From the NCBI RefSeq assembly GCF_004342485.1, contig NZ_SMBU01000018.1:1-64000 (forward strand): 64,000 bases of DNA. The letters run 5' to 3'. How positions within the stretch are numbered: the first letter of the stretch is position 1; each line of letters opens with the position of its first letter. Made by a program: the position numbers and the translations under genes. A model generated the notes under the pieces. That model saw only the letters and a list, made by a program, of their open reading frames with translations, had not been told where the DNA came from and ran no database searches. Shown in pieces: positions 1-64,000 of the stretch. The stretch is from Roseateles saccharophilus (lineage in GTDB: Bacteria > Pseudomonadota > Gammaproteobacteria > Burkholderiales > Burkholderiaceae_C).

Positions 1-219
1 GCCGCCTGACGCGTCCTCCCATCGCGCCCCAACGCTCCGGCCGGCGTCAGGTCAGGCGTCGTCACGTCCGGCAGGAGAGGTCTTCCACATTAAGGACCGG
101 CGCAGGCGCCGCGTCGCTGGTGGGCGGGCGACCGAGACGCGAATGCTCATTTGCGCGTTCGACTGTTGTTACAGACCTTGGGTCAACAGCGTAGTAAAAC
201 CCTTGCCATCATCGCGACC

Positions 220-2277
220 GTGTCCGCCCGTCATCTGCATCGCCGCTACGCCCTCTTCGCGCTGAGCTTCGTCGGCCTCGTCGTGGGCCTGGGGCTGGCC
301 GAGCGCTTTGGGCTGCCCAAGGCCTGGATCGGCTACACCTTCCTGGGCGCGACGGTGGCGGTCTACGCCATCATCGGCATCCTTTGCCGCACGACCGACC
401 CGGCCGAATACTTCGTCGCCGGCCGCCGCGTGCCGCCCATCTACAACGGCATGGCCGCCGGCGCCGACTGGATGAGCGCTGCCAGCTTTATCGGCCTGGC
501 CGGCACGCTGTACGCGAGCGGCTATGCCGGCCTGGCCTATGTGCTGGGCTGGACGGGCGGCTTCGTGCTGGTGGCGCTGTGCATCGCGCCCTATCTGCGC
601 CGCTTCGGCCAGTTCACGATCGGTGACTTCCTGGCCGAGCGCTTCGAGAGCCGCGCGCTGCGCCTGGTCGGTGCCGGTGCGGCCATCCTGGTGTCCTTCG
701 TCTATCTCGTCGCGCAGATCTATGGCGTCGGCCTGATCACGACGCGACTGACCGGCCTGGGCTTCGAGGTCGGCGTCTTCGTCGGCCTCGGTGGCGTGCT
801 GGTCTGCTCCTTCCTGGGCGGCATGCGCGCCGTCACCTGGACCCAGGTGGCCCAGTACCTCATCATGATCCTGGCCTATCTGGTGCCGGTGATCTGGCTC
901 AGCGTCAAGCAGACCGGTTGGCCGCTGCCCCAGCTCGTCTATGGCCAGCAACTGCACCAGCTCGCCCAGCGCGAGCGCGAGCTGGTCCGTGACCCGGCCG
1001 AGCTGCAGGTGCGCGCCATCCACCAGCAGCGCGCCGATGCCGCGGCCGCCCGGCTGGCCGATGTGCCGAAGGCGCTGGCCGGCGAGCAGGCGAGGGCGGC
1101 GGCCCAGGTTGCCGCGCTGAAGGCGGCCGACGCGCCGCTGGCGAAGATCCAGGCTGCCGAGAAGCAGCGTGCCGCGCTGCCGCGTACGCCGGCCGAAGCC
1201 GAGGAGAGCTGGCGCCGCGAGCAGGCGGGCGAGGCCCGGCTGGCCCTGCCGCTGTCGGGCCTCGCGCCCCACACCCAGCCCTTCGCGGGCGATCCCGATG
1301 GCAGCCCGGCCGAGCGCGACCAGGCCGGCGAGGCACGCCGCAACTTCATCGCGCTGGTGCTGTGCCTGATGGTGGGCACCGCCGGCCTGCCGCATCTGTT
1401 GACCCGCTACTACACGACGGCCACGGTCGGCGGTGCGCGCGAGTCCGTCGCCTGGTCCCTGGTCTTCATCTGCCTGCTCTACCTGACCGCGCCGGCGCTG
1501 GCCGTCATGGTCAAGACCGAGGTGTTCAACCACCTGGTCGGCACTTCCTTCGACCAGTTGCCGGCCTGGATACGCCAGTGGCAGCGCGTCGACCCGACGC
1601 TGCTGTCGGCGGTGGACCTGAACGGCGACGGCCGTCTGCAGCTGGGTGAGCTGCGCCTGCATCCCGACCTCGTCATGCTCGTGATGCCCGAGCTGGGCGG
1701 CCTGCCCTATGTCATCTCCGGCATGGTCGCGGCCGGCGGCCTGGCCGCGGCGCTGTCCACCGCCGACGGCCTGCTGCTGGCCATCTCCAGCGCGCTGTCC
1801 CACGATTTCTACTACAAGGCCATCAACCCCGAGGCCTCGCACACGCGGCGCGTGACGCTGTCCAAGGCCCTGCTGCTGGCGGCAGCGCTGGCCGCGGCGG
1901 CCGTGGCCTCCAGTCGGCCGGCGGACATCCTGGCCGTGGTCACGGCGGCCTTCTCCATTGCCGGCTCGACCTTCTTCCCGGCCCTGGTCGCCGGCGTGTT
2001 CTGGCGCCGCGCCAACCGGGCCGGCGCGCTGGCCGGCATGCTGACCGGGCTGGCCGTCTGCCTGGGCTATCTCGTCATGGCCCATCCGACCCTGCGGTCC
2101 CTGATCGGCCTGACCGGGCCGGCGACCCTGGTCTGGGGCATACAGCCGGCCTCGGCCGGCCTGTTCGGCGTGCCGGCCGGCGCGCTGGCCCTGGTGCTTG
2201 TCAGCCTGCTGACCGCTGCGCCCAGCTCGCGCCAGCGTGATTTCGTCGCTGCGCTGCGCAGCGCGCCGGCGCCCTGA
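220..2277 (+). CDS. Sodium:solute symporter (VC_2705-like, acetate permease relative)
   Basis: Integral membrane Na+-coupled transporter of the SSS family; the closest remembered subfamily is the VC_2705 type, related to ActP acetate permease. The N-terminal half has hydrophobic segments and the family-typical stretch [20 protein letters not shown]. Residues of about 245-370 form a long hydrophilic, Ala/Glu/Arg-rich insert likely to be coiled coil. A loop before the C-terminal helices carries [12 protein letters not shown], which fits a canonical EF-hand loop (D1, N3, D5, G6, E12). A GTG at 220 is preferred ([13 protein letters not shown]...) because translation from the TTG at 151 adds residues without family character; neither start has a strong ribosome binding site. 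Substrate unknown, carboxylates such as acetate being likely. Confidence 0.8.
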
Positions 2278-2299
2278 GGTGGCCGCAGCCGGTGGTGAT

Positions 2300-2328
2300 T
2301 TGGTGGTTTGGCCTTCCCGGGCTAGAAT
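2300..2328 (+). promoter_or_regulatory. Candidate sigma70 promoter of the rpsF operon
   Basis: TTGGTG (2300-2305) and TAGAAT (2323-2328) are separated by exactly 17 bases, about 95 bases ahead of rpsF. The following leader (about 2340-2423) can form a hairpin pairing TTCCxxAGCC with GGCTGGAA and contains ACCG in its loop. That is compatible with, but does not prove, an S6:S18-type autoregulatory rpsF leader. Confidence 0.5.
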
Positions 2329-2423
2329 TGCGGGTTCCCCCTTGCCGGGTCACGAGTCGACGCCGTGACGCGGCTTCCACAGCCTGTGCATACCGCCTGG
2401 GCTGGAATCCACAAGGAGTACAC

Positions 2424-2786
2424 ATGCGTCACTACGAAATCGTTCTGCTGATCCATCCGGATCAAAGCGAACAGGTTCCGGCCATGCTGGAACGCTACAA
2501 GGGCCTGATCACCGCCGGTGGCGGTGTCGTGCACCGAGTCGAGGACTGGGGCCGCCGCCAGCTGGCCTACCAGATCCAGAAGCTCGCCAAGGCCCACTAC
2601 CTGTGCCTGAACATCGAGTGCAGCAAGGAAGTCCTTGCCGAGCTCGAGACCGGCTTCCGCTTCAACGACGCCGTGCTGCGCCACCTCACCGTGGTCCAGG
2701 ACAAGGCCGTCACGACCCCCTCGGTCATGATGAAGGCCGTCGAGCGCGAAGAAGCCCGCAAGGCGCCGCAACAGGAAGCGGCCTGA
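2424..2786 (+). CDS. rpsF: 30S ribosomal protein S6
   Basis: Component of the 30S platform; binds 16S rRNA together with S18. The product of 120 residues opens with [19 protein letters not shown] and contains the S6 core [21 protein letters not shown]; the charged tail after about residue 105 is variable in the family. The ATG at 2424 follows AAGGAG with good spacing. First gene of the rpsF-priB-rpsR-rplI operon, the standard order in beta- and gammaproteobacteria. Confidence 0.97.
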
Positions 2787-2836
2787 GCACTGCTCATCGC
2801 TAGAGAACCAGGTTTTTCGAGCAGCAAGCCGACCGC

Positions 2837-3145
2837 GTGAACCAGCTTTCGCTGTCGGCGCAGATCCAGCAACTCGGTCAAGTTCGCTACACCCCCGCCG
2901 GGCTGATGGCCCTGGACGCAAGCCTCAAGGCCGAGTCCGAAGTCATCGAAGCCGGCAAGCCGCGCAAGGTCTCCCTGGAGATCAAGGCGGTCGCGGTGGG
3001 CGAGATGGCCAAGGCTTTGCAGGCGCTGGGAGTTGGCGGCCAGGCGGTCTTCCGCGGCTTCCTGACCCACCAGCGCAACGGCCGGGGCTTCATCGCCCAT
3101 GTCACGTTGATCGAGCCCGCTGCCCAAGAGCCCGGAAATATTTGA
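2837..3145 (+). CDS. priB: Primosomal replication protein N (PriB)
   Basis: Single OB-fold protein of 102 residues, an SSB relative that bridges PriA, DnaT and single-stranded DNA during replication restart. Starts with GTG (NQLSLSAQIQQLGQVRYTPAG). The OB-fold strands VRYTPAGLMALDASLKAE and VFRGFLTHQRNGRGFIAHVT are visible. Its position between rpsF and rpsR is diagnostic for priB and supports the call more strongly than the divergent sequence alone. Confidence 0.93.
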   Translation: MNQLSLSAQIQQLGQVRYTPAGLMALDASLKAESEVIEAGKPRKVSLEIKAVAVGEMAKALQALGVGGQAVFRGFLTHQRNGRGFIAHVTLIEPAAQEPGNI

Positions 3146-3173
3146 ATCCGGATAGATTTAACAGAGGTCCCCT

Positions 3174-3464
3174 ATGGCACCCCCCCGTGGTAAAGGTCGC
3201 TTCTCCAAGGACAAGAAGCCCAAGCGCAACCAACAGTCGCTGCTGTTCCGCCGCAAGCGTTTCTGCCGCTTCACTGTCGCCGGCGTCGAGAAGATCGACT
3301 ACAAGGACATCGACACGCTGCGCGACTTCGTCGCCGAAAACGGCAAGATCACGCCCGCTCGCCTGACCGGCACGCGCGCCTTCTTCCAGCGTCAGCTGAC
3401 GGTCGCCATCAAGCGTGCGCGCTTCCTGGCCCTGCTGCCGTACAGCGACCAGCACAAGGTCTAA
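3174..3464 (+). CDS. rpsR: 30S ribosomal protein S18
   Basis: Small basic 30S protein, partner of S6. The product of 96 residues has the S18 hallmarks [10 protein letters not shown], a [12 protein letters not shown] helix and [18 protein letters not shown], then [11 protein letters not shown]. Start ATG at 3174 lies after AGAGGT. Length is usual for Burkholderiales, which carry a short basic N-terminal extension ([16 protein letters not shown]). Confidence 0.97.
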
Positions 3465-3476
3465 GGAGCTGACGAC

Positions 3477-3929
3477 ATGCAAGTGATCCTGCTCGAAAAA
3501 GTGGCCAACCTCGGCAACCTCGGCGACGTCGTCAAGGTCAAGGACGGTTATGCCCGCAACTTCCTGATCCCGACCAAGCAGGCGCGCCGCGCCACCGAGG
3601 CCGCGATCAAGGAATTCGAAGCCCGCCGCGCCGAGCTCGAAAAAGCCGCCGCCGAGAAGCTGGCCGCCGCCCAGAAGCTGGGCGAAGCCATCACCGGCAA
3701 GACCGTGCGCATCGCCCAGAAGGCCGGTGTGGACGGCCGCCTGTTCGGCTCCGTGACCAACGCCGACATCGCCGACGCGCTGACCAAGCTGGGTTCGCCC
3801 ATCGCCAAGGCCCAGGTGCGCCTGCCCAACGGTCCGCTGAAGACCGTCGGCGAGTTCCCCGTGAGCGTTGCCGCCCACACCGACGTGGTCGTCGAGATCA
3901 GCGTCCAGGTGGTTGCGGAAGCCGAGTAA
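3477..3929 (+). CDS. rplI: 50S ribosomal protein L9
   Basis: Extended two-domain 50S protein of 150 residues that spans from the L1 stalk base. N-terminal domain [19 protein letters not shown] and [15 protein letters not shown]; a long charged connecting helix around residues 40-75; C-terminal domain with [20 protein letters not shown] at 3477 lies 12 bases after rpsR, with AAGGAG ahead of it. Last gene of the operon before a hairpin terminator. Confidence 0.97.
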
Positions 3930-3979
3930 AGCTCGCTTCCCCTGATGTCGCGGCCCCGCTTGAGGCCGCAACATCGAAC

Positions 3980-4018
3980 GAAGGCCGAGGCCCGCAGGGG
4001 TTTCGGCCTTCTGTCTTT
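3980..4018 (+). terminator. Rho-independent terminator after rplI
   Basis: Arms GAAGGCCGA (3980-3988) and TCGGCCTTC (4003-4011) pair perfectly over nine bases and are followed by TGTCTTTC. It ends the rpsF-rplI transcript 50 bases after rplI. Confidence 0.7.
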
Positions 4019-4081
4019 CGGGGCCGTGTTTTCCCGCCCGGTCCACCGTTTGCTCCCAGTCCCTCCACAGCTTTATCCACA

Positions 4082-4345
4082 GGGCCTGTTAGCACTACGG
4101 GGATCGGATGCGTTGTCACTCAAAAGTCCGCGAGCAAGGCGCGAAGTCGAAGCTGGGGTCATCCCCGGCGAGACTTCGCAACGCCGCGCGCGGGCTTTTG
4201 AATGACAACCCTTCGGGAGAGGGCCTGCGCGGGCGCATGGCGTCGTTGCGCGTCTTGCCTGGGCATAGGCCCCAGGCGCGTCGCACGCCTAGCCCTGCAC
4301 CCGCGCAGGCCCTCTCGCACCGATTCCCATAGTGCTAACAGGCCC
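4082..4345. repeat. Structured inverted-repeat element (MITE-like) ending at the dnaB start
   Basis: Perfect 16-base terminal inverted repeats GGGCCTGTTAGCACTA (4082-4097) and TAGTGCTAACAGGCCC (4330-4345); pairing continues imperfectly for about 14 more bases inward. Inside are two further long hairpins. The first pairs 4112-4126 with 4195-4209 (14 of 15), with inner arms GCGAAGTC (4141-4148) / GACTTCGC (4172-4179) and a GGGG-TCAT-CCCC tip. The second pairs 4217-4233 with 4300-4316 (17 of 17). No protein of known type is encoded and no clear target-site duplication is visible. The size and layout suggest a non-autonomous mobile element or an element that works as folded DNA/RNA. The right end lies four bases from the dnaB ATG. 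Confidence 0.75.
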
Positions 4346-4349
4346 TGGC

Positions 4350-6824
4350 ATGTCCGCGATCTTTCCCGCCTCCTCCTCCGCAGCCCCGCAAGACGACGAG
4401 GTCGCGCGCCTGCGCGTGCCGCCGCATTCGGTCGAGGCCGAGCAGAGCGTGCTCGGCGGCCTGCTGATCGACAACTCCGCCTGGGATAAGGCCGCCGACC
4501 TGCTGACCGACAGCGACTTCTATCGCTTCGAGCACAAGCATGTCTACACCGCCGTCGGCAAGCTCATCAATGCCGGCAAGCCGGCCGACGTCGTCACCGT
4601 CTTTGACGAGCTGACCTCGGTCGGCCGCGCCGAGGAGTGCGGCGGCCTGGCCTATCTGAACGCGCTCGCGCAGAGCGTGCCGAGCGCCGCAAATTTGCGC
4701 CGTTATGCCGAGATCGTTCGCGAGCGCGCCATCCTGCGCAAGCTGGTGGCCACCAGCGACGAGATCGCCACCGCGGCGATGAACCCCCAGGGCCGCGCGG
4801 TCACGCAGATCCTCGACGAGGCCGAAGGCAAGATCTTCCGCATCGGCGAGGAAGGCTCGCGCAGCCGCCAGGGCTTCCAGAGCATGGACCAGCTCGTCGT
4901 CGCGCTGATCGACCGCGTCAACGAGCTGGCCGAGAGCGGTGCCCAGGACGTGACCGGCGTGCGTACCGGCTTCTACGACCTCGACAAGCAGACCGCCGGC
5001 CTGCAGCCCGGTGACCTGATCGTGCTGGCCGCGCGGCCCTCCATGGGCAAGGCCCAGCCCCTCGATGCCCGCGTGCGCACACGCACCGGCTGGGCGCGCA
5101 TGGGCGACTTGCAGGTGGGCGATGCGCTTGCGTCGGTGGACGGTCGGCCGTCAATCGTCACGGGCGTGTTCCCGCAGGGCGTAAAGCCGGTGTGGCGGGT
5201 GCGCTTTTCCGACGGACGCTCGACTGAGTGCTGCGACGAGCACCTGTGGAAGGTGCATTGCCGGCATTGGCCGGCGCCGCGTGTCCTCAGCACGGCGCAA
5301 TTGCGCGAGTTGCTGGATAAGCGGCGCTACCAGGATCGGGTTTGGATCGAGCGTGCCAGCGGCCACTTCGGGCACGACGACGAACTGCCCGTGGACCCCT
5401 GGCTCCTGGGGGCACTGCTCGGCGACGGCAACCTCACCGGCACGGGCTCGGTGCGATTCAGCACGGCGTCGCCGCAGGTGCTGGCCACCGTCGGCGAGCG
5501 CGCTGGCGCCGGCATGGTGGTGACGCCGGCTGGCGGCTATGACTATCGCATCGTCCGCGAGGATCGCGGTCATGTACCGGGCATTGCCGGTTCGCAGCCC
5601 AACCCCCTTCGCGTCGCTCTGCAGGCGTTGGGCCTCTCGGGCCTGTCGAGCGACCAGAAGTTCATTCCCGCCCTCTACCTCGAAGCCAGCCGCGAGCGCC
5701 GTCTGGAGATGCTGCGCGGCCTGCTGGACACCGATGGGTGGGTCGAGCGCTGGGGCAGTGTGCGGCTGTCGACCTCCAGCGAGCGGCTGGCGAAGGACGT
5801 CCAGGCGCTCGTGCGCTCGCTCGGTGGCTGGTGCTCGGTCACGGGCAAGCAACCGCACCACACGGTGGCTGGCGTGCGCATGGCTGGGCTGCCAGCCTTT
5901 GTTTGCCACATCTCGCACCCTCAGCCGCGAGAGCTTTTCCTGCTGGCCGACAAGCAAGCGCGTGCGCCGGAGCGCTGGCAGCGCGAGAAGCGCCTGACGA
6001 TTGCCGCCATCGAAGCCAGCCGCGAAGCGGCCTGCCAGTGCATCTCGGTCAGCCACCCGGAGCGGCTTTACGTCACCGACGAGGACGTGGTGACGCATAA
6101 CACCGCGTTCGCGGTCAACATCGCTGAGAACGTCGCCATCAACGAAGGCCTGCCCGTCGTCATCTACTCGATGGAAATGGGCGCCGCCCAGCTCGCGCTG
6201 CGCATGGTCGGCTCCATCGGCCGCATCGACCAGAGCCGCCTGCGCACCGGGCAGCTGAAGGACGACGAATGGGGGCGCCTCTCGGAGGCCGTCGACAAGC
6301 TCGGCAAGGCCAGCATCTTCATCGACGAGAGCCCTGGCCTGAGCCCTTCGGAAGTGCGCGCCCGTGCGCGCCGCCAGGCGCGCATCTGCGGCCAGCTCGG
6401 CCTCATCGTCATCGACTACCTGCAGCTGATGAGCGGCAACGGCGGTGGCAGCGAGGAGAACCGCGCGACCGTGCTGGGTGAGATCTCGCGGGGCCTGAAG
6501 GCGCTGGCCAAGGAGCTGAAGTGCCCCGTCATCGCGCTGTCGCAGCTCAACCGCTCGGTGGAGCAGCGGCCCGACAAGCGCCCGATGATGTCCGACTTGC
6601 GCGAGTCCGGCGCCATCGAGCAGGACGCCGACATCATCATGTTCATCTACCGTGACGAGTACTACACGAAGGACGACTGCAAGGAGCCCGGGGTCGCCGA
6701 GATCATCATTGCGAAACAGCGTAACGGCCCGGTGGGGACCGTGAAGCTCGCGTTCCAGCGCATGCACACGAAGTTCGAGAACCTCGCGCCCGGCTATGTG
6801 GGCGTGGAGCGGGACGAGTACTGA
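4350..6824 (+). CDS. dnaB: Replicative DNA helicase DnaB, intein-containing precursor
   Basis: Hexameric 5'-3' helicase at the replication fork. The precursor has 824 residues; removing a 350-residue intein leaves 474, the normal DnaB size. The N-terminal domain opens around RVPPHSVEAEQSVLGGLLID. The RecA-like domain starts at about residue 208. Walker A RPSMGK-T is interrupted between Lys234 and Thr585; after the intein come IYSMEMG, Walker B LIVIDYLQLM, QLNRSVEQRPDKRP and DLRESGAIEQDAD. The ATG at 4350 sits four bases beyond an inverted-repeat element and has no clear Shine-Dalgarno sequence; a GTG at 4332, inside the repeat arm, would add six residues. The intein must splice for the ATP site to form. 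Confidence 0.96.
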   Translation: MSAIFPASSSAAPQDDEVARLRVPPHSVEAEQSVLGGLLIDNSAWDKAADLLTDSDFYRFEHKHVYTAVGKLINAGKPADVVTVFDELTSVGRAEECGGLAYLNALAQSVPSAANLRRYAEIVRERAILRKLVATSDEIATAAMNPQGRAVTQILDEAEGKIFRIGEEGSRSRQGFQSMDQLVVALIDRVNELAESGAQDVTGVRTGFYDLDKQTAGLQPGDLIVLAARPSMGKAQPLDARVRTRTGWARMGDLQVGDALASVDGRPSIVTGVFPQGVKPVWRVRFSDGRSTECCDEHLWKVHCRHWPAPRVLSTAQLRELLDKRRYQDRVWIERASGHFGHDDELPVDPWLLGALLGDGNLTGTGSVRFSTASPQVLATVGERAGAGMVVTPAGGYDYRIVREDRGHVPGIAGSQPNPLRVALQALGLSGLSSDQKFIPALYLEASRERRLEMLRGLLDTDGWVERWGSVRLSTSSERLAKDVQALVRSLGGWCSVTGKQPHHTVAGVRMAGLPAFVCHISHPQPRELFLLADKQARAPERWQREKRLTIAAIEASREAACQCISVSHPERLYVTDEDVVTHNTAFAVNIAENVAINEGLPVVIYSMEMGAAQLALRMVGSIGRIDQSRLRTGQLKDDEWGRLSEAVDKLGKASIFIDESPGLSPSEVRARARRQARICGQLGLIVIDYLQLMSGNGGGSEENRATVLGEISRGLKALAKELKCPVIALSQLNRSVEQRPDKRPMMSDLRESGAIEQDADIIMFIYRDEYYTKDDCKEPGVAEIIIAKQRNGPVGTVKLAFQRMHTKFENLAPGYVGVERDEY
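5052..6101 (+). mobile_element. Class 3 intein with LAGLIDADG homing endonuclease in dnaB
   Basis: A 350-residue insertion from Ala (AQPLDARV...) to Asn (...VVTHN), followed by extein Thr. Block A lacks the usual Cys/Ser nucleophile. The class 3 WCT signature is complete: Trp at B:12 in GRSTECCDEHLWKV, Cys at F:4 in ACQCISVSHPERLYV, and Thr at G:5 in VVTHN. Between the splicing blocks lies a two-motif homing endonuclease with LLGALLGDG and LRGLLDTDGW, both acidic residues kept, plus a lysine motif KFIPALYL. Splicing and homing therefore both look intact. Class 3 inteins are known mostly from phage and bacterial DnaB-like helicases; the P-loop insertion site recurs in helicase inteins. Confidence 0.93.
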
Positions 6825-6850
6825 CCTTTTCGTCGATCCAGAACCCGAGG

Positions 6851-6892
6851 GGCCACTGATGCACAGCGCGCATCGGTGGCCTTTCAACTTTT
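6851..6892 (+). terminator. Terminator between convergent dnaB and cbbA
   Basis: GGCCACTGATGC (6851-6862) pairs with GCATCGGTGGCC (6870-6881), one G-T wobble, followed by TTTCAACTTTT. Strong for dnaB. A second small palindrome GCGGCATGTGCCGC follows at about 6908-6921 and may help stop transcripts arriving from cbbA on the other strand. Confidence 0.8.
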
Positions 6893-6956
6893 CCGTGAGT
6901 AAGGGGCTGCGGCATGTGCCGCTGAACACCCGCAACAACCTATGGAAGCTTCACAC

Positions 6957-7958
6957 CTAGGCTAGCCGGGAGGCCATCCCCGCGCAGCCGAAGGCCTCGA
7001 AGCGGTCCGCGCAGAGGTCGCGCGCCGCGACCATCGCCGCGCTCAGAAACTTGCGCGGGTCGAACTCGTCGGGCTTCTTGGCCATCGCGCGCCGCATCGC
7101 GCCGGTCATCGCGAGGCGGATGTCGGTGTCGATGTTGATCTTGCGCACGCCGTGCCGGATGCCCTCCTGGATCTCCTCCACCGGCACGCCATAGGTCTCC
7201 TTGATGTCGCCGCCATGCTCGCGGATGACGGCCAGCCACTCCTGCGGCACCGACGACGAGCCGTGCATGACGAGGTGGGTGTTCGGGATGCGCGCGTGGA
7301 TCTGCTTGATGCGGTCTATCGCAAGGATGTCGCCGGTGGGTTTGCGGCTGAACTTGTAGGCGCCGTGCGAGGTGCCAATGGCGATGGCCAGCGCGTCCAC
7401 GCCGGTCTGGGCGACGAAGTCGGCCGCCTGCTCGGGGTCGGTCAGCATCTGCTCGTGGGTCAGCACGCCTTCGGCGCCGACGCCGTCCTCCTCGCCGGCC
7501 GTGCCGGACTCCAGCGAACCCAGGCAGCCCAGCTCGCCCTCCACCGACACGTTCACCGCATGCGCCATCTCGACGACGCGGCGTGTCACAGCCACGTTGT
7601 AATCGTAGGAAGACGGCGTCTTGGCGTCCTCCAGCAGCGAGCCGTCCATCATCACGCTGGTGAAGCCCGAGCGGATGGACTGCATGCACTGCGCCGGGCT
7701 GGCGCCATGGTCCTGGTGCATGACGATGGGCAGGGCCGGGTACATCTCGGCGGCGGCCTCCACCATCTTGCGCAGGAAGGGCTCGCCGGCGTATTTGCGC
7801 GCGCCGGCCGAGGCCTGCAGGATGACCGGGCTGTCGGTCTTGGCGGCGGCCTGCATGATGGCCTGGATCTGCTCCAGGTTGTTGACGTTGAAGGCGGGTA
7901 CGCCGTAGCGGTGCTCGGCGGCATGGTCGAGCAGCCGCCGCAGGGAAATCATGGCCAT
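6957..7958 (-). CDS. cbbA: Class II fructose-1,6-bisphosphate aldolase
   Basis: Zn-dependent aldolase, also acting as sedoheptulose-1,7-bisphosphate aldolase in the Calvin cycle. The product of 333 residues contains [17 protein letters not shown], the metal-ligand region [37 protein letters not shown] and the phosphate-binding [11 protein letters not shown]. The ATG at 7958 is chosen because GGAG lies six bases upstream; a second ATG lies two codons later. Last gene of the minus-strand cbb operon. Confidence 0.96.
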
Positions 7959-7983
7959 GAAGGACTCCGTTGGGGATGAGGAT

Positions 7984-9165
7984 TCAGTGGGCGCGGTCTT
8001 GGAGGGCGCGCACGGCGGGCAGGGTCTTGCCCTCCAGGAATTCGAGGAAGGCGCCGCCGGCCGTCGAGACGTAGTCGACGCGGTCGGCGATGCCGAACTG
8101 GTTGATCGCCGCCACCGTGTCGCCGCCGCCGGCGATGGTGAAGGCCTGCGAGCCGGCAATCGCCGTGGCCAGCATGCGCGTGCCGTGCGAGAACTTCTCG
8201 ATCTCAAACACGCCGAGCGGCCCGTTCCAGACGATGGTCTTGCAGGCCTCCAGCTCGTCGACGAGGCGGCGCATCGAGCGCGGGCCGAAGTCGAGGATGA
8301 GGTCGCCGCCGCCCACCTCGGCCACCGGCTTGATGGTGGGCAGGGCAGCCTCGGAGACTGCGTCGGCCACGACCACGTCGGTGGGCAGGAAGAGGCGCGC
8401 GCCGCGGCTCTTCAGCGTGGCCACCACCTCGCGGGTCGCGTCCAGCATGCTGGGCTCGCACAGCGATTTGCCGACCGGATGGCCGGCCGCCAGCAAAAAG
8501 GTGTTGGCCATGCCGCCGCCGACGACCAGCAGCTCCACGCGCTGGGCCAGCGCATTCAGGATGCTGAGCTTGGTGGACACCTTGGAGCCGCCGACGATGG
8601 CCGCCATCGGCCGCTCGGGCGCGGCCAGCGCGCGGCCCAGGGCCTGCAGCTCGGCCGCCATCAGCGGGCCGGCGCAGGCCTCGCCGGCCAGGCGGGCCAG
8701 GGCCTCGGTCGTGGCCTCGGCGCGGTGGGCGGTGCCGAAGGCGTCGTTCACATAGACGTCGCAGAGCGCGGCCATGCGGGCCGCGAGCGCGGCGGAGTTG
8801 GCCTTCTCGCCGACATGGGCGCGGCAGTTCTCCAGCATCACGACCTGGCCGGGCGCGACCTCGAAGGGCTGGTCCAGCCAGTTGCCCACCAGCGGCACCG
8901 GCGTGCGCAGCAACTGGGCCAGTCGTTCGGCCACCGGCCGCAGCGAATCGCGATCCGCGAGTGCGCCCTCGGCCGGGCGGCCGAGGTGGGAGGTCACCAT
9001 CACGCGGCCGCCCTGCTGCATGGCCTGGCGGATGCCGTCCAGGCTGGCGCGGATGCGGGTGTCGTCGCTGATGCGGCCATCGCCGTCCAGCGGCACATTG
9101 AGGTCGCAGCGGATGAAGACGCGCTGGCCGCGCAGGTTGATCTGGGCGAGGGTCTTGAAGCTCAT
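7984..9165 (-). CDS. cbbK: Phosphoglycerate kinase
   Basis: Phosphorylates 3-phosphoglycerate with ATP in the reductive phase of the Calvin cycle and runs in reverse in glycolysis. Residues of 393 total: [20 protein letters not shown] near the N-terminus, TSHLGRP substrate-binding loop, [22 protein letters not shown] and the C-terminal nucleotide loop [14 protein letters not shown] at 9165 with GGGAG upstream. Lies 10 bases after gap, before the aldolase gene. Confidence 0.97.
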
Positions 9166-9175
9166 GTCGCTCCCC

Positions 9176-10189
<1,014 letters not shown>

Positions 10190-10211
10190 GGTTTGTCTCT
10201 CGATGTTTTCG

Positions 10212-12221
10212 TTAGGAAAGCAGGGCGTGGGCGCGCTCGGCCACGGCTTCGGCGGTGATGCCGAACAGCTTGAACAGCTCGCCGGCCGGGGCCGACTCGC
10301 CGAAGCGGTCGATGCCGATCACGTCGCCGCTTTCGCCGACGTACTTCCACCACAGGCCCGTGCTGCCGGCCTCGACGGCCAGGCGCGGCAGGTGGCGGGG
10401 GATGACGCTGTCGCGCCAGTCGGCGTGCTGGCGCTCGAAGACGTCCATGCAGGGCATGGACACGACGCGGGCCGGGATGCCGGCCGCGGCCAGCAGCGCG
10501 GCGGCGGCCAGGGCCACGCCGACCTCGGAGCCGCTGGCCAGCAGCGCCACGCGCTCACCCTCGGGGCGGCGCAGCACATAGGCGCCGCGGGCGATGTCGT
10601 CCAGCCGCGGGCGGCCGTCGCCGGCGTGGGGCAGGGCCTGGCGCGACAGCAGCAGGGCGCTCGGGCCGTCGGGGCGGCGCAGGGCCTCGCGCCAGGCCAC
10701 GGCGGTCTCGGTCGCGTCGGCCGGGCGCCAGACGTCCAGGCCGGGGATCAGGCGCAGGCTGGAGGCATGCTCCACCGGCTGGTGGGTGGGGCCGTCCTCG
10801 CCCAGCCCGATGGAGTCGTGGGTGTAGACATGCACGACCGGCAGCTGCATCAACGCGGCCATGCGCACACCGTTGCGGGCGTAGTCCGAGAAGGCCAGGA
10901 AGGTGCCGCCGAAGGGCCGGTAGCCGCCATGCAGAGCCACGCCGTTCATGATGGCCGCCATGCCGAACTCGCGCACGCCGTAGTGCACATGGTTGCCGGT
11001 GGCCGTGCCCTTGAGCGGGCGGTGCCCCTTCCAGTCGGTCAGGTTGGAGCCGGTCAGGTCGGCCGAGCCGCCCAACAGCTCGGGCGTGGCGGGGGCGACC
11101 TCCTGCAGCACGTCCTGCGAGGCCTTGCGGGTGGCCACGGCCGCCGCGCGCGCCTCGGCGGCTTCGCAGGCGCGGGCCAGCGCGGCCTGGGTCGCGGCAC
11201 TCAGCGGCGCGTTGCGGTCGCAGCGGCGCAGCAGCTCGGCAGCCAGCTCGGGGTAGGCCTGGGCATAGGCCGCGAAGCGCTCGCGCCAGGCGCCGCTCAG
11301 CGCCGCGCCGCGCTCGCGCGCCGACCAGGCCAGCTGCACGTCGGTCGGCACCTCGAAGGGCGCGGCCGTCCAGCCCAGAGCGGCGCGGGTCAGTTCGATC
11401 TCGGCCGCACCCAGCGCCTCGCCATGCACCTTGGCCGTGCCGGCGCGGTTGGGCGAGCCCTTGCCGATGGTCGTGCGGCAGCAGACAAGCACCGGCTTGT
11501 CGGAGGCATGCGCGGCGGCGATGGCACGGTCCAGCTCGGCGAAGTCGTGACCGTCCACCTCGCGCAGCACCGTCCAGCCATAGGCCTCGAAACGGCCCGG
11601 CGTGTCGTCGCCGAACCAGCCCTTCACGTCACCGTCGATGGAGATGCCGTTGTCGTCGTAGAAGGCGACGAGCTTGTTCAGCTTCCAGGTGCCGGCCAGC
11701 GAGCAGGCCTCGTGGCTGATGCCTTCCATCAGGCAGCCGTCGCCGAGGAAGGCATAGGTGCGGTGGGCTATGACCGCGTGGCCGGGGCGGTTGAACTCCT
11801 CGGCCAGCAGCTTCTCGGCCAGGGCCATGCCGACCGCGTTGGCGATGCCCTGGCCGAGCGGACCGGTCGTCGTCTCCACGCCGGGCGTGACGCCCACCTC
11901 GGGGTGGCCGGGCGTCCTGCTGTGCAGCTGGCGGAAGCGCTTGAGCTCCGCTATGGGCAGGTCGTAGCCGCTCAGGTGCAGCAGTGCGTAGAGCAGCATG
12001 GAGCCGTGGCCGTTGGACAGCACGAAGCGGTCGCGGTCCAGCCAGTTCGGGTCGGCCGGGTCGTGGCGCAGCTGGTGGCGCCACAGCGCCTCGGCGATGT
12101 CGGCCATGCCCATGGGCATGCCGGGGTGGCCGGAGTTGGCCTGCTGCACGGCGTCGACGGCGAGCATGCGCAGCGCATTGGCGCAGCTGGCGCGGGAGGG
12201 CAGGGGGAAGCTGTTCTTCAT
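10212..12221 (-). CDS. cbbT: Transketolase
   Basis: Thiamine-diphosphate enzyme moving two-carbon units in ribulose-bisphosphate regeneration. Residues of 669 total: [20 protein letters not shown], the ThDP motif [18 protein letters not shown] ... [10 protein letters not shown], and the pyrimidine domain with [15 protein letters not shown] and [18 protein letters not shown] at 12221 has GAGGG upstream. An alternative ATG at 12233 overlaps the prk stop (ATGA) and would add four residues, so translation is probably coupled either way. Confidence 0.97.
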
Positions 12222-12229
12222 GGCCGCCC

Positions 12230-13108
12230 TCATGCGCTCAGCAGGTTGCGGCGGCGCTCCACCAGCCGCATGATCATCGGCGTGAAGATCAGCTGCATGG
12301 CCAGCTCCATCTTGCCGCCCGGCACCACCAGCGTGTTGGCGCGCGACATCCAGGAGTCGTGCAGCATGCTGAGCAGATAGGGGAAGTCGAAGCCGCGCGG
12401 GTTGGCGAAGCGGATGACGACCAGGCTCTCGTCGGCCGTCGGTATCGTGCGGGCGATGAAGGGGTCGGAGGTGTCCACCACCGGCACGCGTTGGAAGTTG
12501 ATGTGGGTGCGTGTGAACTGCGGGCAGATGTAGTGCACATACTCGTGCATGCGGCGCAGGATGACGTCGGTGACGGCCTCGGTGGAGTAGCCGCGCGTGC
12601 TGCGGTCGCGGTGGATCTTCTGTATCCATTCGAGGTTGATGACGGGCACGACGCCGATCAGCAGATCCACGAAGCGGGCCACGTCCACCTTGTCGGTCGT
12701 CACGCCGCCGTGCAGGCCCTCGTAGAACAGCAGGTCGCTGGCCGGCAGCGACTCCCAGGCCGTGAAGGTGCCGGGCGGCTGCTTGTAGGGCGCGGCCTCC
12801 TCCTCGTTGTGCAGGTATTTGCGGCTCTGGCCCTGGCCGGTCTCGGCATAGCTGCGGAACAGCTCCTGCAGTTCGCCGAACAGGTTGGCGTCTTCGCCGA
12901 AATGGCTGAAGTGGGGCTGGTCGTTCTTCTCGGCCTCGGCCATCGCGAGCTTCATGGCCTGGCGGTCGTGGCGGTGGAAGCTGTCGCCCTCGATGAGGGC
13001 CGCGGCCACGCTCTCGCGGCGGAAGATGTTCTCGAAGGTGCGCGTCACCGACGTGGTGCCGGCGCCCGACGAGCCGGTGATGGCGATGATGGGGTGCTTG
13101 GCGGACAT
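12230..13108 (-). CDS. cbbP: Phosphoribulokinase
   Basis: Makes ribulose 1,5-bisphosphate from ribulose 5-phosphate; a signature enzyme of the Calvin cycle. Proteobacterial type of 292 residues with Walker-type loop IIAITGSSGAGTTSV, then ALIEGDSFHRHDR, FYEGLHGG and VPVINLEWIQKIHRD. ATG at 13108 is preceded by AGGAG; an upstream extension to 13189 has no family sequence and overlaps fbp. Confidence 0.97.
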   Translation of the reverse strand: MSAKHPIIAITGSSGAGTTSVTRTFENIFRRESVAAALIEGDSFHRHDRQAMKLAMAEAEKNDQPHFSHFGEDANLFGELQELFRSYAETGQGQSRKYLHNEEEAAPYKQPPGTFTAWESLPASDLLFYEGLHGGVTTDKVDVARFVDLLIGVVPVINLEWIQKIHRDRSTRGYSTEAVTDVILRRMHEYVHYICPQFTRTHINFQRVPVVDTSDPFIARTIPTADESLVVIRFANPRGFDFPYLLSMLHDSWMSRANTLVVPGGKMELAMQLIFTPMIMRLVERRRNLLSA

Positions 13109-13139
13109 GGATGCTCCTGGCTCGGTTTTTCGAAATCGT

Positions 13140-14213
13140 TCAGGCGCTGGCGGCGAACAGGCCGCGCTTGCCGAAGAGGGGCGAGTCATAGGCCTGGCCG
13201 GGCTCCTCGGCGTGGTATTTCTCGATGCGCGCGACCTCCTGGGCCGAGCCGAACACGAAGCCGATGCGCTGGTGCAGGCCGTCGGGCTGCACCTCCATCA
13301 GCCGGCTGCGGCCGGTGCTGGCGCGGCCGCCTGCCTGCTCGACGAGGAAGGAGATCGGGCTGGCCTCGTAGAGCAGGCGCAGCCGGCCGGCGCGCGCCGG
13401 GTCCTTGCTGTCGCGCGGATAGAGGAAGACGCCGCCGCGCATCAGGATGCGGTGGGTCTCGGCCACCAGCGAGGCGATCCAGCGCATGTTGAAGTCATGC
13501 CCGCGCGGGCCGGCCTTGCCGGCCAGGCACTCGTCCACATAGCGCTTCACGGCCGGCTCCCAGAAGCGGCTGTTGGACGCGTTGATGGCGAACTCGGTGG
13601 TCTTCTCCGGCAGTTTGAGGTCGGGGTGGCTGAGCACCCATTCGCCGAGCTGCGGGTCCAGCGTGAAGGCATGGGTGCCGCGACCCAGTGTCAGCACCAG
13701 CATCGTCGACGGTCCGTAGATGGCATAGCCGGCGCAGACCTGTTGCGTGCCGGGCTGCAGGAAGTCCTGCGGCGCAGGGTCGGCGCCCGGCGTGGCCGCG
13801 CGCAGCACCGAGAAGATGCTGCCCACCGACACGTTCACGTCGATGTTGGAGGAACCGTCCAGCGGATCGAACAGCAGCAGGTATTTGCCGCGCGGGTGCT
13901 GGGGTGGCAGCGCATAGGGCGCTTCCATTTCCTCGGACAACATGCCAGCGCAGTGACCGCCCCATTCGGCGGCGTGCAGGAACATGTCGTTGGCCAGCAC
14001 GTCGAGGGTCTTCTGGTCTTCGCCCTGCACATTGCCGGTGCCGGCGCTGCCCAGCACGCCGGCCAGTGCGCCGTGGGCCACCTTGCGCGCGATGGCCTTG
14101 CAGGCCAGCGACACGTCGGTGATCAGCGCGTTGAGGTCGCCGGTCGCGTCGGGGTGGCGGCGGCGTTCCTCGATGAGGAACTGGGTGAGGGTGGAACGGC
14201 CTCCGGTGGGCAT
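13140..14213 (-). CDS. cbbF: Class I fructose-1,6-bisphosphatase
   Basis: Dephosphorylates fructose 1,6-bisphosphate (and probably sedoheptulose 1,7-bisphosphate) in the Calvin cycle. Product of 357 residues with the metal-binding [54 protein letters not shown] and [21 protein letters not shown] at 14213 with AGGAGA ahead. Gap of 31 bases to prk. Confidence 0.97.
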
Positions 14214-14229
14214 GATGGTCTCCTGGTCT

Positions 14230-14904
14230 TCAATGAATCGGTGCGGGCTGCTGGAGCCGCGCGATCAGCTCGCGCGGGGCGTCCAGCCGCCAGGTGTCGG
14301 TGGCGAGCCCGGCGGGCGCTGCGCCATAGCCCCAGCTGACCCAGGCGGCGCGGCAGCCGGCGGCGCGCGCGGCGAGCAGGTCGGCCGGGCCATCGCCCAC
14401 CATCAGCAGTGCGGCGGCGGGCAGGTCCAGCCGCCTTGCCGCCTGCTCGATCAGCAGCGGCGCAGGCTTGCGCTGCGCCGGGGTGTCGGCGCCGTGGACG
14501 GCCGCGAAATGGCCCAGCAGGCCTGCGGCCTTCAGCACGGCGCGTGCCAGCGGCGTGGGCTTGTTGGTGACGACCACCAGCGGGCAGGACTGGGACAGCG
14601 CGTGCAGCAGCGCGGCCACGCCGGCATAGGGCTCGCCCTGGGCCGCCGGGTCCTGCAGCGTGGCGGCGTCGAAGTCGCGGCGCAGCCGGGCGGCGAGGCC
14701 GGCATCGTCCCGCTGCAAGGCCCGCAGCGCGCGCCGGATCAGCGCATCCGGCCCGTCGCCGATCCAGCCGCGCACGGTGGGCCGCTCGAAGCCTGCCAGG
14801 CCGGCCGCGGCCAGCGCGGTGTTCAGCGCCTGCGCCACGCCGGCCGCGCTGTCGACCAGGGTGCCGTCGAGGTCGAAGGCAACGGCGCGGATGGGGGCGC
14901 TCAT
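14230..14904 (-). CDS. cbbZ: Phosphoglycolate phosphatase (HAD family)
   Basis: Hydrolyses 2-phosphoglycolate, the toxic product of RuBisCO oxygenation. HAD enzyme of 224 residues: motif [12 protein letters not shown], motif II VVVTNKP, motif III/IV region [13 protein letters not shown] and [18 protein letters not shown] at 14904 overlaps the rpe stop as ATGA. Location among cbb genes distinguishes it from generic HAD phosphatases; it could equally be named gph. Confidence 0.93.
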
Positions 14905-15596
14905 GGCCGCGCTCCTGCCGCCTCGTCGCGCAGCGCGGCGATTGAGCGGCGGTAGTCGCCGCCGCTGAACACGGCGGAGCCGGCGACCAGGGTGTCGGCG
15001 CCGGCCGAGACGACGCGGCGGATATTGCGCGCGTTGACGCCGCCGTCCACCTCCAGCCAGATGTCGCGCCCGCTGGCGGCTATGCGCCGGCGCAGCAACT
15101 CGATCTTGGGCAGCGTGCTCTCGATGAAGGCCTGGCCGCCGAAGCCGGGGTTGACCGACATCAGCAGCACCAGGTCCAGCCGCTCCATCACGTGGTCGAT
15201 GACATGCAGCGGCGTGGCCGGGTTCAGCGCCAGGCCGGCCTTCATGCCGAGGGACTGGATCAGTTGCAGCGTGCGGTCCACATGCAGGCTGGCCTCGGGG
15301 TGGAACGTGACGAGCCCGGCGCCGGCCTCGGCGAACATCGGGATCAGCGCGTCCACCGGCTGCACCATCAGGTGCACGTCGATGGGCACGGGCCGGCCGT
15401 CGGCCGTCTTGCAATAGGGCTGGATGGCCTGGCACACCATCGGCCCGACCGTCAGGTTGGGCACGTAGTGGTTGTCCATCACGTCGAAGTGGATGAGGTC
15501 GGCGCCGGCCGCGATGACGGCGCTCACCTCCTCGCCCAGGCGGGCGAAGTCGGCGGACAGCAGGCTGGGCGCAATGCGCAAGGGGTGTGTGCTCAT
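14901..15596 (-). CDS. cbbE: Ribulose-phosphate 3-epimerase
   Basis: Interconverts ribulose 5-phosphate and xylulose 5-phosphate. TIM barrel of 231 residues: [58 protein letters not shown] and EVDGGVN with VAGSAVF. ATG at 15596 overlaps the cbbY stop (ATGA), and its own stop overlaps cbbZ, so the three genes are translationally coupled. Confidence 0.97.
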
Positions 15597-16399
15597 GACT
15601 GAAGGCCGCGGTACAGGGCCTGCAAGGGGGTGAGGGCGGGCGGCGGGCTGGCCAGCGCGCAGAGTTCGTCGAAGCGCAGCCAGGCGGCGCCGCCGAGCTG
15701 GCAGCCGGGCTCGCCGGGCAGCGGTGCGTCGGGGTTGCCCAGGTCGGGCAGCACCAGGCCAGCGGTGGAGAAGTCGCCGCCCTGGGTCCAGTAGGTCGGC
15801 GTCACCAGGGTCCACAGGCCAGCACCGGTGGCGGCGCGCAGGCCGTTGACGGAGTCCTCCAGCGCCACGGCCTGCTCGGGCTGCAGGCCCAGCGTGGTCA
15901 GCGCCAGGCGGTAGATGTCGGGCGCCGGCTTCTTGGCGCGCACCTGGTCGCCGCAGGCGATGACGGCGAACAGGTCCAGCCCGCGCGGCCCCAGTGTGGC
16001 GTGAAGCAGCGCGTGGATGTTGGCGGCCGTCGTCGTGCTGGCGATGGCGAGGCGGCAGCCGGCGTCCAGCGCCTCGCCGATCAGGCGCGACACGCCCTCG
16101 CGCAGCGGCAGGCCGCCATCGTGCACGGCCGCGGTATAGAAGCGCGTCTTCTCGGCGTGCACGGCCGGCACCAGGGCGCGCAGGCGGGCGCGCTCGGCGG
16201 GCGTGGCGTCCAGCGTGTCGATATAGCTGGCGATGCGCTCCTTGCCGCCGGTGACTTCCAGCAGCTGGCGGTAGTCGGCGCGGCTCCAGCGCCAGCCCAG
16301 GCGATGGCGCTCGAAGGCCAGGTTGAAGGCCACGCGGTGGGCCTCCTCGGTGTCGGCCAGCGTGCCGTCGACGTCGAAGATCAGCGCTTCAATGGCCAT
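15593..16399 (-). CDS. cbbY: Xylulose-1,5-bisphosphate phosphatase CbbY (HAD family)
   Basis: In red-type RuBisCO operons CbbY removes phosphate from xylulose 1,5-bisphosphate, a misfire inhibitor that CbbX helps release. Product of 268 residues with HAD motif [40 protein letters not shown] and [12 protein letters not shown]. The first 11 bases lie inside the end of cbbX. The C-terminal tail beyond about residue 220 is variable. Confidence 0.94.
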
Positions 16400-17297
16400 C
16401 GCGTTCTCCTGCGGCGGGGCCGAACACGCGGCTGGCGAGCACGTCCTCGGCCTGCAGCGTGCAGAGCTGCTCGCGGCTCAGCGCGCTGCTGGCGTTGAAG
16501 AGGCGCGTCGCATGGCGCAGCCGGATGCGGTCCAGCGCATTGCGGATGGAGCGCGCGTTGGCGAAGTGGGGCTGCTGGCGGCGCAGTGCCACATAGCGCG
16601 CGAAGGCGGGCTCGGCATCGCCGTCGAAGCGGTAGTTCAGCTGCTTCAGCATCAACTCGGCGATCTGCATCAGCTCGGCCTCGCTGTAGTCGGGGAAGTC
16701 GATGTGGTGGGCGATGCGCGAGGCCATGCCGGGGTTGCTGGAGAAGAAGGTGTCCATGCGGTCCCGGTAGCCGGCCAGGATGACGACGAGGTCGTCGCGG
16801 TGGTTCTCCATCACCTGCAGCAGGATCTCGATGGACTCCTGGCCGTAGTCGCGCTCGTTCTCGGGCTTGTAGAGGTAGTAGGCCTCGTCGATGAAGAGCA
16901 CGCCGCCCATGGCCTTCTTGACGATCTCGCGCGTCTTGGGCGCCGTGTGGCCGATGAACTGGCCCACCAGGTCGTCGCGCGTGACGGCCACCAGATGGCC
17001 CTTGCGCACATAGCCCAGCTGCTTGAGCACGGCGGCCATGCGCAGCGCAACGGTGGTCTTGCCGGTGCCTGGGTTGCCGGTGAAGCACATATGCAGGGAC
17101 GGCGGCGTGGACTGCAGGCCCTGGGCCGCGCGCAGCTTGTCGATCAGCAGCAGGGCCGCGATGTCGCGGATGCGGCCCTTGACCGGCGCGAGGCCGATCA
17201 GCTCGCGGTCGAGCTGGTCCAGCACCTCGCGCACGCCCGAGGCTTCGAGCAGGGCGGCGGGCGTCTGGTCGACAAGGGGCGTGGGCAGGGTGCTCAT
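16389..17297 (-). CDS. cbbX: Red-type RuBisCO activase CbbX
   Basis: AAA+ ATPase that remodels inhibited form IC RuBisCO by threading the CbbL C-terminus, with RuBP as allosteric ligand. Product of 302 residues: Walker [18 protein letters not shown], Walker [14 protein letters not shown], sensor [16 protein letters not shown] and the arginine-containing [17 protein letters not shown] at 17297, 10 bases after cbbS. Its presence agrees with the red-type large subunit next door. Confidence 0.97.
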
Positions 17298-17307
17298 GTC
17301 CGCGACC

Positions 17308-17727
17308 TCAGTAGCGCTGGCCTTCGGCGGCGCGCGTGACTGCGTAGCTCTCGATGCTGTAGCGCAAAGTGCGACCGGGTTCTTCGGTGCGGATCAGCCG
17401 GAAGCCCGGCTCGGCCGCGGGCCGGTTGACGATGAAGGACAGCACGACCGACTCGGTGCCGTGGCTGGAGTCGAAGGCCGCCAGCCGGATGTAGTGGCTG
17501 GGGAAGGCCTGGCGGCAGGCCTGCAGCTCCAGCATCACGCCGGCCGCGTCGGCGATGTCGAACATCGGGTTGCCCCACATCTCCCAATAGGTGTTGCGGG
17601 GGTGCGGGTCGTCGGTGTACTCGATGCCGATGGCCCAGCCGCGGGCCAGCGCGTAGTCGATCTGTTTGGCAATCTGCGCGTCGCTGAGGTCGGGCAGGAA
17701 GGAGAAGGTGCCTTGGGTGATTCGCAT
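17308..17727 (-). CDS. cbbS: RuBisCO small subunit, form IC
   Basis: Caps the L8 core of the L8S8 holoenzyme. Product of 139 residues opening [16 protein letters not shown], with [20 protein letters not shown] and the C-terminal extension [15 protein letters not shown] typical of red-type small subunits. ATG at 17727, 16 bases after cbbL. No strong Shine-Dalgarno sequence is seen, which fits coupling to cbbL. Confidence 0.97.
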
Positions 17728-17743
17728 GGTGGGCTCGCTGGTT

Positions 17744-22041
<4,298 letters not shown>

Positions 22042-22052
22042 AAGCCCGGCTT

Positions 22053-22122
22053 CCGCTGCGGCGCCGTGGCTGGAAGCGCCGTTTGCAGCGCCGCCGCAGC
22101 GGCTCGCCGGACCGCCTTTTTT
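22053..22122 (+). terminator. Hairpin terminator after the chemotaxis receptor gene
   Basis: CCGCTGCGGCG (22053-22063) pairs perfectly with CGCCGCAGCGG (22092-22102); a TTTTTT run follows at 22117-22122. The large loop and the 14-base gap before the T-run make it a less than ideal terminator, but it cleanly separates the receptor gene from the hox promoter. Confidence 0.5.
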
Positions 22123-22132
22123 AGTTGAGCCA

Positions 22133-22145
22133 GATCAAGGACTTG
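22133..22145 (+). promoter_or_regulatory. Candidate IHF site upstream of hoxK
   Basis: GATCAAGGACTTG matches WATCAANNNNTTR at 12 of 13 positions. It lies about 40 bases upstream of the -24/-12 element, where DNA bending would help a distant HoxA dimer reach sigma54 polymerase. IHF dependence is established for hydrogenase promoters in other proteobacteria. Confidence 0.5.
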
Positions 22146-22183
22146 CGGCGCCGGTTCGGTGTTTTCCCGAGGCGCTGCAGAAC

Positions 22184-22199
22184 TGGCGCGCGACTTGTA
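22184..22199 (+). promoter_or_regulatory. Candidate sigma54 (-24/-12) promoter of hoxK
   Basis: TGGCGCGCGACTTGTA contains GG, ten bases, then GT where the consensus has GC. It begins 83 bases before the hoxK ATG. The cluster encodes an NtrC-type activator (HoxA) with a GAFTGA loop, which fits sigma54 control. Confidence 0.6.
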
Positions 22200-22266
22200 A
22201 GACAGGAGTCATCCGCCGAGGAGCGGCCCCAAACAAGGCCAGCAAAGGCCAAGGAGACAAGCCCAG

Positions 22267-23337
22267 ATGGAAACCTTCTACGAGGTCATGCGCCGGCAAG
22301 GCATCTCGCGCCGCAGCCTGCTGAAGTACTGCTCCCTCACCGCCACATCGCTGGGCCTCGGCCCGGCCTTCGTGCCGCAGATCGCCCACGCGATGGAGAC
22401 CAAGCCGCGCACGCCGGTGCTGTGGCTGCATGGCCTGGAGTGCACCTGCTGCTCCGAGAGCTTCATCCGCTCGGCCCACCCGCTGGCCAAGGACGTGGTG
22501 CTTTCGATGATCTCGCTGGACTACGACGACACGCTGATGGCCGCCGCCGGCCACCAGGCCGAGGCCATCCTCGAAGAGATCATGACCAAGTACAAGGGCA
22601 ACTACATCCTGGCCGTGGAGGGCAACCCGCCGCTGAACCAGGACGGCATGAGCTGCATCATCGGTGGCAAGCCCTTCATCGAGCAGCTCAAGCATGTGGC
22701 CAAGGACGCCAAGGCCATCATCAGCTGGGGCTCGTGCGCGAGCTGGGGCTGCGTGCAGGCGGCCAAGCCCAACCCGACGCAGGCCACGCCGGTGCACAAG
22801 GTCATCTTCGACAAGCCCATCATCAAGGTGCCGGGCTGCCCCCCGATTGCCGAGGTGATGACGGGCGTCATTACCTACATGCTGACCTTCGACCGCATCC
22901 CCGAGCTGGACCGCCAGGGCCGCCCGAAGATGTTCTACAGCCAGCGCATCCACGACAAGTGCTACCGCCGGCCGCATTTCGACGCCGGCCAGTTCGTCGA
23001 GGCCTTCGACGACGAGAGCGCGCGCAAGGGCTACTGCCTCTACAAGATGGGCTGCAAGGGCCCCACAACCTACAACGCCTGCTCCACCGTGCAGTGGAAC
23101 GGCGGCACCAGCTTCCCGATCAAGGCCGGCCACGGCTGCATCGGCTGCTCCGAGGACGGCTTCTGGGACAAGGGCTCGTTCTACAACCGCCTCACCGACA
23201 TCCACCAGTTCGGCATCGAGGCCAATGCCGACAAGGTCGGCGGCACGGCCGCGGGCGTGGTGGGCGCCGCCGCGGTGGCGCATGCCGCCGCTTCGGTCAT
23301 CAAGCGCGCCTCGCAGAAGCGCGAACTGAGCAACTGA
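22267..23337 (+). CDS. hoxK: O2-tolerant membrane-bound [NiFe] hydrogenase small subunit
   Basis: Carries the three Fe-S clusters passing electrons from H2 to cytochrome b. Precursor of 356 residues with a Tat signal ([10 protein letters not shown]) and cleavage after AHA at about residue 42. Counted from the mature N-terminus, the proximal-cluster cysteines are C17, C19 and C20 (ECTCCSES), then C115 and C120 (GSCASWGC): the extra two cysteines define the 4Fe-3S cluster of O2-tolerant enzymes. Medial and distal ligands follow ([24 protein letters not shown]). A hydrophobic tail near residues 310-335 anchors it in the membrane. AAGGAGA precedes the ATG. Confidence 0.97.
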
Positions 23338-23351
23338 GAGCGAGACAAGAC

Positions 23352-25208
23352 ATGGGTGCTTACGAAACTCAAGGCTTCAAGATGGACAACTCGGGCCGGC
23401 GCATCGTCGTCGACCCGGTGACCCGCATCGAAGGCCATATGCGCTGCGAGGTCAACGTCGACAGCAACAACGTCATCCGCAACGCCGTCTCCACGGGCAC
23501 GATGTGGCGCGGGCTGGAGGTCATCCTGAAGGGCCGCGACCCGCGCGACGCCTGGGCCTTCGTGGAGCGCATCTGCGGCGTCTGCACGGGCTGCCACGCG
23601 CTGACCTCGGTGCGCGCGGTGGAGGATGCCCTGGGCATCGTCATCCCGAAGAACGCCTATTTGATCCGCGAGATCATGGCCAAGACGCTGCAGGTGCATG
23701 ACCATGTCGTGCACTTCTATCACCTGCATGCGCTGGACTGGGTGGACGTGGTCTCGGCGCTGAAGGCCGACCCGAAGAAGACCAGCGAGCTGCAGCAACT
23801 GGTGTCGCCGGCCCACCCGCTGTCCTCGCCGGGCTATTTCCGCGACATCCAGAACCGGCTGAAGAAGTTCGTCGAGAGCGGCCAGCTCGGCCCCTTCATG
23901 AACGGCTACTGGGGCAGCAAGGCCTATGTGCTGCCGCCCGAGGCCAACCTGATGGCCGTGACCCACTACCTGGAGGCGCTGGACCTGCAGAAGGAATGGG
24001 TCAAGGTGCACACCATCTTCGGCGGCAAGAACCCCCACCCCAACTACCTGGTGGGCGGCGTGCCCTGCGCAATCAATATCGACGGCAACGGTGCCGCCGG
24101 CGCGCCCATCAACATGGAGAGGTTGAACTTCATCGAGGCCCGCATCCGGGAAATGATCGAATTCAACAACAACGTCTACCTGCCCGACGTGCTGGCCATC
24201 GGCACGATCTACAAGCAGGCCGGCTGGCTGCACGGCGGCGGCCTGTCGGCCACCAATGTGATGGACTACGGCACCTACGAGAAGGTGATGGGCCATCACG
24301 ACACCCAGCAGCTGCCGGGCGGCGCCATCCTCGGCGGCAACTGGGACGAGATCCAGCCCGTGGACCCGCGCGACCCCGAGCAAGTGCAGGAGTTCGTGGC
24401 CCACAGTTGGTACAAGTACGCGGACGAGAGCAAGGGCCTGCACCCCTGGGACGGCGTCACCGAGCCGAACTACGAGCTCGGCGCCAAGACCAAGGGCACG
24501 CGCACGGCCATCGAGGAGCTGGACGAGAGTGCCAAGTACTCCTGGATCAAGTCGCCGCGCTGGCGCGGCCATGCGGTGGAGGTGGGGCCGCTGTCGCGCT
24601 ACATCCTCGGCTACGCCCACGCCCTCAAGGGCCACAAATACTCGCAGCGCGTGAAGGAGCAGGTCGAAAGCTCGGCCCGCATCGTCAACACCGACTTCCC
24701 CAAGGCCTTGGGCCTGCCGACCACCGAGTACACGGCCAAGCAGTTGCTGCCCACCACCATCGGCCGCACGCTGGCGCGTTCGCTGGAGTCGCAGTACTGC
24801 GCCGAGATGATGCTGGAGGACTACAAGGAGCTGGTCGCCAACATCAAGGGCGGCGACCTCGCCACCGCCAACGTCGAGAAGTGGGACCCGGCCACCTGGC
24901 CCAAGGAGGCCAAGGGCGTGGGCACGGTGGCCGCGCCGCGCGGTGCGCTGGGCCACTGGATCCGCATCAAGGACGGCCGCATCGAGAACTACCAGTGCGT
25001 GGTGCCCACCACCTGGAACGGCAGCCCGCGCGACACCAAGGGCCAGATCGGCGCCTTCGAGGCCAGCCTGATGAACACGCCCATGGTCAACCCCGAGCAG
25101 CCGGTGGAGATCCTGCGCACGTTGCACTCCTTCGACCCCTGCCTGGCCTGCTCCACCCATGTGATGAGCCCCGACGGCCAGGAACTCACCAGCGTCAAAG
25201 TTCGCTGA
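23352..25208 (+). CDS. hoxG: Membrane-bound [NiFe] hydrogenase large subunit
   Basis: Binds the Ni-Fe(CN)2(CO) active site. Precursor of 618 residues. The N-terminal motif [12 protein letters not shown] places Cys75 and Cys78; the C-terminal motif DPCLACSTH places Cys597 and Cys600 and His603, followed by a 15-residue extension [15 protein letters not shown] removed by HoxM. These positions equal those of the Cupriavidus necator enzyme as I recall them. It has no export signal and travels with HoxK by the Tat pathway. ATG at 23352, 14 bases after hoxK. Confidence 0.97.
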
Positions 25209-25232
25209 ACCGCACGAGAACAGGAAACGAAC

Positions 25233-25841
25233 ATGCAAGACCTCAAGACCCTTTCGCGCCGCGCGGCCTTCGCGGCCCTGGCCCTGCTCGCTACGGGCGC
25301 GGCCCAGGCCCACCCGGGCCATGACGGCCACAGCCTGGTCGACGGCTTCCTCCACCCCTTCGCCGGCCTGGACCACCTGCTGGCCATGGCCGCGGTGGGC
25401 CTGTGGTCGGCCGCCGAGCTGCCGGCAGGCCGCCGCCTGGCCGGCCCGGCCGTCTTCCTCGCGATGCTGCTGCTGGGTGCGGTGCTGCCGCAGTTCGGCC
25501 TGCTGCTGCCGGGGCTGGAGGCTGGCGTGGCGGTCAGCGTCGTCGCGCTCGGCGTGCTGATGATCGCGGCGCGCCAGCCCGCGCTGCGACTGCCGGTGCC
25601 TGTGGGCCTGGGCCTGGTCGGCCTGGCGGCCCTGCTGCACGGCATGGCGCACGGCGCCGAGCTGGCGGTGGGCCAGTCCTTCGCCGCCTATGCGGCGGGC
25701 TTCATGACGGCCTCGGCCCTGCTGCATGGTGCGGGCCTGGTGGCAGGCGGCTGGCTGCAGGCCGGGCGCGTCTGGGCCTGGCGCGCGACGGCCGGCCTGG
25801 TCGGTGCCAGCGGCCTGGCGATGCTGGCGGGGCGGCTCTGA
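25233..25841 (+). CDS. hupE: HupE/UreJ family membrane protein (probable nickel permease)
   Basis: Product of 202 residues with a cleavable signal peptide (cut after AAQA, leaving HPGHDGHS), six hydrophobic segments and the family motif HPFAGLDHLLAM; a second conserved part is HGMAHGAEL. HupE of rhizobia takes up Ni2+ for hydrogenase synthesis; here it probably does the same, since no hoxN-type nickel permease is in the window. Its place between hoxG and hoxZ is unlike the Cupriavidus order. Confidence 0.88.
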   Translation: MQDLKTLSRRAAFAALALLATGAAQAHPGHDGHSLVDGFLHPFAGLDHLLAMAAVGLWSAAELPAGRRLAGPAVFLAMLLLGAVLPQFGLLLPGLEAGVAVSVVALGVLMIAARQPALRLPVPVGLGLVGLAALLHGMAHGAELAVGQSFAAYAAGFMTASALLHGAGLVAGGWLQAGRVWAWRATAGLVGASGLAMLAGRL

Positions 25842-25866
25842 GCCGGCCGCCGCAGGAGGGCTCACC

Positions 25867-26601
25867 ATGTCCAACACCACCACCCACCACGGCCTGAGCC
25901 GCGAGGACATCAACGACGCGCGCGAGGTCGCCGCGGCGCGCTCGATCAAGTCCGTCTACGTCTACGAGGCGCCGGTGCGCATCTGGCACTGGATCAACGC
26001 CGCCGCCATCACTGTGCTGGCCGTCACCGGCTACTTCATCGGCTCGCCCCTGCCCACCCAGCCGGGCGAGGCCAGCGCCAACTACCTGATGGGCTATATC
26101 CGCTTCGCCCACTTCGCGGCCGGCTATCTGCTGGCGGTCGGCCTCGCCGGCCGGCTCTACTGGGCCGTGGTGGGCAACCACCATGCGCGCGAGCTGTTCT
26201 GGGTGCCGCTGTTCCAGCGCGCCTACTGGAAGGAGTTGGGCGGCATGCTGAAGTGGTATGCCTTCATCGCGCCGCGGCCGGGCCGCTATGTGGGCCACAA
26301 CCCGCTGGCGCGCTTCGCGATGTTCTTCGGCTTCTTCCTGCTGACGCTGTTCATGATCGTCACCGGCTTCGCCCTCTACGGCGAGGGTGCGCAGGCGGGG
26401 TCGTGGCAGGAGCGGCTGTTCGGCTGGGTCATTCCGCTGTTCGGCCAGTCGCAGGACGTGCACACCTGGCACCACCTCGGTATGTGGGCACTGGTGTGCT
26501 TCGTCATCCTGCACGTCTACGCCGCCATCCGCGAGGACATCATGGGCCGCTCCAGCGTGGTCAGCACGATGATCTCCGGCCACCGCACCTTTAAAGACTG
26601 A
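25867..26601 (+). CDS. hoxZ: Hydrogenase b-type cytochrome
   Basis: Di-haem membrane cytochrome linking HoxKG to the quinone pool. Product of 244 residues: soluble N-terminal 35 residues, then YVYEAPVRIWHWINAAAI, four transmembrane segments with IRFAHFAAGYLLA and QDVHTWHHLGMWALVCFVILH providing haem-ligand histidines. ATG at 25867, 25 bases after hupE. Confidence 0.95.
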   Translation: MSNTTTHHGLSREDINDAREVAAARSIKSVYVYEAPVRIWHWINAAAITVLAVTGYFIGSPLPTQPGEASANYLMGYIRFAHFAAGYLLAVGLAGRLYWAVVGNHHARELFWVPLFQRAYWKELGGMLKWYAFIAPRPGRYVGHNPLARFAMFFGFFLLTLFMIVTGFALYGEGAQAGSWQERLFGWVIPLFGQSQDVHTWHHLGMWALVCFVILHVYAAIREDIMGRSSVVSTMISGHRTFKD

Positions 26602-26608
26602 GGGCGGC

Positions 26609-26944
26609 ATGGGCCTCGCGCAGCGCACCGGCCAATACCTGCGGCATCCGCCCGCAGGTGTTCCGGTGCGCCTGCCTTGTCACCCAGGACCCTTCCTGCA
26701 GCGCCACTACCTGACGCCGCTGGCCCTGAGCCAGAGCGACGCTGCCCGGCGCCTGGGCATGTCGCGCCGCCGCCTGCACGAGCTGGTGCACGGCCAGCGC
26801 GCGGTGTCGCCCGACACCGCGCTGCGCTGCGCCCTCGTGCTAGGCAGCAACGCCGCCTTCCTGCTGGCCATGCAGGCGGCGTGGGACAGCTTCCACGCCT
26901 GGAAGCATCTGCGCGCGCAGTCGCGCCACTCCTCCCAACATTGA
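26609..26944 (+). CDS. HigA-like XRE-family helix-turn-helix protein, no toxin partner
   Basis: Product of 111 residues. The core HPGPFLQRHYLTPLALSQSD, AARRLGMSRRRLHELVHGQR and SPDTALRCALVLG followed by NAAFLLAMQAAWD fits the HigA antidote / XRE family closely. No HigB-type toxin gene lies on either side; it sits seven bases after hoxZ and 11 before hoxM, in the operon direction. It may be a DNA-binding regulator adopted by the hydrogenase operon. Target unknown. Confidence 0.8.
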   Translation: MGLAQRTGQYLRHPPAGVPVRLPCHPGPFLQRHYLTPLALSQSDAARRLGMSRRRLHELVHGQRAVSPDTALRCALVLGSNAAFLLAMQAAWDSFHAWKHLRAQSRHSSQH

Positions 26945-26955
26945 TTCGTTTCGCC

Positions 26956-27633
26956 ATGCACCCGATACGCCCCAATCCGTCCGAAAACGCCTGTCACCCC
27001 TGCCGTGACAGCGCCGAAACCCTCTGCGTGCTCGGCATCGGCAATGTGCTGTGGGCCGACGAGGGCTTCGGCGTGCGCTGCATCGAGGCGCTGCAGCAGC
27101 GCTGGGAGTTCGCGCCCCAAGTGCAGCTCATCGACGGCGGCACCCAGGGCCTCTACCTCGTGCAGCATGTGCAGCAGGCCGACCGCCTGCTGATCTTCGA
27201 CGCCATCGACTACGGCCTCGCGCCCGGCGAGCTCAAGCTCATCGAGAACGAGGACGTGCCACGCTTTATGGGCGCCAAGAAGATGAGCCTGCACCAGACC
27301 GGCTTCCAGGAGGTGCTGATGCTGGCCCTGCTGACCGAGCAGTATCCGAAGGAGGTGCTGCTGATCGGCTGCCAGCCCGAGGAAATCGAGGACTACGGCG
27401 GCAGCCTGCGGCCGGTGGTCAAGCAGGCGCTGGAAGACGCGCTGGCCCTGGGGCTGGCCGCGCTGCGGCGCTGGGGCGCCCAGCCCCGGCCGCGCAGCCG
27501 CCCGCTCAGCGAGGTCGAGACGGTGACCTTTGCCGAGCTGGCCCTGGGTCGCTACGAGTCTCAGCGGCCCTCCGAAGACCTGGCCTGCCGCAGCGGCGAC
27601 GAGCGTTTCATGCCGGCGCGCGAGGGCCTTTGA
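26956..27633 (+). CDS. hoxM: Hydrogenase large-subunit maturation endopeptidase
   Basis: Ni-dependent protease (HupD/HyaD family) that cuts the C-terminal extension from HoxG after His603. Product of 225 residues: VLGIGNVLWADEGFGVRCIE with the Ni-ligand Glu and Asp region, IDGGTQGLYLV, LLIFDAIDYG, and KKMSLHQTGFQEVL with the ligand His. A hydrophilic C-terminal tail after about residue 175 is longer than in many homologues. A TTG at 26941 is an alternative start. Confidence 0.93.
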   Translation: MHPIRPNPSENACHPCRDSAETLCVLGIGNVLWADEGFGVRCIEALQQRWEFAPQVQLIDGGTQGLYLVQHVQQADRLLIFDAIDYGLAPGELKLIENEDVPRFMGAKKMSLHQTGFQEVLMLALLTEQYPKEVLLIGCQPEEIEDYGGSLRPVVKQALEDALALGLAALRRWGAQPRPRSRPLSEVETVTFAELALGRYESQRPSEDLACRSGDERFMPAREGL

Positions 27634-27635
27634 CC

Positions 27636-27965
27636 ATGTGCATCGGCATCCCCATGCAGGTGCTGGCCCTGGAGCCCGGCCATGCGATCTGCGCCGGCCG
27701 CGGCGAGCGGCGCCGCGTGCGCACCGCGCTGATCGGCGAGCCGCGGCCGGGCGACTGGCTGCTGGTCTTTCTCGACAGCGCCCAGGAGCGCATCCCGGCC
27801 GAGCGGGCGCGCGAGGTGGATGCCACGCTGGACCTGCTGGCCGCCGTGCAGGCAGGGCAGGGCGGCGGTGCGGATGCCGGCTTCATGCTGCCCTCGCAGA
27901 CCAGTGCCACCGAGCTGCTGGCCCTCACCGGTGCAAACAACCCCACGATGGAGACCCCGACATGA
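27636..27965 (+). CDS. hoxL: HypC/HupF-type hydrogenase chaperone
   Basis: Second HypC-family chaperone, dedicated to the membrane-bound hydrogenase. Product of 109 residues beginning MCIGIPMQVLALEPGHAIC with the essential Cys2, and GDWLLVFLDSAQERI in the OB fold. Its tail is longer than in HypC at 33692, as in HupF/HoxL proteins. The stop overlaps hoxO as ATGA. Confidence 0.92.
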   Translation: MCIGIPMQVLALEPGHAICAGRGERRRVRTALIGEPRPGDWLLVFLDSAQERIPAERAREVDATLDLLAAVQAGQGGGADAGFMLPSQTSATELLALTGANNPTMETPT

Positions 27966-28450
27966 ACACCGAATCCCTGCTGAGCCTGCCTGTGCAGGCG
28001 CCACCGGCCCGGCCCGACACCTCGCCCCTGGTCACACGCCTGGCCGAGACCTGCGGCGCGACCTGGGTGGATGCGGACAGCATCGACGCCTGGGCCGCCC
28101 AGGGCGGCGACCGCGTCGTGCTGTTCGCCGGCGACGCGGTGCGTTTCCCCGAGGGCCAGGACGTCGCCGTCGTGCTGCCCGAGCTGCAGCGCAGCCTGGG
28201 CCGGCGCTTCGAGATCGGCGTCGTGCAGCGCCACCTGGAGGACGCGCTGGCGCGCCGCTTCGGCTCGCAGCGCTGGCCCACGCTGCTCTTCCTGCGCGAC
28301 GGCCAGTACGTCACCACGCTGGCCGGCATGCACGACTGGGACGACTTCCTGCGCAAGGCCGAGGAGGCCCTGGCCGCACCCGTCTCGCGCCCGCCGGGCA
28401 TCGGCATCCCCCTCGTCAGCGCCGCCTCTGGCGACAGCGGCTGCCACTAA
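27962..28450 (+). CDS. hoxO: Hydrogenase-1 expression protein HyaE/HupG family
   Basis: Thioredoxin-fold chaperone of 162 residues that holds the Tat-exported small subunit before assembly. Central region DRVVLFAGDAVRFPEGQDVA, FEIGVVQRHLEDALARRFG, SQRWPTLLFLRDGQYVTTL; it lacks a CxxC, as usual in this family. Coupled to hoxL by ATGA. Confidence 0.92.
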   Translation: MNTESLLSLPVQAPPARPDTSPLVTRLAETCGATWVDADSIDAWAAQGGDRVVLFAGDAVRFPEGQDVAVVLPELQRSLGRRFEIGVVQRHLEDALARRFGSQRWPTLLFLRDGQYVTTLAGMHDWDDFLRKAEEALAAPVSRPPGIGIPLVSAASGDSGCH

Positions 28451-28468
28451 CCCCACCCGGACACGACG

Positions 28469-29335
28469 ATGAAAGACTTCCCCATCCCCGTGCGCGCCAT
28501 CGGCCCCGGCAGCCAGCAGGAGGACGAGACGCTGGACTACATGCCCATGCCCCAGGGCATGGAGACCTTCCGCGCGCCGCTGCTGCCCGAGCCCGAGCAG
28601 ATGGCCGGCCGCGAGCGCGCTCATGCGGCCCTGCGCGACACGCTGGCCCAGTTGGAGCAGGTGTGCCTGGACGGCGCCAACCGCCGCGTTGACCTGGGCG
28701 CCCTGGACGAGCTGGACCTGGCCCTCGTCAACCAGGTGCTGGGCGAGGGCGAGGTCAGCGCCGTCGTGCAGGCCGCGGGCGAAGCGCAGCGCGCCGTGCA
28801 GGTGCAGGAGGCCGTGTTCGCCGGCGTCTGGCGCGTCATCGCGACCGAGGGCGGCCGCGTCGTGTCCGACCAGATCGAGCTGGGCCATGTGCCCGAAGTG
28901 CTGCGGGTCGTCGCCCGCGAGGATGTCGAGCCCGAGGTGCCGCGCTGGCAGGGCGGCCTGCCGCCGAACGTGCAGAACGCGCCGGCCCTGCTGGCCGAGA
29001 TCGAGGACCAGTGGCGCATCTGGCGCCCGGGCCAGCCGGTCCATGTTGTCAACCTGACGCTGCTGCCGATGTCGGTGGAGGACATCGGCTTTCTCGACCA
29101 CCACCTCGGCACCGGCCGCGTCCTCATCCTGTCGCGCGGCTATGGCAACTGCCGCATCACCAACACGCTGCGGCCCCACACCTGGCGCGTCGTCTACTAC
29201 AACTCCCAGGACGTCGTGATCCTGAACACCGTCGAGATCAGCGAGCTGCCCGAGGTGGCCCAGGCTGCTATCGAGGACCTGCAGGACTCGCAGGAGCGGC
29301 TGCGCGAGGTGCTGGCGTGGGTGGAGCAGTCGTGA
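28469..29335 (+). CDS. hoxQ: Hydrogenase expression/formation protein HupH family
   Basis: HyaF/HupH family protein of 288 residues needed for small-subunit cluster assembly or protection under O2. Recognisable parts are IPVRAIGPGSQ, ETLDYMPMPQGMETF, and the C-terminal HLGTGRVLILSRGYGNCRIT with TWRVVYYNSQDVVILNTVEI. Precise chemistry not established. A dispersed repeat separates it from hoxR. Confidence 0.92.
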   Translation: MKDFPIPVRAIGPGSQQEDETLDYMPMPQGMETFRAPLLPEPEQMAGRERAHAALRDTLAQLEQVCLDGANRRVDLGALDELDLALVNQVLGEGEVSAVVQAAGEAQRAVQVQEAVFAGVWRVIATEGGRVVSDQIELGHVPEVLRVVAREDVEPEVPRWQGGLPPNVQNAPALLAEIEDQWRIWRPGQPVHVVNLTLLPMSVEDIGFLDHHLGTGRVLILSRGYGNCRITNTLRPHTWRVVYYNSQDVVILNTVEISELPEVAQAAIEDLQDSQERLREVLAWVEQS

Positions 29336-29343
29336 ATGTGCGT

Positions 29344-29499
29344 GCCGAGCGCCGGGCCGCTCCCAAGCCGGCACGCATCCCCTCGGGGGCTGAGGCCGGA
29401 CACATTGCGCCCAGTGGGCGCGATGTGACTGCCGAAGGGCTGTGGCGCACGCCACAGCGCGGTCTGCAAGACCGACCGCCGTTTGCGGCGGGCGAGGGG
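29344..29499 (+). repeat. Dispersed repeat copy A, between hoxQ and hoxR
   Basis: Begins GCCGAGCGCCGGGCCGC then CCCAAGCCGGC and ends GGGCGAGGGG; both ends recur in the copy at 57604-57735. The middle differs and holds small hairpins (GCGCCCAGTGGGCGC; CTGTGGCG-CA-CGCCACAG). It fills the whole hoxQ-hoxR gap, and its final GAGGGG serves as the ribosome binding site of hoxR. Confidence 0.75.
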
Positions 29500-29504
29500 T
29501 TGTC

Positions 29505-29717
29505 ATGACTTTCGAAGGTTCCTACCTCGGCGACGCGGCACGGCTGCCGGCCGACGCGCGCCTGGAGTGCAAGATCTGCTGGTGGGTCTACGACCCGGCC
29601 CTGGGCGACGAGGTCTGGCAGGTGGCGCCAGGCACGGCCTTCAACGACCTGCCATCGCACTGGCGCTGCCCGCAATGCGATGGCGACGCGGAGCAGTTCA
29701 TGGTGCTGGCGTCATGA
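29505..29717 (+). CDS. hoxR: Hydrogenase-associated rubredoxin
   Basis: HupI-type rubredoxin of 70 residues with the two Fe-binding pairs CKICWWVYDP and RCPQCDGD. In Cupriavidus HoxR is needed for full O2-tolerance of the membrane-bound enzyme, acting in Fe-S cluster assembly of HoxK. ATG at 29505; its ribosome binding site lies in the end of a dispersed repeat. Stop overlaps hoxT as ATGA. Confidence 0.94.
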   Translation: MTFEGSYLGDAARLPADARLECKICWWVYDPALGDEVWQVAPGTAFNDLPSHWRCPQCDGDAEQFMVLAS

Positions 29718-30193
29718 GCGAATTGAGAGCCCGCGTCGAAGCGCTGGAGGCGCTGTTCCGCCACGTCGAGCGCACGCGCATGGCGGGCGTGCCGGTGTTG
29801 AACCGCGCATTGTGCGTCGAGGCCGTGGGCTTCGAACCGGTGGCCGTCGACGCGGGCGAGGCGCCCGCCGTGGCCGGCGTGCTGCTGACGCCCTGGTTCA
29901 TGAACCTCGTCTGGCTGCCCATGCAGCCTGCGGCCGGCGAGGGCCGGGTCGGGCAGACGCGGGTGCGCAGCCTCGGCGGCCCGACGTGCTTCGAGTTCAT
30001 CGCGGCGCACGAGCCCGGCTTCGGTGCCTACGAGGCCTGCTCGCTGGCTTCGCCGATGTTCGACTACAACGACCAGGCCCAGGCCAGCGCCACGGCTGTC
30101 GCGGTGCTGGCCGAGCTGCGGCCCGCAAAGGTGGTGTCGAACGCGCGGCGCGGCTTTCTGTTCGGCCGTAACGCCGCGGAGGCCAGGCCATGA
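29714..30193 (+). CDS. hoxT: Hydrogenase maturation protein HupJ family
   Basis: Product of 159 residues with LTPWFMNLVWLPMQP and SLASPMFDYNDQAQASATAV, conserved in HupJ/HoxT, plus an N-terminal short helix. It belongs to the set hoxOQRT used for HoxK assembly in air; the molecular role is not known. Overlaps both neighbours by four bases. Confidence 0.9.
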   Translation: MSELRARVEALEALFRHVERTRMAGVPVLNRALCVEAVGFEPVAVDAGEAPAVAGVLLTPWFMNLVWLPMQPAAGEGRVGQTRVRSLGGPTCFEFIAAHEPGFGAYEACSLASPMFDYNDQAQASATAVAVLAELRPAKVVSNARRGFLFGRNAAEARP

Positions 30194-31305
30194 ACGGCGT
30201 GGACGCGCTGGCTGGCGTGCTGCGGCTGCGGCCGGGCCAGGCCTGCCCTCACGGCCTGACTAACGAGCGCCCGGACTGGGCCGGCAGGCTGGCTCGCGGC
30301 CGCTTGCCCGCCGAGCTGCCGGGCCTGCTGGCCAGCGTCTACAGCCTGTGCGGCCATGCGCAGCGGATGTGCGCGCAGATGGCGCTGCGCGCCGCGGGTG
30401 CGGGCGATGTGGGCGGCGACGCTGCTGCCGCGCGCAGCCTGCAACGTGAGACCCTGGCCGAGCATCTGCGCCGCATCGGCCTGGACTGGCCCGCCGCGCT
30501 GGCCTGTGGCAGGAGTGAAGCGAGCGACGAGGCGCTGCTGTCCCTGCGCAGTTGCCCGCTGCTGCGCCGGCCCGATGCCGGCCTGGCAGACACCAGGCAA
30601 TGGCTGGAGCGCCATCTGCTCGGCATGTCGGCCACGAGCTGGCTGGAACGATGGGAGCATGAGCCCGGCTGGTGGAGCGAATGGAGCGCCAGCACCAGCG
30701 GCTGGCTGCCGCGTCTGCTGCGCGAGGCTCGCCCGTTGGCCGATTGGCCGCTGGCGGCGGCCGAGCCGCTGCATGTGCATGCCGGCGCGGCGCCGCTGCG
30801 CCAGCTCGCCGCCAGCCTGCGCACAGACCCCGGCTACACCCGCCAGCCGCGCTGGCTGGACGACTGCGCCGAGACCGGCTGCTGGACGCGCCTGCACGAA
30901 GCCGGCAGCTCCATGCCCGCCACGCCCTGGCAGCGCCTGGGCGCGCGCGTGGCCGAGCTGGTGCGCCTGGCCCTGCCCGACGCACCGGGCCGCGCCGGCG
31001 GCGGCTGGCTGGCCTTCGGTGCGCTGCGCGTGGCCGACGGCGAGGGCCTGGCCTGGGTGGAGATGGCCCGTGGCCTGCTCGTGCACCACGCGGTGCTGGA
31101 CGCCGCCTCGGGCCGCGTGGCCGCCTACCGCGTGCTGGCCCCGACCGAATGGAATTTTCATGCCGAGGGCGCCGTGGCGCACGCCCTCGAGGGCCTGCGC
31201 CCCGCGGCGTCGGGCCGCATCGCCGCATTGATGGCCGCTTACGATCCCTGCGTGCGCTTCGAGGTGGAGACGCAGTTGCTTGAAGAGGAGCGCGCCCATG
31301 CATGA
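30190..31305 (+). CDS. hoxV: HupK-family hydrogenase assembly scaffold
   Basis: Product of 371 residues distantly resembling the large subunit: SVYSLCGHAQRMCAQMAL in the N-terminal third parallels the CGxC region, and VLAPTEWNFHAEGAVAHALE with YDPCVRFEVE at the C-terminus parallels the DPCxxC end. Thought to carry the Fe(CN)2CO unit to HoxG. Starts as ATGA with hoxT and ends eight bases inside hypA. Confidence 0.9.
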   Translation: MNGVDALAGVLRLRPGQACPHGLTNERPDWAGRLARGRLPAELPGLLASVYSLCGHAQRMCAQMALRAAGAGDVGGDAAAARSLQRETLAEHLRRIGLDWPAALACGRSEASDEALLSLRSCPLLRRPDAGLADTRQWLERHLLGMSATSWLERWEHEPGWWSEWSASTSGWLPRLLREARPLADWPLAAAEPLHVHAGAAPLRQLAASLRTDPGYTRQPRWLDDCAETGCWTRLHEAGSSMPATPWQRLGARVAELVRLALPDAPGRAGGGWLAFGALRVADGEGLAWVEMARGLLVHHAVLDAASGRVAAYRVLAPTEWNFHAEGAVAHALEGLRPAASGRIAALMAAYDPCVRFEVETQLLEEERAHA

Positions 31306-31642
31306 AGCCAGCCTGGCCGGCGGCATCCTGAAGCTGGTGGAGGACGCCGCGCGGCGCGAGGGTTTCCGGCGCGTGACGGCGCTGCGCGTCGAGGCCGGTG
31401 CGCTGGCCGGCGTCGAGGTGAGGGCGCTGCGCTTTGCGCTCGAGGCCATCGCGCCCGGTACCGTGCTGCAAGCTTGCGACATTGCCATCGACGAACCCGA
31501 GGGCCGGGCCTGGTGCCTGCCCTGCGCCGCCACCGTGCCGCTGGCGCGGCGCGGCGACCCCTGCCCCCTTTGTTCAGGCCACCAGCTGCAGCCCACGGGC
31601 GGCACCGAGCTGCGCGTGGTGGACCTGATGGTTGAAGACTGA
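31298..31642 (+). CDS. hypA: Nickel metallochaperone HypA
   Basis: Delivers Ni2+ to the large subunit with HypB. Product of 114 residues beginning [18 protein letters not shown], where His2 and Glu3 bind Ni; the zinc site is formed by CLPC and CPLC around residues 67-92. The ATG at 31298 is fixed by the obligatory MHE start, even though it overlaps hoxV. Confidence 0.95.
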
Positions 31643-31662
31643 AGACGATCGAGGAGACGACG

Positions 31663-32592
31663 ATGTGCGTGGTGTGCGGATGCGCCGAAGCCGGCGACGG
31701 AACGAAGAAGGCCGATGGGCATGATCACGACCATGTCCATGTGGACCCAGAACATGGCGACCTGCATTTCGGCGCCGGTGCGGCGCGCGTGTCGGTGCCG
31801 GGCCTGAGCCAGGCTCGCACCGTCAAGCTGGAGGCCGACATCCTCGGCGAGAACCGTCGCATCGCGCAGCAGAACCGCCGCCATTTCGAGGCCCACGGCG
31901 TGACGGCGTTGAATCTGCTGTCCAGCCCCGGCTCGGGCAAGACCACGCTGCTGTGCGCCACCATCGAGGCGCTGAGCCGGCGCGCGCCCGGTGTCGACGT
32001 GGCCGTCATCGAGGGCGACCAGCAGACCAGCTTCGACGCCGATCGCATCCGCGCCACCGGCGCGCCGGCCGTCCAGGTCAACACCGGCAAGGGCTGCCAC
32101 CTGGATGCGCCCATGGTGGCCGAGGCCTTCGGCCAGCTGCACAGCCACGACCACCACCATCATCATCACCACGGCCCTGGCGAGGCCCCGGGCAGCCTGC
32201 TTTTCATCGAGAACGTCGGCAACCTCGTCTGCCCCGCGCTGTGGGACCTGGGCGAGGCGGCCAAGGTGGTCGTGCTGTCGGTGACCGAGGGCGAGGACAA
32301 GCCGCTGAAATACCCCGACATGTTCGCCGCCGCCGAGCTGATGCTGCTGAACAAGGTCGACCTGCTGCCGCATCTGCGCTTCGACGTGCAGCGCTGCATC
32401 GCCGCGGCCCGCCAGGTCAACCCGGCACTACAGGTCATCCAGCTGTCGGCCACCAGCGGCGAGGGCATGGACGAATGGCTCGCCTGGCTGCTGGAGCGCG
32501 CCGCGCCCGACCAGGGTCAGGCCGCGCTGCGCGCCCGCGTGGCGGCGCTGGAAGCCGAACTGGCCCAGGCCCGCGCTGCGCTGGAGGACTGA
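31663..32592 (+). CDS. hypB: Nickel-inserting GTPase HypB
   Basis: SIMIBI GTPase of 309 residues. N-terminal MCVVCGC high-affinity Ni motif and a short His-rich stretch [14 protein letters not shown]1 [11 protein letters not shown], then [30 protein letters not shown] and NKVDLLPH. Unusual: a second tract [12 protein letters not shown] (bases 32140-32175) lies inside the G domain, before [10 protein letters not shown]. The end forms a small coiled coil ([19 protein letters not shown]). Stop overlaps hypF (TGATG). Confidence 0.96.
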
Positions 32593-33701
32593 TGCCACCC
32601 GTGCTCGCCTTCGGTGCCTGGCTGAAGAACGCGGCCTGCCTGCTGGCCGACGGCCGGGCGCAGTGGTCGCCCGTGCACGGCGACCTGGGCGACCCCGAGG
32701 CCTGCCGCGCGCTGGACGCCTCGGTGCACCAGCTGGCCGCGCAGTCGCCGCGGCGCGTCGCGGCGCTGGCCCACGACCTGCACCCCGACTTCTTCAGCAC
32801 CCGGCTCGCGCAGCAGCTGGCCGAGGCCTGGGGCCTGCCGGCCGTGGCCGTGCAGCATCACCATGCCCATATCGGCGTCGTCATGGCCGACCATGGCATC
32901 GAGGAGCCCGTCGTCGGCCTCGCTCTGGACGGCGTGGGCCTGGGCACGGACGGCACGGCCTGGGGCGGCGAGCTGCTGTGGGTGGCGCCCGGCGAGTGGC
33001 GCCGCATGGGCGGGCTGTGGCCGCTGCAGCTGCCCGGTGGTGATGTCGCCGCGCGCGAGCCCTGGCGCATGGCCGCCGCCGCACTACAGGCCCTGGGGCG
33101 CGGCAGCGAGATCGAGGCGCGCTTCGGTCCCGTCGTCGGCACCACCGCCGCGCGCGGTGTGCAGCGCATGCTGGCGGCGGGCCTGAACTGCCCCGTCACC
33201 AGCAGCACCGGGCGCTGGTTCGACGCGGCGGCAGGCGCGCTGGCATTGAGTGTGCGCCAGGCCCACGAGGCCGAGGCGGCCATCGCGCTGGAGAAGCAGG
33301 CGGTGCAGTACCTCGTCAGTGCCGACGTGCGGCCCCGTGACGGCCTCGTCGATGCCCAGGCCCTGCAGCACCTGGACCTGCGCCCGCTGCTGCCCCGGCT
33401 GTTTGACGCGGCCGGCCCCGGCGTGGCCGAGGCGGCGGCCTGGTTCCATGTTTCGCTGGCCCGCGCGCTGGCCGACTGGGCCGCCGCCGCCGCCCGCGAG
33501 ACAGCGGCCCGCGCCGTCTGCCTGGGCGGCGGCTGCTTCTTCAACCAGGTGCTGACCAGCCATGTCGTCGAGCGCCTGGCCGCCCACGGCCTGCGCGTGC
33601 TGGTGCCCCGCTCCACCAACTGCGGCGATGCCGGCTTGGCTCTGGGCCAGGCCTGGGTCGCCGCGCGCCAACTGGCAACCGAGACCGTTCCATGTGCCTA
33701 G
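32592..33701 (+). CDS. hypF: Carbamoyltransferase HypF, short form
   Basis: Makes the cyanide ligand precursor from carbamoyl phosphate. Only the C-terminal Kae1/YgjD-like part is present: 369 residues against about 750 in full HypF, without the acylphosphatase, zinc-finger and YrdC domains. Visible motifs are VAVQHHHAHIGVVMADHGI (metal site), LALDGVGLGTDGTAWGGELL and CLGGGCFFNQVLTS. A short HypF1 of this kind is known in Cupriavidus hyp clusters, so it is probably functional rather than broken. Confidence 0.9.
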   Translation: MPPVLAFGAWLKNAACLLADGRAQWSPVHGDLGDPEACRALDASVHQLAAQSPRRVAALAHDLHPDFFSTRLAQQLAEAWGLPAVAVQHHHAHIGVVMADHGIEEPVVGLALDGVGLGTDGTAWGGELLWVAPGEWRRMGGLWPLQLPGGDVAAREPWRMAAAALQALGRGSEIEARFGPVVGTTAARGVQRMLAAGLNCPVTSSTGRWFDAAAGALALSVRQAHEAEAAIALEKQAVQYLVSADVRPRDGLVDAQALQHLDLRPLLPRLFDAAGPGVAEAAAWFHVSLARALADWAAAAARETAARAVCLGGGCFFNQVLTSHVVERLAAHGLRVLVPRSTNCGDAGLALGQAWVAARQLATETVPCA

Positions 33702-33919
33702 CCATTCCCACCCGCCTGATCGAGATCCGCCCGGGCGCCCAGGCCCTCGTCGAGCTTGGCGGCATCCGCAAGGAAATATCCATCGCCCTCGTGCCACAGG
33801 CCGTCGTCGGCGACTACGTCATCGTCCACGTCGGCCATGCCATCGGCCAGATCGACCCGGAGGAGGCCGAACGCACGCTGCGGATGTTCGGCGAGCTGAC
33901 GGCCCAGGAGGGCCTGTGA
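33692..33919 (+). CDS. hypC: HypC hydrogenase assembly chaperone
   Basis: Small chaperone (75 residues) that carries the Fe(CN)2CO group together with HypD. Starts MCLAIPTRLIEI with the essential Cys2, then KEISIALVP and YVIVHVGHAIGQIDPEEAE. Its first 10 bases overlap hypF; only one base separates it from hypD. Confidence 0.96.
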   Translation: MCLAIPTRLIEIRPGAQALVELGGIRKEISIALVPQAVVGDYVIVHVGHAIGQIDPEEAERTLRMFGELTAQEGL

Positions 33920-33920
33920 C

Positions 33921-35069
33921 ATGAAATACATCGATGAGTTCCGCGACGGCGACATCGCCCGCAAGATCGCCAAGCGGCTGCAGGCCGAGGCGCTGCCCGG
34001 GCGGCGGTACAGCTTCATGGAGTTCTGCGGCGGCCACACGCACGCGATCTCGCGCTACGGCGTGGCCGAGCTGCTGCCCGCCAATGTGCGCATGGTGCAT
34101 GGCCCCGGTTGCCCGGTCTGCGTGCTGCCCATAGGCCGCATCGACCTCGCCATCCGGCTCGCGCTGGAGCAGGGCGCCATCGTCTGCACCTATGGCGACA
34201 CCATGCGCGTGCCGGCGTCGGACGGCCTCTCGCTGGTGAAGGCCAAGGCGCGCGGCGGCGACATCCGCATGGTCTATTCGGCGGCCGACGCGCTGCAGAT
34301 CGCGCGCCAGAACCCGCAGCGCGAGGTGGTGTTCTTCGCCATCGGCTTCGAGACGACGACGCCGCCCACCGCGCTCGCGATCCGCACCGCCGAGCGCGAG
34401 GGCCTGGCCAACTTCAGCGTGCTGTGCTGCCATGTGCTGACGCCCTCGGCCATCACACACATCCTCGAAAGCCCCGAGGTGCGCCAGTACGGCACGGTGC
34501 CGCTGGACGGCTTCGTCGGCCCGGCGCATGTGAGCATCGTCATCGGCTCGGCGCCTTACGAGCATTTCGCCGAGGAGTACCGCAAGCCGGTCGTCATCGC
34601 CGGCTTCGAGCCGCTGGACGTGATGCAGGCGGTGCTGATGCTGGTGCGCCAGGTCAACGAGGGGCGGGCGGAGGTCGAGAACGAGTTCACCCGCGCCGTC
34701 ACGCCCGAGGGCAACCTCACCGCCCAGGCCCTGGTGTCCGAGGTCTTCGAGCTGCGCACCAGCTTCGAGTGGCGCGGCCTGGGCGAGGTGCCCTACAGCG
34801 CGCTGAAGATCCGCCCCGGCTTTGCCGCCTTCGACGCCGAGCGGCGCTTCGAGCTGGGCTACCGCTCGGTGGCCGACAACAAGGCCTGCGAATGCGGCGC
34901 CATCCTGCGCGGCGTGAAGAAGCCGACCGACTGCAAGATATTCGGCACCGTCTGCACGCCCGAGAACCCGGTGGGCTCCTGCATGGTGTCGTCCGAGGGT
35001 GCCTGCGCGGCGCATTACTCCTACGGCCGTTTCCGTGACATTCCGGTTCGCGTGGAGGTGACCGCATGA
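33921..35069 (+). CDS. hypD: HypD, Fe(CN)2CO assembly scaffold
   Basis: Fe-S protein of 382 residues where the iron diatomic ligands are assembled. Motifs: FMEFCGGHTHAISRYG, HGPGCPVCVLP, ETTTPPTALAI, CHVLTPSAI and the 4Fe-4S cysteines in CECGAILRGVKKPTDCKIF and CTPENPVGSCMVSSEGACAA. Ends in ATGA overlap with hypE. Confidence 0.97.
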   Translation: MKYIDEFRDGDIARKIAKRLQAEALPGRRYSFMEFCGGHTHAISRYGVAELLPANVRMVHGPGCPVCVLPIGRIDLAIRLALEQGAIVCTYGDTMRVPASDGLSLVKAKARGGDIRMVYSAADALQIARQNPQREVVFFAIGFETTTPPTALAIRTAEREGLANFSVLCCHVLTPSAITHILESPEVRQYGTVPLDGFVGPAHVSIVIGSAPYEHFAEEYRKPVVIAGFEPLDVMQAVLMLVRQVNEGRAEVENEFTRAVTPEGNLTAQALVSEVFELRTSFEWRGLGEVPYSALKIRPGFAAFDAERRFELGYRSVADNKACECGAILRGVKKPTDCKIFGTVCTPENPVGSCMVSSEGACAAHYSYGRFRDIPVRVEVTA

Positions 35070-36121
35070 CGAGCATTCGCAAGGACTACACGCGGCCCTT
35101 AGATGTCAGGAACGGCCGCGTCGACATGGGCCATGGCGCCGGCGGTCGCGCGGCGGCACAGCTGATCGAGGAGCTGTTCGTCAAGGCCTTCGACAACCCC
35201 TACCTGCGCCAGGGCAACGACGGCGCGGCGCTGGACATCCCGGCCGGCCACCGCCTCGTGATGGCGACCGACGCCCATGTCGTGTCGCCGCTGTTCTTCC
35301 CGGGCGGCGATGTGGGTTGCCTGAGCGTGCACGGCACCGTCAACGATGTGGCGATGTGCGGGGCCCGGCCGCTCTACCTGACGGCGAGCTTCATCCTGGA
35401 GGAGGGCTTCCCGCTGGCCGAGCTGAAGCGCATCGTCGAGTCCATGGCCGCGGCGGCGCGCGAGGCCGGCGTGCCGGTCGTCACCGGCGACACCAAGGTG
35501 GTCGAGAAGGGCAAGGGCGATGGCGTGTTCATCAGCACGACCGGCCTGGGCGTGGTGCCGCCGGGCGTGGACGTCGGCGGCGCCAATGCCAGGCCGGGCG
35601 ACGTCGTGCTGCTGTCCGGCACTATCGGCGAGCACGGCGTGGCGGTGCTGTCGCAGCGCGAGTCGCTGGAGTTCGAGACCACCATCGCCTCCGACACGGC
35701 GGCCCTGCACGGGCTGGTGGCGGCCATGCTGGACGCGGCGCCGGGCGGCGTGCGCGTGCTGCGCGACCCGACGCGCGGCGGCCTGGCCACGACGCTGAAC
35801 GAGATCGCGCGCCAGTCCGGCGTGGGCATGCTGCTGGACGAGGCCGCCATCCCCGTGCTGCCGCAGGTGGATGCGGCCTGCGAGCTGCTGGGGCTGGACC
35901 CGCTCTATGTCGCCAACGAGGGCAAGCTCGTCGCCGTCTGCGCGCCCGAGGCCGCCGAGGCCGTGCTGGCCGCGATGCGCGGCCATCCGCGTGGCGCGGC
36001 GGCGGTGCGTATCGGCAGCGTCACCGAGGACCCGCACCACTTCGTGCAGATGGCCACGCGCTTCGGTGGTCGCCGCGTGGTGGACTGGCTCAGCGGCGAG
36101 CAGCTGCCGCGCATCTGCTAA
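35066..36121 (+). CDS. hypE: HypE, thiocarbamate dehydratase
   Basis: Dehydrates the carbamoyl group on its own C-terminal cysteine to thiocyanate. PurM-like enzyme of 351 residues: VDMGHGAGGRAAAQLIEELF, NDGAALDIP, VHGTVNDVAMCGARP, TGDTKVVEKGKGDG and DPTRGGLATTLNE. The C-terminus LPRIC ends exactly at the catalytic cysteine, as the family requires. Confidence 0.97.
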   Translation: MTSIRKDYTRPLDVRNGRVDMGHGAGGRAAAQLIEELFVKAFDNPYLRQGNDGAALDIPAGHRLVMATDAHVVSPLFFPGGDVGCLSVHGTVNDVAMCGARPLYLTASFILEEGFPLAELKRIVESMAAAAREAGVPVVTGDTKVVEKGKGDGVFISTTGLGVVPPGVDVGGANARPGDVVLLSGTIGEHGVAVLSQRESLEFETTIASDTAALHGLVAAMLDAAPGGVRVLRDPTRGGLATTLNEIARQSGVGMLLDEAAIPVLPQVDAACELLGLDPLYVANEGKLVAVCAPEAAEAVLAAMRGHPRGAAAVRIGSVTEDPHHFVQMATRFGGRRVVDWLSGEQLPRIC

Positions 36122-36125
36122 GACC

Positions 36126-37859
36126 ATGGCCCTGCGCATCCTGCTGCTGTGCCACAGCTTCAACAGCCTCACGCAGAGGCTGTTCGTCGAGCTCGGCGCG
36201 CTGGGCCATGAGCTGTCGGTCGAGTTCGATATCGCGGATCGCGTCACCGAGGAGGCGGTCGAGCTGTTCCGCCCGCAGCTCGTCGTCGCGCCTTTTTTGA
36301 AGCGGCGCATCCCGGCCTCGGTGTGGGAGCGCGTGACTTGCCTCGTCGTCCACCCCGGCCCGCCGGGCGACCGCGGGCCTTCGGCGCTGGACTGGGCCGT
36401 GCTGGAAGGGAGCGCGGACTGGGGCGTCACGGTGCTGCAGGCCAACGACGAGTTCGACGCCGGCCCGGTCTGGGAGCATGCCCGCGTGGCGATGCGCGCT
36501 GCAGCCAAGGGCAGCCTCTACCGCGGCGAGGTGGCCGAGGCGGCCGTGCAGGCCGTGCTGCGCGCGGTGGTGCGCTTCGCGGCGGGCGGCGCGGGCGAAG
36601 TGCCAGTCGGCAGCACATGGCGGCCGGCGATGCCGCAGTCCGCGCGCCGCGTCGATTGGCAGAGTGACCCGACGGCCCGCGTGCTCGCCAAGCTGCGCAG
36701 CGCCGATGGCCAGCCCGGTGTCGCCGACGAGCTGTTCGGCCAGCCCTGCCACATCGGCGACGGCCACGCGGCCAGCGCGGCGCTGCTGGCCACACTGCCG
36801 CCGGGTGCGCCGGGCGAGCTGCTGGCCCGGCGCGACGACGCGCTGCTGCGCCGCACCGTGAACGGCGCCGTCTGGATCGGCCAGGCACGCGCCGCGGCGG
36901 CCTGCGGCGACGGCCCGGCCTTCAAGCTGCCGGCCGCGCTGGCTTTCGCCGCCCAGGCCGGGGCGCTGCCGGAACTGCCTGCGCCGCTGGAGCGGCCGGA
37001 CGACGAATGGGGCGAGCTGCGCTATAGCGAGTTCGGCCCGGCGGATGCGCGCGTGGGCTGCCTGTCCTTCGACTTCCACAACGGCGCGATGTCCACTGCG
37101 CAGTGCCAGCGCCTGCTGGCCGCGCTGCAGGAGGTCAAGCGCCGCGACACGCGCGTGCTGCTGCTGCTCGGCGGGCGCGACTTCTTCAGCAACGGCATCC
37201 ACCTGAACAGCATCGAGGCCGCCGCGCACCGCCCGGGCGACAGCGCCGCCGACGAGTCCTGGCGCAATATCAACGCGATGGACGACGTGGCGCTGGAACT
37301 GATCACGACGACGGACCGCCTCACGGTGGCCGCGCTGCGCGGCAATGCCGGCGCCGGCGGCGCCTTCCTCGCGCTGGCCGCCGACGAGGTCTGGGCCCAC
37401 CGCGGCGTGGTGTTGAACCCGCACTACAAGAACATGGGCAATCTCTACGGCTCGGAGTACTGGACCTATCTGCTGCCGCGCCGGCTGGGGGCGGACGGCG
37501 CGCGCGCGCTGATGCAACGGCGGCTGCCGCTCGGCGCCGCGGAGGCTGCCCGCATGGGCCTGATCGACGCTTGCGTCGATGCCGGTGCGGCCGCCTTCGA
37601 GGCCGCTGCCGTCAGCGGCGCGCAGGCCCTGGCGCTGTCGCACAATCTGGCGCAGCGCGTCGCCGCCAAGCAGGCCGCCCGCGCCGCCGACGAAGCCCGC
37701 CGCCCGCTCGCCGCCTACCGCCAGGACGAACTCTCCCGCATGCACCGCAACTTCTACGGCTTCGACCCCAGCTATCACGTGGCGCGCTACCACTTCGTCC
37801 ACAAGCTGCCGCAGGCCTGGACGCCGCGGCATCTTGCGGTGCATCGAGAACTGCCGTGA
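36126..37859 (+). CDS. hypX: HypX, formyl-CoA-dependent CO-ligand synthase
   Basis: Supplies the active-site CO from N10-formyl-tetrahydrofolate in aerobic hydrogenase producers. Product of 577 residues in two parts: an N-terminal formyltransferase-like domain (to about 270, with VVHPGPPGDRGPSALDWA) and a C-terminal enoyl-CoA hydratase-like domain with LGGRDFFSNGIHLNSIE and NAGAGGAFLALAADEVWA. Also called HoxX. Stop overlaps the hoxA GTG. Confidence 0.95.
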   Translation: MALRILLLCHSFNSLTQRLFVELGALGHELSVEFDIADRVTEEAVELFRPQLVVAPFLKRRIPASVWERVTCLVVHPGPPGDRGPSALDWAVLEGSADWGVTVLQANDEFDAGPVWEHARVAMRAAAKGSLYRGEVAEAAVQAVLRAVVRFAAGGAGEVPVGSTWRPAMPQSARRVDWQSDPTARVLAKLRSADGQPGVADELFGQPCHIGDGHAASAALLATLPPGAPGELLARRDDALLRRTVNGAVWIGQARAAAACGDGPAFKLPAALAFAAQAGALPELPAPLERPDDEWGELRYSEFGPADARVGCLSFDFHNGAMSTAQCQRLLAALQEVKRRDTRVLLLLGGRDFFSNGIHLNSIEAAAHRPGDSAADESWRNINAMDDVALELITTTDRLTVAALRGNAGAGGAFLALAADEVWAHRGVVLNPHYKNMGNLYGSEYWTYLLPRRLGADGARALMQRRLPLGAAEAARMGLIDACVDAGAAAFEAAAVSGAQALALSHNLAQRVAAKQAARAADEARRPLAAYRQDELSRMHRNFYGFDPSYHVARYHFVHKLPQAWTPRHLAVHRELP

Positions 37860-39304
37860 TCGCGACGCCGGACCTGCCCTGCGTGCTCGTCGTCGACGAC
37901 GAGGTGCGCTCGCAAGACGCGATGCGCCGCACGCTGGACGAGGACTTCACGGTGCTGACCGCCAGCGGCGCCGACGAGGCCCGCGTGCACCTGGAGCGCC
38001 AGGACGTCAGCGTGATCCTGTGCGACCAGCGCATGCCGGGGCTGACCGGCGTGGCCTTCCTGAAGGAGGTGCGCGAGCGCTGGCCCGACACGGTGCGCAT
38101 CGTCATCTCGGGCTACACCGACTCCGAGGACATCATCGCCGGCATCAACGACGCCGGCATCTACCAGTACATCCTCAAGCCCTGGATCCCCGCCCACCTG
38201 CTCGACACGGTGCGCAATGCCGCCGAGGCGCGCACGTTGCAGCGCGACATGCACCGGCTGGACCTGGAGCTGCGCACCAGCACGCCGGTGCTGCGCCAGC
38301 GCGCCGAGCGCAAGCTGGAGCGCGCCCGCGCCACCTTCGACTTCGACCGCATCGAGCGCCTGCCCGGCAGCCCGATGGACGCCATCTGCGCGCTGGCCGA
38401 GCGCATGGCGCGCGTGGACCTGAGCGTGCTGGTGCAGGGCGAGTCCGGCACCGGCAAGGAGCTGCTGGCGCGCGCCATGCACTACGCCAGCCCGCGCGCG
38501 GCCGGCGCCTTCGTCGTCGAGAACTGCGCGGCGCTGACCGACACCCTGCTGGAGTCCGAACTGTTCGGCCACAAGCGCGGCGCCTTCACGGGCGCCTTCG
38601 ACGACCACGTCGGCCTGTTCCAGCGCGCCGACGGCGGCACCATCTTCCTGGACGAGATCGGCGAGACCTCGCCGGCCTTCCAGCTGCGCCTGCTGCGCGT
38701 GCTGCAGGAAGGGGAGGTGAGGCCCGTGGGCGCGACCCGCGTGGTGCCGGTGGACGTGCGCGTGATCGCCGCCACCCACCGCGACCTGGAGCAGCGCGTG
38801 CGCGAGGGCCTGTTCCGCGAGGACCTCTACTACCGCATCGCCTGCGTCACGCTGACCATGCCGCCGCTGCGCGAACGCAGCGGCGACATCGCCCCCATCG
38901 CGCGCCGCCTGCTGGCCGACGTGGCGCCCGCGCTGGGCCGCAGCGAGGCGCGCCTAGGCGACGACGCGCTGGCCGCGCTGCTGGCCTATCCCTGGCCCGG
39001 CAATATCCGCGAGCTGCGCAACGAGATCTCGCGCGCCGTCGCGCTGAGCGATGGCGACGGCATCGGCGCCGCGGCCTTTTCGTCGCGCGTGCTGCAGGGC
39101 CAGGCCGGGCGCTGCGTGCAGGCCCAGTCGGCGGCGCTGCCGCTGAGTGGCACCCTGGTCGAGCGCCTCGACGCCGTGGAGGCCATGCTGCTGCGCGAGA
39201 CCCTGCTGCGCCACCGCTGGAACAAGACCCGGGCCGCGCTGGAGCTGGGCCTGTCGCGCGTGGGCCTGCGCGGCAAGATGAAGCGCTTCGGCCTGGAGGA
39301 CTGA
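37856..39304 (+). CDS. hoxA: NtrC-family response regulator HoxA
   Basis: Sigma54-dependent activator of the hydrogenase genes. Product of 482 residues: receiver domain (about 8-125) with VLVVDDEVRSQD and phosphoacceptor in ILCDQRMPGLTG; AAA+ domain (about 170-400) with Walker A GESGTGKELLARAMH, the sigma54 loop KRGAFTGAF and Walker B TIFLDEIGE; C-terminal Fis-type HTH HRWNKTRAALELGLSRVGL. Start is GTG at 37856, overlapping the hypX stop (GTGA). In Cupriavidus the unphosphorylated form activates and HoxJ phosphorylation switches it off. Confidence 0.95.
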   Translation: MIATPDLPCVLVVDDEVRSQDAMRRTLDEDFTVLTASGADEARVHLERQDVSVILCDQRMPGLTGVAFLKEVRERWPDTVRIVISGYTDSEDIIAGINDAGIYQYILKPWIPAHLLDTVRNAAEARTLQRDMHRLDLELRTSTPVLRQRAERKLERARATFDFDRIERLPGSPMDAICALAERMARVDLSVLVQGESGTGKELLARAMHYASPRAAGAFVVENCAALTDTLLESELFGHKRGAFTGAFDDHVGLFQRADGGTIFLDEIGETSPAFQLRLLRVLQEGEVRPVGATRVVPVDVRVIAATHRDLEQRVREGLFREDLYYRIACVTLTMPPLRERSGDIAPIARRLLADVAPALGRSEARLGDDALAALLAYPWPGNIRELRNEISRAVALSDGDGIGAAAFSSRVLQGQAGRCVQAQSAALPLSGTLVERLDAVEAMLLRETLLRHRWNKTRAALELGLSRVGLRGKMKRFGLED

Positions 39305-39306
39305 CC

Positions 39307-40320
39307 ATGACGACGAAGCCGGCCTTCAATGTGCTGTGGCTGCAGTCCGGTGGCTGCGGCGGCTGCAGCATGTCGCTGCTGTGCGCCGACACGACCGACT
39401 TCCACGGCCAGTTGCGCGATGCCGGGATCAACTTGTTGTGGCACCCGTCGCTGTCGCTGGAGACGGGCGGCAGCGTCGTCGCACTGCTGAACGATGTGCT
39501 CGAAGGCCGTGTGCGGCTGGACGCGCTGTGCGTGGAGGGTGCGCTGCTGCGTGGCCCCAACGGCACGGGGCGCTTCCATGTGCTGGCCGGTACCGGCCTG
39601 CCGATGATCCACTGGGTGCAGCGCCTGGCCGAGTGGGCCGGCGTCGTCGCGGCCATCGGCAGCTGCGCGGCCTGGGGCGGCGTGACGGCCGGCGGCGCCA
39701 ACCCGACCGATGCCTGCGGCCTGCAGTACGAGGACGAGCGCATCGGCGGCCTGCTGGGCGCGGGCTTCCGCTCACGCGCGGGCCTGCCGGTGGTGAACGT
39801 GGCCGGTTGCCCGACGCACCCGGGCTGGGTCATCGACACGCTGATGGCCCTGGCCGCGGGTGAGCTCGGTGCCGACGCGCTGGATGCCTTGGGCCGGCCG
39901 CGCCTGTATGCCGACCAGCTCGTGCACCACGGTTGCACCCGCAACGAGTTCTACGAGTTCAAGGCCAGCGCCGAAAAGCCGTCCGACCTGGGTTGCATGA
40001 TGGAGCACATGGGCTGCAAGGGCACCCAGGTGCATGCCGACTGCAACACGCGGCTGTGGAACGGCGAGGGCTCGTGCACGCGCGGCGGCTATGCCTGCAT
40101 CGCCTGCACCGAGCCGGGCTTCCAGGAGCCCGGCCATCCCTTCCACCAGACGCCCAAGATCGCCGGCATCCCTATCGGCCTGCCCACCGACATGCCCAAG
40201 GCCTGGTTCGTCGCGCTGGCCTCGCTGTCCAAGTCGGCCACGCCCAAGCGCGTGAAGCTCAACGCGACGGCCGACCACCGCGTCGTCACGCCGGCCATCC
40301 GCAAGACAAGACTGAAATGA
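39307..40320 (+). CDS. hoxB: Regulatory (H2-sensing) hydrogenase small subunit
   Basis: Fe-S subunit of the cytoplasmic H2 sensor. Product of 337 residues without a Tat signal, starting MTTKPAFNVLWLQSGGCGGC; further cluster ligands in GSCAAWGG, NVAGCPTHPGW, HHGCTRNEFYEF, MGCKGTQVHADC and CIACTEPGF. The hydrophilic C-terminus replaces the membrane anchor and is used in sensor hydrogenases for contact with the kinase. Two bases after hoxA. Confidence 0.95.
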   Translation: MTTKPAFNVLWLQSGGCGGCSMSLLCADTTDFHGQLRDAGINLLWHPSLSLETGGSVVALLNDVLEGRVRLDALCVEGALLRGPNGTGRFHVLAGTGLPMIHWVQRLAEWAGVVAAIGSCAAWGGVTAGGANPTDACGLQYEDERIGGLLGAGFRSRAGLPVVNVAGCPTHPGWVIDTLMALAAGELGADALDALGRPRLYADQLVHHGCTRNEFYEFKASAEKPSDLGCMMEHMGCKGTQVHADCNTRLWNGEGSCTRGGYACIACTEPGFQEPGHPFHQTPKIAGIPIGLPTDMPKAWFVALASLSKSATPKRVKLNATADHRVVTPAIRKTRLK

Positions 40321-41777
40321 CTCGCCTGATCGTCGGCCCCTTCAACCGCGTCGAAGGCGACCTCGAGGTCACGCTGGACGTGGCCGAGGGCCGTGTGCGC
40401 GCCGCGCATGTGAATTCGCCGATGTACCGTGGCTTCGAGCAGATCCTGCAGGGCAAGGCGCCGCACGACGCGCTGGTCTATGTGCCGCGCATCTGCGGCA
40501 TCTGCTCGGTGTCGCAGTCGGTGGCGGCGGCGCATGCGCTGGCCGACCTGTCCGGCGTGGCCATGCCGGCCAATGGCCGCCACGTCACCAACACCATCCT
40601 GGCCATCGAGAACCTGGCCGACCACCTGACCCACTTCTACCTGTTCTTCATGCCCGACTTCGCCCGCGCCGCCTACGCTGGCCGGCCCTGGCATGCCGAT
40701 GCGGTGGCGCGCTTCCTGCCCGAGCGCGGCGAGCAGCTGCGCAAGGCCATCGCCGCGCGCCAGCGCTGGTTCGAGCTGCTGGGCACGCTGGCCGGCAAAT
40801 GGCCGCACACCCAGAGCCTGGAGCCGGGCGGCTCGTCGCGCGCGGTCGAGTCCTCGGAGCGCACGCGGCTGCTGGCGCGGGTGCGCGAGTTCCGCGGCTT
40901 TCTGGAGCGCGAGCTGTTCGGCGGCACGCCGCTGGAAGCCTTCGATGCGCTGGCCGACGAGGCGGCGCTGTGGGCCTGGCATGCCCGCGAGCCCGCGCGC
41001 GGCGACTTCCGGCTCTTCCTCAGCGCCATGCTGGACCCGGCGCTCGCCGCACTGGGCCCCGGCCCGGGCCGCTACCTCAGCTATGGTGCCTACCCGCGCC
41101 CCGAGGGCGGCCACGCTTTTGCCGCCGGCGTGTGGGACGCTGCGCTGGCGCAGCTGCGGCCGCTGGACACCACGGCCATCACGGAGGACGCCACGCACGC
41201 CTGGCTGCAGGACGGCGGCGGCCCACGCCATCCGCGCGTGGGCCTGACCGAGCCCGAGGCCGACAAGCCCGGCGCCTACACCTGGAACAAGGCGCCGCGC
41301 CTGGCCGGCCAGGTCGTCGAGACCGGCGCCATCGCCCGCCAGCTCGCGGCCGGCCATGCGCTGGTGCATGACGCGGTGCGCCGCCACGGTGGCTGCGTGT
41401 TCACGCGCGTGCTGACGCGCGTGCTGGAGCTGGCGCGCGTGCTGCCGCTCATCGAGGCCTGGCTGCAGGCGTTGCAGCCGGGGCAGGCCTATTGCGAGAA
41501 CGCGCCGCTGCCGCAGGAGGGCGACGGCAGGGGCCTGAACGAGGCTGCGCGCGGCGCGCTGGGGCATTGGGTGTCGGTGCGCGGCGGGCGCATCGCCAAC
41601 TACCAGATCGTGGCTCCCACGAGCTGGAACTTCTCGCCGCGCGACGCCGCCGGCACGCCCGGCGCGCTGGAGCAGGCCCTGGTGGGCGCGCCGGTGCAGG
41701 ACGGCGAGGACACGCCGGTGGCCGTGCAGCACATCGTGCGCTCCTTCGACCCCTGCATGGTCTGCACCGTGCACTGA
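40317..41777 (+). CDS. hoxC: Regulatory (H2-sensing) hydrogenase large subunit
   Basis: [NiFe] active-site subunit of the H2 sensor, 486 residues. RICGICSVSQSVAAAHAL at the N-terminal site and SFDPCMVCTVH at the very end. It stops right after the last histidine, so no protease-processed extension exists, which is characteristic of sensor hydrogenases. Overlaps hoxB by ATGA. Confidence 0.95.
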   Translation: MTRLIVGPFNRVEGDLEVTLDVAEGRVRAAHVNSPMYRGFEQILQGKAPHDALVYVPRICGICSVSQSVAAAHALADLSGVAMPANGRHVTNTILAIENLADHLTHFYLFFMPDFARAAYAGRPWHADAVARFLPERGEQLRKAIAARQRWFELLGTLAGKWPHTQSLEPGGSSRAVESSERTRLLARVREFRGFLERELFGGTPLEAFDALADEAALWAWHAREPARGDFRLFLSAMLDPALAALGPGPGRYLSYGAYPRPEGGHAFAAGVWDAALAQLRPLDTTAITEDATHAWLQDGGGPRHPRVGLTEPEADKPGAYTWNKAPRLAGQVVETGAIARQLAAGHALVHDAVRRHGGCVFTRVLTRVLELARVLPLIEAWLQALQPGQAYCENAPLPQEGDGRGLNEAARGALGHWVSVRGGRIANYQIVAPTSWNFSPRDAAGTPGALEQALVGAPVQDGEDTPVAVQHIVRSFDPCMVCTVH

Positions 41778-41787
41778 CCTGACCACC

Positions 41788-43170
<1,383 letters not shown>

Positions 43171-43284
43171 GCGGTTGCGTCGTCGTTGGGGGATCCCTTG
43201 CGGCTTCGGCGTCGCCACGCCACTGCGTTCAGCGCATGGCGCCGCAGGAGAAGCCGGGCGCCCCCGGGAGGGCTGGCGAATCCC

Positions 43285-44103
43285 TCAGTTCGGCCGGATG
43301 CTGCCGCCCAGGCTGCCCGGCGGATAGCTGTCGTTGAACAGCTGCCAGACCCGGCCCGTCTTCGCCGCCTGGCCGAAGGCCTGGCGCAGCGTGCGCCGGT
43401 CGGCCTCGCTGAGGCGCAGGCGCGACAGATAGACGCCGCTCTCCGACCAGCCCAACTCCTCCAGCGGTTCGCTGCGCACCTGCTTGAGCAGCGGCGCGAG
43501 ATCGGGCTCGGTGATCAGCGTGCTGACGAAGATGGACGCCGTCATGACGCTGGCCTGGGCGATGCCCAGGCGCAGCGCGCGGGCCACGCCGGCCGCGTCG
43601 GCCTCCTCGACGAGGCGTTTCTGCTCGCGCAGCGTGGCCACCGCGCCGTCGTAGGCCGTGCCGAAGGAGAAGCCGCGCACGACGGCGAGCCTGTAGTCGG
43701 ACCGGGCGACGAGCTCGGCCAGCGAGCGTGGCGCGGGCCGCTCGCGCGACAGCATCAGCAGGCTGGCACGCACCTGGATCAAGGGCACGAACTCGCCGTC
43801 CTGCTCGCGCGCCGGCGAGGCCGATGCGGGAATCAGCAGGTCGGCCTCGCCCGCCTCGAACATCTTCAGCAGCCGTGCCCGCGGCACGCGGCGGATCTGG
43901 AACTCGCAGCCCGCGCTGGCGGCCAGCTCGCGCAGCAGTGTCGGGTAGATGCCGCCGGCGCGTTCGCCGTCGAAGCTGACGCTCAGGCCGATGGGGGCCA
44001 TCGGCACGTCGATGGATCGCTGGCAGCCGGCCTCGGCCCAGGCCGCGGTCAACCCGGCGATCGCGCACATGCCCCGCAAGCCTGATCGCAACATCGCGTT
44101 CAT
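43285..44103 (-). CDS. Periplasmic solute-binding protein, family 3-like
   Basis: Product of 272 residues with a signal peptide (cleavage near AWA/EAG), then the amino-acid-binding-like fold: SVSFDGERAGGIYPTLLREL, GEADLLIPASASPAREQD, LAVVRGFSFGTAYDG and a C-terminal LRQAFGQAAKTGRVWQLF. It may be a sensor-like or transport receptor; no permease of the polar amino acid type is adjacent. Ligand unknown. It follows the OpuB-like gene by 24 bases on the same strand. Confidence 0.7.
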   Translation of the reverse strand: MNAMLRSGLRGMCAIAGLTAAWAEAGCQRSIDVPMAPIGLSVSFDGERAGGIYPTLLRELAASAGCEFQIRRVPRARLLKMFEAGEADLLIPASASPAREQDGEFVPLIQVRASLLMLSRERPAPRSLAELVARSDYRLAVVRGFSFGTAYDGAVATLREQKRLVEEADAAGVARALRLGIAQASVMTASIFVSTLITEPDLAPLLKQVRSEPLEELGWSESGVYLSRLRLSEADRRTLRQAFGQAAKTGRVWQLFNDSYPPGSLGGSIRPN

Positions 44104-44127
44104 GCGCTTTGCCCCATGGTCTCCGGG

Positions 44128-45681
44128 TCAGCCCCGGGTTGTTTGCGGCCTATTGTGCGGCCGGCCGGCCGCGCGCTCGAGCAGCTCGAACAGCAGTTGC
44201 ACCCCCACGGCCAGCGCGGCGGCCGGCAGCGCGCCGGCCAGCATCAGCGTGCTGTCGTTGACCGCGAGGCCTGCGACGATGCGCTCGCCCAGGCCGCCGG
44301 CGCCGACGAAGGCCGCCACCGTTGCCGTGCCCACGTTGGTGACGGCGGCGGTCTTCACGCCGGCCATCAGCGTCGGCAGGGCCAGCGGCAGCTCGATGGC
44401 GCGCAGCGTCTGCCCGCGCGTCAGGCCCAGGGCCTGGGCGGCCTGCCCGAGGCCGGCCGGCACGCCCTGCAGGCCGGCGTGGGTGTTGCGCACGATGGGC
44501 AGCAGCGCATAGACGAACAGGGCCAGCAGCGCCGGCACGAAGCCGATGCGGCCGACGAGGGCGATCAGGAAGGCCAGCAGGGCCAGCGAGGGCAGGGTCT
44601 GCAGCAGGCCCACGGCCGCCATCACCGGCGCGGCCAGACGCGGCAGCCGGTGGGCTGCGATGCCCAGCGGCACGGCCACCGCCACGGCCAGCAGCAGCGA
44701 GGCCAGCACCAGGGCCAGGTGCTGGGCGAGCAGCCGAGGCAGGTCGGGTGCCAGCAGCCGGGCCGGCAGGCCCTGGCGTGGCAGGGCCGCGGGCCCGGCC
44801 TGGCCGAGGAAGCCGTGCGCGACCTCCGCAAACGGGCGCCCCTCCAGCTCGGCCGCCGCATTGAGGCGGATCATGGTCGCCTCGGGCAGCCGGCCCGTGA
44901 GGCCGCGCAGCGGCTGCTCGTCCACCGTGGCGCGCATCAGCAGCACCGCGTCGTAGCGCGGGAAGAAGGCGCGGTCGTCCTTCAGCACGCGCACCGGCTG
45001 GCGCGCGAGCTGGGCGTCGGTCGTGTAGACGTCGATGAGGTCGACCTGGCCGCCCGCCAGCGCCGCATAGGCCAGGCCATGGTCCAGGCCGGCGCCGGGC
45101 GCGAGCCCGAGGCCGTAGGCGCGCTGCAGGGCCGGCCAGCCGTCGGCGCGGGCGATGAATTCGTGCGACAGGCCGGGTCGGAGCGCCGGGGCCTTGGCGG
45201 CGAGCTCTGAAATCGTCGTGATGCCCAAGCGCGCCGCGTCGGCCTCGCGCATGGCCAGCGCATAGCTGTTGTTGAAGCCCAGCGGCACGGCGGCCTTCAG
45301 GCCCAGGGGCGCGAGCCAGGCGTTGATCTGGGCCAGCGGTGCCTGCGCATCGGTTGTTGCGCTGCGCTTGAGCAGCTCGCGCACGATGGTGCCGGTGTAC
45401 TCGGGGTAGACGTCGATCTGGCCCTCGCGCAGCGCGGCGGCCAGGATGGCCGTGTTGCCCAGGCCCTGGCGGTGCTCGGCGGCGATGCCCTGGGCGGCCA
45501 GTGTCTGCGTGACGATCTCGCCGAGCAGATAGCTCTCGGTGAAGCGCTTGGAGCCGACGGCCAGCGGCGCCGCCGTCAGCGGGCCGGCCAACAGCGCCAG
45601 CAGGAAGGCCGCGGCCCGTGCCGGCCAGAAGCTGCGGCGGGGGCGGAGGCCAGGGGAAGCATCGGCTTGCATGCCGCCCAT
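44128..45681 (-). CDS. Fused substrate-binding and permease protein of an osmoprotectant-type ABC transporter
   Basis: Product of 517 residues. After a signal-like segment (about 20-38) comes an OpuBC/ProX-like binding domain (about 40-305) with VGSKRFTESYLLGEIVTQTL, LREGQIDVYPEYTGTI and GGQVDLIDVYTTDA. The C-terminal domain is a permease (about 315-500) with HLALVLASLLLAVAVAVPLG, LQTLPSLALLAFLIALVGR and the ATPase-contact loop QAAQALGLTRGQTLRAIELP. Substrates may be choline, betaine or related quaternary amines. No ATPase gene is next to it. ATG at 45672 is an alternative start. Confidence 0.85.
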   Translation of the reverse strand: MGGMQADASPGLRPRRSFWPARAAAFLLALLAGPLTAAPLAVGSKRFTESYLLGEIVTQTLAAQGIAAEHRQGLGNTAILAAALREGQIDVYPEYTGTIVRELLKRSATTDAQAPLAQINAWLAPLGLKAAVPLGFNNSYALAMREADAARLGITTISELAAKAPALRPGLSHEFIARADGWPALQRAYGLGLAPGAGLDHGLAYAALAGGQVDLIDVYTTDAQLARQPVRVLKDDRAFFPRYDAVLLMRATVDEQPLRGLTGRLPEATMIRLNAAAELEGRPFAEVAHGFLGQAGPAALPRQGLPARLLAPDLPRLLAQHLALVLASLLLAVAVAVPLGIAAHRLPRLAAPVMAAVGLLQTLPSLALLAFLIALVGRIGFVPALLALFVYALLPIVRNTHAGLQGVPAGLGQAAQALGLTRGQTLRAIELPLALPTLMAGVKTAAVTNVGTATVAAFVGAGGLGERIVAGLAVNDSTLMLAGALPAAALAVGVQLLFELLERAAGRPHNRPQTTRG

Positions 45682-45788
45682 GCTAGGGCAGGGGCGGCTT
45701 GTGCCGATCTGTCAACTCGTGGAAAGCGTGACATGGCGACCCCGTCGGTTCTCCCTAGAGTGGCCTCAACTTCATCCCACCTTCCTCC

Positions 45789-46214
45789 ATGAACGATCGC
45801 AACCTCGTCCGCGGCCTCGTGCTCGCGGCCATCGCGCTGGGCTTCGGCCTGGGCGCGCTGCGTTATCCCATCAACGACTTCTCCCACGCCGGGCCCGGCC
45901 TGTTCCCGCTGCTGGTCAGCAGCCTGCTGGGCATCGTGGCGGTGGTGACCATCGTGCGCTCGCGCTTCGTCGCGCCAGTGCCGCTGGTCTTCAACCCGCG
46001 CAATATCGCGCTGCTGCTGACGGCGCTGTGCAGCTTCGCCCTCGTCAGCAAGCTGCTGCACAACATGGTGGCCGGCATCGTGCTGATGACCTTCATCGCC
46101 GGCTTCGCCGCCTCGACCCGCTCCTGGCGCCGCGACCTCAAGGTCGCCGCCTGCCTCGTCGCCATCGCCTTCGGCTTCCAGAAGCTGCTCGGCCTGAACC
46201 TGCCGCTGTACTGA
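45789..46214 (+). CDS. tctB: Tripartite tricarboxylate transporter small membrane subunit TctB
   Basis: Small four-helix membrane subunit of 141 residues: GLVLAAIALGFGLGALRYP, FSHAGPGLFPLLVSSLLGIV (the PGxFP motif of the family) and a C-terminal pair of helices. Ends overlapping tctA as TGATG. Divergent from the OpuB-like gene across 107 bases that probably hold both promoters. Confidence 0.9.
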   Translation: MNDRNLVRGLVLAAIALGFGLGALRYPINDFSHAGPGLFPLLVSSLLGIVAVVTIVRSRFVAPVPLVFNPRNIALLLTALCSFALVSKLLHNMVAGIVLMTFIAGFAASTRSWRRDLKVAACLVAIAFGFQKLLGLNLPLY

Positions 46215-47725
46215 TGGACATCCTCCAGAACCTGGCTTTCGGTTTCGGCCATGCGCTGACGATGCAGAACCTGCTGTTCTGCGCCATCGGCTGCATCGTT
46301 GGCACGCTGGTGGGCCTGCTGCCCGGCCTCGGGCCGCTCGCCACCATCAGCCTGCTGCTGCCGTTGACCTACTCCATCCCCACCGGCGGGGCCCTCATCA
46401 TGCTGGCCGGCATCTACTACGGCGCCCAGTACGGCGACTCGGTCAGCGCGATCACGATGAAGATCCCGCATGCCAGCTCCATCGTGGCCTGCATCGACGG
46501 CTACCAGCTGACGCTGAAGGGCCGCACCGGCCTGGCCCTGTTCACCGCCGGCATCTCCAGCTTCATCGGCGGCACGGTGGCCATCGTCGTGCTGGCCAGC
46601 CTGGCGCCGACGCTGGGCGAGGTGGCCCTGCTGTTCGGCCCGGCGGACTACTGCTCGCTGATCCTGCTCGGCTTCTTCTGCGTCAGCTTCGTCACCACGG
46701 GCAGCCTGCTCAACGGGCTGGCCATGTGCCTGGTGGGCGTGCTGCTGGGCTCGATCGGCACCGATGTGATCTCGGGCCAGCAGCGCTACACCTTCGACCT
46801 GCCCTTCCTGATGGACGGCGTGGGCCTGGTCAGTGTGGCCCTGGGCTGCTTCGGCATCGCCGAGATCACGAAGAACCTCGATGCCCGCGAGGAGCGCTCG
46901 CCCTTCAACGGCAAGATCCACCTGATGCCCAGCTGGGCCGAGTTCAAGCGCATCATCCCCAGCGCCCTGCGTGGCAGCGTGGTGGGCTCGGCGCTCGGCA
47001 TCCTGCCCGGCGGCGGCCCGGTCATCGCGCAGTTCGCCGCCTATGCGCTGGACAAGAAGGTCAGCAAGTACAAGGACGAGATCGGCAGCGGCGCCATCGA
47101 GGGCGTGGCCGGCCAGGCCGCCGCCGACGAGGCCGCCGCGCGCACCAGCTTCATCCCGCTGATGAGCATCGGAATCCCCGAGAACCCGGTCATGGCGCTG
47201 ATGATGGCCGCCTTCATCATCAAGGGCATCCAGCCCGGGCCCAACATGATCTCGGGCCACCCCGACCTGTTCTGGGGCCTGGTGGCCAGCATGTGGGTGG
47301 GCAATGTCTTCCTCGTCGTGCTTAACGTGCCGCTGGTGCGCTACTGGCTGTCGGTGTTCAAGATTCCCTATGCGGTGCTGTTCCCGGCCATCCTGTTCTT
47401 CTGCTGCATCGGCACCTTCAGCGTCAACAACAACCTGGACGACATCTTCACGACGGCCGCCTTCGGCCTGCTGGGCTATCTCTTCGTGCGCCTGGACATG
47501 GACGCCGCGCCGCTGATGCTGGGCTTCATCCTCGGCCCCATGCAGGAGGAATATTTCCGCCGCGCGCTGCTGCTGAGCCGCGGCAGCTTCATGACCTTCG
47601 TGACGCGGCCCATCAGCGGAGGGCTGCTGGCGCTGATCGGAGTCTTCGTGGTGTGGCAGTTGGTAGTGTTCTTCCGGGCACGGCGGCGCATTGCGCCGCC
47701 TGCGGTCACGGGCGCGGCGACCTGA
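46214..47725 (+). CDS. tctA: Tripartite tricarboxylate transporter large membrane subunit TctA
   Basis: Membrane pore of 503 residues with about 12 helices. Signature regions GCIVGTLVGLLPGLGPLATI, YYGAQYGDSVSAI, LGILPGGGPVIAQFAAYALD and IPLMSIGIPENPVMALMMAAF. TctA proteins import citrate or related carboxylates together with a periplasmic TctC receptor; no TctC is encoded here, so the receptor must come from elsewhere. Confidence 0.95.
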   Translation: MDILQNLAFGFGHALTMQNLLFCAIGCIVGTLVGLLPGLGPLATISLLLPLTYSIPTGGALIMLAGIYYGAQYGDSVSAITMKIPHASSIVACIDGYQLTLKGRTGLALFTAGISSFIGGTVAIVVLASLAPTLGEVALLFGPADYCSLILLGFFCVSFVTTGSLLNGLAMCLVGVLLGSIGTDVISGQQRYTFDLPFLMDGVGLVSVALGCFGIAEITKNLDAREERSPFNGKIHLMPSWAEFKRIIPSALRGSVVGSALGILPGGGPVIAQFAAYALDKKVSKYKDEIGSGAIEGVAGQAAADEAAARTSFIPLMSIGIPENPVMALMMAAFIIKGIQPGPNMISGHPDLFWGLVASMWVGNVFLVVLNVPLVRYWLSVFKIPYAVLFPAILFFCCIGTFSVNNNLDDIFTTAAFGLLGYLFVRLDMDAAPLMLGFILGPMQEEYFRRALLLSRGSFMTFVTRPISGGLLALIGVFVVWQLVVFFRARRRIAPPAVTGAAT

Positions 47726-47735
47726 GGCAGTCTCG

Positions 47736-48209
47736 ATGCGCCGGTTGATGCGCTTGCTGGCGGGCACGGCGGGGGTGTTGGTCACGCTGCTTTTGCTGTC
47801 GCCGTGGCTGCTCTATGCGGCGATGCTCGCGAGCATCGAAGGGCGGCCGGCCAAGCCCGAACGGATGGTGCCGGCTACCGAGCAGGCCCGCATCTGGCGG
47901 TTGGCCGACGGTCAGGGCGAACTTCGCACTGAGCCGATGACCCCTTACGGCTTCGCCTGGGAACTGTTCGCGCCGACCGGGCAGCCCGCGCCCGGAGAGA
48001 CGCTCGCGTACTGGGTGTCGCGCGACTTCCTGCAGGCGCAGCCGCACCGCAACATGCTGACGTGGCACCTGTCCAATGCCGCGCTCACGATCTGGCTCAC
48101 ACGGAACTGGACCGCCGAAGAGCTGGCGTCTGCCGTGGCCCCCATCGCCAGCAAGTGGCCATCGCCGAAGACGGACTCGGCGTCAGTGGTGCCACCGGCT
48201 CAGCTCTGA
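47736..48209 (+). CDS. Unknown single-anchor membrane protein
   Basis: Product of 157 residues, not recognised. Residues of about 5-32 form a signal anchor (LLAGTAGVLVTLLLLSPWLL); the rest is probably periplasmic, with ERMVPATEQARIWRLADGQG, YWVSRDFLQAQPHRNML and LSNAALTIWLTRNWTAEELA. Small proteins with a similar SRxxL...HLS..AxxIWLTRxW pattern may relate to the region ahead of peptidoglycan glycosyltransferases, but this is a weak impression. Overlaps the convergent thioredoxin-like gene by 10 bases. Confidence 0.7.
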   Translation: MRRLMRLLAGTAGVLVTLLLLSPWLLYAAMLASIEGRPAKPERMVPATEQARIWRLADGQGELRTEPMTPYGFAWELFAPTGQPAPGETLAYWVSRDFLQAQPHRNMLTWHLSNAALTIWLTRNWTAEELASAVAPIASKWPSPKTDSASVVPPAQL

Positions 48210-48538
48210 ACGCGCAGCCGCGCGGCCAGGGCCTGCACCTCGGGTGGCACGCCCGCCGCACGGGCGTCGTCCAGATGGGCACGCAGCACGCGCCTCAGCG
48301 TCTCCGGCTGCGGCGCCAGCGGCCCGGCGAAGCGCACCTGCGTGTCGTCGGCGATCAGCAGCGTGGGGAAGGTCTCGATGTCCAGGTCACCGATCAGCTC
48401 GGCCTCGTCCTCGATGTCGATCCAGCGCACATGCAGGCCGGCCTGCGGCAGCTCGGCGCAGGTGGCCTCGAAAATTTGCTGGTAGGACTCGCAGGTGCGG
48501 CACCAGGCCGCGCAGAGGCAGGCGACATAAAGGGTCAT
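48200..48538 (-). CDS. Thioredoxin-like protein
   Basis: Cytoplasmic thioredoxin fold of 112 residues: LYVACLCAAWCRTCESYQQI with redox motif CRTC, VRWIDIEDEAELIGDLDIE, and the cis-proline loop ETFPTLLIADD. It has no signal peptide from the ATG at 48538. Role unknown; a general disulfide reductase is likely. Confidence 0.82.
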   Translation of the reverse strand: MTLYVACLCAAWCRTCESYQQIFEATCAELPQAGLHVRWIDIEDEAELIGDLDIETFPTLLIADDTQVRFAGPLAPQPETLRRVLRAHLDDARAAGVPPEVQALAARLRVQS

Positions 48539-48744
48539 GGGGCGGCATGGTGCCATGGCGGCCCGGCGGGTTCGCTCGGCACAGATCGCCGGACGGGTTG
48601 AGGGCTGCCTTGCTGGAGACTCCTTGAACACCCCTACGCTCCATCAAACGCCTGAGCAAGCCGCCCTTTCCGCCGCAACTGCGCCCTTCGGCGCGTTCAC
48701 GGCGCCGGCATGATGCGGCCGCGAACCCGCTTCCTGGATCTGCC

Positions 48745-49365
48745 GTGATCTCCAGCATCAACAGCAACGCCCTGCTCAACTACCTGACCGCCCAGTCCCA
48801 GGACGATCCGTCCTCGACCAGCGGCGCGGGCGCGCAGGCGGCTGCCCTGCTGGCCAAGGCCCACGGCAATGCCCAGGGCCAGGTCGGCACGCTGTCGGCG
48901 GCGTCACTGCAGCGCGCGGCCGGCACGGCCAGGAACGCGGCGGCGGCCCAGGGCCTGGACGGCGCCCAGAAGACCCTGGCCACCGACCTGCGCGCGGCGC
49001 TGGCCAAGGCCGGCGTCAAGCTCGGTGGCGCGGTGGAGTTCTCGGTGAGCAGCGCCGGCGCGGTCGATGTCAAGGGCAGCGAAGCCGACAAGGCCGCGGT
49101 CAAGGCCATCCTGAACGCGGACACCGGCCAGCCCGGCTTCGCGAGCCGCATCGCCACGCAGGCGCGCGACGCGCTGAAGCTCTCGTCGACGATCCAGCAG
49201 AGTGCGGCCATCTCGCAGGCCGCCAGGCTTTCCAAAAGCTCGGGCGGCGTGATCTCGCTCTACACCTCGCTGATGCAGCAGGCCGGCTCGGCGAGTGTCG
49301 TGTTCTCGGTGTCGGCCGCGTCGAGTTCGTTGAGCTATCCCGGCTCGCTCGCGGCCAACGCCTGA
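48745..49365 (+). CDS. Unknown Ala/Ser-rich protein
   Basis: Product of 206 residues, not recognised. Starts with GTG at 48745 (ISSINSNALLNYLTAQSQDD), lacks a signal peptide, and is low in aromatic residues. Predicted mainly helical with repeated Ala-rich stretches and a middle beta-like part VKLGGAVEFSVSSAGAVDVK. The Ser/Ala-rich end (SVVFSVSAASSSLSYPGSL) is reminiscent of exported or surface filament proteins, without a specific match. Codon use is like its neighbours, so it is likely a real gene. Confidence 0.65.
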   Translation: MISSINSNALLNYLTAQSQDDPSSTSGAGAQAAALLAKAHGNAQGQVGTLSAASLQRAAGTARNAAAAQGLDGAQKTLATDLRAALAKAGVKLGGAVEFSVSSAGAVDVKGSEADKAAVKAILNADTGQPGFASRIATQARDALKLSSTIQQSAAISQAARLSKSSGGVISLYTSLMQQAGSASVVFSVSAASSSLSYPGSLAANA

Positions 49366-49378
49366 GCCGCGCGCCGGA

Positions 49379-50473
49379 TCAGAACGGCGGCGTGATCCCG
49401 GTGTAGTCGCCGATCTTGTAGGCGCTGTACGGGGCGTTCATCTGCGTCGCAGTCTTCGGATTGAAGCCCGAGCTGTTGATCGTCCCGTAGCTGGCCACGA
49501 TCTCCAGGGCGGCATTCACCTCGATCACCTGGTTGTTGAACTGATCGCTGATCAGCGTGTTGCCGTTGGCCAGCCGCACCGCGCGGGTCGGCTGCGGCGT
49601 CGGGTTGCTGCCCGGGCGCAGGTTGGTGAGGTATTGCCACACGGGCCGGTCGCTGCCGTCGACCTCGACGACGCGGCTGTTGTTGGCGTCGGTGAGCAGC
49701 GTGTTGCCGTTCGGCAGCCGGCTGGCGAATGCCATGCCGCTGACGCTGCCCTGTGCCGAGAAGCTCGCGACGATCACGCTGGGCATCGCGTGGGTGACCT
49801 CGATGGCCCGGTTGTTGTTCTCGTCGGCGATCAGGATGTGGCCGTTGGCGAGCAGTTCGGCGGAGTTCGGGTTGTTCAGCTGGTTCGGGCCGGAACCCGC
49901 GACGCCGCTCTGCCCGTATTGCCACACGATGGCGTTGTCCGCGGGCCGCACCTCGATGATGCGTGAGTTGCCCTGGTCGGTGATCAGCACGTTCCCGTTC
50001 GGCAGGAAGGTGTTCTGCACCGGCGTGTTGAGCTGGTTGGGACCAAAGCCGGTGACGCCGAACTGGCCGTACTGCCAGACGATATGGTCGCCGGGGTCGA
50101 CCAGGATCACGCGGTTGTCGGGGCAGCCGGACTTCTTGCAGTTTTTGGTGGCGCCGGCCGGAGTGCCGGTGCCCGCCATCAGCGTATAGACCCCGACGCG
50201 CTCGGCGTCGTTGACGCCGACGATGGCGCCGGCCGACGTGTTCCCCAGGCCGCTGCCGAAGCTCCAGACGATGGTTCCGGCCGGGTCGATCTCGATCACG
50301 CGGTTGTTGAACTGATCGGTGATCAGCAGATTGCCCGGCATGTTGAATTGCCCGCCCGCATTCGCGGGCGTGGCCGGCAGGGCTGCGAGGGCCGTCGCGG
50401 CGGCGAGGATCGCCGCGGGAAAGTCGGGCAAGGCGCGCCTTAGGGTGCGCATCAGGGCAGGCGAGTTCGTCAT
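49379..50473 (-). CDS. Secreted beta-propeller protein with NGNxLIxDxxNxRVIEV repeats
   Basis: Product of 364 residues with a signal peptide (cleavage after about PANA/GGQ) and about six propeller blades: NLLITDQFNNRVIEIDPAG, NRVILVDPGDHIVWQYGQFG, NVLITDQGNSRIIEVRPAD, HILIADENNNRAIEV, NTLLTDANNSRVVEVDGSD, NTLISDQFNNQVIEVNAA. Each blade continues with VWQYG or a variant. Resembles NHL/PQQ-like and arylsulfotransferase-like propellers, but no catalytic residues are evident; a binding or scaffold role in the periplasm is likely. ATG at 50473 with GGAG six bases upstream. Confidence 0.75.
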   Translation of the reverse strand: MTNSPALMRTLRRALPDFPAAILAAATALAALPATPANAGGQFNMPGNLLITDQFNNRVIEIDPAGTIVWSFGSGLGNTSAGAIVGVNDAERVGVYTLMAGTGTPAGATKNCKKSGCPDNRVILVDPGDHIVWQYGQFGVTGFGPNQLNTPVQNTFLPNGNVLITDQGNSRIIEVRPADNAIVWQYGQSGVAGSGPNQLNNPNSAELLANGHILIADENNNRAIEVTHAMPSVIVASFSAQGSVSGMAFASRLPNGNTLLTDANNSRVVEVDGSDRPVWQYLTNLRPGSNPTPQPTRAVRLANGNTLISDQFNNQVIEVNAALEIVASYGTINSSGFNPKTATQMNAPYSAYKIGDYTGITPPF

Positions 50474-50704
50474 CACTCACTCCATGGGCTGGACCAAGAT
50501 GGCGCGCCCCGCGCCTGGCGCGGGGCAGTTGTCGGCGGTGCGTACCTCTGCGCGTGCCAGGGGTTCAAATGCCCAATGAAAACCCTGCCGTCAGGTATGG
50601 CTTCAACGTGAGCTTCATCCGTCCTTTGCGCGGCGCCGGGCCGTTGCGTCAGGGTTCCAGACTCGGCGTATAACGGTTGTGCCTCACTTTGACCTGGTAT
50701 CGCC

Positions 50705-51115
50705 ATGGACAAGCGTAAGCACGGCGCCGCTGGGCTGGCCGCCAGCGTTGCTACCGCCGTGATGGCCGCTGGCTGCCTCGGGACGGGGGACGAGCCCAAG
50801 CCGGCCGCGCCCGTGGCCTACGGCGCTGGGGCGTCCATCTCGGTGAGCCTCACGCTGCTGAAGGCGGACGCTGAGGCCGGGCGCAGCGCCCCGATCGTCA
50901 ACAACCATCAGGCCCAGGTTCGCTTCGCGCCCGAGGCGGAGGAGGTGCACTGTCGCGTGGAGCTGCCGTCCAGCTTCCCGTCGCTGGAGCCGGGGCGGAC
51001 GAGCAACGCCTCGCTGATCTGCGACGCGGCGGTGAGCGTCGAGCGGGTCCAGCCCGGGTTCGAGCTGCTGGAAGACGGCAGGCTGGTGGGCAAGGGCGTG
51101 GTGATAGTGCCCTAA
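50705..51115 (+). CDS. Small lipoprotein with an EF-Tu domain III-like body
   Basis: Product of 136 residues. A signal peptide ends in VMAAGC, so Cys24 is the probable lipid-bearing residue. After a Pro/Ala linker, residues of about 44-136 read like the C-terminal domain of elongation factor Tu: [18 protein letters not shown] with [11 protein letters not shown] parallels the EF-Tu stretch [30 protein letters not shown] parallels its ELPEGVEMVMPG, and [12 protein letters not shown] parallels GRTVGAGVV. The G domain and domain II are absent. Function unknown. Stop overlaps the convergent ssuB stop. Confidence 0.75.
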
Positions 51116-51888
51116 CCCAGCGGCTGGCCGACGATGTGGCGCAGCACGCGCTCCTCCAGCTCCGCAAACCCTGCCGCCGCGCGCGAGCGCGGCCGGGCCA
51201 GCGACACCGTCGCATCCAGCGCGATGCCGCCGCGGTCGATGAGCAGCACGCGGTCGGCCAGGGCCACGGCCTCGGCGACGTCGTGGGTCACGAGCAGGGC
51301 CGTGAAGCCATGGTGGCGCCACAGCTGCTCGATGAGGCGGTGCATCTCCAGCCTCGTCAGCGCATCCAGCGCGCCGAGGGGCTCGTCAAGCAGCAGCAGG
51401 CGCGGGCGGTGCACCAGTGCGCGGGCCAGGGCCACGCGCTGGCGCTGGCCGCCGGAGAGCGTCGCGGGCCAGTCGCCGCCGCGGCCGGCCAGGCCGACCT
51501 GGACCAGGGCCTCCATCGCGCGCGGCTTCGCATCGGGGCCTGCGAGACCCATGGCCACGTTGTCGACGACGCGCTTCCACGGCAGCAGGCGCGCGTCCTG
51601 GAACATCAGCCGGCGTTCGTCCGCCGCGCCCGCCTCGACGAGGCCGGCCGTGGGCGTGTCCAGCCCGGCGATGAGGCGCAGCAGCGTGCTCTTGCCGCAG
51701 CCGCTGCGGCCCACCAGGGCGACGAACTCGCCCGGCGCGATGGCGAGGTCCAGGTCCTTCAGCACATGGCGCGGGCCGAAGGATTTGGCGACGCCGCGCA
51801 GCTTCAGCGCCAGGCCCTTCGGCGGTGTGGGCGCTTCATGCACGTGCTCGCGCGGCAGCACGGGCGCATCGAATTCGCTCAGCCACAT
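51112..51888 (-). CDS. ssuB: Aliphatic sulfonate ABC transporter ATPase
   Basis: ATPase of the sulfonate importer, 258 residues: Walker [21 protein letters not shown]-loop [11 protein letters not shown], signature [15 protein letters not shown], Walker [17 protein letters not shown] and switch His in VTHDVAEAV. One base separates it from ssuC. Family and gene order, rather than sequence alone, point to sulfonates instead of nitrate or taurine. Confidence 0.93.
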
Positions 51889-51889
51889 C

Positions 51890-52654
51890 TCAGGGCGCCT
51901 CCTTCGCATAACCCCTGTGCCAGGGCAGCCAGGCGCGCTCCAGGCCGCGCGCGACCACGTCGGCCAGCTTGCCCAGCAAGGCATAGAGCAGGATGCCGAC
52001 GAGCACGATGTCGGTCTGCAGGAACTCGCGGGCATTCATCGTCAGGTAGCCGATACCGGCCTGGGCCGACAGCGTCTCGGCGACGATGAGCAGCACCCAC
52101 ATCAGCCCCAGCGAGAAGCGCAGGCCGACGAGGATGGACGGCAGCGCGCCGGGCAGGATGACTTGGGCGTACAGCTGCCAGCCGCCAAGGCCGTAGCTGC
52201 GCGCCATCTCGATGAGGTCGCGGTCGACGTTGCGGATGCCGTGGAAGGTGTTGAGGTAGACCGGGAAGAACACGCCGACCGCGACGAGCACGAGCTTGGC
52301 CGCCTCGTCGATGCCGAACCACAGGATGACCAGCGGGATCAGCGCCAGCGCCGGGATGTTGCGCAGCATCTGCAGCGTCGTGTCCAGCAGGGCCTCGGCC
52401 GCCTTCCAGGTGCCGGTGACGAGGCCGAGCAGCAGCCCCAGGCCCCCGCCCAGGGCCAGCGCGGAGAAGGCCCGTGCGGTGCTGACGGCCACGTGATGGG
52501 CCAGTTCGCCCGAGCGCAGCAGCTGCCAGAACGCGGCCAGCACGGCGGCCGGCTCGGGCAGGATGCGCGCGGACAGCAGGCCGCTGCGCGAGGCGATCTC
52601 CCAGGCGGCGAGGATGGCCGCCGGCAGCAGCCAGGGGATCAGGCGGCGCAGCAT
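51890..52654 (-). CDS. ssuC: Aliphatic sulfonate ABC transporter permease
   Basis: Inner-membrane permease of 254 residues with about six helices. LARILPEP-like start region ([16 protein letters not shown]), [21 protein letters not shown], and the ATPase-contact loop [20 protein letters not shown], then [15 protein letters not shown]. Lies between ssuD and ssuB with four- and one-base gaps. Confidence 0.93.
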
Positions 52655-52658
52655 GGGG

Positions 52659-53831
52659 TCAGCTGGCGGACACGGCCTTGGGTGCGTAGCTGTTCGCCAC
52701 GACTTCGCCGAAGGGGCCGGTCAGCACCGGCGCGCTGAGCTTTTCACGCAGGTCCAGCGGGAGCAGCGGGAAGACCAGTTCGGCAAAGCGGTGGGCCTCG
52801 TCCAGGTGCGGGTAGCCGCTGAGGATGAAGTATTCCAGGCCGAGATTGGCGTACTCCTTGATGCGGTCGGCCACCTGCTGCGGGTTGCCGACCAGGGCCG
52901 TGCCCGCGCCTCCCCGCGCCAGGCCGACGCCGGCCCACAGATTGGGGGCGATCTCCAGCCCCTGGCGCACGTCGGCCTTGTTGAACTGGCCGCCGTGCAG
53001 CTCAGCCATGCGGCGCTGGCCGACCGAGTCCATGCTCTTAAAGCGGGCCTGGGCGGCGGCCACGGTCGCCTCGTCCAGCTGCGACAGCAGCTCGCCTGCT
53101 GCACGCCAGGCCTCGTCCTCGGTTTCGCGCACGATGACATGCAGGCGGATGCCGTAGCGCAGCTGGCGGCCATGGGCGGCGGCGCGCTCGCGCACGTTGG
53201 CAAGCTTCTTCTCGACGTCGGCCGGGGGCTCGCCCCAGGTCAGATAGGTGTCGACCTGGGCGGCGGCCAGCTCGTGCGCGGGCGCCGAAGAACCGCCGAA
53301 GAACACCGGTGGGTAGGGGCGGTTGATGGGCGGGTACAGGATTTTTCCGCCCTTGACACTGAGATGCCGGCCGTCGAAATCGAAGCTTTCGCCATCGTGC
53401 GAGCGGGCCAGCAGCTCGCGCCAGATGCGGATGAACTCGGCGGACTGTTCGTAGCGCGCCGTGTGGTCCAGGAACTGGCCGTCGCCCGCCAGCTCGTCGG
53501 CGTCGCCACCGGTGACGAGGTTGACGAGCAGGCGGCCGCCGGAGAGGCGGTCCAGCGTGGCGGCCATGCGCGCGCTTTGCGCGGGCGCGACGAGGCCGGG
53601 GCGCAGCGCGACGAGGAACTTCAGCCGCCGGGTGGCGTCGATGAGGCTGGCCGCGACGATCCACGAATCCTCGCAGCTGCGGCCGGTGGGCAGCAGCACG
53701 CCCTTGTAGCCGAGGCTGTCGGCGGCGATGGCGATCTGCTTGAAGTAGGCATGGTCGGCCACGCGTGCGCCGCGCGAGCTGCCGAGATAGCGGCTGTCGC
53801 CATGGGTGGGGATGAACCAGAAGATCTTCAT
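52659..53831 (-). CDS. ssuD: FMNH2-dependent alkanesulfonate monooxygenase
   Basis: Luciferase-like TIM-barrel enzyme of 390 residues that splits alkanesulfonates to aldehyde and sulfite, using FMNH2 from SsuE. Opens [73 protein letters not shown] and [14 protein letters not shown] are family hallmarks. The ATG overlaps the preceding ssuA stop as ATGA. Confidence 0.96.
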
Positions 53832-54775
53832 GCTTTCACCTGTATGAGGGCGTCGGCGACGCGGATGGGGTGTGGAATGAGACCGAGCTCGGCGAAGGCG
53901 TCGGCCACTTGCTGCTGCTCCTTGACCAGGGCCGCTGTCAGCGGCCCGACCGGCGCCGCACCGCGGCGTTCGACCATGCGCAGCACGGTGGCCAGCGGCA
54001 GGCCGGCAAAGTCGGCATAGCGCTGGGCTGCATCGCGGCGGTCGGCCTGCACGCGGGCGTCGGTGTCGGTCAGGGCCTGGAAGAGGGTCCTCACGAGGGC
54101 CGGCTGTTGGCTCAGCGTGCGCGAGGCGAGATAGAAGGTGTTGTTGTTCGTCAGGCCGCGGCTGGTGGCCAGGGCACGCAGCTCGCCGCTGATTTCCGCA
54201 GCCGCGAAATAGGGGTCCCACACGGCCCAGGCATCCACCGAGCCGCGCTCGAAGGCGGCGCGCGCATCGGCCGGCGCGAGGTGGACGGGCTGGATGTCGG
54301 TCCAGGCCAGGCCCACGCGCTTCACGGCCTGCACCGTCAGGAAATGAGCGCTGCTGCCCTTCTGCAAGGCGATGCGCCGACCCTTGATGTCGGCGAGCTT
54401 CCTCAGCGGTGAGTCGGGCTTGACCAGCAGGGCCGAGCTGTCGGGCTTGGGCGGCTCGGCACCGACGTAGACGATGTCCTTGCCGGCGGCCTGGGCGAAC
54501 ACGGGCGGCGCGTCGCCGGTGGCGCCGAGGTCCACGCTGCCCAGGGCCAACGCCTCCAGCAGCTGTGGGCCGGCGGGGAACTCGGTCCATTGCAGCTTGG
54601 TGCCGGGCAGGCGCTGCTCCAGCAGGCCGTAGCTTTTGAGCAGCGCGAGGTTGAGCGATCCCTTCTGGAAGCCGATGCGAAGCTGGGACGGCGAGTCGGC
54701 CTTGGCTCGCGTCCAGACCGAGGCCGTCGTCGCCAGGATGGCCACCGCCGCACGGCGGGTCGTTGACGTGCTCAC
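53828..54775 (-). CDS. ssuA: Sulfonate-binding protein, second copy
   Basis: Periplasmic receptor of 315 residues, type 2 binding-protein fold: [73 protein letters not shown] and [14 protein letters not shown]. Starts with GTG at 54775, overlapping the first ssuA stop (GTGA). The N-terminal export signal (about residues 5-26) has a weak hydrophobic core after RR. It is a diverged tandem paralogue of the next gene and may widen the ligand range. Confidence 0.92.
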
Positions 54776-55734
54776 CGGGCGGCCTCCGCGACACTCGCAC
54801 CGCCCGGCAGCGCATCGGCCACGCGGATGGGCTTGGGGATGAGGCCGAGTGCATGGAAGGCGTCGGCGATCTTCTGCTGTTCGGCAGCGACGGCCGCGGT
54901 CAGCGGCTTCACGCCGAACGGGTAGCGCGTCAGGCTCTTCTCGACGACCTCGGGCTCCAGCCCCTGCAGGGGTGCGATGACGGCGGCCGCGGCCCGGGTG
55001 TTGGCCTTGAGGTAGGCTGCCTGGGCCTGGCTGTCGTCGAACAGGGCCTGGATGACCTTGGGGTTGTGCTGGGCATAGCCGCGTTCGGCCAGGTAGTAGG
55101 CGTAGTTGTTGACGACGCCGCGGCCGTCCAGCAGCACGCGTGCACCGCTTTGCTTCTCGACGGCGGCGAGGAAGGGGTCCCAGATCACCCAGGCGTCCAC
55201 GGCACCGCGCTCGAAGGCCGCACGCGCGTCGGCCGGCGGCAGGAAGACGGGCTGGATGTCCGAGTACTTCAGGCCATGTTTCTCCAATGCCTTGACGAGC
55301 AGATAGTGCACATTGCTGCCCTTGTTCAGCGCGATCTTCCGGCCCTTGAGGTCGGCGAGCGACCTGATGGCCGAGTCCTTGGGCACGACGATGGCTTCGG
55401 CCTCGGGAGCGGCAGGGTCGAAGCCGATGTAGACGAAGCTGGCGCCGGCGGCCTGCGCAAAGATGGGCGGTGCCTCGCCGACGAAGCCGACGTCGACGGC
55501 GCCAACGTTCAGGCCTTCGAGCAGTTGCGGGCCGGCGGGGAACTCCACCCATTTCACGGCGACGCCGAGGGGTGCGAGCCGTTTCTCCAGCGAGCCGCTG
55601 GACTTCTGCAGCGTCAGCAGGCTGGCGGATTTCTGGAAGCCGACGCGCAGCGTGTTGGTTTGGGCGCCGGCGTGGAGGCTGAAGGCCGCCAGCAAGGGCA
55701 GGGCAGTCCAGCGCAGTAGTGAGCGGAAGAGCAT
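54772..55734 (-). CDS. ssuA: Sulfonate-binding protein, first copy
   Basis: Periplasmic receptor of 320 residues with a clear signal peptide ([14 protein letters not shown]). Same landmarks as its neighbour: [95 protein letters not shown]. The ATG at 55734 lies only 11 bases after a T-run that ends a terminator hairpin, so expression probably depends on read-through. Confidence 0.93.
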
Positions 55735-55744
55735 GGCGGTGTCC

Positions 55745-55813
55745 AAAAAAGATCCCGGCACTCGGGCGCACCCGATCAGCGTCCGAGCGCCGGGATGAAG
55801 TCGCCGATCCCGG
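55745..55813 (-). promoter_or_regulatory. Candidate transcription attenuator between ssuE and ssuA
   Basis: On the minus strand the leader contains three alternating segments. ATCCCGGCGCTCGG pairs with CCGAGTGCCGGGAT (plus-strand 55796-55752, 13 of 14) and is followed by TTTTTT (55750-55745): an intrinsic terminator. The upstream CCGGGAT (55813-55807) can instead pair with ATCCCGG (55796-55790), the first arm of the terminator, giving an antiterminator. The two folds exclude each other. The ligand or protein that would choose between them is unknown; a plain ssuE terminator is the simpler reading. Confidence 0.5.
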
Positions 55814-55858
55814 TCGGGTGGCGAGGAGACAAGCGGTGGTGAATCTGGGGTGGGGGCG

Positions 55859-56410
55859 TCAACAGCTCAGTGCGGGTTCGGGACGGGCCCGCATTCGAGG
55901 CAGCAGCGGAGCGAGCGCACGGTCCAGCCGCGCAATCAGGTCGGGCTCGGGCACGAAGCCACCGGCATCGTGACGGCGTAGTTGAGCGTCAGTGGCGAAA
56001 ACGCCGTCCAGCACATGGCGGGCCCCCAAGGCCGACAGCACGGGTTTGAGGGCGTAGTCAAGCGCCAGGAAATGGGCGGGGCTACCGCCGGTGGCCAGCG
56101 GCAGCACCAGCTTCCCGCGCAGCGCATCGGGCGACAGCAGATCCAGGAAGACCTTGAGCAGCCCGCTGTAGGCGGCCTTGTAGATGGGCGTGCCGACGAT
56201 GACGAGGTCGGCGCTTTCGACGGCGCGCACGGCGGCGGCGATGGCCGACTCCTGCACGTCGGCGGCCAGCAGGGCGGCGGCGGGCAACTGGCGCACGAGG
56301 ATGTCGTCGTGCCGTGTGCTCCGGCCTTCCAGCCGCGTCAGTGCGAACTGCGTGAGCCAGGCCGAGCGCGAACGTTCGCTGGGGCTGGCGGAGAGGCTGG
56401 TGATGTGCAT
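55859..56410 (-). CDS. ssuE: NADPH-dependent FMN reductase SsuE
   Basis: Flavodoxin-fold reductase of 183 residues that supplies FMNH2 to SsuD. SLSASPSERSRSAWL is the phosphate-binding loop, GTPIYKAAYSGLLKVFLDLL the flavin-contact region and LPLATGGSPAHFLALDYALK the third loop. First gene of the ssu cluster; ATG at 56410 (MHITSL). Confidence 0.93.
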   Translation of the reverse strand: MHITSLSASPSERSRSAWLTQFALTRLEGRSTRHDDILVRQLPAAALLAADVQESAIAAAVRAVESADLVIVGTPIYKAAYSGLLKVFLDLLSPDALRGKLVLPLATGGSPAHFLALDYALKPVLSALGARHVLDGVFATDAQLRRHDAGGFVPEPDLIARLDRALAPLLPRMRARPEPALSC

Positions 56411-56483
56411 GGCGGCCTTGTGCTGACAGGCCTGCACGATAGGGAAGCGCCCCGGCGCGCGGAACGAAGGAAAGCGGCGATGC

Positions 56484-57566
56484 TTATGCGCTGCCTGTTG
56501 CCGGTCCGCGCAGCGGGCGCGACAGCAGTGCCCCCACGCCCCAGAGCCCGGCGGCCAGCGCGGCGCCGGCGGCGAGGTTGGCCAGGGGCCCGAGTGCGTC
56601 GGCCCAGCTCAGCCAGGCGCCGCAGCCGGCGGCCATCGCGATGAAGAGCAGGACGGCGGCGCGGCGGGCCCAGCGCGGTGCGGGTGGATCGAAGCGTGGC
56701 CGGGCCAGCCTGACCTCGGGCAGGTCGCCGGCCAGGGCCGCGCCGGGCGGCATCCAGCCGGGCGACTTGAAGATCACGCGCAGCTTGTCGGCCAAGCGCG
56801 ACGTGGCCTGCATGCGCCGCCAGATCTCGGCATAGAACTGGCCCACGGCCCACAGCGGGTTCCAGCTCGCCAGCGGCTTCACGGTGCCGTAGACGCAGGG
56901 CTCGGTCTCGGGCGTGAAGCTGCCGAATAGCCGGTCCCACAGCACCAGGATGGCGCCGTAGTTGCGGTCCAGGTAGCCGGGGTTCACCGCGTGGTGCACG
57001 CGGTGGTTGGAGGGCGTCGAGAACACGCGGTCCAGCCAGCCCAGGCGGCCGATGTGCTCGGTGTGGATCCAGAACTGGTAGAGCAGCACGACCATGCCGG
57101 CCGCCGCGAACTGGCCGGTCGGCACGCCGAGCAGCGCCATGGGCAGGAAAAAGGGCGCGCCCATCACCGAGTAGAAGCTTTCCTGGCGCAGCGCGGTGCT
57201 GAGGTTGAAATGCTCGCTCTGGTGGTGCACGGCATGCGCGGCCCAGAACAGCGCGCTCTCGTGGCTGACGCGGTGCAGCCAGTAGTCGCAGAAGTCGTAC
57301 ATCAGCACGGCCAGCACCCAGCTCAGCGCGCCATGCCAGAGCGCCGGCGAGACCAGGGCCAGGCGCGCATGCACGGCGGCGTAGAGGCCGGTCTGCGCCA
57401 TTGGCGTGAGCAGGGCCACGCCCTGGCTCAGCAGGCCCTGGCTGAGGCTGTTGAGCGTGTCGGCCAGGCTGTAGTTGTCACGGCCACGCCAGTGCCCCCA
57501 TGCCCATTCCGCGGCCATGCAGAGCAGGAACACGGGCAGGGCGTAGAACAGCAGGGTCTCGGCCAT
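56484..57566 (-). CDS. Sterol desaturase / fatty acid hydroxylase family protein
   Basis: Membrane di-iron oxygenase of 360 residues. Several helices surround the histidine boxes HRVSHES, HAVHHQSEHFN, HTEHIGRL and NHRVHHAVNPGYLDRNYG. The C-terminal part (after about 290) has three extra hydrophobic segments. Closest remembered relatives are bacterial proteins similar to alkylglycerol monooxygenase; substrate is probably a membrane lipid. Upstream is a dispersed repeat, downstream ssuE. Confidence 0.85.
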   Translation of the reverse strand: MAETLLFYALPVFLLCMAAEWAWGHWRGRDNYSLADTLNSLSQGLLSQGVALLTPMAQTGLYAAVHARLALVSPALWHGALSWVLAVLMYDFCDYWLHRVSHESALFWAAHAVHHQSEHFNLSTALRQESFYSVMGAPFFLPMALLGVPTGQFAAAGMVVLLYQFWIHTEHIGRLGWLDRVFSTPSNHRVHHAVNPGYLDRNYGAILVLWDRLFGSFTPETEPCVYGTVKPLASWNPLWAVGQFYAEIWRRMQATSRLADKLRVIFKSPGWMPPGAALAGDLPEVRLARPRFDPPAPRWARRAAVLLFIAMAAGCGAWLSWADALGPLANLAAGAALAAGLWGVGALLSRPLRGPATGSA

Positions 57567-57603
57567 GTCAGAGACTCATCCCGTGGAACCTTGGGTGTTG
57601 CGG

Positions 57604-57735
57604 GCCGAGCGCCGGGCCGCCCCAAGCCGGCCCGCGCTGGCGATGTGCTTGGCGGTCGAGCCGCCAAGCATCGCCGTCCCCGCGGGGGACCGACTGGGAT
57701 TGCCCGCGTTCAGCGCGGCAAGACCGGGCGAGGGG
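57604..57735 (+). repeat. Dispersed repeat copy B
   Basis: Starts GCCGAGCGCCGGGCCGC then CCCAAGCCGGC and ends GGGCGAGGGG, like copy A at 29344-29499. Its middle is a long hairpin, GGCGATG-GCTTGGCGG opposite CCGCCAAGC-ATCGCC, and an imperfect CCCGCG / CGCGGG part. It occupies the gap between the hydroxylase start and the stop codon of the MipA-like gene. Confidence 0.75.
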
Positions 57736-57744
57736 CCTCATTTT

Positions 57745-58566
57745 TTAGAATTGATGCCAGACGCTGACGATGAACGAAGGCTGGTCGCGGCTGTAGGTCA
57801 GCGGGGAGTTCGCGGCCTGGCCGACGAGGCGGGTGTGCAGCCATTGCCCGTTGACGGACCAGTTATTGGAGAACTTGTGCTCTGCGCTGAGCGCCATGCT
57901 CCAGTCCAGCCAGCCGCTGTGCGGGCGGAACGTGGGCAAGCCGCTGGCGGCGGCCTCGGCCGGGCCGACGCCGAAGGTGCCGCGCAGATGCGCCGCGTTG
58001 GCGTAGGTGGCGGACAGGCTGATCGCCAGCAGCTCGCTGCCGATGGGGATGCCGCTGGTGGCGCCCAACTCGAGCTGGCCGCCGTTGCGATGGCGGCCGC
58101 TGCCCCATGACAGGCCGGACTGCAGCAGCAGCTCGGGCATGACCTGGTTGTTGGCGAACAGCTGCGTGATCAGCCGCGAGCCCAGGCTTTGCACGCCCGG
58201 CGGCGATTCGCGCCGCGAGCGGCCCGATTGCGGCCACAGCCGCGCGCCGAACTGCCATTGCCTGGCGGCCTCGCCTTCCAGCAGCTTGGGCGCGAGGTTC
58301 CAGCCCAGGCCGGTGTCGGTGGCGACGAAGACGCCGCTTGGCGACTCGTAGTCCAGCGCCGGCAGCAGCGAATAGCGCTCGTGCGCGCTGCCCGGCGCGC
58401 GTGGCCAGCCGCGCCAGGACATGCCGGCCGACCAGGTGGCCTCGGCGGGCGGCGCGTCCAGCAGCAGCAGCGTGCCGCCGGCCCATGCCTGCGGCGCCGC
58501 GCCGGCCAGGGCTAGGCAAAGCAGAGGGATCGGGGAAGGGCAGCGGACGCGCAAGAAAACAGCCAT
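57745..58566 (-). CDS. MipA/OmpV family outer membrane protein
   Basis: Predicted outer-membrane beta-barrel of 273 residues: signal peptide (to about AWAG), alternating strands such as YSLLPALDYESPSGVFVATD and LEGEAARQWQFGARLWPQSG, then the typical TFGVGPAEAAASGLPTFRPH and RDQPSFIVSVWHQF with a terminal Phe. MipA was found as a scaffold between a murein transglycosylase and PBP1B; many homologues are of unknown role. Confidence 0.8.
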   Translation of the reverse strand: MAVFLRVRCPSPIPLLCLALAGAAPQAWAGGTLLLLDAPPAEATWSAGMSWRGWPRAPGSAHERYSLLPALDYESPSGVFVATDTGLGWNLAPKLLEGEAARQWQFGARLWPQSGRSRRESPPGVQSLGSRLITQLFANNQVMPELLLQSGLSWGSGRHRNGGQLELGATSGIPIGSELLAISLSATYANAAHLRGTFGVGPAEAAASGLPTFRPHSGWLDWSMALSAEHKFSNNWSVNGQWLHTRLVGQAANSPLTYSRDQPSFIVSVWHQF

Positions 58567-58583
58567 GGAGCAGCAGGTGATGC

Positions 58584-58658
58584 TGGTCCCTCCGACAGGA
58601 ATCGAACCTGTATCTGCCGCTTAGGAGGCGGCCGTTCTATCCATTGAACTACGGAGAG
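58584..58658 (-). tRNA. tRNA-Arg (anticodon CCT)
   Basis: Read on the minus strand: acceptor CTCTCCG pairs with CGGAGGG (one T-G), D arm GTTC-AATGGATA-GAAC, anticodon stem CCGC / GCGG around loop CTCCTAA (anticodon CCT), T arm ACAGG-TTCGATT-CCTGT, discriminator A and encoded CCA. It reads AGG codons. All arms pair, so the gene looks functional. Confidence 0.95.
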
Positions 58659-58700
58659 CCCTCGGCCCGGGGCCGCGAAGGCGCGGATTCTCGCACGGGC

Positions 58701-60734
58701 TCAGCCGCCATTTGGCGCGGCGGCGCGGGCGCGCCAGAAGGCGGTGTCGAAGAGCTGGTGGGCGCCGCTGCGCTCGTTGACGAGCCAGAACTGCGCGCCA
58801 TCGGGACTGATCTCGACGACCTCGCCCACGTGCCGGCCCGCCTGCACCCGCCGGCCCAGGGCCACGGCCGGGAAGCCAGGCTGAGCGGCCAGCTCCAGCA
58901 GCGCCATCACGGGCCGCGTGTCGCCGGCCAGGCGCAGCCGCTGCACCAGCGGCGCGAGCAACGGGTTGACGCGGTCGAGCGGCGACAGGAAGGCGATCAG
59001 CTTGGCCTGGGCGCGGCTCATCGCGACATTGACGAGGCGGCGCGCCTCCTCGGTTTGCAGGAAGGGCTGGGCGCCGTCGGTCGGATCGAAGAACACCACC
59101 GGCGCCTCGCTGCCCTGGGCGCGGTGCACGGTGCTGACCCTGACCCGCTCGCCCAGGCCGCGCGCGGCCAGGCAGCGGCGGATCAGCGCGCGCTGGGCGC
59201 GGAAGGGCGTCAGCACGATGAGTTCGTCGGTGCGCCAGTCGCCGCTGTCGAGTGCGGCCGCGACCTGGGCCGCGATGGCCTCGGCCGATTCGCGCCGCAC
59301 CGGCCCGCGTTCGGCGGCCACCCACTGGCCGTCGCTCGCCACCTCGTGCACATGCAGATGGCCGTCGGCCGGCCAGGGGCCGAGGGCGCGGCGGCGCGCG
59401 GCCTGCCAGTCGGCCGAGGCGAGGGCATCGTCGGCCACGCGCAGCGCACCGTCGTAGAAGAGATGGCTGACGCAGTCGCTGATGGGCGGCGCCATGCGCG
59501 ACTGCTCGTCCAGCAGGGCCACCATGTCGCCGCGCGGCGGCATACGCGAGAACGGCGAGCGGCCGAGCCAGCGCTGCGCCAGCCGGTCGCTGCTGCGCAG
59601 CACCGGCGAGAGCTGCTGCGGGTCGCCCGCGAACAAGTGGGCGCGGCCCAGCGGCATCAGCACCAGGGCCTGGGCCAGGCTGACCTGGCTGGCCTCGTCG
59701 AACACGACGAGATCGAAGGGCGGCCCGCCCTCAGGCCCGTCTCCAGGCGCGAGGCTGCGCAGCGTCTTCAGCGTGAAGCAGGCGCGCGAGGCCGTCATGC
59801 TGACCAGGCGACAGCGGCGCAGCACCAGCAGCGATGCGGCGCGCAGCTCCTGGCGCAGCGCGGCGACGCGGTCGGCCCAGGCCTTGAGGGCCACCGCGTC
59901 GCGGCCGGCGGGGCGTTCGGCCTCGGCACGGGCAAGGCGGGCGACGAGGCCGGCATCGCGCGCCGGCAGCAGGTGCTCGCGGCCGGCGTAGGCGGCGGCG
60001 TCCACCCGCGTGCCCAGGCGCTGCACGCCATCGCGCCAGCGCTCGCGCCGGCCCTTGTGCAAGGCCTTGTCCACGGCCAGCGTGGCCAGGTCCACCGCAT
60101 GGTTGGTCGTCGACAGCAGCAGCACGCGGGCGTCCGGCCGGCGGTCGAGGTACTCGGCCAGCAGCACGCCCAGCGTCGTCGTCTTGCCCGTGCCCGGTGG
60201 TCCCCACAGGTAGCCGCAGCGTTGCCGGACCAGGCCGAGCGCGCGGCGCTGGGCCGGGCGCAGCCAGCGAAAGGGCTCGCCCGTCAGCGCCGGCTCGTCG
60301 GGCATGGGCTCGCTCCTGCCCAGGCCGGGCTGCCGGGCCAGTGCCTGCTCGGCCCAGGGCGTGTCGTCCCAGGCATCGGCCAGGGCCTGTAGGAAGCGCT
60401 GCGGGTAGAGGCGGATCAGCTGCTCCGGCCCCGGCGGCGGAGCGCTGGCGTTCTGCAGCACGAGCTGGTCGTCCTCGGGCGCCACCATCAGCACGCTGGC
60501 GCCGCCCTTGGCCGGCGCGCCCCACCAGGCCGCCGCGCCTTCGAGGCTGTCGTCCAGCAGCGCCTGGGCCGAGGCCGCGCCGGGGCGCTGGCCCTCGGCA
60601 TAGACATAGCCCGGTTCCAGCGTGATGCGCCAGAGCTCGCCCTCGCGCTCGCGGCGCAGCACGCGGAAGTCGTAGAACTCCGGCGTGGCGGCCAGCTCCG
60701 CGGCGATGGCGGCGCGCAGTTCGGCGAGGGGCAT
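58701..60734 (-). CDS. Superfamily 1 (UPF1/Dna2-like) helicase
   Basis: ATP-dependent helicase of 677 residues. An N-terminal non-catalytic domain (1-150) is followed by Walker A LWGPPGTGKTTTLGVLLAEY, motif Ia LLLSTTNHAVD, Walker B VVFDEASQVSLAQAL, motif III FAGDPQQLSPVL, motif IV LLDEQSRM, motif V VSTVHRAQGSEAPVV and motif VI RLVNVAMSRAQAKLI. It lacks an obvious nuclease. Role unknown, perhaps RNA or DNA repair. Confidence 0.9.
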   Translation of the reverse strand: MPLAELRAAIAAELAATPEFYDFRVLRREREGELWRITLEPGYVYAEGQRPGAASAQALLDDSLEGAAAWWGAPAKGGASVLMVAPEDDQLVLQNASAPPPGPEQLIRLYPQRFLQALADAWDDTPWAEQALARQPGLGRSEPMPDEPALTGEPFRWLRPAQRRALGLVRQRCGYLWGPPGTGKTTTLGVLLAEYLDRRPDARVLLLSTTNHAVDLATLAVDKALHKGRRERWRDGVQRLGTRVDAAAYAGREHLLPARDAGLVARLARAEAERPAGRDAVALKAWADRVAALRQELRAASLLVLRRCRLVSMTASRACFTLKTLRSLAPGDGPEGGPPFDLVVFDEASQVSLAQALVLMPLGRAHLFAGDPQQLSPVLRSSDRLAQRWLGRSPFSRMPPRGDMVALLDEQSRMAPPISDCVSHLFYDGALRVADDALASADWQAARRRALGPWPADGHLHVHEVASDGQWVAAERGPVRRESAEAIAAQVAAALDSGDWRTDELIVLTPFRAQRALIRRCLAARGLGERVRVSTVHRAQGSEAPVVFFDPTDGAQPFLQTEEARRLVNVAMSRAQAKLIAFLSPLDRVNPLLAPLVQRLRLAGDTRPVMALLELAAQPGFPAVALGRRVQAGRHVGEVVEISPDGAQFWLVNERSGAHQLFDTAFWRARAAAPNGG

Positions 60735-60831
60735 GGCGGGCGGCGCGGCGGGTGGCTGAAAGGGGCGCGACTGTAGCGCCTTGTCATCCCCAGCGGCTAA
60801 GCTGCAGCTCGGCTCAGCTCATGGGGTGCCC

Positions 60832-61308
60832 ATGATCTATCGCGACCGCCTGACCGCCCGGCTGGAGGGCGAGTTCGCCGTCTTCCTGATCGGCATGCGC
60901 ATCAACCGCCCGTTGGCCGTGCATCGCTGGTGGCCCGTCGCGGCGGCCATGCCGCGCATGCTGCGCGAGCTCTATGCGCAGCCGCGGCTGGGCCTGCTGA
61001 GCCATGAGACCTGGTTCGCGCGCAACATCATCGTCGTGCAGTACTGGCGCAGCATGGACGCGCTGCTGGCCTATGCCAAGGCCCGCGACTCCGCGCACCT
61101 GCCGGCCTGGCAGGCCTTCAACCGCGCGATCGGCACCGACGGCAGTGTCGGCATCTGGCACGAGACCTATGTGTCGGGGCCGGGGCGCTACGAGAACGTC
61201 TACGTGAACATGCCCGCCTTCGGCCTCGGCCGCGCGGGCAGGCTGGTGCCCGCGGCGTCGGGCCTGCAGTCCGCCGAGGGGCGGCTGCACGGCGACGGCC
61301 CGCGCTGA
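60832..61308 (+). CDS. DUF4188 family protein
   Basis: Product of 158 residues: FAVFLIGMRINRPLAVHRWW, LGLLSHETWFARNIIVVQYW and YVSGPGRYENVYVNMPAFGL match the DUF4188 / phenylacetaldoxime dehydratase-related family as I recall it. It is probably a haem-binding dimeric ferredoxin-like fold, function undetermined. ATG at 60832 (MIYRDRLTARL) fits better than the TTG at 60781. Confidence 0.75.
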   Translation: MIYRDRLTARLEGEFAVFLIGMRINRPLAVHRWWPVAAAMPRMLRELYAQPRLGLLSHETWFARNIIVVQYWRSMDALLAYAKARDSAHLPAWQAFNRAIGTDGSVGIWHETYVSGPGRYENVYVNMPAFGLGRAGRLVPAASGLQSAEGRLHGDGPR

Positions 61309-61367
61309 GCCGGCTGCGACGGCCCGATCTTTTCGCTTGACAGGCGGCGATCTGCGGACAAATACTA

Positions 61368-61379
61368 AACCAAATGGTT
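61368..61379. promoter_or_regulatory. Palindromic operator over the arsR start codon
   Basis: AACCA-AA-TGGTT is a perfect inverted repeat overlapping the ATG at 61374, within the wider TAAACCAAATGGTTAA. ArsR-type repressors bind such sites to control themselves, so this is a likely autoregulatory operator. Confidence 0.5.
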
Positions 61380-61817
61380 AATCAAAAAGACGCCCAGCTC
61401 GATCTCGTGTTCGCCGCGCTGTCCGACGCGACGCGGCGGCGCGTGCTGGAGCAGCTCGGCAGCGGCGGCGCCAGCGTCAGCGAGCTGGCCGCGCCGCACG
61501 GCATGTCGCTGCCGGGCTTCATGAAGCACCTCGCCGTACTGGAGGCCGCCGGCCTCATCGCACGGGCCAAGGAGGGGCGGGTCGTGCGCTGCGAGCTCGA
61601 CGCCGCGCCCATGCAGGCCGCAGCGGCCTGGATCTCCCACTACGAGCATTTCTGGGGCGAGCAGCTCGACGCGCTCGGCCGTTATCTGCACCACGAACAG
61701 GAAGTCACACCATGCAAGCAAGCCCACAGCAAGCCGCAGCCCAGGTCCGCTTCGACCGGCACTACCCGGTCGCCGTCGAAAAAGTCTGGCGCGCGTGGAC
61801 CGACCCGCAGGCCTTGA
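61374..61817 (+). CDS. ArsR-family winged-helix regulator
   Basis: Product of 147 residues: AALSDATRRRVLEQLGSGGA, SVSELAAPHGMSLPGFMKHL (recognition helix), LIARAKEGRVVRCELDAA and WISHYEHFWGEQLDALGRYL. No metal-binding cysteines of the ArsR metal sensors are visible; it belongs to the group paired with AHSA1 proteins. The last 35 residues, after LHHEQEV, lie in a 106-base overlap with the next gene and look unconstrained. Confidence 0.88.
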   Translation: MVNQKDAQLDLVFAALSDATRRRVLEQLGSGGASVSELAAPHGMSLPGFMKHLAVLEAAGLIARAKEGRVVRCELDAAPMQAAAAWISHYEHFWGEQLDALGRYLHHEQEVTPCKQAHSKPQPRSASTGTTRSPSKKSGARGPTRRP

Positions 61818-62179
61818 GCCGCTGGTTCTTCGCCGGCCGGCCCGGTGCCGTCGTCGAGGCCGAGATCGACCTGCGCGTCGGCGGGCGCTACCGCATCCTG
61901 ACGCGGCTGCCCGACGGCGAGACCCACGACGTCGGCGGCGAGTACCTGGAGGTGCTGCCACAGCGCCGCCTCGTCTTCAGCTGGGCCTGGCGCAGCACGC
62001 CCGAGCGGGTGTCGCGCGTGAGCCTGGATTTCGTCGCCGAAGACGGCGGCACGGCGCTGCACTTCGTGCATGACCGCTTCTTCGACGACGAAGCCTGCGC
62101 CAACCACGAGTGCGGCTGGCGGCCCGCGATCGACAAGCTCGGCACGGTGCTGCTGCAACCCGACCTGCAGGAGGCATGA
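61712..62179 (+). CDS. SRPBCC / AHSA1-domain protein
   Basis: START-like fold of 155 residues: VRFDRHYPVAVEKVWRAWTD, LSRWFFAGRPGAVVEAEIDL, GGRYRILTRLPDG, GEYLEVLPQRRLVFSWAW and the C-terminal helix NHECGWRPAIDKL. Usually binds small hydrophobic ligands; partner of the upstream ArsR regulator. Begins inside arsR, in another frame. Confidence 0.85.
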   Translation: MQASPQQAAAQVRFDRHYPVAVEKVWRAWTDPQALSRWFFAGRPGAVVEAEIDLRVGGRYRILTRLPDGETHDVGGEYLEVLPQRRLVFSWAWRSTPERVSRVSLDFVAEDGGTALHFVHDRFFDDEACANHECGWRPAIDKLGTVLLQPDLQEA

Positions 62180-62526
62180 TGACCCACCAGGGCAGCTGCC
62201 ATTGCGGCCGCATCAGGTTCGAGGTCGATGGCCACATCGACTCGGCGCTTTCCTGCAATTGCTCGATCTGCCAGCGCAAGGGCTCGCTGCTGTGGTTCGT
62301 GCCGCGCGCCGCGCTGCGCCTGCTGATGCCGGAGAGCGACACAGCCGTCTACACCTTCAACAAGCACGTCATCCAGCATCGTTTTTGCCCGACATGCGGC
62401 ATCCACCCCTATGGCGAGGGCAAGGGGCCGAACGGCGCTGCGATGGCGGCGATCAACCTGCGCTGTCTGGAGGACATCGACCTGGACGCCGTCCCCATCA
62501 CTCGCTTCGACGGGCGCGCGCTCTGA
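62179..62526 (+). CDS. GFA-family zinc protein (glutathione-dependent formaldehyde-activating enzyme-like)
   Basis: Product of 115 residues with the family zinc sites: GSCHCGRIRFEV, LSCNCSICQRKGS and FCPTCGIHPYGEG. ATG at 62179 has AGGAGG four bases ahead; ATG at 62176 is also possible and overlaps the stop of the AHSA1 gene. True glutathione-formaldehyde activity is unproven in the family; a metal-dependent carbon-sulfur lyase role is also possible. Confidence 0.88.
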   Translation: MTHQGSCHCGRIRFEVDGHIDSALSCNCSICQRKGSLLWFVPRAALRLLMPESDTAVYTFNKHVIQHRFCPTCGIHPYGEGKGPNGAAMAAINLRCLEDIDLDAVPITRFDGRAL

Positions 62527-62533
62527 CGCGGCT

Positions 62534-62893
62534 TCAGGCCGCGTCGAACAGCGGGATCAAGTGCGGCCGGCCGGCCACCAGCGTCAGCACGCGGCGCGGC
62601 CGGCCGAGCTTCAGGTATTGATTGCCGTTGCGCGTCGCGCGCTCGACCGCGGCGCGCGTGGCCTCGAGCAGGGCGGTCAGCAGCGGGCGCTCGCCCTGGC
62701 ATTGCGAACGCGGGATGACGAGACTCAGGTCCATGCTGCGCCGTCCCGTCGTGCCGGGCTCGAGTTCTAGGCGCGCCTTGACGACCAGGATCGACGGGGT
62801 GCGCAGCGTGACGTCGAGGTCGACGTCGATGTGCTGGTCTTCCGCCACCGGCAGGGCCGGTACGGACGGGGTGGGGCAGGGGGCTTGGAACAT
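62534..62893 (-). CDS. Unknown small protein
   Basis: Product of 119 residues, not recognised. No signal peptide or membrane segment. A strand-rich middle DVDLDVTLRTPSILVVKARL, RRSMDLSLVIP, then a helix LLTALLEATRAAVERATRNG and a basic stretch KLGRPRRVLTLV. Convergent with the GFA gene, seven bases apart. Codon bias (G/C in third positions) supports a real gene. Confidence 0.6.
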   Translation of the reverse strand: MFQAPCPTPSVPALPVAEDQHIDVDLDVTLRTPSILVVKARLELEPGTTGRRSMDLSLVIPRSQCQGERPLLTALLEATRAAVERATRNGNQYLKLGRPRRVLTLVAGRPHLIPLFDAA

Positions 62894-62970
62894 GGCCCGA
62901 ATCCTCGCGGCGGACGGCGTAATGCCCTGTGGGGCGCGCCGCTGCCTGGCTGTAGGACGATGCCGGTCGA

Positions 62971-63204
62971 TCAGGCCAGCGGCGTGGCGAGCTTGATGGT
63001 CGGCCGTTTGAACAGCAGACCGATCAGCGCATGCGCGAAGAAATAGTCGTTGCGCAGCTTGTCACCCAGCGTGTCGAGTTCGACCCGGCCCTGCGGGTCG
63101 CAGGGGAAGGCCAGGCCGGCGACTTGGTCCGTCATGGACTCGAAGTGCAGTAGGTGGGGGAGCAGTCCCCCGTCGCAGGAGGACTGGGGTGGTTGCATGT
63201 TCAT
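62971..63204 (-). CDS. Unknown small protein
   Basis: Product of 77 residues, not recognised. MNMQPPQSSCDGGLLPHLLH is followed by GLAFPCDPQGRVELDTLGDK and LRNDYFFAHALIGLLFKRPT. AGGCTGGAGGCTCACG upstream gives a good ribosome binding site for the ATG at 63204. Probably cytoplasmic, function unknown. Confidence 0.55.
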   Translation of the reverse strand: MNMQPPQSSCDGGLLPHLLHFESMTDQVAGLAFPCDPQGRVELDTLGDKLRNDYFFAHALIGLLFKRPTIKLATPLA

Positions 63205-63436
63205 CGTGAGCCTCCAGCCTTAAAACGGCAGGGCAATCGACGAGGTTGACTGTGCGCTGCTGCGGGCCGCCGCATGTAGGCGGGCTCGAGGGCCGGATGT
63301 ACGCCGCGAGGCGGGCCCGTGTAGGACGGTCTTGGCGCCCCGTGCGCCGTCCTTGGCAGGGCGCGGCCTCGTCCTGCAGACAGCGCCCCGATAGCCTCGG
63401 CCCGATCCACGCAGTGTGCCGGGCTTGCCGATGGCG

Positions 63437-64000
63437 TCAATTCCACTTCCACTGCCAGATCACGTCCAGCGCGTTGTCGTCGCCGCCCTGGGCGCGCAGC
63501 GTGAAGCGCTGGGCGATGCGGTAGATCAGCTGCCAGGAGCCCGTCGTCGCGTTCAGGCTGCGCTCGTAGCCCACGTACCAGCGGCGCGAGAGCTGTTTGC
63601 CCAGGCGCACGATGGTGGCGCGGGTGTCGTCGTCGCTCTGGGCCAGCGAGAGTTCGTCCAGCCCGAGGTTGCGCAGCACCTTGCCCGTCGGGCCTTCGCC
63701 CTCGCCGCTGAGCAGGGCCAGCGCGGCGCGCTGCAGCAGGGCCGTGTCGGTGCGGCCCAGGCCGTCGGGCCCGCGGCCGAGCAGCAGCCAGGAGAGCTTG
63801 TCGGTGTCGGCCATGTCGGGCTCGGAATAGAGGCTCACGCGCGGCGCCAGCGCCGTGCCGCCCACGCGCACGCCGACGCGGATGTCCAGGTTGGGCCGCA
63901 CGGCCAGCAGGTCCAGCGCCGGGTTGTCGAAGGCGCCGTTGAAGCTGATGTCGCTGCGCTCGATGTCCAGCTTCTGCCCGTAGGCCGCGTACTGGCCGCC
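63437..64000 (-). CDS. tamB: Translocation and assembly module subunit TamB, 3' part
   Basis: C-terminal 187 residues of an AsmA-like inner-membrane protein that spans the periplasm and, with TamA, moves lipids or assembles outer-membrane proteins. Continues off the window at 64000. GQYAAYGQKLDIERSDISF, NPALDLLAVRPNLDIRVGV, LYSEPDMADTDKLSWLLLGR and RWYVGYERSLNATTGSWQL are DUF490/TamB hallmarks. The chain ends in WQWKWN. Confidence 0.92.
   Translation of the reverse strand, partial: GGQYAAYGQKLDIERSDISFNGAFDNPALDLLAVRPNLDIRVGVRVGGTALAPRVSLYSEPDMADTDKLSWLLLGRGPDGLGRTDTALLQRAALALLSGEGEGPTGKVLRNLGLDELSLAQSDDDTRATIVRLGKQLSRRWYVGYERSLNATTGSWQLIYRIAQRFTLRAQGGDDNALDVIWQWKWN

Follow-up and report, generated by a model that had tools for sequence, protein, structure and literature searches.

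In the window analysed here, a 64,000-nt stretch of the Roseateles saccharophilus contig NZ_SMBU01000018.1, a 264-bp element occupies positions 4082–4345 of the plus strand, immediately upstream of dnaB. Reading of the sequence confirms the 264-base length and the terminal inverted repeats, perfect over 16 bases (4082–4097 and 4330–4345), that the first-pass annotation had reported. As that annotation had also stated, the element stops four bases short of the dnaB ATG at 4350 and carries an alternative GTG in its right arm; this GTG, at 4332, is in frame with the ATG. The features of the locus are as follows.

3980–4011, plus strand: terminator-like hairpin after rplI
4073–4081, plus strand: TTATCCACA, directly abutting the element; the same nine letters precede dnaB in 16 of 18 empty sites
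4080–4107, plus strand: left arm of the terminal stem P1 (outer CA from the host)
4082–4345, plus strand: type 1 MITE-like element with a three-way-junction fold (from sequence, fold, copies and empty sites)
4082–4097, plus strand: left terminal inverted repeat, perfect over 16 bp; an 827-bp IS has 15 of these 16 letters
4112–4209, plus strand: hairpin P2, the most conserved part of the element family
4217–4316, plus strand: hairpin P3; 2 of 24 type 1 copies carry its inner part in inverted orientation
4320–4347, plus strand: right arm of P1
4330–4345, minus strand: right terminal inverted repeat, 16 bp, perfect
4332–4334, plus strand: GTG in the right arm, in frame with dnaB and an alternative start for it
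4350–6824, plus strand: dnaB, replicative helicase gene with an intein-like insert

The complementarity of the ends extends to 18 bases (4080–4347), of which the outer left CA belongs to the host: it forms the last letters of TTATCCACA, and relatives with an empty dnaB site have the same CA. P1 comprises 28 pairs with 2 mismatches and joins P2 and P3, which are separated by the short linker CCCTTCGGG, in a three-way junction that appears both in the fold and in the consensus of 22 related copies (the limits of P2 and P3 were converted by hand from alignment A1). The DNA fold of 4070–4360 has an energy of −115.5 kcal/mol, compared with −62.7 ± 4.0 kcal/mol for 200 shuffles (z = −13.1, no shuffle as good), in accordance with the inner hairpins and near-complete self-folding noted in the first pass. 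A search of the element against Rfam 15 returned four weak matches, each under the gathering score of its family. With 264 bp the element is too short for a transposase, and the open reading frames listed across it are mechanical.

The block upstream of the element, including TTATCCACA, is conserved in relatives and stops where the element starts. A sigma-70 consensus scan of 3900–4400 gave no site, and the dnaB promoter probably lies beyond the element in this conserved block. With the promoter there, the element would be transcribed as a folded leader and, dnaB being presumably essential, such a leader must permit translation. The first-pass annotation had blamed the element for the missing ribosome binding site of dnaB, an attribution that fails because relatives without the element show no such site either. 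Specifically, the Shine-Dalgarno (SD) duplex energy at dnaB is +1.2 in relatives, corresponding to no SD, and the CAGGCCC of the element adds a weak one (−2.5); SD energies here and below derive from one to three empty alleles per gene, some padded with A. TTATCCACA at 4073–4081 is a DnaA-box sequence by consensus. It lies three or four bases from the dnaB ATG in 16 of 18 relatives, and DnaA may control dnaB.

Within dnaB, positions 5055–6107 (limits set by eye) hold an intein-like insert with a LAGLIDADG_3 match. This match is strong only in the genome under study among the genus; of the five genomes among 20 that match, four do so at about 30% identity and in other long open reading frames. 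The dnaB gene of this genome thus carries two insertions, the intein and the 264-bp element, that are absent from the relatives.

The dnaB site is empty in 18 of 18 other readable genus genomes (a search with rplI matched 19 of 20 genus genomes, the present one included, and the other 18 were all readable at the dnaB start). The usual empty junction is TTATCCACA-GGCATG, and the junction in the present genome is TTATCCACA-(264 bp)-T-GGCATG, a net gain of 265 bp found in this genome only. In this genome, five places match at E 1e-10 or better: the dnaB copy, copies at metF and clpB, one that precedes a universal-stress-like gene, and a partial copy. When the ends served as the query, half a copy and a remnant of about 50 bp that runs from end to end were found in addition. 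At the same threshold, 13 of 20 genus genomes have matches. Of 100 genomes searched, 29 have a match, the present one included, many of the distant ones being short, and the element motif was found in 31 named places, 21 of which are Roseateles/Pelomonas records. An empty site was looked for at the universal-stress copy and none was found.

The search for the 16-base ends and the comparison of empty dnaB sites, both suggested in the first pass, thus yield copies elsewhere in this genome and in relatives, together with 18 of 18 empty dnaB sites. That dnaB inherited the element vertically as a host regulatory structure is hardly credible, given that the element is missing at dnaB from all 18 other genomes and has copies at other genes; the picture of one locus conserved by descent in all relatives, which the first-pass annotation had set against its own proposal, is contradicted within the genus. 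Its paired suggestion of a MITE-like passenger or a folded dnaB regulator divides accordingly: dispersed copies, 18 of 18 empty sites and IS ends favour the passenger, and the regulator is not supported, the insertion having been seen in this genome only.

The collection of copies also contains miniature end-to-end versions of about 50–72 bp that consist of nearly only the two arms (L016, G000:C8:85070; G005:C34:176894-176942; G009:C16:12263-12334). One locus (L119, G007:C14:643200-646500) holds a compound copy of 355 bp with two overlapping type 2 matches; one element may lie within another there. A pattern match in Pseudescherichia (L061) looked on inspection like an unrelated chance match.

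Paired ends 827 bp apart were found in three genomes (G002, G003 and G012) in the search for ends. The ends of this 827-bp IS (GGGCCTGTTAACACTA) and those of the element (GGGCCTGTTAGCACTA) are alike in 15 of 16 letters. Two of the three ISs were read out, and both have two overlapping frames of an IS5-family transposase between the ends. The two halves match Pfam DUF4096 (1.5e-21) and DDE_Tnp_1 (1e-12), and against NCBIfam transpos_IS5_3 each half alone scores 133.1 bits (C half; cut-off 110) or 100.7 bits (N half). The IS presumably belongs to the IS427-like subgroup. In L214 and L216 the transposase frames meet at a run of 7–8 A, as for programmed frameshifting. The N-terminal IS half is present in 4 of 20 genus genomes, and the 827-bp IS was not detected in the present genome, a draft of 108 contigs. 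Because the element is mobile, as judged from empty sites and copies, and an IS5-family IS has nearly the same ends, the element is most likely a miniature inverted-repeat transposable element (MITE).

At fabH–fabD, the filled allele has TA on each side of the element; among the 14 empty alleles, the stop codon there is TAG in 3 and TGA in the rest. The simplest reading is therefore insertion into TAG, which would have duplicated TA and restored the stop codon. CTA/TAG flanks occur in many copies; exact junctions were unreadable for the other five copies searched for empty sites. No TA duplication is seen at dnaB, where the left flank is CA, the right flank is TG and the empty sites lack TA. 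Three TA-flanked copies (L081, G016:C36; L104, G016:C159; L116, G007:C12) overlap the TAG stop of one or both neighbours, as if insertion into a stop codon regenerates the stop codon.

The copies fall into two subfamilies, type 1 (like the dnaB copy) and type 2 (like the clpB copy), with common ends and a common P2 core. A start codon adjoins the right end in 20 of 25 type 1 copies and the left end in 3, compared with 9 and 4 of 51 type 2 copies (Fisher p = 4e-7 for type 1 versus type 2; the orientation bias of type 2 alone is not significant, p = 0.27). These counts include seven copies re-added by hand, count L093 and L100 on both sides, and rest on gene calls from codon scores, of which L085, L090 and L100 are considered weak. 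The 20 right-end type 1 copies correspond to 16 loci (trx 3, metF 2, flgG 2), against 3 left-end loci (two-sided p about 0.004). Gene names other than dnaB and the IS are a reading of the translations.

Comparison of filled and empty alleles places insertions near the start codons of metF, a pterin dehydratase gene, flgG and mfd, and further start-near insertions occur at deoA, trx, an EF-G-like gene, an ABC gene, panE, an arabinase-like gene, ldcA and clpB, often leaving zero to few bases before the start codon. At the metF, dehydratase, ABC, ldcA and arabinase-like copies, the stop codon of the upstream gene comes from the left arm. By duplex energy, clpB has an SD (−9.5) directly before the left arm and none before its ATG (+0.4), and flgG has an SD (−5.1) stranded left of the element and a weak one (−2.5) before its ATG, so that at both genes the element splits SD from AUG. 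The EF-G-like gene keeps its SD on the gene side, and most other start-adjacent loci show no clear SD split by the element. Survivorship can explain the persistence of insertions at such places; neither survivorship nor a neutral passenger explains the orientation of type 1 beside start codons.

The arms of P1 are paired within copies and vary between copies. For type 1, with 22 copies, 492 of the 528 pairs match within the copy (2000 shuffles gave a mean of 367 and a maximum of 406); for type 2, with 43 distinct arm pairs, the figure is 946 of 1032 (shuffle mean 726, maximum 787). The count is based on 22 copies of type 1 and 47 of type 2, the latter giving the 43 distinct pairs; 11 rows were left out, and rows that had no left anchor or lay too near a locus edge were passed over (L012 second hit, L097, L098, L099, L119, L255 and L263). 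On alignment A1, changes on both sides are seen in 23 of 29 P1 pairs, 5 of 31 pairs of P2 helices 2 and 3, and 2 of 22 pairs of the P3 base. Over the whole structure this gives 31 pairs, compared with 13.0 ± 2.0 in shuffles (0 of 500 as high), and as the copies are related the pair counts are not independent events. Hand counts on orthologous copies gave seven differing P1 pairs still matched and two not (three trx copies), one compensated and two uncompensated changes (metF), and two uncompensated changes (flgG). Copying of the arms from the target was rejected, the longest arm match to a copy's own 1.2-kb flanks being 6–12 nt, within the range of other copies' arms (22 copies), except in two of the 22 (L087 and L091), where an own-flank match of 12 exceeds all others.

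Selection on P1 as RNA would be expected to leave G-U above A-C among mismatched pairs, and P1 shows no such excess. The raw G-U to A-C ratio is 46 to 57, or 31 to 31 without three ancestral-looking columns picked after the table was seen; an earlier count gave 20 to 9 for type 1 and 21 to 39 for type 2. Furthermore, type 2 copies, which lie mostly away from start codons, are also compensated, with 154 both-side cells versus 86 mismatched (150 versus 59 minus one column).

The orthologous flgG copies of G018 and G013 carry P3 in opposite orientations; alignment A1 omits the two type 1 copies with inverted P3 (L095 and L098). In the inner hairpins, mismatched pairs counted by hand on A1 are G-U rather than A-C by 16 to 8 in P2 and by 30 to 14 in P3 (11 in one column), counts that the RNAalifold structure itself favours since RNAalifold accepts G-U pairs. 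RNA selection may act on P2 and P3, where G-U exceeds A-C. Between orthologous trx and metF copies, P2 is 94–97% identical, compared with 73–92% for P1 and 73–87% for downstream third codon positions. These two loci hint at constraint on P2, although the similarity may also come from gene conversion between copies. In the flgG pair, P2 (97%) is no slower than third codon positions (98%).

We propose that the dnaB element is a MITE of an IS5-family IS with ends TAGGGCCTGTTAACACTA, moved in trans, transcribed as a leader, shaped by template switching and carried as a passenger, and we put the probability of this reading as a whole at about 0.75. Comparison between genomes demonstrates the near-identical ends, the dispersed copies, the empty sites and the 265-bp gain at dnaB. 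An IS5-type transposase would have moved the element in trans. At dnaB it came to lie between the promoter region and the ATG, and the mRNA probably starts with a folded leader of about 264 nt. Template switching during replication would copy one P1 arm onto the other and occasionally flip a hairpin, and such copying could keep the ends complementary while their sequence drifts. A closed P1 would set both flanks side by side, and insertions between stop and start codon, or between SD and AUG, may be tolerated in consequence. The dnaB copy is most likely a recent, near-neutral passenger. Several observations count against this explanation: no TA duplication is seen at dnaB and the IS is not detected in the draft genome; a neutral passenger does not account for the single orientation that type 1 takes next to start codons; P2 is slow at trx and metF, and P2 and P3 lean to G-U, as expected of selected RNA; and P1 changes in the metF and flgG orthologues are mostly uncompensated.

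The main rival to the passenger reading of the dnaB copy holds that selection maintains type 1 as a mobile leader RNA. An IS5-type transposase would spread this leader, P1 would splint the AUG to the SD or stop, P2 would act as an RNA motif that tunes translation, and the dnaB copy would be young. Such a leader would account for the excess of right-end start adjacency in type 1 over type 2, the SDs left on the 5′ side of the element at clpB and flgG, the slow P2 at trx and metF and the G-U lean of P2 and P3. It also has a precedent in phage T4 genes 38 and 25, where, according to PMC3014915, a hairpin in the mRNA brings the SD close to the AUG. As folded inserts between SD and AUG, the clpB and flgG copies resemble the case described there; unlike it, the insert is mobile and measures about 265 nt instead of the 22–27 nt spacing, and its effect on translation is putative. 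We consider this explanation unlikely, as P1 has no G-U excess, the G-U counts are favoured by the RNAalifold structure, no Rfam family matches at its gathering threshold, the dnaB copy occurs in one genome only, most other start-adjacent loci show no clear SD split and P2 is not slower in the flgG pair. A variant in which type 1 is a self-splinting leader that folds aside via P1, with P1 kept perfect by template switching and P2 regulating the gene behind, seems to us similarly improbable.

A different alternative concerns P1 alone, whose pairing would be maintained by selection for the paired form, as RNA or DNA, and not by template switching. The changes on both sides in 23 of 29 P1 pairs and the adjacency of type 1 to start codons agree with such selection, but we regard it as doubtful: P1 has no G-U preference, compensation is also seen in copies that lie apart from start codons (most type 2 copies), and the in-situ inversion of P3 is a DNA-level event. 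P1 covariation and P3 inversion, taken from the comparison of copies, instead resemble the footprint of template switching. In PMC8604942, PMC8794818 and PMC1803023, arm homogenisation and spacer inversion are the reported footprint of polymerase template switching between inverted repeats, and the element family has both, together with multi-base compensatory change; unlike those cases, it is a dispersed bacterial family in which the process would be deduced from comparison of copies.

MITEs are described in the review PMC10969869 as typically short, AT-rich and intergenic, with no transposase gene, terminal repeats shared with an IS and stably folding transcripts. Like IS5-family MITEs, the dnaB element family is short, lacks a transposase gene, shares IS ends, is dispersed between genes and has foldable transcripts. 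Unlike them, it is G+C-rich, its P1 arms differ from copy to copy yet remain complementary, and type 1 sits beside start codons in one orientation. In the open-access PMC literature, we found no paper on miniature inverted-repeat transposable elements together with Roseateles.

If the template-switch reading of the MITE family is true, the family is a natural multi-copy bacterial test of hairpin pairing kept without RNA selection, and compensatory change, the usual proof of a functional RNA, would here be produced by DNA replication. In addition, the copies at start junctions indicate that SD and AUG can stay separated by a structured insert of 265 bp, and that such an insert can also persist directly before a gene as important as dnaB.
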